30,774 bases of DNA from a virus, in the IMG/VR virus record IMGVR_UViG_3300044729_000435, positions 1-30,774 of that record. One strand, 5' to 3'. The notes beneath the pieces are model-generated. The model saw only the letters and a program-made list of their open reading frames with translations. It was not told the DNA's origin and made no database searches. Each line of letters begins with the position of its first letter. Position 1 is the first letter of the stretch. The translations under genes were made by a program, and so were the position numbers. This document shows positions 1 to 30,774 of the stretch, piece by piece.

Positions 1-42
1 TTGCTGCTTTAATGCGTCAAGCCGTTGTTGTAGGTGTTCCAT
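1..42 (-). CDS. 5' fragment of the 44-residue coiled-coil gene (junction copy)
   Basis: The first 14 codons of the gene that is complete at 30506-30640, cut by the left contig end. Its ATG is at 42, 23 bases after the stop of the 85-residue gene. It exists only because the contig overlaps itself and should be merged with the complete copy. Confidence 0.8.
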   Translation of the reverse strand, partial: MEHLQQRLDALKQQ

Positions 43-176
43 CAGTAGGGTAATTCCCTGCTAATTTACGCTTCTTCGCCTTCTGCTACAACTTCTGCAA
101 CAGGTGCAGGAATCATCGCCCAAGCATCGTTGGCAAGGGTGCGATAGTAGCCATCAACTCCCAATACCTCATCGGC
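1..176. repeat. Left copy of the contig-end duplication
   Basis: Bases 1-176 match 30599-30774 except at positions 16 (G here, A in the other copy), 117 (C/T) and 144 (A/G). The copy spans the start of a 44-residue gene and the 3' part of the 85-residue gene. The simplest reading is that the contig wraps around a circular or circularly permuted genome of about 30,598 bp. A true direct terminal repeat is the alternative, but repeats at phage ends are normally identical. Confidence 0.9.
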
Positions 177-323
177 AGCAGGGTCGTTAACTGCAAGCAC
201 GGTGCGCCAATAAGATGAAGCGATTACGGCTCCGTCTTTGGTGACGTCTGTGGTTTTGCGAACTGCGATAGTTCCGTCAAGGCTGACGTTGAATTCGCTG
301 ATGTAGATTACTTCTTCAATCAT
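66..323 (-). CDS. Hypothetical protein, 85 aa, after the tail fibre
   Basis: I do not recognise a named family. The protein is acidic, with an Ala/Glu/Val-rich C-terminus (VAEVVAEGEEA). It starts with ATG at 323, 18 bases after the tail fibre stop, so it probably belongs to the late transcript. Its position between the tail fibre and the lysis genes (across the contig junction) suggests an accessory tail, fibre-assembly or host-interaction role, but nothing in the sequence proves this. Its 3' 111 bases recur at the right contig end with two synonymous changes, which supports real coding. Confidence 0.7.
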   Translation of the reverse strand: MIEEVIYISEFNVSLDGTIAVRKTTDVTKDGAVIASSYWRTVLAVNDPAADEVLGVDGYYRTLANDAWAMIPAPVAEVVAEGEEA

Positions 324-341
324 TTTGTTTAGTTTTAGTTG

Positions 342-1334
342 TTATACGAAGTAGGTGAAGTTGACCATTATTACACTATTATTTGCAAAGTCACCATTTT
401 CAAGTGGTGTAATTGCCCCTAAAATTGTAACTTCATCTAATTGAATAGTCGTGGTATTTACAACTCCATATCCCATAAATTGATTTGTAAAAGTTGTTTG
501 GCCTAAATAAAGACCTGCCGTAGCATAATTTTGAGTAAGGTTAGGGATTGAAAAAGGTAATCCCGTAATTCTTGCAGAACCCGTAGAACTTCCTTTGCTT
601 GTTAGTTCAATATATCCATTAACCGTTACTTGCCTTCCTATTTTAGTATAGGTTCCCGTGTTGGCTGAAGTAGTCACACCAACAGACGCACCACCAAAAG
701 CAACACCCATAGTCCAAGTGCCTTCTTCGTAGTCATCAAGGGCGTTGGCTGCTGCGGTGTCCCCGTTGAAGGTTAGGCCGTTTGCCGTGAAGCGTCCTAC
801 TTCCGTACCTGTCGGTCGGAAAACAGTAGTACCATCTATAAAGTTTGTAGCCCCTGCAAAGTAAATACTTCCATTTACAAATAATTTGTATCCCGATGTA
901 CTTGTAGAACCAATAGCCACATCGCCTGCGGAGGTGATGCGCATACGCTCGGTAACATTCGCCCCCGTATTGGTTGGATTCGTGTATATGCCAAAATCAC
1001 TACCATTAAGTGCCCCTAAAAAAGCCCTGCGTATGGTTTGGTTTCCGATGTCAATACCACTAAAACCCGTTCCCGTTCCTGCAACTGCTAATATGGCACC
1101 CGCGTCTGTTCCTACTGCTTGAATGCCGACAACATTGCTTGCGCCACCCGTAGCGTAAATGTTAGGGGTAGTAGTACCAACGCCAAGACCTGCCGTAGAC
1201 AAAGCAAGAACCGAATCATTGCCCAATCCATCAGATAGGTATTTAGCCGTACCGCTAATCGGCCCGTTGTCCGTAACCTTAATAAGGCTATCGTATGTGT
1301 CCTGTGGGGTTGTCCCCGTTAATGTTGTTCCCAT
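342..1334 (-). CDS. Putative tail fibre / receptor-binding protein
   Basis: This 330-residue protein is rich in Gly, Thr, Ser and Asn. It carries the short beta-rich repeats common in phage fibres, such as GVGTTTPN near residue 50 and ERMRITSAGDVAIGSTS near residue 130, followed by a stretch containing DDYEEGTWT near residue 205. The ERMRI...GDVAIG type of sequence is typical of fibre shafts of phages and some bacterial adhesins. The C-terminal 120 residues probably form the receptor-binding tip. I see no S74 intramolecular chaperone motif. The ATG at 1334 lies 2 bases after the stop of the upstream gene. The N-terminus would attach to the tail. Receptor specificity cannot be read from the sequence. 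Confidence 0.75.
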   Translation of the reverse strand: MGTTLTGTTPQDTYDSLIKVTDNGPISGTAKYLSDGLGNDSVLALSTAGLGVGTTTPNIYATGGASNVVGIQAVGTDAGAILAVAGTGTGFSGIDIGNQTIRRAFLGALNGSDFGIYTNPTNTGANVTERMRITSAGDVAIGSTSTSGYKLFVNGSIYFAGATNFIDGTTVFRPTGTEVGRFTANGLTFNGDTAAANALDDYEEGTWTMGVAFGGASVGVTTSANTGTYTKIGRQVTVNGYIELTSKGSSTGSARITGLPFSIPNLTQNYATAGLYLGQTTFTNQFMGYGVVNTTTIQLDEVTILGAITPLENGDFANNSVIMVNFTYFV

Positions 1335-1336
1335 AA

Positions 1337-1546
1337 TTAGCTATTCCAAGTTGTTGACCAAGTGTTCCAAATTTCTACTATTGACTGCCAAACCTCCTGC
1401 TCGTTAGCACCATAAAGGTTTGTAGTCGGATGGCCATAAGACAATGGCTGAACCATACCCCAAGAGATACTATTCGTTGCAGCAGCTTGACCCCAATAGA
1501 TGTCATTGTTTGCTGCTCCCTGTCCCCAATCGCCTTGTATGCCCAT
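1337..1546 (-). CDS. Small Trp/Gly-rich phage protein, 69 aa
   Basis: The protein has a Trp-Gly-Gln repeat in its first 30 residues (GDWGQGAANN, then IYWGQAAATN, then ISWGM) and further Trp residues at the C-terminus. Small proteins with this WGQGAANN repeat are, from my knowledge, common beside tail fibre genes of Bacteroidota phages; their function is unknown. A fibre-associated structural role is an inference from position. The ATG is preceded by AGTTATTTAG, a leader-like sequence also seen before the ParB-like gene. Confidence 0.75.
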   Translation of the reverse strand: MGIQGDWGQGAANNDIYWGQAAATNSISWGMVQPLSYGHPTTNLYGANEQEVWQSIVEIWNTWSTTWNS

Positions 1547-1616
1547 TGTCTAAATAACTCTTTAACTTCACGATGTTGCTACGCTTAGGCGTGTACGTCT
1601 GTTTCTTGCCACTCAT
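1503..1616 (-). CDS. Possible small basic protein, 37 aa
   Basis: The ATG at 1616 overlaps the TGA of the upstream adaptor gene in an ATGA arrangement, the coupling used throughout this genome. The peptide begins MSGKKQTYTPKR and is strongly basic. Its last 44 bases overlap the start of the 69-residue gene in another frame. Without this gene about 65 bases here would be non-coding, unusual in this tightly packed region. It could still be a chance frame. Confidence 0.45.
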   Translation of the reverse strand: MSGKKQTYTPKRSNIVKLKSYLDNGHTRRLGTGSSKQ

Positions 1617-2113
1617 AACACCCAAGAAGCAAAGTTCGCATCCGTATCAGGGTAAACGTCTGCATTGTTGTTTGAATTATATTGTGGGAATGAGGCTTGG
1701 TTGTAGCTCATATATGTGATGAACCTGTCGGTGTAGTACTGCGCCAAGTCACGAGCCTTGCCTACCAAATAGTCAACCTCAATCTTTTCTGCCGTTGTGC
1801 TATTCTCGGAGTTGTGCTTGAACACCCCACCGTTGCCGATGGTATACGCAGCAAAAGGCAAGTACTCCACCATAGCCCAATGGATAAGCATCGGCTGAAG
1901 GTAGTCGTTTACAAGAGCGAGGTAGGGATTGGCAAGAGTTCCTGCGATGATGTCATCGCTTATCTTATCGTACAACTTTGTGCCTGTGTAGTTTTGGATG
2001 TGTATCTCCTGTGCGATTTTAATAAACTGAATGAACTTATCCGTGTCCACGTTACCGCCTATCGCGGTGTTGCGAACCAAGTCCTCTCGTTTAATCCATA
2101 ATGCCGTTGCCAT
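1613..2113 (-). CDS. Head-tail adaptor-like protein (DUF6712-like)
   Basis: A 166-residue, mostly helical protein placed directly after the portal gene (3-base gap). The N-terminal pattern LWIKREDLVRNTAIGGNVD and the following QFIKIAQEIHIQNYTGTKLY resemble a family (DUF6712 as I recall it) found next to portal genes in Bacteroidota phages. Head-tail connector proteins of the gp6 type occupy this position and fold into helical bundles forming a ring under the portal. The adaptor role is inferred from length, helix content and position. Confidence 0.65.
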   Translation of the reverse strand: MATALWIKREDLVRNTAIGGNVDTDKFIQFIKIAQEIHIQNYTGTKLYDKISDDIIAGTLANPYLALVNDYLQPMLIHWAMVEYLPFAAYTIGNGGVFKHNSENSTTAEKIEVDYLVGKARDLAQYYTDRFITYMSYNQASFPQYNSNNNADVYPDTDANFASWVL

Positions 2114-2116
2114 TTC

Positions 2117-3967
2117 TTATCGTGGGTTTACAAATCCTTGATTGGGCATATCAACAGGTCGCTTCGCTACGTTTGTAGGATTGGTCTCAAGTACCACGCC
2201 CTCCTTCTTTGCCTTGTTTACACTCACCTCTGCGTTGGGGTTGCCTACATCGGGAGTTACGCCTTCGCCCTTTGCCAAGTACGTCTTGCGCATCCAAAAG
2301 TGATGGCACCTTGCACCGCCCTTGTATAACCATATTGAATAGGTTGCTGCTCCCTCTACACCAAAACCTGCGTTGACGGCTTGACCATCCATACGCTCAA
2401 TATCTTCTTTGCGGTACACCTTGCCTGCTGATACCATCTTCTTGCAGAACTCACGGCTATTGGTCTTTGTAGTTTCGGGAGCGTAAGCATAACGAACCTT
2501 GTACCTCTTGCCTTCTTCAGTTACTCCGTCTTGGCTGCTCTTGGCATTTGGGAATGCGCTGCCTGTTGATGCAAAAGCATACTTGCTCAATGCCTGCTCG
2601 GCATCGTAGTCAACGGGTTTTTCATCTACAAGCTCCCATTCATCTTCGTTGATGACCTCGCCTAACTGCTCTAACTCGGTATAAACTGCTTCAAGTTGTT
2701 GCTCTGATGCCTCAATAGGTACGCAGTTAGGTACTTTACGACCATTCTTTATCTTCATACCAATCATCTCATAGCCATCATAGCAAGGCTTTGTTAGGTC
2801 TACTGATGATAATTTCACGCCTGTCTCCTCCTCACGGGTCTCCAAATCCATAGGCGTAACTACGTCTTCGGTGAACTCCAAAGGCTGAAGGGTCTTAAAG
2901 TATAGGTTTAGGCTGATGTCGTTGTATGACAAGATTTGGTCTATGCCGTCAATGATAATCTCCTGCTTAGGTCGGATTACAAGGTTATCCAAAAGCGTAG
3001 AAGCGGTCTTCAGCTCCTCTGCGTTGTTGCCGAGTCCTGAATTGTCTTTAATACCCAATAGCATAGGGCTTACGATGCGATGCGACACCATTATTTTCTG
3101 CGTGGCTTCAGCACTCAAGAATTGGTACTGCTCCGCAGCATCCGATAACTGCACAGGGTCAACCGTTGCAGCAAGGTCTTTGTTATCGTTAAACGCAAGG
3201 ATAAACTTGCCTGAGTTTGAACTACCGCTAAACTTCGTTGCAATCTGTTGCTCTATGCTCCTGCGTTCTTCTTCACTCGGTACTCCGTTGTTGAAGTTGA
3301 TAAGCATTGAAGGCGCAAGGCCGTTCTGAATGTTGTTGATGTGGTAGTTGGCAATTTCCTCCTCAAGTTCTGCGTAGGGCAAGCCACCTTGATAGTCCAC
3401 AGGTGAGTAGTAGTAGAATCCTGCTCGGTATGGCTTGATGTACAGAATCTCTAATCCCTCTTTGCTTGTGCCAAACGCAGGGATGCGTACCGCAGTCTCT
3501 CTCCTGCCTTTTACGTCTGTCCAATCCTTTGCGTAGTAGTACGCTTCAATCTCACCATCTTCGTTGCACCTTGCGGCTCTCAGCGTCTCTACGGGGATGT
3601 GTTGCACCTCTACGATGGTGTTGTGGTCTTGGGAGTACACAACCTGCATACTGCATTGCCCCATCATCACATAATCGGCAACCACCTTCTGCAAGCAGGC
3701 TTTCGTGAACAAGCCACGCATCGCTGCGTACTCGCTCGGCTTCTTGGCAGAGTCCGTTGCATCCAAGCCCTTACCAAAGGTCATATCCATCAAAGAGTTG
3801 AGGATAGCGTTGTTGGTGGGTGAGCCGTTGTAGCGGTCAATTAGATACCCGAAGTAGTCGTTGTTATCTCCGTATTCAACGTAGTCCTTCCCTTGAACCT
3901 CTTTAACAACAGGTGTGGTATAGGAACTGAAGTTCACAACGTGGACTTTAGATGATGATGTACTCAT
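2117..3967 (-). CDS. Portal protein with Cys/His-containing C-terminal extension
   Basis: The 616-residue protein has a portal core over about residues 25-400. It includes DNDYFGYLIDRYNGSPTNNA near the N-terminus, a GLAPSMLINFNNG segment near residue 220, and SHRIVSPMLLGIKDNSGLGN near residue 300, the helix and loop expected for the tunnel-lining region. Residues from about 490 form an extra domain with FCKKMVSAGKVYRKEDIERM, VNAGFG, TYSIWLYKGGARCHHFW. From memory, similar domains occur in head-assembly proteins of Bacteroidota phages. The portal forms the dodecameric ring through which DNA is packaged. Unusually, it lies about 11 kb after terminase and after the capsid gene. The start overlaps the upstream 111-residue gene by 20 bases. 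Confidence 0.85.
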   Translation of the reverse strand: MSTSSSKVHVVNFSSYTTPVVKEVQGKDYVEYGDNNDYFGYLIDRYNGSPTNNAILNSLMDMTFGKGLDATDSAKKPSEYAAMRGLFTKACLQKVVADYVMMGQCSMQVVYSQDHNTIVEVQHIPVETLRAARCNEDGEIEAYYYAKDWTDVKGRRETAVRIPAFGTSKEGLEILYIKPYRAGFYYYSPVDYQGGLPYAELEEEIANYHINNIQNGLAPSMLINFNNGVPSEEERRSIEQQIATKFSGSSNSGKFILAFNDNKDLAATVDPVQLSDAAEQYQFLSAEATQKIMVSHRIVSPMLLGIKDNSGLGNNAEELKTASTLLDNLVIRPKQEIIIDGIDQILSYNDISLNLYFKTLQPLEFTEDVVTPMDLETREEETGVKLSSVDLTKPCYDGYEMIGMKIKNGRKVPNCVPIEASEQQLEAVYTELEQLGEVINEDEWELVDEKPVDYDAEQALSKYAFASTGSAFPNAKSSQDGVTEEGKRYKVRYAYAPETTKTNSREFCKKMVSAGKVYRKEDIERMDGQAVNAGFGVEGAATYSIWLYKGGARCHHFWMRKTYLAKGEGVTPDVGNPNAEVSVNKAKKEGVVLETNPTNVAKRPVDMPNQGFVNPR

Positions 3968-4283
3968 TGTTGTAGCTTGTTTCTTCGGTGTAGACGTTTT
4001 GGTTCACCGTAAATTTCTCGTAATCTGTTTGCGAAGTTACGAATACCCTATCGCGATATATTAGATTTCCCGATGCAAATACCTTTAAGCCATAGAATCT
4101 ATTGTTGACAAGGCTAAACGTGCCTGTAAGGGTCATAAAACCATTAGCAGAGGCAGCAGTAACCGCAGGTGTTGCGGTGGTGTTTGTTGATTCATCAATC
4201 AAGGCAATCGTTACGCTCGCAGGGAATGTGCGCGGTATGATTACTATTGCTTGTGGTGAGGCTGATACTTGAAGGATATGCAT
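3948..4283 (-). CDS. Small structural-like protein, 111 aa
   Basis: I do not recognise a named family. The protein is beta-rich, with an Ala/Thr-rich central part (TATPAVTAASANGFMTLTG) and a C-terminus rich in Tyr and Asn. It has no signal peptide. It sits between the 124-residue gene and the portal and overlaps the portal start by 20 bases. The leader AAAAGGTTATTT is found 8 to 19 bases before the ATG and is shared with the chaperone gene. A minor head or tail role is likely from context only. Confidence 0.65.
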   Translation of the reverse strand: MHILQVSASPQAIVIIPRTFPASVTIALIDESTNTTATPAVTAASANGFMTLTGTFSLVNNRFYGLKVFASGNLIYRDRVFVTSQTDYEKFTVNQNVYTEETSYNNEYIII

Positions 4284-4290
4284 CTTAAAT

Positions 4291-4302
4291 AAATAACCTT
4301 TT
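4291..4302 (-). promoter_or_regulatory. Late leader motif AAAAGGTTATTT
   Basis: On the minus strand AAAAGGTTATTT lies just upstream of the ATG at 4283. The same 12-mer is found before the chaperone gene at 14881-14892, and related forms precede the ATGs at 18939 and 1546. It may be a translation-initiation element. A weak Shine-Dalgarno (AAAAGG) is another reading. Confidence 0.4.
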
Positions 4303-4325
4303 AGTTTCGATTTGTTTGAAAATAG

Positions 4326-4343
4326 AAAAGGGGCTTACGCCCC
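4326..4343 (-). terminator. Hairpin terminator after the 124-aa gene
   Basis: On the minus strand GGGGC-GTAA-GCCCC is followed by TTTTCTATTTT. It lies 40 bases past the stop of the 124-residue gene and before the 111-residue gene. The stem is GC-only and the tract after it is T-rich, as in intrinsic terminators. Confidence 0.75.
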
Positions 4344-4382
4344 CCTCTTAATCTATCTGCACTATTTTGTTTAATAGAACAA

Positions 4383-4757
4383 TCAAAGTAAAAGCTTTGC
4401 TTCTCTTATCATATCTTCAATTGTGCCCTCTTGGTCGATGGCGTTCAATCTGTTGTACTTTTTGCCCTCATCATAGTCATTAATATTAAGTCCAATCTTT
4501 TTAAAGTCGGCAGCCAATATAGAGTACTCATTTTTAAGAGACCCCGTAAGTGTTAATAGTGTTTCTCCTGAGCTCACAACAGGTTTAACTGCAGATTGCA
4601 ACTTTGTGTAATCATTGTTAAACTTATTGTATGCCTTCTCAACCTCATCAGTCATAGTAGAAAGTTTTTGAACTGTTGCAAACTCAACCTTCATTGATTC
4701 TGCGTCGCGTACTTCCTCGCCAATCTTGGCGATTTTAGAAAATATTTGCTTGCTCAT
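4383..4757 (-). CDS. Coiled-coil hypothetical protein, 124 aa
   Basis: The whole protein is predicted helical by eye, with heptad-like hydrophobic spacing through residues 15-95 (for example VQKLSTMTDEVEKAYNKF). There is no signal peptide or membrane segment. It is flanked by hairpin terminators on both sides, so it may form its own short transcript or be reached by read-through from the tail tube gene. Small coiled-coil proteins near the tail tube gene can be minor virion or assembly proteins, but I do not recognise this one. Confidence 0.65.
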   Translation of the reverse strand: MSKQIFSKIAKIGEEVRDAESMKVEFATVQKLSTMTDEVEKAYNKFNNDYTKLQSAVKPVVSSGETLLTLTGSLKNEYSILAADFKKIGLNINDYDEGKKYNRLNAIDQEGTIEDMIREAKLLL

Positions 4758-4770
4758 TTTATTTGTAAAT

Positions 4771-4790
4771 ATAAGGGGGCTTTCGCCCCC
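4771..4790 (-). terminator. Hairpin terminator after the tail tube gene
   Basis: On the minus strand GGGGGC-GAAA-GCCCCC, a 6-bp GC stem with a GNRA loop, followed by TTATATTTAC. It lies 10 bases beyond the tail tube stop. The T tract is short, so termination may be partial. Confidence 0.7.
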
Positions 4791-4799
4791 CTAATTCAT

Positions 4800-5348
4800 T
4801 TACGAGTTAGAACCCACTACAATCGTTTCAACTGCACCTGCAAGTCCTGCGAATGGATTGGCAACGGTAGCACCTGCGATGAAGTTGGCAGGAAGTTGCT
4901 CCTGTCCCTCCATTGTCAAGGTATAGCCTGATAGGTCACCCATAGCAGCCCCTGTTACAATCGTTCCACCTGTTACTTCGGCTCCGTAGTTCAGACCCAT
5001 CATAAAGGCGTTGCCGTTGTAGTCTTGCACCACCACATAAGGGCGGCCATAAGCAAGCAGCTTCAATTCTTTGTTGTCCTCCTTTGTCAGTTTGGTCAAC
5101 GTAAGATTCAAAGTCTGCGTGAAGAAGGTAGTACCATTCTCACGGTTTGAGTTAAAGGTCTGCTCAAAAGATGAGTTACCTTTTACAAGATATTGGTAAG
5201 CAGAGAAAGTACCACTGATGTTGGTAATTTCATCGTTGGTGAGGGTAACGGTACCCAAGTCACCGAAGTCTACAAAGTACACGGCATAAATGCCACCTAC
5301 TACGTCTTTACAGGGTACTGCCCTGCCTTTAGTTAAATCACACGCCAT
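4800..5348 (-). CDS. Major tail tube protein (putative)
   Basis: The 182-residue protein starts MACDLTKGRAVPCKDVVGG and is rich in beta-strand-forming segments, with FSAYQYLVKGNSSFEQTF near residue 50 and QTLNLTLTKLTKEDNKELK near residue 78. Proteins with this N-terminus and length are, as I know them, structural proteins of Bacteroidota siphophages and fit a tail tube fold (beta-barrel hexamer stacking around the tape measure). It follows the capsid gene and is bracketed by terminators, as expected for a highly expressed virion protein. A head decoration role is the main alternative. Confidence 0.65.
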   Translation of the reverse strand: MACDLTKGRAVPCKDVVGGIYAVYFVDFGDLGTVTLTNDEITNISGTFSAYQYLVKGNSSFEQTFNSNRENGTTFFTQTLNLTLTKLTKEDNKELKLLAYGRPYVVVQDYNGNAFMMGLNYGAEVTGGTIVTGAAMGDLSGYTLTMEGQEQLPANFIAGATVANPFAGLAGAVETIVVGSNS

Positions 5349-5371
5349 TGTTTCTTTGTTTTATTAGAATT

Positions 5372-5408
5372 AAAAAAGAGGGCGAGGACATAGCCCAAGC
5401 CCCCTCTT
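5372..5408 (-). terminator. Hairpin terminator after the major capsid gene
   Basis: On the minus strand AAGAGGG pairs with CCCTCTT across a longer loop, and the right arm runs into a T tract (CCCTCTTTTTT). It starts 19 bases past the capsid stop and ends 24 bases before the tail tube ATG. The loop is about 19 nt and itself contains GC-rich stretches. Confidence 0.65.
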
Positions 5409-5426
5409 GATTTACATTAACTCGTA

Positions 5427-6353
5427 TTAAGAGTAAAGAACTACGTCTGCTCCGATGCCGTACTGAACTCCTGCGAAGAAGCGTAGGATTACGCGGATGT
5501 TGTCTGAGCCGTCAAGGTCAGCCATATCAAGAACACGAACCTCGTTACGCTCATCAAGAAGCCCTGTTCCGAAGAACAAGTTGCTTGTTTGACCTGCGAC
5601 CATCTTGTTAGAAGGAAGACCGTTACACATTCCGATGCGGATGCCGTCAAAGAACATATCGCCCTGTCCGTACCACATTGTGCCTTTATTGTCAACACCA
5701 TTTGCTCCAAGACCTGAAGTTCCGAATCCACCAAGCGCACGGACATAAGCCTTTGCTACGTTTTGTGGAACGTAGATGGTCAAGTCCTCCTTGCCGTAAA
5801 GGGCAGAAGGGATAGCGTCTACAACCTTACCAAGCTCAGTGATTACGTTTGCAGCAGTCACGGTGGTAGCAGTTACGTCAATAACGTCTGAGTCAGCAGT
5901 CATCAATGAAAGGAAGCCCGAGAACTCACCTGCTGAAGCAGCGTTCCCGTTCCAAATGTTCTGCTCAATCTTCTGTGAAGTCTTTGCAGCAACGTGAGCG
6001 ATAAGGAAGTCAGCGAAAGAAGCAGGGATGCTATCGTAAGCAGAGAAGCCCATTTGACCACCAATCCAAGATGAGTAGTAGTCCTTCTTGCAAAGCTGCA
6101 AGTTTACTTGAAAAGGCTCAACGGCAAGAACGCGGTCGGTCAAAGTCAAGGTAGAAGTTGCATCGAAATCACAAGTACCATCTTTTACGATGTCGTTGGT
6201 GTTCACCTTCTGCAAGGTGGTTTTGTAGTTTACGTTTGGAAGAATCTCAATGAGACCTTTGTCAAGCGTGTTTGCGCTCAAAAGAGCAGCAGAGATGTAC
6301 TTCGAGGCAAATTGACCTGCGTACGAAGTAGTGATTGAAGTAGTTGTAGCCAT
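5427..6353 (-). CDS. Major capsid protein
   Basis: The 308-residue protein has the length and layout of HK97-fold capsid proteins of Bacteroidota phages. It has an N-terminal region with SYAGQFASKYISAALLSANT, a central helical part (FLIAHVAAKTSQKIEQNIWN near residue 120), and a C-terminal domain ending in IRVILRFFAGVQYGIGADVV. There is no long N-terminal delta domain, consistent with a separate scaffold. It follows the acidic scaffold-like gene by 10 bases and is itself followed by a terminator, which suits the most abundant virion protein. Confidence 0.85.
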   Translation of the reverse strand: MATTTSITTSYAGQFASKYISAALLSANTLDKGLIEILPNVNYKTTLQKVNTNDIVKDGTCDFDATSTLTLTDRVLAVEPFQVNLQLCKKDYYSSWIGGQMGFSAYDSIPASFADFLIAHVAAKTSQKIEQNIWNGNAASAGEFSGFLSLMTADSDVIDVTATTVTAANVITELGKVVDAIPSALYGKEDLTIYVPQNVAKAYVRALGGFGTSGLGANGVDNKGTMWYGQGDMFFDGIRIGMCNGLPSNKMVAGQTSNLFFGTGLLDERNEVRVLDMADLDGSDNIRVILRFFAGVQYGIGADVVLYS

Positions 6354-6363
6354 TGTTTATTTG

Positions 6364-6936
6364 TTAATTGTTGATTCGTGCAAGGACTCGGTCAATCGCT
6401 CTTTCGGGGCGGTTAGAACTCATCTTTTGAACTTGCTTTGTTTCGGGGTTGTGTTTGATGGGCTTCGCAGCAGGTGCGGCAGATAGTTCTGCTTTAACCG
6501 CAGCCATCTCCTCCTTCTTGGCGTAGCCGCCCATCTCCTCACGCATTCCTTTCATCTCCTCGCGCATCATTGCAATCTCCTCGAGAACCTTCTCAATGAT
6601 TGCAACTACGGCAGGGGCTTCTTCTACTTCCTCAGCGAGTTCAGTAGATTCTGCGGCCTCAACCTCAACTTCTACCTCTGCTTCGGCAGCAGCTTCTTTG
6701 ATTTCAGCGATAACGCCTTCTTCGGTGATGACGAGTACACGACCATCTTCGAGGAGGTGTTCGCCAACAGGAGCAGCAACTCGGTCTTCGCCACTAATGA
6801 CAAATACTTCGTTACCTGCTTCAAATGATTCTGCCTCAAGAACGGCTCCGTTCTCAAGTGTCATTTGCTCAAACTTAACCTCACGGATGGAGGATAGCTC
6901 GGCAAGGATGCGGTTTAGGATATTGTTTGCTTTCAT
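6364..6936 (-). CDS. Acidic scaffold-like protein upstream of capsid
   Basis: This 190-residue protein is very acidic in residues 80-125 (Glu/Ala/Val repeats), helical around residues 130-145 (MMREEMKGMREEMGGYAKKE), and basic at the C-terminus (RPERAIDRVLARINN). The N-terminal part contains GEHLLEDGRVLVITEEGVIA, a pattern I associate with proteins just before the capsid gene in Bacteroidota phages. Charge, helical content and position suit a scaffolding protein that templates the procapsid. It has no recognisable protease site. Confidence 0.65.
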   Translation of the reverse strand: MKANNILNRILAELSSIREVKFEQMTLENGAVLEAESFEAGNEVFVISGEDRVAAPVGEHLLEDGRVLVITEEGVIAEIKEAAAEAEVEVEVEAAESTELAEEVEEAPAVVAIIEKVLEEIAMMREEMKGMREEMGGYAKKEEMAAVKAELSAAPAAKPIKHNPETKQVQKMSSNRPERAIDRVLARINN

Positions 6937-6976
6937 ATCTAACTAATTAAAGGGGTTTTGATTATTTGTAACATTT

Positions 6977-7138
6977 TTAGGGATTAATAACTACGGTTCC
7001 TTGTCCGACAAGGGAGCCGATACCCTGCGCAGCAAGAGAGCCGTCGCAGCATTCGGACTTGTAGGTATTGTCGGGGCATAAGCACCCACGCCTTCCGCCT
7101 CGTGGGGAAGCAACAGGGAGTTTTTGAGGTCTATACAT
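6977..7138 (-). CDS. Small Cys-rich conserved phage protein, 53 aa
   Basis: The ATG at 7138 overlaps the end of the XkdF-like gene (ATGTATAG). The central motif RGCLCPDNTYKSECCDGSL followed by AAQGIG is, from memory, a recurrent small protein of Bacteroidota phages. Four Cys residues in CxC...CC suggest metal binding or disulphides. It sits between the protease and scaffold genes, so a minor head protein is plausible, but the function is unknown. Confidence 0.75.
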   Translation of the reverse strand: MYRPQKLPVASPRGGRRGCLCPDNTYKSECCDGSLAAQGIGSLVGQGTVVINP

Positions 7139-8063
7139 TTTTAAGTTCTTTTAGTTTAGATTCTGCCCAACGCTTACCTGCAAGACCGCCCCATAGAAGG
7201 AATGATATTGTGCCGCAGGCTTGCGTGTCATTCTCATCGTAGTATTCTTCGGCTCTTGATAGGTACGAGTACATCCGTGTGATGGTCTCTACACTCACAG
7301 GCTTGCCCTGTGCGAGCTGCTGCGCCCTTACTTTACCGACAGGAGTTGCACACTTGTTGCCGTTCTTCTCGTTTAGTTCAATACCACGCTTGGCGTTGTT
7401 GCGTACCGCATCGGGATAGTCAGTAAACGATTCCATCTCAGTGCGTGTTCCCGACTTCTTGCGGCCATCTCTTTTGATGATAGCAACAATCTGCGATAGC
7501 ATCAACGCTGCTTCCTGCTCCTCAAGATGCGCCATCTCTTGCTTGGCAAGGTTTAGCTTGTCCACGAAGTACCCCTCAATAGAGAATCCTTTGACCTTGC
7601 CTGTCTTGACAAAGTTTGTCCAAATCTCGGGGTTGTTGACTTTCATAGATACCATCCAAGTGCCTACGGGCAAATCAAAGCCGTACTTCTTGCTCTTGTC
7701 GTGTATCTCATCCTCAATAATCCAAGACTCCACAACCGTGAGGCCGTTGATGCCTACTTCGTGTTCAAGCGTAGCGTTGTTCTGCTTGCTCTTTTGGAAG
7801 AACATCTCGCTTGCTTTGCGGATGGTCGCTTCGCTGAAGTAAACGTAGAACTCCTCTTGGCCTTCGGCTCGGTAGATAGGTTTGTTTGGTACGAGTGCTG
7901 CTCCCATAAGGATGCGCTTTTCATCGCTCTGCGTGGCGAACTCCACGCGTTGTGAGTTCAGCGCAATAAAGTCCTCCTCAATAGCAGGATGTTCTACAAG
8001 GGAGATTGCGTCAATGCCTGTGAGGAGCATTGTTTCATCAAGTATTAGTTCTATCAGTTTCAT
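7131..8063 (-). CDS. XkdF-like putative prohead serine protease
   Basis: The 310-residue protein has an XkdF-type domain over about residues 1-180: IDAISLVEHPAIEEDFI near residue 20, LEHEVGINGLTVVESWIIED near residue 120, then VGTWMVSMKVNNPEIW and KVKGFSIEGYF. These are hallmarks of the XkdF family, proposed to be serine proteases for head maturation. His and Ser in LEHEV and FSIEG are candidate catalytic residues. A second domain (residues 220-310, with RNNAKRGIELNEKNGNKC and CGTISFLLWGGLAGKRWAES) is commonly fused to head proteins in these phages. I chose the ATG at 8063 over a longer GTG frame because it starts right after the tape measure stop. Confidence 0.8.
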   Translation of the reverse strand: MKLIELILDETMLLTGIDAISLVEHPAIEEDFIALNSQRVEFATQSDEKRILMGAALVPNKPIYRAEGQEEFYVYFSEATIRKASEMFFQKSKQNNATLEHEVGINGLTVVESWIIEDEIHDKSKKYGFDLPVGTWMVSMKVNNPEIWTNFVKTGKVKGFSIEGYFVDKLNLAKQEMAHLEEQEAALMLSQIVAIIKRDGRKKSGTRTEMESFTDYPDAVRNNAKRGIELNEKNGNKCATPVGKVRAQQLAQGKPVSVETITRMYSYLSRAEEYYDENDTQACGTISFLLWGGLAGKRWAESKLKELKNV

Positions 8064-8064
8064 A

Positions 8065-9684
8065 TTATCCAAAGGTTGCGGTGCGTATGCGCCTGCGGTC
8101 AAGTTGCGTTCCTGAAATAACCTCGCCACTCACGACATACGCCTTCATAGGCTTTTGGAATTGTGAGGCGATGCTTTCCATTAAGATGTTGTTACCGCTT
8201 TTTGATACGATGTTAAAGTTAGCAGGTTGTGATGGTACTGATGCGCCCGACTCGTAGTTTGAAGAACCGCCTGCCGATGCAGATTGAAACTGCTGACTAC
8301 GTAGTAGCGATACTTGACTTCCCACAAATGCTGCGGCTGCGCCTGCTGCAATAAATGGATAGGCAGGTACAAAAGGTGTGATTGGTGATTTTTGTGCTGA
8401 TGTATAAGCATTCACGACACTCTCTACTCCCTGCACTACCGCTTGAGCAATAGATAGTTTCTTTTGGATGTTAAACGCTTTCTCTGCATTCTTCTCATCG
8501 TTAGCATACCTCGCCTCGTAAAAGGCAGATATTGCATCAATGGCTTGACCCGTTGTTTTTACTGCATCACTTAACGCTTGCAAATTAAATCCCCTGCGAC
8601 CCTCAGCTAACTCCCGATTCTTACCATCGTACTCAACATCTAATTGATACTTCTCATCAAGAAGAGATTGGTATTGTGCATTCTCGGTTTGGCCTGCTGC
8701 TTGCGCTGCCGCAATCTGTTTATTTAAGAAGTCAATACGAATCTCGTATGCCCTTTCATATCTTTTAAATTCAAGTTCAGCAAGTTCTCGCTCGTTTTGT
8801 ACTCGGAATTTAAATATGCGTACCTCTAAATCAGTTTGAGTTGTATTGTTGGCAACACCCGTTTCTGCTTCTAACGCCTTAGCCTCGTTAATTTGTTTCT
8901 GCAATTCTAAACGCTCACGCTCAAGGCCACGTTGGTTGGACAGGTATTCTGATGTCTGACTAAGAATGCGCTCTTGTATATCAGTCTGCTCTGTGAGTGC
9001 TTGTGCAAGCGCAACTTGGTTTTCAATGTTATCCAAACGATTGACTTCAGCCGCTGCTGCTGCAATTTTTGCCTGAACCATTTTATCCTCTTCGGCTAAT
9101 TGCTCTACAAGAATATCATTAAGTAAATTATTAGCATTGATGCGTTCATCAATACTTGATAACTCATCATCACGCAACTGCCGTTGCTCTTCCGCAAGGA
9201 TTTGATATTCAAATTGTAGCCTGATGCGCTCGACTTCTGCAAGTTTAGATTGATTTTGCAGTTCTACTAATTCTTTCGCTTGGGCGGTAACACCCTTGAA
9301 GGCATCAGCTAAACTTCCACCGCCACCACTAAAGTAATCAATCAGATTGCTGATTAAGATTTGGGCGGAGAATAGCCCTGTGTTCAGTACATCAACTACT
9401 TTCTGATTGCCTGTGAATGCTTCACTTGCCGCATCAGTTAGTTTGGTTATAAGACCAAGAGCGGTGATGTTTTTAATTAAATCCCGAACGCTCTTACCCG
9501 TTTCTTTAACTTCTTCTTTTACACCTTTAACGGCAGTTTCAGCCTGACCAAATGATTGCTTGGCCTCTGTTCCAACTTTGTCAATCGACTTGTTAAGTTG
9601 ATTGATGTTTGAAATCAAATCCTTAACGGCAGCGTCAAACTGCGAGGAGTCACCATCAATGCGTATCGTTTCTACTACTGCCAT
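8065..9684 (-). CDS. Tail tape measure protein (short)
   Basis: The 539-residue protein starts with a coiled region (DSSQFDAAVKDLISNINQLN) and a short hydrophobic segment (ITALGLITKL). It continues as long Gln/Glu/Leu-rich helices through about residue 390. Near the C-terminus it has a hydrophobic Ala-rich segment (FIAAGAAAAFVGSQVSLLRS). This layout is typical of tape measures, which set tail length and may help DNA entry. Using the usual 1.5 angstroms per residue, the tail would be roughly 80 nm. Unusually, it precedes the head protease and capsid genes. Confidence 0.75.
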   Translation of the reverse strand: MAVVETIRIDGDSSQFDAAVKDLISNINQLNKSIDKVGTEAKQSFGQAETAVKGVKEEVKETGKSVRDLIKNITALGLITKLTDAASEAFTGNQKVVDVLNTGLFSAQILISNLIDYFSGGGGSLADAFKGVTAQAKELVELQNQSKLAEVERIRLQFEYQILAEEQRQLRDDELSSIDERINANNLLNDILVEQLAEEDKMVQAKIAAAAAEVNRLDNIENQVALAQALTEQTDIQERILSQTSEYLSNQRGLERERLELQKQINEAKALEAETGVANNTTQTDLEVRIFKFRVQNERELAELEFKRYERAYEIRIDFLNKQIAAAQAAGQTENAQYQSLLDEKYQLDVEYDGKNRELAEGRRGFNLQALSDAVKTTGQAIDAISAFYEARYANDEKNAEKAFNIQKKLSIAQAVVQGVESVVNAYTSAQKSPITPFVPAYPFIAAGAAAAFVGSQVSLLRSQQFQSASAGGSSNYESGASVPSQPANFNIVSKSGNNILMESIASQFQKPMKAYVVSGEVISGTQLDRRRIRTATFG

Positions 9685-9821
9685 TATCTGCGTTTTAAGA
9701 ACTCATCCCAAGTCTTGGGAATTGCGTACTTGCCTTTGGCAATATCAATCGCCTCTGACTCCTTGCGCCATTCCTCTAACTGCAAGAGTTCTATCAAATA
9801 ACTTAAATATCCTGTCTTCAT
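9684..9821 (-). CDS. Small protein before the tape measure, 45 aa
   Basis: The ATG at 9821 overlaps the TGA of the 707-residue tail gene (ATGA), and the stop shares one base with the tape measure ATG. The peptide (MKTGYLSYLIELLQLEEWRK at its start) is helical and charged. Coupling on both sides makes a real gene likely. Its position directly before the tape measure suggests a tail assembly role, but I recognise no family. Confidence 0.7.
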   Translation of the reverse strand: MKTGYLSYLIELLQLEEWRKESEAIDIAKGKYAIPKTWDEFLKRR

Positions 9822-11941
9822 ACTACGTTGAGGAGTTCAAATGTTGCTCGGCCTGTGGTTAGGTTCAACTGCACGTTGTTGATGACGTACTTGTTGTTGT
9901 TCCAAATAATCGTGTCGTTCATCTCAAGCGTTGCCATCTTACCCAATGGCAAGACCGCTTCAACCGCGTAAATCCTACGGGTGCGGTTGTATAGGTCGGT
10001 GATGTAGTCAACCCACTCCGTATTGTAGAGGCTGCGGTTTATGGTTTCCAAATGATAGGGGTCGTTGTCAACGCCAAAACAAATAGAATGCGATGCGCCT
10101 GCACTATCGTAGCGGTTTGAGGTATTGGCATACCAAGCAACAGTAATCTCTTCGCTTGTGGTGTTATCTGCGTTTACAAATGCAACAGGATTTGGAGTTA
10201 GGTTGTAGTCATCAAAGTAGCCGTAGAATAAGATAGGCGCCCCCAAGTATGGATTGAACGTACCATCCTCATTTGCTTCACTTGTGATGCTTTTGTACAC
10301 GAGTACGTTGGTAAGTGCGCTTGTATCTTGGTCTGTCAGCCTTTCAAATAAAGGGCATTCAAACGGCACCTCAACAAGGAACTGCTCGCCATCAAATGTA
10401 AAGAAGGTGCGCAGGTTGCCAAAGCCTTCGCCATACAACCGCTCATATTGAAAGCCGAGTATCTGCTCTGTCTCTTGATACTTAAACTCAATCTCTCGGT
10501 ATAGCTCAGGGCGGTTTACATCATACTCGGTGATGTCAATGTAGTCTTGCAAATCGTTTGTTGCTCCTGATGCGTACCAATCATCCAACGGCTGAAGCAA
10601 GAAGCTTGTGCCGCTTGGCACTATCACCATATTGTACATCCTAATAATGCCTGCCAAGAAGTCCTTGACTTTTATTTCGGGCATTATGTCTGAAACAACA
10701 AGGCTGAAGGTGTAGCTGACCGATGCGGTTTGGTCTACTGAGAAACTAACAGAAGCCGTATCACTATCAATGCCCGAATAGTCCGTGCATTGGTAGGTCA
10801 TTGATTCTCGTGTCTGCGAACGTATAAACAACTGAACGGTATCACCTGCGGTAAACGACAAGGCAGCCATATTTGTAGTTACTGAAGACGCAGGGTGTGC
10901 ATTAACCAATGCCGTAAAATCAAGTACTCCATTACGAAAAATCGCAAGCTCGTAATCCTTGCTTACATTTTGCATTGTAATCTGCAAGTCATATTGCTTG
11001 CTATCTACAACTGTCCAAGTGTCGGTAGTCAAATTAAACTGCGAGCCGCTACCTGTATTGCGATTCATATTTATTAACTGATAAGCAATATCATTGCCTC
11101 CTGCAAATAGATACCCTTCAAACCTGTGTAGCCATAGCGACAAGTCAATAAACGGAGTAGCCGCCAAGAAGGAACCCGTGAACGTGATGCCGTACTTTGC
11201 TTCTATCGCATCAAGGATAGCCGTCACCTTTAGGGCAGGCTTTAGCTCATAGTAGTGAATGCCGTGTTCTTCGTTAGCATTGTGGAAGGCAATGTTGGTG
11301 TCATCGTGATTGGCGTTGTTTGAATCATAAATCCAATTCTTGACAGGACTGCAAAGCGGATAAAACAACGGAGCATAGGTGTCGGTAGTCAATCGTGCCA
11401 ATATCGCAGTATCAGAATACTGATGGTCGTATGCGCTGAAGTTAAGGTCATACAAATAGTCCTCGCCAAACAAGTCAGAAAGCGTTACCAAATCCCCATA
11501 GAACGTAATCGTGTACGCATAAGGCTCGGTGCCTTTTAGCTGCACACCCTCAACCTCGATAACGCCTGAGCGGAATGGGATAGAGTTTATTTCAATCTGC
11601 GCAGGCTGCCTTAACCTTCCGTCAAACGTATTGGCTACGCTCGTGGTTGTAGCACCTGCGTTCCATACCGTATTAAAAGTATTCCAAGTGATGCCGATGG
11701 CATTCCAAACGGGATTACCTGCGGTCTCGGTAGTGATAACGGAACTTGTGATATTGGCATTGTAGTAGTGCTGAAGTATCTCGTTGTTGCGTGGGCTTGC
11801 AGGAATGGTGAATCCCTGCGTGAAGTCCGTGAACACCTTTGAGATGTCCTGCACATTCTGCACCGAGAGGTTGATGCTTATCTCCTCATCATCAAACAGG
11901 TCAAGCCGAAAGTCGTTGACGTAAATATCTACCTTGTTCAT
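9818..11941 (-). CDS. Large tail protein, hub/tip-like, 707 aa
   Basis: The protein starts MNKVDIYVNDFRLDLFDDEE and soon has NVQDISKVFTDFTQGFTIPA. This N-terminus is one I associate with tail proteins of Bacteroidota phages that follow a smaller tail protein. The middle contains beta-rich carbohydrate-binding-like stretches, and the C-terminal part resembles a baseplate-hub domain in layout (long YEREIEFKYQETEQILGFQY-like segments near residue 485). A distal tail or hub role is inferred from size and position. The ATG overlaps the upstream TGA (ATGA). Confidence 0.65.
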   Translation of the reverse strand: MNKVDIYVNDFRLDLFDDEEISINLSVQNVQDISKVFTDFTQGFTIPASPRNNEILQHYYNANITSSVITTETAGNPVWNAIGITWNTFNTVWNAGATTTSVANTFDGRLRQPAQIEINSIPFRSGVIEVEGVQLKGTEPYAYTITFYGDLVTLSDLFGEDYLYDLNFSAYDHQYSDTAILARLTTDTYAPLFYPLCSPVKNWIYDSNNANHDDTNIAFHNANEEHGIHYYELKPALKVTAILDAIEAKYGITFTGSFLAATPFIDLSLWLHRFEGYLFAGGNDIAYQLINMNRNTGSGSQFNLTTDTWTVVDSKQYDLQITMQNVSKDYELAIFRNGVLDFTALVNAHPASSVTTNMAALSFTAGDTVQLFIRSQTRESMTYQCTDYSGIDSDTASVSFSVDQTASVSYTFSLVVSDIMPEIKVKDFLAGIIRMYNMVIVPSGTSFLLQPLDDWYASGATNDLQDYIDITEYDVNRPELYREIEFKYQETEQILGFQYERLYGEGFGNLRTFFTFDGEQFLVEVPFECPLFERLTDQDTSALTNVLVYKSITSEANEDGTFNPYLGAPILFYGYFDDYNLTPNPVAFVNADNTTSEEITVAWYANTSNRYDSAGASHSICFGVDNDPYHLETINRSLYNTEWVDYITDLYNRTRRIYAVEAVLPLGKMATLEMNDTIIWNNNKYVINNVQLNLTTGRATFELLNVV

Positions 11942-13164
11942 CGTACCAAGCTGCGCTCATCAAAGCCAAAATCAAAGGACATTGTGTAATTGATAAGTTT
12001 TGTGTTCACGCTCTTTTGGTACTCCATAGTTCCACGCTGCGGTACTACGCTCACCCAATTGCTATTGGTATAGACCGCGACATACTCGCTCATCAGAATG
12101 TCCTCAATAGTCTCATCGTAATCTTGGTCAACGAACCCTGTGTTTAGGGTTAGTGTGTTGCGAGAGTTGACGTTGAAGGATTGGTACTTGCCTACCTCCA
12201 ATGAAGGGGTGGTAAAGCCATCGTTGTAGATGCTCTTTTGGTAAGAGTCCTGCGTGAAGTTACCGCGCTCATCGCTGCGCTTGAAGAACGTGATAAAGTC
12301 AGCAACGCCAAAGCGGTTAATGAACGCCACCTGCACAGGAGTGTATTTAGATTCGCAAAGAACATAGTACCTCACCGTTGCAAGGGTGGTATTGCCTGCG
12401 TTCTTTAGAATCACATCGTAGTACTGCCCTACGCCACCATCGGGTTGACTGCTTGGCTTTATCGCATTATCTAAAAAAGAATTGTTCTCAAGGTTGGCAG
12501 GGCCTACGCCTGCGTAAATCACAAGGTTTTGGCTATTGTTTGTTGTTCTGTCAGGTGGTGCGGTGCTTATGGCACTTATTTGAAAATCATCAGAATCGCC
12601 ACTCTGCCAAGTGATGACAATTTTGGCAAGAGCATTTGTGCTGCTATTGTTAATCGCAAGGGATTCATAGTTCCCTACAAGCACCTGCCTATCTCTGCTC
12701 GTTGCAAGCACGGGTTGTGATACCGCAACGGGGGCTATGTTATCACGCGTTGCCCATCCATCGGTAGCAAGAAACGCCAAAGAGCTGCCTGTTGCCCATA
12801 CCGCTGATTCAGGGGCGGCTCCGTTATTTGAATAGACCCAATCGCCAATAGGTGAAACCCACAACGCCTCACCTTGCGGACTCTGCGTGTAGCCTATGTC
12901 GTTCCATACGCTGAAGTCGTGGTAGAACTCCGAGCGTACAAGGTCGCTCACCTCAAAGTTGATGACCTCGTTGATAGAATAATTCTTACTTAAAGAATAG
13001 TTTGCAGTAGCAGGGGGCGAGGCCTTTAGGCCATTGTAAATCTTTAACTGAAGAGTCATTGAATCAAGTTGGTCATTTGCCAAAGCGTTGTTCTTGCCCG
13101 TGACAAATAAAGGGCTGCGCCCCATTGAAAGGCTGCTTGGGGTAGATGCAGTAGGTGTACTCAT
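11938..13164 (-). CDS. Tail protein, 408 aa
   Basis: A beta-rich protein without signal peptide. It begins with a Thr/Ser-rich stretch (MSTPTASTPSSLSMGRSPLF), then DQLDSMTLQLKIYNG, and ends with a domain containing LINYTMSFDFGFDERSLVR. Proteins of this length pairing with the following 707-residue protein are frequent in Bacteroidota siphophages and probably form the distal tail. Its ATG overlaps the TGA of the preceding gene in ATGA form, and its own TGA overlaps the next ATG. The exact tail position is unknown. Confidence 0.6.
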   Translation of the reverse strand: MSTPTASTPSSLSMGRSPLFVTGKNNALANDQLDSMTLQLKIYNGLKASPPATANYSLSKNYSINEVINFEVSDLVRSEFYHDFSVWNDIGYTQSPQGEALWVSPIGDWVYSNNGAAPESAVWATGSSLAFLATDGWATRDNIAPVAVSQPVLATSRDRQVLVGNYESLAINNSSTNALAKIVITWQSGDSDDFQISAISTAPPDRTTNNSQNLVIYAGVGPANLENNSFLDNAIKPSSQPDGGVGQYYDVILKNAGNTTLATVRYYVLCESKYTPVQVAFINRFGVADFITFFKRSDERGNFTQDSYQKSIYNDGFTTPSLEVGKYQSFNVNSRNTLTLNTGFVDQDYDETIEDILMSEYVAVYTNSNWVSVVPQRGTMEYQKSVNTKLINYTMSFDFGFDERSLVR

Positions 13165-13679
13165 TTTGTGGTAAATGCTTTGAAGTCTTGTTCTGTTAGT
13201 TTGAACGCCTCTACTAATTCAGTAGGTAGATTTTTGAACGCTATATTAAAAGGGGTGCTGAAGAATTTAGTTGCAGGGATTCCTTTGTTGTAGATGCTAC
13301 GGGCTAATGCGAACTGAAGGCTCTTGCGTTTTACAAACTGCCCCTTCTTATTTCGTACGCCATCCAATCCCTTCTTGATAGCCCATTGACTAAACGCACT
13401 TACGGGTGGCATCTTGTTGGTGTACTTGTAGGGAGACCCCCCTGCGCTTGAATAGGTGCTCTTTGCGCCCCTTACTCCCTTGTCTTGGTACTCACCATAC
13501 TCATCCATTGAGAACGTCAGGGAGAACTTATTATTTGAATAGTAGATATTATATTTTAGAGACTTGTATAGATTGCCCGATACGTTTTGCTTCTTGCGAG
13601 AGAGATTAGTCCTCGCCTGTTGAATGACATATTTGCCAAACTTAACAAGCACCGAAGCAAGCAAATCCTCCCGTGCCAT
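13161..13679 (-). CDS. Head-tail connector / tail completion protein (HK97 gp10-like)
   Basis: The 172-residue protein is basic. It contains SGNLYKSLKYNIYYSNNKFS and then YGEYQDKGVRGAKSTYS, the EYxxKGVxG signature of phage virion morphogenesis proteins of the gp10 kind. It also has SAFSQWAIKKGLDGVRNKKG near residue 95. Such proteins complete the tail end that joins the head. It sits in the expected place between the tail terminator candidate and the tail proteins, with ATGA coupling to the next gene. Confidence 0.7.
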   Translation of the reverse strand: MAREDLLASVLVKFGKYVIQQARTNLSRKKQNVSGNLYKSLKYNIYYSNNKFSLTFSMDEYGEYQDKGVRGAKSTYSSAGGSPYKYTNKMPPVSAFSQWAIKKGLDGVRNKKGQFVKRKSLQFALARSIYNKGIPATKFFSTPFNIAFKNLPTELVEAFKLTEQDFKAFTTK

Positions 13680-13680
13680 T

Positions 13681-14148
13681 TTAGCAGATGCTTATCTCGG
13701 TGTTTGCAAGCAGCACATCAAAGGTTGCAGTCCACCCTGCAAGCAGGTTCTCAAACCGCTCGCTAAAGGGAACGCAAGTCGCGGTGCCATCCAACTGATA
13801 AAGGTCGGTGTACAGAGTACCCCTGCGGAGTTCTGTGATGACATCGTTGATTACTGCGAGCTGCGTGTTCAAGATGTTCTGCTCGTTGCTAACTCCATAG
13901 AACGGCTCTGCCTGCAAGCGAGGATTCTCTTTGGTCTCATCCACTAAATCCATACAAACAATGCTCACGTTCATACGGACTATCTGTCCCTCGAATGTTG
14001 CTTGGTTGATGATGATGTGCGACAAAGGGAAGATGGTCTGCTTGTTTAGGTCTATGTCGAATATATCGCCTGTCGTTACCACGCTGACTTGGCTATTGGC
14101 TTCAAGGGTGTCTTTTAGCTTGGTGGTGATGTCGTAAAACTGCCTCAT
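13681..14148 (-). CDS. Tail terminator-like protein, 155 aa
   Basis: An alpha/beta-looking protein with an N-terminal helix (MRQFYDITTKLKDTLEANSQ), a VSVVTTGDIFDIDLNKQTIF strand segment and SHIIINQATFEG. It occupies the place of tail terminators or neck proteins, just before the gp10-like gene. Similar proteins follow the chaperone-like gene in other Bacteroidota phages as I recall. Its ATG overlaps the TGA of the -1 frame of the chaperone gene (ATGA), which supports that frame as coding. Confidence 0.6.
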   Translation of the reverse strand: MRQFYDITTKLKDTLEANSQVSVVTTGDIFDIDLNKQTIFPLSHIIINQATFEGQIVRMNVSIVCMDLVDETKENPRLQAEPFYGVSNEQNILNTQLAVINDVITELRRGTLYTDLYQLDGTATCVPFSERFENLLAGWTATFDVLLANTEISIC

Positions 14149-14875
14149 TTCTTTAGTTTTTCTAATTGCTTTCGTTCAATGTCATTTCGCTCTTTGTCAA
14201 ACGTGAGAAGGGTGAGGCATTGGTGAACGCCCAATCTTCCCACATCCTCAAACTTTGTGACATCTCCTTTAGCAAGGTGGTAGAATGAGGAGTACCATCC
14301 CCACTTCCTTCCGAATTGTGACTCTGTGGAGTACTCATTTTCTGCTTCTCCAAAGAGTTCATTGTAGCGGTCAACAAGTCGTTTCCTAAACGATAAAAAA
14401 AAAGCGTTGCGCCTAATACAACATCCATCGGAGCCTGCTTCATTAAGTCGCTATACTTCTCTGCCGATTCGTATGGCTCAATGTCGTATCGCTTGCCTGC
14501 TCGTTGAGTGATGGGTCGGTACAACACCGCCATCGTATTGTGCAGGTTCAGCGTGTCTGCCATATAGTTGTCAAGGTCAACGTACTCGCCAAAGCTAATG
14601 TCCTCAATGCTTGGAATGAATCCAAATGTCTTACCATCAAGATTGAACTCTTGCTTGAGGGATGGCTTGGTGCCAAACATACCATTGAGTCGGTTGACTA
14701 CCCCTGCGAGGCTTTTGAACTTTACGTTGGGCAACTTGGCAAGAGGCACTCCGCAGAATATCTCAAGCATCTTGTGGGTCAAGAACTCCTCATCGCCATC
14801 CAAGCGCACGAAGCGTTGGTATTGGTCAAGCGTTATCTCCGACAGGTCGGTGGGTACAATTACCTTTAGTTCCAT
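14145..14875 (-). CDS. Tail assembly chaperone-like fusion made by -1 frameshift (putative)
   Basis: The first 160 residues are read in the zero frame. On the T9 tract at 14395-14403 a -1 shift would continue for 83 residues to a TGA at 14145, giving 243 residues. The -1 part contains RKWGWYSSFYHLAKGD and GVHQCLTLLTFDKER, which look like a true folded domain and resemble C-terminal domains I know from Bacteroidota phage proteins at this locus. Its TGA overlaps the next ATG as ATGA, the coupling used elsewhere here. The zero frame stops at 14162. Siphophage tail chaperones (lambda gpG/gpGT) use the same device. A missing T in the assembly (T10) would join the frames equally well. Confidence 0.75.
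14162..14875 (-). CDS. Zero-frame product of the chaperone-like gene, 237 aa
   Basis: The shared N-terminal 160 residues (IVPTDLSEITLDQYQRFVRL near the start) end in GATLFF at the T9 tract. The unshifted ribosome would add 77 residues with a polar, Ser/Thr/Gln-rich tail (MSTPQSHNSEGSGDGTPHS). Compared with the -1 frame this tail looks less like a folded domain, but it stays open to within 17 bases of the next gene. If frameshifting is programmed, this would be the gpG-like short form. The ATG at 14875 follows the leader AAAAGGTTATTT and the TerL stop. Confidence 0.55.
   Translation of the reverse strand: MELKVIVPTDLSEITLDQYQRFVRLDGDEEFLTHKMLEIFCGVPLAKLPNVKFKSLAGVVNRLNGMFGTKPSLKQEFNLDGKTFGFIPSIEDISFGEYVDLDNYMADTLNLHNTMAVLYRPITQRAGKRYDIEPYESAEKYSDLMKQAPMDVVLGATLFFYRLGNDLLTATMNSLEKQKMSTPQSHNSEGSGDGTPHSTTLLKEMSQSLRMWEDWAFTNASPFSRLTKSEMTLNESN
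14395..14403 (-). other. Slippery T9 tract, probable -1 frameshift site
   Basis: On the coding strand the codons read CTT TTT TTT TAT, so a T_TTT_TTT heptamer of the X_XXY_YYZ type is present. Both P- and A-site tRNAs could re-pair after a -1 slip. The -1 frame is then open for 83 codons. I did not identify a clear downstream pseudoknot by eye. Confidence 0.7.
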
Positions 14876-14880
14876 TATTA

Positions 14881-14892
14881 AAATAACCTTTT
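14881..14892 (-). promoter_or_regulatory. Late leader motif AAAAGGTTATTT
   Basis: Identical on the minus strand to the motif before the gene at 4283, and placed 5 bases before the ATG at 14875, between the TerL stop and the chaperone-like gene. It probably aids translation initiation at genes that are not coupled to an upstream stop. Confidence 0.4.
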
Positions 14893-14896
14893 AATT

Positions 14897-16063
14897 TTAG
14901 CGTATGGCATACCTTCCAAAGTTAGGTCTGCTGAGTTTGTTGTAGGTCGCATATCTGAGTGCATCAATGGCGTGGTTGAATGCGTCTATGGGTTTGTTCA
15001 AGAGGTTGCCGTTCTTGTCCTCCACCCATTTGTAGTTCTGAAGTTCCTTGATTAGGTTGCTGCTTCGTGGGGTTACAAATAGCTTGTGCCGCTTCAGCAC
15101 GTCAATGCCCACTATGACGCTATCTGCTCCCTTCTGCGTGGGTTTCACGTTCCATCCCATACGATGCAACTCCTCAATAGATTTGGGTTCAGCAGAGTCA
15201 GCATATATTTCTGCCCTTCGGTCAAGCCCAAGTGACGCAAGCACGTTGCTGATGTCGGGGTTGGTCATACCCGTGCGGTAAATCAACTCATCCACATACA
15301 GATTGTCTCCCGACTTGTAAACTGCCACAAGTGCCGTTGGGTCGTTAGTGTACCCGAAGTCCATCCCGTGACATAGGAGCGTGGCATCCGTTGGTATCTC
15401 TCCTTGCCCGTATTGGAAGATGGTGGCTCTACTCATCCCACGTTCTCCTAATCCGTAGATTCTCCAATAGTCGCTATCGGTATCACGCAAGCGTTCTATT
15501 TCATTTCGGATGCTGCTATCAAGGAACGGGTTGTCAAGGTAGGTGGTCTGATAAAACTCGCAGTCATCACGGGTTACCACCTTATCGTATATCCAATGGA
15601 ATGCATCCGAAGGGTTGTAGTCAAGGATTGCCCTGCCTTCGGTACGCAGGATGAGCTGCTGCCAATCCTCGTAGGTTAGCTCGTTAGCCTCGTTGATGTA
15701 TAGCAAGTCCCTCTTGCGACCCCGTATCTTTTGCGGTTGGTCAAGGCTTATGAACTCCACAAGGTTGCCATTCAGATAATACTCGTGGCTTGACCTGTTA
15801 TGATAGCTCTCGTTGTACAAGTCGTGGTTGCGCAGTATTTCAAAGAAGTCCCGCATCACAGAAGCCCGAAGCGAAGGGAACGTCTTGCGGCAGATGGTGA
15901 TGGTCTTGTTTGTCTCCCGTGTGCTATAATAGAAAATCACCCATAGCAGGATGTTGTAAGTCTTTCCGCTACGAGTGCCGCCCTGCTCAACGACTATCTT
16001 CTTGTCGCTGCGCTTTAGGTGGTTATATACTTTATTGGTCTGAATCTTCTCCAAGCACTTCAA
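14897..16063 (-). CDS. terL: Terminase large subunit
   Basis: The 388-residue protein is a PBSX-type terminase. Walker A is GGTRSGKT near residue 28, and Walker B with catalytic Glu lies in DLLYINEANEL near residue 120. The nuclease domain starts at MDFGYTNDPTALV near residue 240 and contains YADSAEPKSIEEL near residue 290 and DAFNHAIDALRYA near residue 362, giving the conserved acidic residues. It drives DNA packaging at the portal and cuts the genome. No ATG is available near the 5' end, so a TTG at 16063 is the likely start, overlapping TerS by 32 bases. The length is near the usual 400-430. Confidence 0.93.
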   Translation of the reverse strand: MKCLEKIQTNKVYNHLKRSDKKIVVEQGGTRSGKTYNILLWVIFYYSTRETNKTITICRKTFPSLRASVMRDFFEILRNHDLYNESYHNRSSHEYYLNGNLVEFISLDQPQKIRGRKRDLLYINEANELTYEDWQQLILRTEGRAILDYNPSDAFHWIYDKVVTRDDCEFYQTTYLDNPFLDSSIRNEIERLRDTDSDYWRIYGLGERGMSRATIFQYGQGEIPTDATLLCHGMDFGYTNDPTALVAVYKSGDNLYVDELIYRTGMTNPDISNVLASLGLDRRAEIYADSAEPKSIEELHRMGWNVKPTQKGADSVIVGIDVLKRHKLFVTPRSSNLIKELQNYKWVEDKNGNLLNKPIDAFNHAIDALRYATYNKLSRPNFGRYAIR

Positions 16064-16379
16064 TTTGAAATAGCTTGCCCGAAGATACGTCTACCTCTTG
16101 GCGTTCCACGTACCCACGCTTCTTGCCTTTGGTCTTTAGAAAAAAGATAGTAGCGGTTGAGTTGCCCTCCTTTATCTGCTTGTGCAGTTGGCTCTCCGCA
16201 AAGTCAATGGCTACGTCTGATAGTTCTTCGACTGCTGCTTTGTATTCCTTATCCTCTTGCATCCATCGGTAATGTGTTTGCCTTGCGATGTCAACGCTCT
16301 TGCAGGCAGACGTAACTACTCCTAACGATTTCTCTAACGCATCAAGCATTGCCTTTTTATGGATGTCACTACGTGTCAT
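16032..16379 (-). CDS. terS: Terminase small subunit (putative)
   Basis: The 115-residue protein has an N-terminal helix-turn-helix (MLDALEKSLGVVTSACKSVD then IARQTHYRWMQEDKEYKAAV), the pattern of HTH-type small terminase subunits that recognise the packaging site. A helical middle (FAESQLHKQIKEGNSTATIF) would form the oligomer, and the acidic C-terminus may contact TerL. It lies directly before TerL with an overlapping stop. Its ATG at 16379 overlaps the TGA of the UDP-galactopyranose mutase gene. Confidence 0.8.
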   Translation of the reverse strand: MTRSDIHKKAMLDALEKSLGVVTSACKSVDIARQTHYRWMQEDKEYKAAVEELSDVAIDFAESQLHKQIKEGNSTATIFFLKTKGKKRGYVERQEVDVSSGKLFQIEVLGEDSDQ

Positions 16380-17464
16380 TTTAACTTATTGTATAATTGC
16401 AATGCACTATGAATTGCTTGGTCCATATTAAAATATTTATATTCAGCCAACCTTCCTATAAAATAAATATTTTTCTTTTCTAATTCTTTTGCTGCTTTTT
16501 GGTATTTTGAATAAATCTCTTTGTTCTTACTTGTAGGCATTGGATAATACTCCTCACCATTATTGGTGCTATATTCTTTTGCTATTATACTATAATCAGA
16601 TTCGGTGCCATAGAATTTTTTGTAATCTATTTTTCTCGTGTATGGATATTTAAGCGAAGGATAGTTAACCACTGCAGAAGGTTGATAATTCTTTACTTCG
16701 TGTGTTTCATAGTCAAATTCTAATGACCTGTATTCTAATTTGCCAAACCTATCTGAAAAATAAGAATCTATTTTGCCTGTAAAAAAGAGCCTATTAGATT
16801 TGTGGTGTTTATTATCGTATTCTTCGTTGAGTCGTACTTCAATGTTTTTGTGGTCTAACATATTTTTTACAAATTCAGTATAACCATTTTTTGGTAATGC
16901 CTCATATTTGTCTGAAAAGTATTTGTCGTTAAAGTTTTCCCTAACAGGTATTCGTTCTAAAACTGATGCATCTAACTCTATTGGGTCTACATCCCATTGT
17001 TTCTTTGTATAGTTTTCAAACATTAATTCGTATAATTCCTTACCCACACGAGATAAAGCGGCATCTTTAGAATTTTTTACATCTCCCTTTATTTGATTAT
17101 TATAGAGCCATTCCTTCATTTCGTCTTCATTCTTTATGTTTAAATTAAATAACACATTTACAGTGGTAATATTTACAGGAACAGGAACAAATTTATCGTT
17201 AACAAATGATAAGACACGATGTTCATAAGGTAACCATTCAGAGAATCTATTGACAAACTCCCAAACGTCTTCGTTAGATGTGTGAAAGATATGTGCGCCA
17301 TACTTACTTAATCTTATATTAGTTTTTTCATCAATGTAATCATAAACATTGCCCCCTATATGGTTTCTCTTATCTATAACCAACACATTGTGTCCATCAT
17401 CAGCTAATTTTCTCGCTAAAGTGGCGCCTGATAATCCTGCACCTACAACAATGTTATTCGTCAT
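16376..17464 (-). CDS. glf: UDP-galactopyranose mutase
   Basis: The 362-residue flavoenzyme interconverts UDP-galactopyranose and UDP-galactofuranose. The FAD-binding N-terminus is VVGAGLSGATLARKLADDGH followed by VIDKRNHIGGNVYDY. The family motifs YGAHIFHTSNEDVWEF, NYTKKQWDVDP and FIGRLAEYKYFNMDQAIHSA are present and the length is normal, so it looks intact. The gene is very AT-rich (15 of 60 G+C at 16441-16500 by hand count) compared with terL (28 of 60 at 15001-15060), suggesting acquisition from another genome. Its TGA overlaps the terS ATG. It would provide Galf donors for the glycosyltransferases nearby, or alter host surface glycans. Confidence 0.92.
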   Translation of the reverse strand: MTNNIVVGAGLSGATLARKLADDGHNVLVIDKRNHIGGNVYDYIDEKTNIRLSKYGAHIFHTSNEDVWEFVNRFSEWLPYEHRVLSFVNDKFVPVPVNITTVNVLFNLNIKNEDEMKEWLYNNQIKGDVKNSKDAALSRVGKELYELMFENYTKKQWDVDPIELDASVLERIPVRENFNDKYFSDKYEALPKNGYTEFVKNMLDHKNIEVRLNEEYDNKHHKSNRLFFTGKIDSYFSDRFGKLEYRSLEFDYETHEVKNYQPSAVVNYPSLKYPYTRKIDYKKFYGTESDYSIIAKEYSTNNGEEYYPMPTSKNKEIYSKYQKAAKELEKKNIYFIGRLAEYKYFNMDQAIHSALQLYNKLK

Positions 17465-18398
17465 TAGATTCTCTTTTTTTAATTTGTTCTATGGTTTTTT
17501 TAATTTCAGATACTACGTTATTGTTTAATATTAAATCAGTATCCCACTCCTTTGGCTTTTTAAGTTTATGTTTATGTTGTAAAAATGGTTCTTTTTGAAT
17601 TGTACTTGATTTTACCATATAGCTGACTTTTCTTGTGTAGATATTTGGATACATACTTTCGGCATACTCACCTCTTTTATTATCCTTCAGCATAGCATTA
17701 TAGATTTTACGATTCCCATCCATTGATGTTTTTTTACCCGTCTTGCCATATCGCAAGGCATTTCTAACAACACAACTTGGTTTTTTATTTATGCCATTAT
17801 AGATGCTCATAAGTATGTCATCTTCTGTTGAATTCTCAAATTGAAAATTCTTGTCTACACGATGAACAAAAAAACTATATGGGAATCCTGCAGTAATTTT
17901 TATTGTCTCTAAACTTGGATATGCTGCCATCTCAAAACCAACTGCCCCTGTATTTGAATTTTCAGCTATAAAAAACAATAATTTTATTAAATCAAAAAAT
18001 GCTTGTGGTTTATTTTTCTTTACACTAATATTTTTTTTATTTATTTGATAAAACAATTGAGTAATGTTATCATCTAAATGCAGAGCATAATCATAATTGT
18101 TTTTAATAGCATATTGATTTATGGTCTCTCTTGTTTCAGCACCAAGATTAGTTTTGGTTTCTCTTTGTCTTAATACAAACTCATTGTGCAAAGCTTCACT
18201 TGTCTCTATAGTAACTATATCTTTGATTTTTCTAAAATCCTTTGCGGCATTGGGATTGTTTGTTGCGATGATAAAATCAATCCCTTCTTTTTTTAGCCTT
18301 TCTCTAACAGGTGGGATAAGAAATCTTCGTAATGTAATGTTATCAATATATGGTCTACCACCAAGTATTGCAACGAGTTTTTTACTTTTTAAAGACAT
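17454..18398 (-). CDS. Glycosyltransferase-like protein (GT-A type, possibly TAGT-like)
   Basis: The 314-residue protein has no close relative I can name. Near residue 100 it has NYDYALHLDDNITQLFY, an acidic cluster like the DxD motif of GT-A enzymes, followed near residue 190 by STEDDILMSIYNG and then SMDGNRKIYN. This order (DDN, ED, GNR) reminds me of TET-associated glycosyltransferases of phages, but no TET/JBP oxygenase is present here. The base composition is even lower in G+C than glf (11 of 60 at 18001-18060), and both genes overlap by 11 bases, so they probably moved together. Substrate is unknown: sugar transfer to DNA, virion protein or cell surface is possible. Confidence 0.5.
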   Translation of the reverse strand: MSLKSKKLVAILGGRPYIDNITLRRFLIPPVRERLKKEGIDFIIATNNPNAAKDFRKIKDIVTIETSEALHNEFVLRQRETKTNLGAETRETINQYAIKNNYDYALHLDDNITQLFYQINKKNISVKKNKPQAFFDLIKLLFFIAENSNTGAVGFEMAAYPSLETIKITAGFPYSFFVHRVDKNFQFENSTEDDILMSIYNGINKKPSCVVRNALRYGKTGKKTSMDGNRKIYNAMLKDNKRGEYAESMYPNIYTRKVSYMVKSSTIQKEPFLQHKHKLKKPKEWDTDLILNNNVVSEIKKTIEQIKKRESNDE

Positions 18399-18939
18399 AC
18401 ATCTTTCTTTGAGTTCCTATTTGACCTTTAATGCTTTCAGTTATATCTGTACTACTTAATTCATATAAAGAAGTTATTTTATCTAAATCTTCTACATTTT
18501 CATAAGCAACAATTACTATTGCCATTAGTTGGCTACTATCTACATCTTTAGAATCCATTATTATATCTTCATTTCCCCAACTTGTAGGCAAGTCCAATCC
18601 CCAATTAGTAAGAGCATCAGGCTCCCACTCATTAGCAAGCAAGTCCCAATCCCATTCTCCGAAGCCTACGTTGTCCTTAATGATAAACTCATCCTTCTGC
18701 GCATCGGTCAGTTGGTCAGCTACTATAATAGGCACCTCTTTAAGCCCTGCTGCAATACACGCCTTTAAGCGCATATTACCTCCAAGCACTACCATATTGC
18801 CATCTACCACGATTGGCCGCAGCTCAAGCATCTGCGGGAACTCCTGTATGGACTTCACAAGCTTCTTGAACTTGTCATCCTTTATGATTCTTGGATTCTT
18901 GGGGTTTGGTATGATTGTACCGATTGTTGCTTTTTGCAT
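18382..18939 (-). CDS. ParB/Srx-like domain protein
   Basis: The first 90 residues fit a ParB N-terminal domain: IIPNPKNPRIIKDDKFKKLV, then RPIVVDGNMVVLGGNMRLKA, with the GGNxRxxA loop and VPIIVAD. ParB-fold proteins of phages can bind or nick DNA or use nucleotides as cofactor. The 185-residue length is short of chromosomal ParB and no helix-turn-helix is obvious. The C-terminal 60 codons are AT-rich like the downstream island, while the N-terminal part is not. The start is preceded by AAAAAGAGTTATTTAG. It overlaps the next gene by 17 bases. Confidence 0.75.
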   Translation of the reverse strand: MQKATIGTIIPNPKNPRIIKDDKFKKLVKSIQEFPQMLELRPIVVDGNMVVLGGNMRLKACIAAGLKEVPIIVADQLTDAQKDEFIIKDNVGFGEWDWDLLANEWEPDALTNWGLDLPTSWGNEDIIMDSKDVDSSQLMAIVIVAYENVEDLDKITSLYELSSTDITESIKGQIGTQRKMYVFKK

Positions 18940-18941
18940 AA

Positions 18942-19205
18942 CTAAATAACTCTTTTTAATAAATGGTGGTTGTGAACCTCGTAAAGGTAGTCCTTCTTTA
19001 GTTTAGTTCCGAAGTCAGCCTCGTGGTGGCAAGACCTGCATAATGCCATCAGGTTTTCTATCGTATCAGCAATTTTGCTTCCACCCATTCCTCTTGGTTC
19101 TATGTGGTGTATGTCTACGGCTTTGCCTTGACATACCTCGCAGGGGATGAAGTCAGTTGTTGAGTAGCCCATCCCTTTTAGATAGACCTTTGTGTGGTTC
19201 TTCAC
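18942..19205 (-). CDS. HNH endonuclease
   Basis: The protein (87 residues from the GTG at 19205) has CEVCQGKAVDIHHIEPRGMG and ENLMALCRSCHHEADFG. These give two CxxC zinc-type pairs and the HH...N...H catalytic arrangement of HNH nucleases. The GTG overlaps the TGA of the methyltransferase (GTGA), so I prefer it to a TTG 15 bases upstream. Small HNH proteins near terminase can assist packaging, and elsewhere they are homing or modification-related nucleases. Distance from terS (about 2.6 kb) makes a packaging role uncertain. Confidence 0.8.
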   Translation of the reverse strand: MKNHTKVYLKGMGYSTTDFIPCEVCQGKAVDIHHIEPRGMGGSKIADTIENLMALCRSCHHEADFGTKLKKDYLYEVHNHHLLKRVI

Positions 19206-19729
19206 CTTTGGTAAATCCAACAGTCATCAATGAACGTGGCGTGTGGCAGCAGTTCATCTACCGCTTGGATTACTCCCTTCCAATTCTCGTGGTAGTCATC
19301 TCCTGCTATGTAGCCTCCCTTCTTTACTTTGGGTAGCCATAGCTTGATGTCCTCTTTTACCGCCTTATAGGAATGGTCAAGGTCTATGAATACCACGTCA
19401 AGGGATTCGTTAAGAAACATTTTTGCTGCTACTTTGGATGTTCCTTTGATTACATTGTAATTACGCGAACCCATATTCTCCAAGAATAGCTCGTAGATGT
19501 CGTTGGTCTTGGCGAGCTTGTAGTAGGAGTCTATGTACTCTGCCGTTCCTTTGAATGAATCTATGATTGTGATTTCTTGGTGTGTTGCTTTGTCGCATAG
19601 GTAGGCTGATGACTTACCGAGCCACGCACCCAACTCTACGAATGTGCCGTCTTCGGGCATATTGGCAAGTAGGTAGTCGTATGCTGCTTGGTGGTTAAAC
19701 CACCCGTCTATTTGTTTGCTCGTTTTCAT
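19202..19729 (-). CDS. Class I SAM-dependent methyltransferase-like protein
   Basis: The 175-residue protein has the nucleotide-binding motif FVELGAWLGKSSAYL near residue 33, an acidic strand end IIDSFKG near residue 57, and DVVFIDLDHSYKAVKEDI near residue 115 with KGGYIAGDDYH. This resembles the Methyltransf_24-type fold common in phage and glycan gene clusters. The ATG at 19729 overlaps the TGA of the preceding glycosyltransferase gene (ATGA), so I use it rather than a longer frame. It may methylate a sugar or other small group in the same pathway as its neighbours. Confidence 0.75.
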   Translation of the reverse strand: MKTSKQIDGWFNHQAAYDYLLANMPEDGTFVELGAWLGKSSAYLCDKATHQEITIIDSFKGTAEYIDSYYKLAKTNDIYELFLENMGSRNYNVIKGTSKVAAKMFLNESLDVVFIDLDHSYKAVKEDIKLWLPKVKKGGYIAGDDYHENWKGVIQAVDELLPHATFIDDCWIYQR

Positions 19730-20253
19730 TTTAGTGCGTTGTAATAACAAAGGTACTGCTCTACGCAGATAAGTGTGCCTTGCTCGGATGCTGCTTGGGC
19801 AAAGGTACCATCTGCCTCGTAGGTCATCTCAAAGCGTAGGTTGGGCAGGTCGTATGGCTTGAACATATAGCAGGCAGTATCTATGTTGCCGACTCTTGGT
19901 TGGTCGGTAGGGCGGAGCCTACCTACTTGCCCCCACGTTACGATAGAGCAATCAAGGGAATGCAAGTTGCTCCACTCCTCAAGGAACTTTGGGTGCAAGA
20001 TGTTGTCATCATCCAAGAAGTACACCCAATCTTCTTTGGTAAAGGAATCAGCATACAAGTCAAGGAACTCATTACGGAGGGGGTGGCCTGCGGTACCTGT
20101 GCGTGTGGAGTAGTGTGTGATTGATGCGCCTGTTGCTCCCTTGAAGTCGGTAGCAGCATCCATCATCACAACCCACGTTGCGTACGCAGGGATATGTTGT
20201 TTTAGCCTAACGAGGTTATGAGGGCGTGAGCAGGGAGTGACTATGTAAAGCAT
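19726..20253 (-). CDS. GT-A family glycosyltransferase-like protein
   Basis: The 175-residue protein begins MLYIVTPCSRPHNLVRLKQH, a start typical of family 2-like glycosyltransferases. It has WVYFLDDDNILHPKFLEEW near residue 95, where DDDN is the metal/nucleotide-sugar-binding DxD motif. It is shorter than usual GT2 enzymes and may be a minimal catalytic domain. It overlaps the GT-B gene by 13 bases and is coupled to the methyltransferase gene. The acceptor is unknown. Confidence 0.75.
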   Translation of the reverse strand: MLYIVTPCSRPHNLVRLKQHIPAYATWVVMMDAATDFKGATGASITHYSTRTGTAGHPLRNEFLDLYADSFTKEDWVYFLDDDNILHPKFLEEWSNLHSLDCSIVTWGQVGRLRPTDQPRVGNIDTACYMFKPYDLPNLRFEMTYEADGTFAQAASEQGTLICVEQYLCYYNALK

Positions 20254-21179
20254 CGTAGTTCGTTTATCTTATCCATCGTAAAGTCCTGCACATAGTTGTA
20301 TAACGATTCCGTTAGGTCTGCCACTTGGTTGGGGTTTTCTTTTAGCCTCTTGATTGCTGCTGCCCATTCGCTTGGGTGCTTGATGGCAATGCAATTATCC
20401 TTTGTGATGTAGGGTGAATAGGGTTGTGTGTTGCTCACTATCAAAGCGCACTTGCTGAACCCTGCTTCAAGCATCTTTAGGTGCGACTTGCACTTGGCAA
20501 ACTCGGAAGTGCTTAACGGCACAAGGCTCACATCAAAGAACTCGTAGAGCTTGTGGTAGTGTGTTGGTGGCATCGTGGGCAGCTTATGGCTTGCCTTCAT
20601 AATATCGGGGTAGCCATCCACTTCTGCAACATAGCTTTGATATCCTTCAAGGTTGATTGTGGACTCCCTTACGTCTGCTGCGTGATGGTTGCCTCCGATA
20701 TAACCAAAGCGCACTTCTTCGCTTGGCTTTCGCTCTACCTGCCACGTTGGTACGCTGATGGCGTTTGGTATGATTCGGATGTTGGTATTGTACTTCTTGA
20801 CCTTTGAGGCAAGGTGCTTGTTTGTCACCCAAACCTCATCAGCCGCTTTCATAGAGCGCACGATGCGAGTTCTCATCTGCTCAACGTACAAGCCTTGCAG
20901 GGGATGCGTAGGGGGCAGCACCCACCAATCATCGTTATCAACGATTAGCTTGATGCCTTCCTTACGGCAGAGCTTTACGAAGTCATCAAACGGCTCAACA
21001 GGGAATGCACGGCTTGCAAAGATGTGCGTAACCTTCGGCCACATCTCGGGGTCAATGTCGGTAATCTTCTCAATAAAAAAAACATCTACATCCTTGTGGC
21101 ATATCAAGGGTGCAAATGTCCTGTGGTGAGAGACTCCCGAGTTCTGCTTATGGAAGGCAAGCACAAAGGGTCTAATCAT
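20241..21179 (-). CDS. GT-B family glycosyltransferase-like protein
   Basis: The 312-residue protein has a GT-B layout. The N-terminal domain includes ISVPTWQ-preceding segments such as VTHIFASRAF and KLIVDNDDWWVLPPTHPLQG. The linker is RIIPNAISV, and the C-terminal domain contains VRFGYIGGNHHAADV, VSLVPLSTSEFAKCKSHLKM and LEAGFSKCALIVSNTQPY, resembling the nucleotide-sugar-binding region of family 1/4 enzymes (GxxHxxD-like and E-x7-E-like spots). It is coupled to the 51-residue gene upstream by ATGA. With the two other glycosyltransferase-like genes and glf it forms a glycan-modifying cassette. Confidence 0.8.
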   Translation of the reverse strand: MIRPFVLAFHKQNSGVSHHRTFAPLICHKDVDVFFIEKITDIDPEMWPKVTHIFASRAFPVEPFDDFVKLCRKEGIKLIVDNDDWWVLPPTHPLQGLYVEQMRTRIVRSMKAADEVWVTNKHLASKVKKYNTNIRIIPNAISVPTWQVERKPSEEVRFGYIGGNHHAADVRESTINLEGYQSYVAEVDGYPDIMKASHKLPTMPPTHYHKLYEFFDVSLVPLSTSEFAKCKSHLKMLEAGFSKCALIVSNTQPYSPYITKDNCIAIKHPSEWAAAIKRLKENPNQVADLTESLYNYVQDFTMDKINELRCFT

Positions 21180-21331
21180 ACATTAGCCTCTTGGTCTTTG
21201 AACCATTGAGCCATCGCTTTGCGGTCTAAATACTTTACCCACATCCGAGCAGCTACTGCTCTGCGTTGGGGCTTGAAAGGATAGGTGCTACGGAGCTGCG
21301 CCATCGCTATCCTCATAAATTGGTCTCGCAT
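21176..21331 (-). CDS. Small basic protein, 51 aa
   Basis: The ATG at 21331 overlaps the stop of the upstream gene (TAATG) and its own TGA overlaps the ATG of the GT-B gene (ATGA). The peptide (AQLRSTYPFKPQRRAVAARM in the middle) is basic, helical and Arg/Trp-containing. Coupling at both ends supports a real gene. No family recognised. Confidence 0.7.
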   Translation of the reverse strand: MRDQFMRIAMAQLRSTYPFKPQRRAVAARMWVKYLDRKAMAQWFKDQEANV

Positions 21332-21528
21332 TACTCTTTGGTGTTAAAGGTTTCTTTTAATTGCTCGTATGTTGATTGTGAGGCTTTGCCCCAATACATT
21401 TCACACTTGCCGTTCTTGATTGGTACTCCAACAAAGAACGATTGGTACATTCCCGTTGGGGCGGTGAAGCGGTAGCACGTTTCTTTGAGGGCGCAGCCCT
21501 CTCCTGTGCATTTAGTGATGTCGGTCAT
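21331..21528 (-). CDS. Small Cys-containing protein, 65 aa
   Basis: The protein has CTGEGCALKETCYRF at residues 7-21 and a further Cys in NGKCEMYWG, so four Cys could bind a metal. Similar short CxxxxC...C proteins occur in Bacteroidota phages, without known role. The ATG overlaps the TGA of the exonuclease gene. It may act with the replication or recombination genes upstream. Confidence 0.7.
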   Translation of the reverse strand: MTDITKCTGEGCALKETCYRFTAPTGMYQSFFVGVPIKNGKCEMYWGKASQSTYEQLKETFNTKE

Positions 21529-22295
21529 AACGTGCCAACTATGGTGTAGGAATCCAAGTCCTCACCCAAGATAAAGAACTGCTTGTACATTTCAATAGCC
21601 TCCATAGTCTTACGCTCTCCCTCTGCCACGAACTCGGGGCTTACAGAGTAGATGCCTATGTCAAGGCTTGCCTTGTCAATAGCAATAAAGTAAAACTTGT
21701 CTATCGGCACTCCGAACAATCGGGTGTAGATGAACGCCTGCACATCATAGCCGTACTTCTTTGCAGAATAAGGGAATGCTCGTAGGTCGGTTGTTGTTTT
21801 TAAGTCAGCCAAAAATCCGTCAGCATAGATGTCAGCCTTCGCCCTAAAGGGCAGGCCACCAATCATACCAATCTTGGGTACTTCAAACTCGCAGCCTGTG
21901 ATAAGCCCAAGCACGTTCTCATTGCGCAGGAGCGCATCAGAGATGCGTTGCGCCTCATTGTATTCTTTACGGGTACAAAGGTTGCGCTTGCCCTTTGCAT
22001 CCTGCCAAGCCTTTGCGTTCTTGCTCTGCACCTCAATGACCTCGTAGTCTGCTACCTTGTGAGGCTCAAGAGCCATAAGGTGAACGAGTCTGCCTACCGC
22101 AAACGCATCGGAGTCCTCGCTGCCATATTTTGTAACGTAGTGGTACGTCTTGGGTGATGTCAGCAGCAGCTTACAAGCCGAAGATGACAGGGCGTTCTTG
22201 CCCAACACTCCGTAGTAAAAGTCATCATCGTGCATCTTCTCAAGGACTGTCTCCATATCCCAAGTGCTGCCATCTAAAAGTTCTATAATTTTCAT
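21525..22295 (-). CDS. RecE-like PD-(D/E)XK exonuclease
   Basis: The 256-residue protein matches the exonuclease VIII/RecE type (DUF3799). It has GKNALSSSACKLLLTSPKTY near residue 33, AVGRLVHLMALEPH near residue 66 with the conserved His, KADIYADGFLADLKTTTDL near residue 165 (D...DLK, catalytic), and YGYDVQAFIYTRLF near residue 190. Such enzymes resect double-stranded ends for single-strand annealing recombination. No annealing partner is evident, although the 146-residue OB-like protein could fill part of that role. I chose the ATG at 22295 because it overlaps the upstream TGA (ATGA). Confidence 0.85.
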   Translation of the reverse strand: MKIIELLDGSTWDMETVLEKMHDDDFYYGVLGKNALSSSACKLLLTSPKTYHYVTKYGSEDSDAFAVGRLVHLMALEPHKVADYEVIEVQSKNAKAWQDAKGKRNLCTRKEYNEAQRISDALLRNENVLGLITGCEFEVPKIGMIGGLPFRAKADIYADGFLADLKTTTDLRAFPYSAKKYGYDVQAFIYTRLFGVPIDKFYFIAIDKASLDIGIYSVSPEFVAEGERKTMEAIEMYKQFFILGEDLDSYTIVGTL

Positions 22296-22474
22296 TTTGT
22301 TTCTGTTTTGAATGTTGCTTCGTACCATTGCTCAAAAGGCACACGAAGTAGGGCATCGTGGTAGGCAATACGCAAGGTAACCTTCTCAATGGTTTCTATG
22401 TCTTTGAGGATTGATTCGGATATGTCTACCGACTTCAGCTCTCGGAGTAGTTGGGATATAGTTTGGTATTTCAT
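22292..22474 (-). CDS. Hypothetical protein, 60 aa
   Basis: A short helical protein (KSVDISESILKDIETIEKVT near the centre) with no recognised family. The ATG overlaps the stop of the gene before it, and its TGA overlaps the exonuclease ATG. It is in the early block and may be co-translated with the exonuclease. Confidence 0.65.
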   Translation of the reverse strand: MKYQTISQLLRELKSVDISESILKDIETIEKVTLRIAYHDALLRVPFEQWYEATFKTETK

Positions 22475-22695
22475 TTCTCAGCAAATTTTTTAATCATATA
22501 TTCTTCGTACTTATTGCAATAGTATTTCATTGCATCATAAAAGTCTTCGCCCATGGGGAAGTCTATCATAAATTCTTCAACCGCATCAGCGCCTTGCCTA
22601 AACCCATCAAAGTGAATTAGCACCGCAAGGTGGTTTGGGTCGTACCCGTGTGAGAATAGGTGCGCAGGTTCTATGTATATTATTTCTTGTTTCAT
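22471..22695 (-). CDS. Hypothetical acidic protein, 74 aa
   Basis: The ATG at 22695 overlaps the TGA of the 108-residue gene (ATGA), so I prefer it over a longer frame. The protein is acidic and aromatic (FMIDFPMGEDFYDAMKYYCN in the second half). No family recognised. Small acidic early proteins of phages often counter host factors or defence, but nothing here shows that directly. Confidence 0.65.
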   Translation of the reverse strand: MKQEIIYIEPAHLFSHGYDPNHLAVLIHFDGFRQGADAVEEFMIDFPMGEDFYDAMKYYCNKYEEYMIKKFAEK

Positions 22696-23018
22696 TCTTC
22701 TGATGCTACTTGAGTTGCCCAATTCATCCACTTGATATAGATGTCATTGTTAAGGTTTGGTATATCCCTGTAAATGGATGTCGTGGGGTAGGCGGTGGTG
22801 TTGGTATAGCCATCCTCGTTGTATGACTCCTCTATGTATGTGATTTGCATCTCGTACTCGTAGAAGTCAGCAACGTGGGCAAAGCCGAGCCACTTGGCAA
22901 GAATCTCATCGGAGTTCTTGTCATCGGGGTTGTAGTCCTCAAGGGCATCCCAATATGACTGCGGTAGTAGGTCGGCATCTTCGAGCCAAAACTTCAGGTC
23001 GTTGTATGTGAATATCAT
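22692..23018 (-). CDS. Hypothetical acidic protein, 108 aa
   Basis: A strongly acidic protein rich in Asp, Glu, Tyr and Asn, for example LEDYNPDDKNSDEILAKWLG near residue 26. It carries no signal peptide and no membrane segment. The ATG at 23018 begins right after the small membrane peptide gene. DNA mimicry or anti-restriction is one possibility for such charge, but it is speculation. No family recognised. Confidence 0.65.
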   Translation of the reverse strand: MIFTYNDLKFWLEDADLLPQSYWDALEDYNPDDKNSDEILAKWLGFAHVADFYEYEMQITYIEESYNEDGYTNTTAYPTTSIYRDIPNLNNDIYIKWMNWATQVASEE

Positions 23019-23019
23019 C

Positions 23020-23124
23020 TTACAGGTTAATTAGAAATTCAACAAAGGCGAGGCTACCAATAAGAGTAAAGATAATCGCAACGGAAGCGATTGTCTTGGC
23101 GATAAGAACTTTTAGATTATGCAT
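23020..23124 (-). CDS. Small single-pass membrane peptide, 34 aa
   Basis: The ATG at 23124 overlaps the stop of the 106-residue gene by 8 bases. The peptide has a basic N-terminus (MHNLKVLIAK) and one hydrophobic segment (IASVAIIFTLIGSLAFVEFL), so it should insert in the host membrane. Without it, the interval between its neighbours would be about 100 bases. Its early position argues against a normal holin; superinfection exclusion is a guess. Confidence 0.6.
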   Translation of the reverse strand: MHNLKVLIAKTIASVAIIFTLIGSLAFVEFLINL

Positions 23125-23437
23125 TTTCGTTAAGTGTTTCGTTAATAAGTTCCTCAAGGTCTAAATTCTCATTTGCGTATTCATATAAGGATATGTATGC
23201 AAGTTGAGCAAGGCTCGTTATCGGACCAAGTTCCATCTTGTCCCACTCATTGCACTGAGCAAGCTCTTTGCAAATGTCCCAACAAACATTGTAGTAAATA
23301 ACATCGTTGTCAATGTCATTCTGAAGCTGTTCACAAAGTTCTCCGTAGTCGGGAGTATTTCCATTAGCAACTTCTGCGTTAATATATTCTTTTAACGATT
23401 CTTTTTGCTCATCGAGCCATTTGTATTTATTAAACAT
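23117..23437 (-). CDS. Hypothetical acidic protein, 106 aa
   Basis: Acidic, helical protein (LCEQLQNDIDNDVIYYNVCW near residue 34; ENLDLEELINETLNENA at the C-terminus). It follows an uncoupled start with two copies of the early leader CCAATC directly upstream. The layout resembles antirestriction-like proteins only in charge, so I give no function. Confidence 0.7.
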   Translation of the reverse strand: MFNKYKWLDEQKESLKEYINAEVANGNTPDYGELCEQLQNDIDNDVIYYNVCWDICKELAQCNEWDKMELGPITSLAQLAYISLYEYANENLDLEELINETLNENA

Positions 23438-23440
23438 TTT

Positions 23441-23450
23441 GATTGGTTTT
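23441..23450 (-). promoter_or_regulatory. Early leader motif AAAACCAATC
   Basis: On the minus strand AAAACCAATC lies 3 bases before the ATG at 23437, and a second AACCAATC is found just upstream of it (23453-23460). The same sequence precedes the ATGs at 27751 and 27906, and variants precede those at 23645 and 27215. It is likely a translation-initiation or regulatory leader. Confidence 0.5.
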
Positions 23451-23459
23451 TAGATTGGT

Positions 23460-23645
23460 TTATTTTACTGTTATACGAAAGCGACTGCTATCTAACTTGT
23501 AGCTGCCTGTGTAGTAAAGTTTTGCTTTACTTAAAATACGCTGCGCATCACGCTTTGTATAGGCGGTTACACCATATGCCGTCTTAAAGCCATTATGGTC
23601 AATAAGACAGTTGTCAAGGTAAGAAAAGTATTCTGAGTTTTTCAT
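23460..23645 (-). CDS. Hypothetical protein, 61 aa
   Basis: Basic small protein (GVTAYTKRDAQRILSKAKLY in the middle) with a beta-like C-terminus (SSRFRITVK). The ATG at 23645 has the leader variant AATACCAATC 2 bases upstream and a Bacteroidota-type promoter about 25 bases further upstream, so it begins a transcript. No family recognised. Confidence 0.7.
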   Translation of the reverse strand: MKNSEYFSYLDNCLIDHNGFKTAYGVTAYTKRDAQRILSKAKLYYTGSYKLDSSRFRITVK

Positions 23646-23667
23646 CTGATTGGTATTAAATGTTTGT

Positions 23668-23698
23668 CAAATATATAACAAACTATTTAATTACCAAC
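23668..23698 (-). promoter_or_regulatory. Bacteroidota-type promoter
   Basis: On the minus strand GTTG, 19 bases, then TATATTTG, matching the -33 TTTG / -7 TAnnTTTG consensus with one mismatch. It lies in the 79-base gap after the nuclease gene and would transcribe the 61- and 106-residue genes and those downstream. Confidence 0.65.
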
Positions 23699-23724
23699 AA
23701 CCCAACAAAAAAAAGCTTTAGCCC

Positions 23725-24360
23725 TTAATTATTTGTATAGTGCAGGAACAGGTCTATCTGATTGTAGAGTTGCTCCTTATCCACGATGCCCTCCTTGCCG
23801 TAGTAAACATAAACATAGGGTGCGAACTGCTGCTTGTAGCGCTCGTTTTTGGCGCGATGCGCCTCCTTTGCACGGAGTTGGTATGGGCTGCCCATAGCCT
23901 TGTAGGATTCGGGCTTAATCTGCAAGCCAAGCATCAGGGTTTTGTTGTAGAACATCTCCGCATCTATGCAGTAGTCGTGGTCAATATTGAAGGTGGTCTT
24001 CTTAAAGTGCGCATCGGGAAACGCAGCGTTTAGCTCCTTTACTACAATCAGCTCCTTTTGGTAGCCATTCCACGTCTGACCGATTACACGATGCCAAATG
24101 TATTTTTTAATCTGTTGCTCCTCAACATTCGGGAGCCTGCTTTTTAGTTCTTCATATACAACGGTCAGACCCTCGAAGCCTTGTACCTCCTTGTAGTATT
24201 CCTGCCACCCTTCCTGTGTGTTTAGGGTGGTGCTTTCATAATAATCAGAGATTAACCGCATACACTCACCGACATATACCTTGCCAAAGAATTGGTTTAT
24301 CTGTGAGTTCTTGTTAAGCTCACTAAATAAAGTGTTTGGTATGTCAATAGTATAAAACAC
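23725..24360 (-). CDS. PD-(D/E)XK nuclease, MjaI restriction enzyme-like
   Basis: The 211-residue protein has HRVIGQTWNGYQKELIVVKE near residue 92, then HDYCIDAEMFYNKTLMLGLQ and IKPESYKAMGSPYQ. The D...E...QIK pattern (IDAEMF - GLQIKPE) fits the catalytic core of PD-(D/E)XK enzymes, and the surroundings remind me of the MjaI endonuclease family. No cognate methyltransferase is adjacent, so it may cut host or rival DNA while phage DNA is protected in some other way, or recognise a particular structure. The start is GTG, overlapping the upstream TAG (TAGTG). It is followed by a promoter, so it ends a transcription unit. Confidence 0.65.
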   Translation of the reverse strand: MFYTIDIPNTLFSELNKNSQINQFFGKVYVGECMRLISDYYESTTLNTQEGWQEYYKEVQGFEGLTVVYEELKSRLPNVEEQQIKKYIWHRVIGQTWNGYQKELIVVKELNAAFPDAHFKKTTFNIDHDYCIDAEMFYNKTLMLGLQIKPESYKAMGSPYQLRAKEAHRAKNERYKQQFAPYVYVYYGKEGIVDKEQLYNQIDLFLHYTNN

Positions 24361-24758
24361 TAATAGGCGTTGTAAAGGGTCTCAAGCTCCTGCAACCTGC
24401 CACGTAGGCAAGAGCCGCAGTTGGTTGGCTTCACGGAGTCTTTGAATACTCGGTTGTAGATTTTATTCACTTCCGTCTGCTCAATGGCGGTGACGGTGTT
24501 CCTGCCTCGCATCTTTCCGACAAACTCGTATTCTTCTTTGGTCAAGCATTCAGGCTTCCTGTACCTAAATAGCTTGTTTAGTTTCTCCTTGCGGGCATCA
24601 CATCCGCAGTCTACGCCCGTTGCTTCGCTAAACCAATCCACCGCAGCCTTAAGGCCTGTGGCGGTTGTGATTTGCTCTATGGTATCACCCAAGCCGCTTG
24701 GCTTCTTTGTACGCTTGGTAGGTGTCTTGGCAGTCTTCTTGGATTCGCTCTCTTGCAT
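24360..24758 (-). CDS. Conserved phage protein with CxC motifs, 132 aa
   Basis: The N-terminus is Lys/Thr-rich (KKTAKTPTKRTKKPSG). Next comes GLGDTIEQITTATGLKAAVD, a segment with VDCGCDARKEKLNKLF and a C-terminal NCGSCLRGRL. The Cys pairs could bind zinc. I know this protein type as a frequent neighbour of sigma-factor-like genes in Bacteroidota phages; its function is not known to me. It overlaps the sigma-like gene by 74 bases. Confidence 0.75.
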   Translation of the reverse strand: MQESESKKTAKTPTKRTKKPSGLGDTIEQITTATGLKAAVDWFSEATGVDCGCDARKEKLNKLFRYRKPECLTKEEYEFVGKMRGRNTVTAIEQTEVNKIYNRVFKDSVKPTNCGSCLRGRLQELETLYNAY

Positions 24759-25221
24759 TTTTTAGTGTGTTGAAAATTGAACGTGCTGAAATCTTGGTTT
24801 CATCCGCTAAAGTACGGATGCTCATATCTGTATTGTGGTATAGTGCAAATATCTTTTTGTCGTACCAATGCCAATCGGTTTGTGTTGACCATACCCTGTC
24901 GTAAAGTTGTATGAGTTGTACCTCTGCATCTTCGTTGGTATCTTCAAAGATAAACTCCTCCAAAATGTCAACGTCTACAAATTCAAATCTTGCTCGTTGG
25001 CGCATCAAGGTGGCGTACATATTGCGCAGGGTAACGTACACGAAGAAGGTGTTTACCTCCGTTTCGTTGTACATTATTTTCTCTGCGTCATCAACGTATT
25101 TGTACAACCGAACGTACATTTCCTGTACAAGCTCTTGAGCAAGGTCATCACTTGCCCCGAAGCTCTTGCACATCCGAATCCAATCCGTCTGTCGCTTTGC
25201 TAATACTGCGAGGAGTCCCAA
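24685..25221 (-). CDS. Sigma-factor-like protein (ECF/sigma-70 type)
   Basis: The 178-residue protein has a region 2-like segment (SFGASDDLAQELVQEMYVRL near residue 20, then NTFFVYVTLRNMYATLMRQR near residue 58). A region 4-like helix-turn-helix follows near residue 135 (MSIRTLADETKISARSIFNT, then LKNARERIQ). This is the build of small sigma factors, so it may redirect host RNA polymerase to late phage genes. The only upstream start is a TTG at 25221 overlapping the 52-residue gene; an internal ATG at 25173 would remove part of region 2. Late promoters it might read are not evident. Confidence 0.75.
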   Translation of the reverse strand: MGLLAVLAKRQTDWIRMCKSFGASDDLAQELVQEMYVRLYKYVDDAEKIMYNETEVNTFFVYVTLRNMYATLMRQRARFEFVDVDILEEFIFEDTNEDAEVQLIQLYDRVWSTQTDWHWYDKKIFALYHNTDMSIRTLADETKISARSIFNTLKNARERIQEDCQDTYQAYKEAKRLG

Positions 25222-25358
25222 GTGATTTCAAAAATTATCACAAACAAAGCGAACTGAAGCTCGTGTTGTAAATCATCGCCATCTTGGTCAGTCGTAGAGG
25301 CGTAGTTTACGCCAAGCAAGAATCCTGTCAGAGGCCAAATGTTTACTTTAAAATTCAT
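25200..25358 (-). CDS. Small conserved-looking phage protein, 52 aa
   Basis: The ATG at 25358 overlaps the end of the DnaA-like gene, and its stop lies inside the start of the sigma-like gene. The sequence (NIWPLTGFLLGVNYAST near the start, LQFALFVIIFEITWD near the end) has two hydrophobic patches. From memory, this pattern (PLTGFLLGVNY) recurs in small proteins of flavobacterial phages. It is possibly membrane-associated. Function unknown. Confidence 0.7.
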   Translation of the reverse strand: MNFKVNIWPLTGFLLGVNYASTTDQDGDDLQHELQFALFVIIFEITWDSSQY

Positions 25359-25761
25359 CAAAGGTGCGTTTTAGAGTTAGGTATAATTCTTTATACTTAG
25401 ATAACTCAGCAACGACTTCGTTTAGTTTATTTAGTTCAACCTGCAAAGATTCAAAGTCGGGCTTGTCAATGCAAGCCATAGGATTCTCTTCAAGAACGCA
25501 GCAAGCCACTTTGTAGTAGTGCTGATAGTCCCCGTACATAAGGCGGTCTTTGTGCATCCTTACGGCATACGCAACCGAGCTATGGTCTTTGTCTATGGCT
25601 TCCCCTAATTCGTGAAGGGTAGCGTGGTTTCGGAATGCGGAAACGAATGCTGCTCTTGCGGTAGATTCCTTGTGTGCTCGGCCTCCGTTATCGGGAAAGC
25701 CCAAGCGTGCGAAGTATTGCTCTTTAGATACTTTTAGTTGACGTAGTTCAAATGGTCTCAT
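25348..25761 (-). CDS. DnaA domain IV-like DNA-binding protein
   Basis: Residues 25-75 contain STARAAFVSAFRNHATLHEL, then GEAIDKDHSSVAYAVRMHKD. The DHSSV helix is typical of the DNA-recognition helix of DnaA domain IV, where D-H-[ST]-[ST]-V contacts the DnaA box. The rest is a C-terminal coiled coil (ESLQVELNKLNEVVAELSKY). No AAA+ domain is present, so it is not DnaA itself. It may bind the phage origin or act on host DnaA boxes. The ATG at 25761 forms TAATG with the upstream stop; a second ATG at 25767 is possible. Confidence 0.65.
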   Translation of the reverse strand: MRPFELRQLKVSKEQYFARLGFPDNGGRAHKESTARAAFVSAFRNHATLHELGEAIDKDHSSVAYAVRMHKDRLMYGDYQHYYKVACCVLEENPMACIDKPDFESLQVELNKLNEVVAELSKYKELYLTLKRTFDEF

Positions 25762-25988
25762 TAGCATTTGCAGCGTTTCGCTCTGCCCTCGTTGTAATTG
25801 GTTAATATCTTGGTCATTGGCATAGTGTAGTGCTTGTGGTCTGAAAGTCTCTTAAACTTCATCTTACTTGCCCATTCCACTAAATTGTCATCTTTGTCTT
25901 GTACGATAGTGTAGTCCACCACGAGGTAGTCCACCCCATCTACTGCAAAGCATTCGTACTTCTGAAAGGGGGATAGTATCTGCCTCAT
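25761..25988 (-). CDS. Hypothetical protein, 75 aa
   Basis: A small mixed alpha/beta protein (VDGVDYLVVDYTIVQDKDDN in the first half) with a basic Cys-containing C-terminus (RAKRCKC). It is translationally coupled to the gene before it (ATGA) and after it (TAATG). I recognise no family. It lies between the ATPase and DnaA-like genes. Confidence 0.7.
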   Translation of the reverse strand: MRQILSPFQKYECFAVDGVDYLVVDYTIVQDKDDNLVEWASKMKFKRLSDHKHYTMPMTKILTNYNEGRAKRCKC

Positions 25989-26314
25989 AGATTGTCCTCT
26001 ATTATACCTTGCAGTCGTTGTATCTCGTAGTGCATCTGCTCGCTATCAACTCGCAGCTTGGCGTTGGCAAGGTACATCTCGTTCATCTTGCCTTCGGTGA
26101 ATTGTCGGTAGTCAATAAACTGCTGCAAGAGAAGGTCTGCGTAATGGCAGCTCATAACGTGGTGAAGCAGGTCATCCTGTACTTCCCTGCCGTTTGCTTT
26201 GTCTGCTGCTTGCTTCGCCAACCACATCGCAGTACCCGCGAGCATCAACTGCTTCTCCCTAATGTATAGGTCGTGTGAGTCATCAGAAGGGTACATCAGT
26301 CGCAGGTGTTTCAT
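25985..26314 (-). CDS. Hypothetical helical protein, 109 aa
   Basis: Mostly helical, with HHVMSCHYADLLLQQFIDYR in the middle and a coiled C-terminus (ANAKLRVDSEQMHYEIQRLQ). The start overlaps the ATPase gene by 32 bases. The position after a helicase-like ATPase could suit a loader or accessory factor, but no loader motif is visible. Confidence 0.65.
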   Translation of the reverse strand: MKHLRLMYPSDDSHDLYIREKQLMLAGTAMWLAKQAADKANGREVQDDLLHHVMSCHYADLLLQQFIDYRQFTEGKMNEMYLANAKLRVDSEQMHYEIQRLQGIIEDNL

Positions 26315-27215
26315 CTAATTTAATTGGCAGCAAGTTACGCCCGTTGATAACAAAACCAACATTACCTAATACGCTCTGTAAAACAAGCGGTGTTTCAAGG
26401 GGCGTTATGCGCCCTCCCGACTCCATCTCCTTGACTTTACGAACGTGGATGTGCGTGTATATCCAATCTTGAGGATGAGCAGCAAAACGGTGAATCACAA
26501 GTACACAATCGCTGCGGTTGCCCCACTTGCCTCCACCTTCAATATCAGATGTATTTGGAGGCATCGCCATCCCTTCGTACGGGTGGCCTTTGTAGAATGT
26601 CTTGCGCATTGCTTCGGTTACAGGGTGAGCGTTCACTATTGTTGTGACGTTGTTTTTATGAGCAAAGACCCGAAGGGCAGAGGCTACCTCATAGTGATAT
26701 TCGTGCATCCCTGTCTTTCCAAGTTTCTTTTGGTCGGTACTTAAAGAATTGTAGGGGTCTATTAAAGCACCTGTGTAGTTCCACTCATTCTTAATAGAGT
26801 TCATTACCTCAAGAAGTTCAAATGCGGTAAATAGCCTGTTGCCGTCTATAAATTGAAAGTACTCGTTGATAAAGTCCAACTTGCGGTACATCATACCTTC
26901 ATCAATTCCTTGAATCGGTTTGCATACCAAGAACTCAATGAGCTTCCGCTTGAGGCTTGGGACTTCGTTCTCTGCGGAGTAGATAAGCCACTTTTTGCCG
27001 AAGTTATACGACTGAAGCAGCATAAGGTAAAGCAGCGTGTGGGTCTTGCCCACGTTAGCGTGGCCTACTACTACCACAAATTCACCGTCTTTAAGTCGAA
27101 GGTATTGGTCTATCTCATATACACCAAGTTTGCCCGTGTCGTAGTACTTGCCCTTGAGCGCACGGTTCAGGTATGGTAACGAAGATTCGTTAGATAGTAA
27201 GTCGGGATGTATCAT
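26283..27215 (-). CDS. RecA/DnaB-like ATPase (replicative helicase candidate)
   Basis: The 310-residue protein has a RecA-fold core: Walker A VVVVGHANVGKTHTLLYLML near residue 50, a catalytic-Glu stretch WLIYSAENEVPSLKRKLIEF near residue 75, Walker B YTGALIDPYNSL near residue 145, and TTIVNAHPVTEAMRK near residue 188 (sensor-like). DnaB-type helicases use this order, but no N-terminal DnaB domain is seen, so it may be a KaiC/RepA-like ring ATPase for replication. The start is the ATG at 27215, preceded by CAACCAATTAG and its own promoter at 27235-27265. A longer frame upstream contains no supported start. Confidence 0.85.
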   Translation of the reverse strand: MIHPDLLSNESSLPYLNRALKGKYYDTGKLGVYEIDQYLRLKDGEFVVVVGHANVGKTHTLLYLMLLQSYNFGKKWLIYSAENEVPSLKRKLIEFLVCKPIQGIDEGMMYRKLDFINEYFQFIDGNRLFTAFELLEVMNSIKNEWNYTGALIDPYNSLSTDQKKLGKTGMHEYHYEVASALRVFAHKNNVTTIVNAHPVTEAMRKTFYKGHPYEGMAMPPNTSDIEGGGKWGNRSDCVLVIHRFAAHPQDWIYTHIHVRKVKEMESGGRITPLETPLVLQSVLGNVGFVINGRNLLPIKLDETPATDVPF

Positions 27216-27222
27216 TGTTTCT

Positions 27223-27230
27223 AATTGGTT
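27223..27230 (-). promoter_or_regulatory. Variant early leader AACCAATT before the ATPase
   Basis: On the minus strand AACCAATT is found 7 bases before the ATG at 27215, matching the AAAACCAATC leader at most positions. Its spacing to the start is longer than in the other copies. Confidence 0.35.
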
Positions 27231-27234
27231 GCAA

Positions 27235-27265
27235 CAAATATAACAAAATAATTGACATAAAAAAA
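27235..27265 (-). promoter_or_regulatory. Bacteroidota-type promoter before the ATPase gene
   Basis: TATATTTG on the minus strand at 27235-27242 is an exact -7 match. The -33 position 19 bases upstream is only a T-run that also forms the T-tract of the terminator at 27259-27281. It directly follows a terminator, as expected of a new transcription start. Confidence 0.55.
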
Positions 27266-27281
27266 CCCCTCCGTAGAGGGG
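27259..27281 (-). terminator. Strong intrinsic terminator
   Basis: On the minus strand GCCCCTC-TACG-GAGGGG, a 6-bp GC-rich stem with a tetraloop, followed by seven T. It ends the transcript of the 46- and 146-residue genes, 30 bases past the latter's stop, just before the ATPase promoter. Confidence 0.85.
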
Positions 27282-27301
27282 CTTCACGCGACGACCTATT
27301 T

Positions 27302-27314
27302 AAAAACCAATCAG
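27302..27314 (+). other. Inverted copy of the early leader motif in a 3' untranslated region
   Basis: The plus strand reads AAAAACCAATCAG here, so the minus-strand transcript carries CUGAUUGGUUUUU. It overlaps the stop codon of the 146-residue gene and lies just before the terminator. It is complementary over about 12 bases to the leaders AAAACCAAUCAG of this operon and the 106-residue gene. It could base-pair with those leaders in cis or in trans. Confidence 0.45.
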
Positions 27315-27751
27315 AAAGGGTCGTTGCGATTTGCAAAATGCTCAGTGTGTGAGGCAGGAGCTGCGCTCGCACCTGTCATCCAAGCGTTAAAGGTCTCTGC
27401 GTTAGCAAGGATGGTGTTAACATCGTGCTTCGCAGCACAAGCGTATTCAACCGCAGCCTTTAGAGCCACTTGGCGAATGATTGAAAGTGAGCGCTCATCG
27501 TTATTTTTAGGCGCAGATGAAGATGCTGATGAAGCTGATGGTGTGTACCCTCCACCGCCAAAAGAGTTAGGGCGTTGGATTTTCACCGTGCCTTTCTCGT
27601 TCTTGGTGTACTCAACCTCATCGCCTACTGCGTAGGGAGGGGTCTGTGATTTAGCAAAGGCAGTACCGAAGTCGCCATTGTCGAAGCGAATCTCTAACTT
27701 AAAGAGGTCTTGCCATTGCCCTGTTGGGGTGATTGAAATAATTTTAGGCAT
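27311..27751 (-). CDS. Possible ssDNA-binding / OB-like protein, 146 aa
   Basis: Residues 1-65 look like a small beta-barrel (KLEIRFDNGDFGTAFAKSQT, then YAVGDEVEYTKNEKGTVKI). A Gly/Ser-rich linker with SASSASSSAP follows, then a helical C-terminal region (SLSIIRQVALKAAVEYACAA). The layout (OB-like domain, flexible linker, tail ending in NRNDPF) is like phage ssDNA-binding proteins, and the position beside an ATPase and a resolvase supports a replication role. I cannot confirm the family. The leader AAAACCAATC is 6 bases before the ATG. Confidence 0.6.
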   Translation of the reverse strand: MPKIISITPTGQWQDLFKLEIRFDNGDFGTAFAKSQTPPYAVGDEVEYTKNEKGTVKIQRPNSFGGGGYTPSASSASSSAPKNNDERSLSIIRQVALKAAVEYACAAKHDVNTILANAETFNAWMTGASAAPASHTEHFANRNDPF

Positions 27752-27757
27752 AGTATA

Positions 27758-27767
27758 GATTGGTTTT
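27758..27767 (-). promoter_or_regulatory. Early leader motif AAAACCAATC
   Basis: Minus-strand AAAACCAATC six bases before the ATG at 27751. It overlaps the stop codon region of the upstream 46-residue gene, so the leader has its own constraint. Confidence 0.5.
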
Positions 27768-27906
27768 AGATAAATAGAATTGATTGCTGCTGCAAAACCT
27801 CAATATGAGCTTGAAGCTCTGCTACCTTGTTTTGAAGTGCTTGGATTTGTGCTTGTTGCACTTGCACCATTTCGGTGTAAACGTCTGAAGAAAAAGATAA
27901 AGTCAT
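27766..27906 (-). CDS. Small coiled-coil protein, 46 aa
   Basis: The ATG at 27906 follows the leader AAAACCAATC and a promoter at 27929-27959. The peptide is Gln-rich and heptad-like (VQVQQAQIQALQNKVAELQA, then HIEVLQQQ), so it should dimerise as a coiled coil. It is the first gene of a short operon with the 146-residue protein. No family recognised. Confidence 0.75.
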   Translation of the reverse strand: MTLSFSSDVYTEMVQVQQAQIQALQNKVAELQAHIEVLQQQSILFI

Positions 27907-27910
27907 AACT

Positions 27911-27920
27911 GATTGGTTTT
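27911..27920 (-). promoter_or_regulatory. Early leader motif AAAACCAATC
   Basis: Minus-strand TTAAAACCAATCAG four bases before the ATG at 27906, about 10 bases after the promoter -7 box, so it forms nearly the whole 5' leader. Confidence 0.5.
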
Positions 27921-27928
27921 AAGTTATG

Positions 27929-27959
27929 CAAATATACAACTTATTCTGATACCAACAAA
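27929..27959 (-). promoter_or_regulatory. Bacteroidota-type promoter, exact consensus
   Basis: On the minus strand TTTG, exactly 19 bases, then TATATTTG. Both boxes match the known Bacteroidota housekeeping sigma consensus. The -33 box lies in the last codons of the RusA gene. It drives the 46-/146-residue operon. Confidence 0.8.
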
Positions 27960-28321
27960 CCCGTGAACGTAATTTCTGCCGTGTCCTTCCCAATACTTTG
28001 GTCGTGAACCAACTTTAAGGAATGCACATACTTGCGTGAGTCATCCTTTACACCACCCCAAGTCTTGAATGTGTCAAGGGCAAACTTCACCGCCATTATC
28101 GCATTGTCAATATCGTATCGGTAATTGACCTTGCAATGGATGTGGACATCCTTTATCTCTTGCAGGTCATATTTCTCAAGCTGCGACATCACCTCTTTAG
28201 ATACCAACTCCTTTGCCTTCACACGGGCAGTCCAATGCTTGGATGCATAAAAGGCGTTGAGGCTTGGAACCTTGCCTACTACGACCTTGTAGGTTAGTTG
28301 TCGGGAATCAGATAGCCGCAT
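27941..28321 (-). CDS. RusA-like Holliday junction resolvase
   Basis: The 126-residue protein has the RusA core: GKVPSLNAFYASKHWTARVK near residue 16 (substrate-side loop), RYDIDNAIMAVKFALDTFKT near residue 67 and GGVKDDSRKYVHSLKLV near residue 88. The D-N-K and DD residues are those used for metal-dependent cleavage of junctions. It would resolve recombination or replication junctions before packaging. It overlaps the 85-residue gene upstream by 28 bases. Confidence 0.85.
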   Translation of the reverse strand: MRLSDSRQLTYKVVVGKVPSLNAFYASKHWTARVKAKELVSKEVMSQLEKYDLQEIKDVHIHCKVNYRYDIDNAIMAVKFALDTFKTWGGVKDDSRKYVHSLKLVHDQSIGKDTAEITFTGLLVSE

Positions 28322-28551
28322 TGGATGGCGAAGTGCAGGTCTATCTTGGCAATCTCACCGAGTAGCTCCTGCTCTTTATATTTCGCCTGTTGGCGAGCTT
28401 GGTATGTGGCTTCGCAGTTAGACATCAGCGTAGCGCACTCCTCAAGGATGAAGTCTATCTTTCTGCGTTTGGCAGGGTTAGTATAGTACTGCATATCGGC
28501 TTGTTGTTGTTTGGCTTCCTTCGCTTGTTGCGCTAATGGTTTGCTGCTCAT
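28294..28551 (-). CDS. Hypothetical helical protein, 85 aa
   Basis: Starting at the ATG at 28551, the protein is Gln/Lys/Ala-rich at the N-terminus (LAQQAKEAKQQQADMQYYT) and helical with RRKIDFILEECATLMSNCEA. It overlaps the DUF3310 gene by about 74 bases and RusA by 28. Coiled, Glu/Lys-rich early proteins of this type are not assigned to a family I know. Confidence 0.6.
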   Translation of the reverse strand: MSSKPLAQQAKEAKQQQADMQYYTNPAKRRKIDFILEECATLMSNCEATYQARQQAKYKEQELLGEIAKIDLHFAIQCGYLIPDN

Positions 28552-28747
28552 CTTGGCGTTCAAGTTCAAATTGTAGGTGAGCGATGGCCTTGCGGATGTC
28601 ATCGCAGATAGGATTATGCGGTTTCTTGCCTGCTCGCATTATGTAAGTGAGGGCAGTTCCAAGATTGTAGTTATCAGGTTGGAAGTCCATCACCACATCC
28701 TTCGCCTCTATCTTCAACTTCAATCCGATGTAGTACTTTGGTGTCAT
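28478..28747 (-). CDS. DUF3310-like protein
   Basis: The sequence YYIGLKLKIEAKDVVMDFQP then YNLGTALTYIMRAGKK and DIRKAIAHLQFELER follows the DUF3310 pattern, sometimes annotated as a nucleotide kinase-like protein of unknown role in phages. I start at the ATG at 28747, where the conserved part begins. An ATG at 28789 in the same frame would add 14 hydrophobic residues. It is the first early gene after the promoter region at 28809. Confidence 0.75.
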   Translation of the reverse strand: MTPKYYIGLKLKIEAKDVVMDFQPDNYNLGTALTYIMRAGKKPHNPICDDIRKAIAHLQFELERQDEQQTISATSEGSQTTTSRYAVLY

Positions 28748-28808
28748 TAGCCAAAGGTACATCATCCCAATAAATGTAGATGTGGTCATTCACTATTTAG
28801 AATTATTA

Positions 28809-28838
28809 CAAATTAGCATAAGGGCTTTGCTATGTCAA
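28809..28838 (-). promoter_or_regulatory. Probable early promoter
   Basis: On the minus strand TTGACA, 17 bases, then TAATTTG. It can be read as a sigma-70-like -35/-10 pair, or as TTG-N20-TAATTTG, one base off the Bacteroidota -7 element. It lies 20 bases before the longest DUF3310 start and downstream of the repeat region. Confidence 0.5.
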
Positions 28839-28860
28839 TTTTATTTTGTTTTTTATCAAA

Positions 28861-28970
28861 GTTGAATAGTTAACTTACTTAACTTAACTAATTAATCAAC
28901 TATTAACTTGATTTAAATTAGTAGTTAGTCAACTTATAGCTTAACTAAGAAATCAACTAAATAAAGAAGT
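28861..28970. repeat. Iteron-like TNAACT repeats, candidate origin or operator region
   Basis: AACT occurs eight times on the plus strand (starts near 28872, 28881, 28886, 28898, 28905, 28931, 28943, 28955), with AGTT in the reverse sense at three places. Three units starting at 28929, 28941 and 28953 repeat every 12 bases with consensus TYAACTWA. AGTTAACT (28868-28875) and AGTTAGTCAACT (28923-28934) are dyads. The 278-base interval 28790-29067 is otherwise non-coding. Confidence 0.5.
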
Positions 28971-28984
28971 TGCGTTTTAACGCA
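28971..28984. other. Inverted repeat TGCGTT-TT-AACGCA
   Basis: A perfect 6-bp dyad at the end of the repeat region. As RNA on the minus strand it would be a short hairpin followed by CTTCTTTATTT, so a weak terminator of the lysis transcript or a protein site is possible. Confidence 0.35.
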
Positions 28985-29008
28985 TCTAAATACATTAAGA
29001 CATAAAAC

Positions 29009-29026
29009 TATACCTCTTTAGGTATA
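29009..29026. terminator. Perfect 7-bp inverted repeat after the spanin gene
   Basis: TATACCT-CTTT-AGGTATA. On the minus strand the stem is followed by GTTTTATG. It lies 42 bases past the spanin stop, so a weak terminator of the lysis genes fits; an operator is equally possible because the stem is AT-rich. Confidence 0.4.
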
Positions 29027-29067
29027 AAGTCACTTAGAACGCCCCTATTATATCTTAAAGGGTATAA

Positions 29068-29487
29068 TTACTCGGTGAGTTTATCTACCCAACGCTTCAC
29101 GATGTAGCCACCCACCAAAATAAGCATAAGCAAAACTGCTGCTCCCTCAAGAGTCCATCCCCTCTGCTTCTTCTCCTTTGTGAGAATCTTGGTTTGTGTT
29201 ACTCGGATGGTATCGGGCAAGCAAGTTGCCTCAACCAATACCTTTCGGTCGATGTACTGAAGTTGAAGGCGTACCTTGTCTTGGTAGATTGTCGTGTCCT
29301 TGTAGAGTTCGAGCGTGTCGGTCAGGTACTTTGTCTGCGTGACAATTACCGTGTCCCTTACAACTACACTCTGAAGGACGGGTTTCACAGTAGCGCAACT
29401 GCTAACTACCGCAAGAGTCGCAGTCAGCAGGATTGTCCACATTGCAAGTCGGTTGGGGTTTAGTTTCGAGGGAGTCAAGCCATTCAT
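29068..29487 (-). CDS. Unimolecular spanin-like lipoprotein
   Basis: The 139-residue protein has an N-terminal signal with lipobox (MWTILLTATLAVVSSC, Cys as lipidation site near residue 31). A beta-like periplasmic stretch rich in Thr, Val and Asp follows (VVVRDTVIVTQTKYLTDTLE). A C-terminal membrane anchor is visible as GAAVLLMLILVGGYIVKRW. A lipoprotein with a C-terminal transmembrane helix spans from outer to inner membrane, as u-spanins such as T1 gp11 do. It directly follows the endolysin (TGATG overlap), as expected of the last step of lysis in Gram-negative hosts. The ATG at 29487 is the start. Confidence 0.75.
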   Translation of the reverse strand: MNGLTPSKLNPNRLAMWTILLTATLAVVSSCATVKPVLQSVVVRDTVIVTQTKYLTDTLELYKDTTIYQDKVRLQLQYIDRKVLVEATCLPDTIRVTQTKILTKEKKQRGWTLEGAAVLLMLILVGGYIVKRWVDKLTE

Positions 29488-29912
29488 CAAAAGAGGAGGT
29501 ATTTAGTTTTGCCATTGTGCTTAACTGCTTTTAGAATTTGTTTTCGGTTCTTGGTATTAGAATAACTAACGTGTACCCACGATGGCGCAGTATCAGAGCC
29601 AAATTCCCAAATGAGTTGGTCAAAGTCTAAATTGTCCTTTATCCAATGGAACAACACATCGTTGCCTCCATCAAACTTTAGGTCAGCCGCCTGCGCTTGA
29701 ACGTGCTGCGAGGTCTTCGCTCCCCCTACTTTGCTATTCACCGCAGGGCTGCGGTATGCACTCGTTACTTTCACCGCACCTAATGCGTCTCTTGTGGGTT
29801 GTAAGACGTTTTCTGCAAGCGCACGGAGGTTGGGTTCCAAGTGCTTGGGTAAAGCGTTAGGAAGCCCTGTTTTTGTAGCAGTCAGTTCTTGGAGGGTAAA
29901 GTTCTTGGTCAC
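29487..29912 (-). CDS. Endolysin, M15-type peptidase
   Basis: The 141-residue protein matches the Peptidase_M15_3 layout. It starts NFTLQELTATKTGLPN, then has VTSAYRSPAVNSKVGGAKTS, then QHVQAQAADLKFDG, and SWVHVSYS near residue 112. The H...D...H zinc ligands lie in SQHVQAQAADL and WVHVS. Such enzymes cleave peptide cross-bridges of peptidoglycan. No signal peptide is seen, so a holin must release it. The start is GTG at 29912, after the dyad array. Confidence 0.88.
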   Translation of the reverse strand: MTKNFTLQELTATKTGLPNALPKHLEPNLRALAENVLQPTRDALGAVKVTSAYRSPAVNSKVGGAKTSQHVQAQAADLKFDGGNDVLFHWIKDNLDFDQLIWEFGSDTAPSWVHVSYSNTKNRKQILKAVKHNGKTKYLLF

Positions 29913-29992
29913 GTTTTCAATATCAAAAGTTGTTTGTTTTACACATTATGCGCATTTGAGTTTACACTTTGCACTTTTTGCATATTGCTTAA

Positions 29993-30071
29993 TGTGCCTT
30001 TTATTGCACAATTTGTAGTCATAATGTACATTAAAACGTACATTAACAGGTAAAGTGCGCCTTAATGCACA
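29993..30071. promoter_or_regulatory. Three dyads TGTRC-N8-GYACA upstream of the endolysin
   Basis: TGTGC-N8-GCACA at 29993-30010, TGTAC-N8-GTACA at 30025-30042 and GTGC-N8-GCAC at 30055-30070 share the same arm and spacer lengths, with centres 32 and 29 bases apart. This is about three helical turns, as for dimers bound on one DNA face. They fill much of the 161-base gap between the basic protein and endolysin genes. Confidence 0.6.
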
Positions 30072-30073
30072 TT

Positions 30074-30202
30074 TTAACGACCCTGTGACTTGTAGGGCTT
30101 GGAGTAGTTCTTACTCGCTTTGTTGGCAGACGCACTCTTGGAATGCTTGCCTCGTTTCTTGCTCTTACTGATTCTTTGGCTTACCGCCTGTTGCTTCGCC
30201 AT
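30074..30202 (-). CDS. Small, highly basic protein, 42 aa
   Basis: The peptide (RISKSKKRGKHSKSASANKA then SKNYSKPYKSQGR) has many Lys/Arg/Ser and no acidic residue. From memory, the C-terminal SKNYxKPYxxQGR pattern recurs in small proteins of Bacteroidota phages. It may bind nucleic acid or the virion. It overlaps the upstream holin-like gene by 38 bases and is followed by the dyad array. Confidence 0.7.
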   Translation of the reverse strand: MAKQQAVSQRISKSKKRGKHSKSASANKASKNYSKPYKSQGR

Positions 30203-30365
30203 CTTTAGGGTCTTTCAAAAACATAAGGGCGAATGCACCCATCATAAACGCACTCACCTCCGTGAGCGTGGCCTTCTCGTAAAACACAAGCACAAAACAA
30301 AGGCCGATGATTATCAGCCCAAGTAGAGTAGTCTTCGGGTTGCCGAAGATTCGCTCAATTAGCAC
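30165..30365 (-). CDS. Holin candidate with two hydrophobic segments
   Basis: Starting at the GTG at 30365 the protein has 66 residues with TTLLGLIIIGLCFVLVFYEK and TEVSAFMMGAFALMFLKDP, two probable membrane helices, then a charged C-terminus. That is the usual form of class II holins or antiholins. The GTG overlaps the stop of the upstream membrane gene. An alternative TTG at 30413 would add an N-terminus overlapping that gene by 59 bases and is less likely. Confidence 0.6.
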   Translation of the reverse strand: MLIERIFGNPKTTLLGLIIIGLCFVLVFYEKATLTEVSAFMMGAFALMFLKDPKDGEATGGKPKNQ

Positions 30366-30525
30366 CTTTGTCCTTCTTGTAGTCCCTTCGCCACTTCCAA
30401 AGAGTGTACGCAAGTGAGGTTACAAGTACGGCTAAACCCAACGCTTGATGGGCGTAGCTTACGAGAAGTCCTGCTCCCGTTAAAGACCAAGACGTGATTA
30501 CGCTATCAGCCGACTCCTTTGTCAT
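30355..30525 (-). CDS. Small membrane protein, 56 aa
   Basis: The peptide has WSLTGAGLLVSYAHQALG and LAVLVTSLAYTLWKW as hydrophobic stretches and a Lys/Arg-rich C-terminus (RRDYKKDKGAN). It overlaps the coiled-coil gene upstream by 20 bases and the other membrane gene by 11. With the neighbouring holin candidate it may form a holin/antiholin pair. Confidence 0.6.
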   Translation of the reverse strand: MTKESADSVITSWSLTGAGLLVSYAHQALGLAVLVTSLAYTLWKWRRDYKKDKGAN

Positions 30526-30640
30526 CTTTGTTTAGGGTGTTCTCGTATGCAGATACCAAGACACGAACCTCATCTAATTGCATTAGTAGATTCGCCTCTT
30601 GCTGCTTTAATGCATCAAGCCGTTGTTGTAGGTGTTCCAT
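30506..30640 (-). CDS. Small coiled-coil protein, 44 aa
   Basis: The sequence (MEHLQQRLDALKQQEANLLM at its start) is an amphipathic helix with Leu heptads, followed by a polar end. The first 14 codons occur again at the left contig end with one synonymous change (Asp codon), which supports real coding. It begins the lysis-region gene run. No family recognised. Confidence 0.65.
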   Translation of the reverse strand: MEHLQQRLDALKQQEANLLMQLDEVRVLVSAYENTLNKDDKGVG

Positions 30641-30774
30641 CAGTAGGGTAATTCCCTGCTAATTTACGCTTCTTCGCCTTCTGCTACAACTTCTGCAACA
30701 GGTGCAGGAATCATTGCCCAAGCATCGTTGGCAAGGGTGCGGTAGTAGCCATCAACTCCCAATACCTCATCGGC
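30599..30774. repeat. Right copy of the contig-end duplication
   Basis: Same 176 bases as the left end with three transitions (positions 30614, 30715, 30742). See the left copy; one of the two should be removed when the genome is closed. Confidence 0.9.
30664..30774 (-). CDS. 3' fragment of the 85-aa gene (junction copy)
   Basis: The C-terminal part of the gene at 66-323 cut by the right contig end. Two bases differ from the left copy, both in third codon positions without amino acid change. It is a duplicate created by the contig overlap. Confidence 0.85.
   Translation of the reverse strand, partial: ADEVLGVDGYYRTLANDAWAMIPAPVAEVVAEGEEA

Follow-up and report, generated by a model that had tools for sequence, protein, structure and literature searches.

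A conserved run of at least nine Ts joins two reading frames of a terminase-adjacent phage gene, a candidate case of transcriptional slippage

Overview

We propose, with a probability of roughly 0.55, that slippage of RNA polymerase within a tract of nine or more Ts yields a short and a long form of one phage protein, and that the two forms act most likely as tail chaperones. The slip mechanism, the product ratio and the function are what we infer here. On the comparative evidence, the gene is a real -1 frameshift gene that is common to a large group of phages of Flavobacteria-like bacteria, and it is accepted as such mainly because of the conservation of its arrangement, which we regard as the decisive evidence.

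The frameshift gene and its two frames

The whole stretch of DNA analyzed here (the window) is a viral record of 30,774 bases. The zero-frame ORF runs from 14875 to 14162 on the minus strand (237 codons) and contains a T9 tract at 14395-14403 (minus strand; plus-strand letters AAAAAAAAA), which is the sole homopolymer of nine or more bases within the window. Codons 158-161 of the zero frame read CTT TTT TTT TAT. Beyond the tract, the zero frame continues for 77 codons, and the -1 frame is open for 83 codons (14396 to 14148) and stops at a TGA (14147-14145) that is overlapped by the ATG of the next gene (ATGA). The coordinates given in a preliminary description of the region all hold. When the amino acids of the other frame were held fixed and synonymous codons were sampled from the usage of the window, the chance of an open frame this long was 0.006 for the zero frame and 0.003 for the -1 frame. 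The predicted long product is a fusion of 243 aa, in which the peptide GATLFFLSFR spans the junction. The features of the gene are as follows:

14162..14875, minus strand: zero-frame ORF, short product of 237 aa; matches phrog_32199 (E=6.5e-18, residues 3-180)
14395..14403, minus strand: T9 slip tract; found in 39 viral contigs, with a run of 9-11 in 119/119 representatives
14145..14402, minus strand: -1 extension (FFLSFRKRL...KWGWY...KLKK, TGA); helical domain at the C-terminus of the long product
14336..14395, minus strand: doubly coded stretch; end of the zero-frame helix (YRLGNDLLTATMNSLEKQ..) and first part of the -1 domain
14386..14388, minus strand: +1-frame TAG two codons beyond the run; ends the products of transcripts with one T lost or two gained

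Conservation of the two-frame arrangement

In the context seen in the window (CGC-T9-ATCGTTTAGG), the T9 tract was found in 39 viral contigs, and a T8 or T10 version of this context was found in none. A search with the -1 frame peptide, as advised in the preliminary description, resulted in 80 relatives, all of which have T9 in the same phase and the same arrangement. So that the -1 frame would not be selected for, viral contigs and bacterial genomes were also searched with the N-terminal domain alone, and the same arrangement was observed in essentially all intact loci, the exceptions being one locus truncated 5' of the run (L103) and one with an early frame break (L128). Both searches combined gave 247 loci with the gene (206 distinct, 116 at 90% identity); these 116 and three prophage-like loci from bacterial genomes make up the 119 representatives (≤90% identical) analyzed below. 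The run and the -1 domain are present in each of the 119 representatives, at N-domain identities down to about 21-30%, which bears out the earlier expectation of a -1 frameshift gene with a short and a long product. The two findings that had been named as speaking against it, a T10 at this site and homologs keeping the zero frame alone, were not encountered: T10 of this context is absent, and the homologs retain both frames.

The representatives come from environmental contigs, cultured Nonlabens phages, and prophages in Flavobacteriaceae genomes, including an isolate of Flagellimonas onchidii, and the -1 domain motif F..KWGWY..I..L..GD....F..I..L is kept across the family. Both cultured Nonlabens phages carry the gene, annotated as two separate hypothetical CDSs; in Nonlabens phage P12024L, gp40 and gp41 are the two annotated parts. 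In Nonlabens phage P12024S (3676-3792, minus strand), the end of the -1-frame CDS gp39 is overlapped by gp40, an antisense CDS that is probably spurious. One viral record of 47,685 bases contains the N-domain gene twice (8841-9323 and 38004-38486), which may reflect a duplication, the joining of sequences in assembly, or the presence of two related phages. A Bacteroidota-wide search of 395 genomes gave a single match, which had already been found. The candidate G866 was a false match and was rejected.

Dual coding and predicted structures

Synonymous variation in the -1 frame, measured as entropy, was compared with the variation expected from the codon use of the N-domain. The observed/expected ratio was 0.33 for -1 codons 3-12 and 0.42 for codons 3-20; in the N-domain of the same sequences, 10-codon windows had a mean ratio of 0.94 and a minimum of 0.84. 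The -1-frame ratio climbs later and, past the point where the zero frame usually stops, is about 0.9 (around codons 57-66). At -1 column 9, where the residue is Leu, Ile, Val or Thr, 112 of 113 sequences have T as the third base (expected 31.5), and a zero-frame Leu is thereby kept. Judged by these substitution patterns, the first ~20 codons past the run are strongly dual coded, and the remaining zero-frame tail appears at most mildly constrained, so that the suggestion of dual coding over the whole region is strongly supported for the former stretch only. By the same measure, selection also acts on the short form, as the dual coding beside the slip shows. A second synonymous dip (ratio about 0.45-0.55) was seen at -1 codons 41-50 (window 14163-14300, minus strand), just before the usual zero-frame stop.

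The zero-frame protein (with 101 homologs) and the -1 domain were modeled apart by AlphaFold. The zero-frame model is confident to about residue 180, with pLDDT below 50 for residues 182-193 and 215-237. Its predicted layout comprises an N-terminal domain (residues 1 to ~150), a helix (150-180) that crosses the slip point at 160, and a tail predicted to be disordered; the helix end of the short form is GATLFFYRLGNDLL. This confident helix to residue 180, followed by a low-confidence tail, agrees with the dual coding near the slip. The -1 domain is predicted to be all alpha (pLDDT 89.5).

Run length and the mechanism of slippage

Over the 119 representatives, the run length is 9 (78 sequences), 10 (40) or 11 (1) and never falls below nine. 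The Ts outside the in-frame heptamer, counted as 5'+3', are split as 1+1 (71), 1+2 (27), 2+1 (11) and 2+0 (5), more rarely as 3+0 (2), 0+2 (2) and 4+0 (1), and they sum to at least two in every representative. The N-domain tree requires at least 19 configuration changes, and 11 length changes were counted on it. The T10 and T11 variants are always re-phased, preserving the -1 step; where the 3' T is lost, extra Ts are present 5' (TTT TTT TTT CTG), and where the 5' T is lost (GGT, GCT), two Ts are present 3' (TTG). An independent-pairs test of this 5'/3' compensation was not significant, with too few pairs, and for this reason the argument for a minimum run rests on the absence of shorter runs. 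Some of the flanking Ts may be kept for the amino acids that they encode.

Ribosomal slippage requires just an in-frame U_UUU_UUU, that is, seven bases, and this heptamer is found in every sequence, since any run of nine contains one. No excess of structure was detected in the 80 nt downstream (mean z +0.28 vs. -0.82 for a control stretch), an upstream SD-like motif was present in just 9 of 116 representatives, and no conserved downstream hairpin was found across the family, although the window has a small one (CGTTT..AAACG). The +1 frame runs into a stop no more than two codons beyond the run in all 116 representatives tested, and in 106 of them the stop is exactly two codons away; this stop would end most other slippage products, and it partly follows from the codon needs of the other two frames. 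In bacteria, slippage on runs of nine A or T is known to produce mRNAs with extra nucleotides, and the RNA:DNA hybrid measures 9-10 bp (PMC5009743); slippage amounts to 15-30% for Shigella mxiA, mxiE and spa33 (PMC4256274). Given that the run is kept at nine or more while sliding relative to the codons, and that no stimulator was found, transcriptional slippage is favored, and RNA polymerase is probably the main route, with a ribosomal share possible. The preliminary description invoked a lambda-type slip; the -1 step stands, but the conserved homopolymer of at least nine Ts, longer than an in-frame heptamer, points to RNA polymerase rather than to the ribosome as its main source.

According to the proposed mechanism, one gene would give rise to two proteins sharing an N-terminus when RNA polymerase slips at the run. 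Transcripts with nine Us would encode the short form (the N-domain and the zero-frame helix end), those with one extra U would encode the long form, which gains the conserved 83-codon helical domain from the -1 frame, and the remaining slippage products would reach a stop within about two codons. Ribosomes could slip -1 on U_UUU_UUU in the same run, adding to the long form. By analogy with gpG/gpGT and gpE/E+E', the tape measure would be coated by many copies of the short form, and a few copies of the long form would recruit the tube protein.

The alternative that survives best, although we consider it rather doubtful, is that the slip is purely ribosomal, a programmed -1 frameshift on U_UUU_UUU like those of lambda G/GT and P2 E/E+E'. 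The extra Ts would then be a by-product of the hydrophobic residues that precede and the aromatic residues that follow Phe-Phe. It would fit the presence of the heptamer in frame in every sequence, the annotated P2 -1 site (TTTTTTG), and the ribosomal slippage of known tail chaperones, some of which have no stimulator (PMC5009743). However, it would not predict a run that never drops below nine over 19 configuration changes, with a T lost on one side offset on the other, and neither the downstream fold (80 nt) nor the SD-like motif (9/116) provided the stimulators sought.

Genomic neighborhood and the tail chaperone question

The genes around the frameshift gene that bear on its function are as follows:

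14897..16063, minus strand: terminase large subunit, directly upstream; PF04466 (E=2.7e-23), PF17288 (E=2.2e-20)
13681..14148, minus strand: next gene, 155 aa; phrog_30964, unknown function
8065..9684, minus strand: candidate tape-measure gene (539 aa), four genes downstream; matches phrog_21537 'virion structural protein' (E=6.5e-12)

The 155-aa gene looks like a tail terminator by its position and appearance, and the gene at 8065..9684 is a tape-measure candidate by its length and sequence, which agrees with the earlier remark that the frameshift gene lies several genes before the tape measure. A tube candidate is located at 4800-5348, away from the frameshift gene. The frameshift gene follows the terminase and is not placed between the major tail protein and the tape measure. 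The order terminase, frameshift gene, 155-163 aa gene and 172-181 aa gene was also found in the Flagellimonas prophage and two other genomes, and in the Nonlabens phages by position and size; a third genome has extra intervening genes.

The window has an unusual order (2117-6353 and 8065-16063, minus strand), in that the portal, the tube candidate and the capsid come after the tape-measure candidate and the chaperone-like gene is next to the terminase. Adjoining the small-terminase-like gene, the stretch 16376-18398 (minus strand) contains a UDP-galactopyranose mutase (PF03275, E=6.3e-67) and a TET-associated glycosyltransferase-like protein (PF20691, E=2.4e-6), and these sugar genes are followed by ParB_N, HNH, methyltransferase and glycosyltransferase-like genes. 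The region is possibly a DNA or surface sugar modification cassette.

Profile searches gave weak matches to tail proteins. The phrog_166 'tail protein' family was matched by 29 of 101 N-domains (best 2.4e-4), and P2 gpE matches the same family (4e-7); Pfam Phage_TAC_7 was matched by 4 of 101 members (best 0.043). In fold comparisons, a single weak match (E=0.069) was annotated as 'tail assembly chaperone', and the other fold neighbors are unnamed phage proteins. An hhalign comparison with an alignment of 13 P2 E/Mu gp41 proteins, whose gpE relatives were gathered with an approximate gpE-like query and entered the alignment only as retrieved database records, was not significant (E 0.06-0.17, probability <1%). 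A PDB fold search with both models and an NCBIfam search gave zero matches, and an HMM search of PDB sequences gave nothing meaningful. One weak fold relative, AGN89393 of Flavobacterium phage 6H, was examined and set aside: it lacks T9, and after T_TTT_TTC its -1 frame meets a stop immediately. The phage 6H gene is located at 10352-10927 on the minus strand (BFVD E=1.1e-4), and its -1 frame reopens and stays open through an unannotated gap up to the next gene.

Tail chaperones usually consist of a short N-domain and a small helical -1 domain. As the gene lies in the tail/neck block and would give two forms with a shared N-domain, we consider it likely that it works like a tail assembly chaperone pair of the G/GT or E/E+E' type. 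Its product is not filed as a member of a known chaperone family because the matches are weak and the gene lies outside the usual tube/tape-measure position. The chaperone identity suggested in the preliminary description is backed by the conserved -1 joining of overlapping frames (119 of 119 representatives) and by weak family matches, and not by gene position.

The two forms could also be unrelated to chaperones and represent another structural pair, such as a neck or head-tail connector protein whose minor form is extended at the C-terminus (like T7 10A/10B). The location of the gene between the terminase and two small tail terminator-/completion-like genes, several genes from the tape-measure candidate, would suit such a pair, as would the lack of significance of the profile matches to chaperones. 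Nevertheless, gpE-type families are matched repeatedly, even if weakly, and the layout of the gene is the usual one of chaperones, which makes the connector reading unlikely. Sequencing error, a pseudogene or phase variation of the T run at the DNA level is very improbable: long homopolymers are mutable and error-prone, but T9 recurs in 39 independent contigs with T8 or T10 of that context in none, the same arrangement is found in isolates and bacterial genomes, and the T10/T11 variants re-phase to keep the -1 step.

Implications

The frameshift of tail chaperones is a standard example of ribosomal recoding, and, to our knowledge, few recoding cases are known in these hosts. We tentatively suggest that a radiation of Bacteroidota phages and prophages might set its tail-chaperone ratio by polymerase rather than ribosomal slippage, with ~20 codons being useful in both frames. 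With a minimum homopolymer close to the length of the RNA:DNA hybrid, transcription may be the step at which a phage structural ratio is set. If true, this would provide a role for phrog_32199, a family of unknown function, and would imply that one gene has been annotated as two in many environmental and prophage sequences. The family also represents a natural library of T9-T11 runs for relating slippage to run length. In the literature searched, in which subscription journals were thinly covered, we found neither this gene described nor transcriptional slippage reported for a conserved phage tail gene; the tape measure gene of a single Acinetobacter prophage was apparently made by transcriptional slippage, reported without a family analysis (PMC6095929).

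Comparison with known systems

Like lambda gpG/gpGT and other siphophage chaperones, the gene combines a -1 shift, a short and a C-terminally extended form, overlapping frames and a location in the structural block. Lambda-type chaperones, however, lie between the tube and the tape measure, whereas the gene of the window is next to the terminase and has a run of at least nine Ts, and they have no detectable sequence or solved-fold match to it. P2 gpE/E+E' and Mu gp41 (Phage_TAC_7) likewise have a T-rich slip site (T_TTT_TTG in P2) and two forms, but gpE is about half the length of the N-domain of the gene and differs in gene position, and the run of the window gene is at least nine Ts. With regard to the slip itself, Shigella mxiE/spa13/spa33, Thermus dnaX and Citrobacter tssM are comparable in having an A/T run of about 9-11, one added nucleotide and no need for a ribosomal stimulator; these genes are bacterial or plasmid-borne, whereas the gene described here is a phage gene. 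Among the closest counterparts are homologs, namely phrog_32199 and P12024L gp40 + gp41, which have T9 in the same place; the former family holds the short form, and the latter are annotated as two unrelated proteins.
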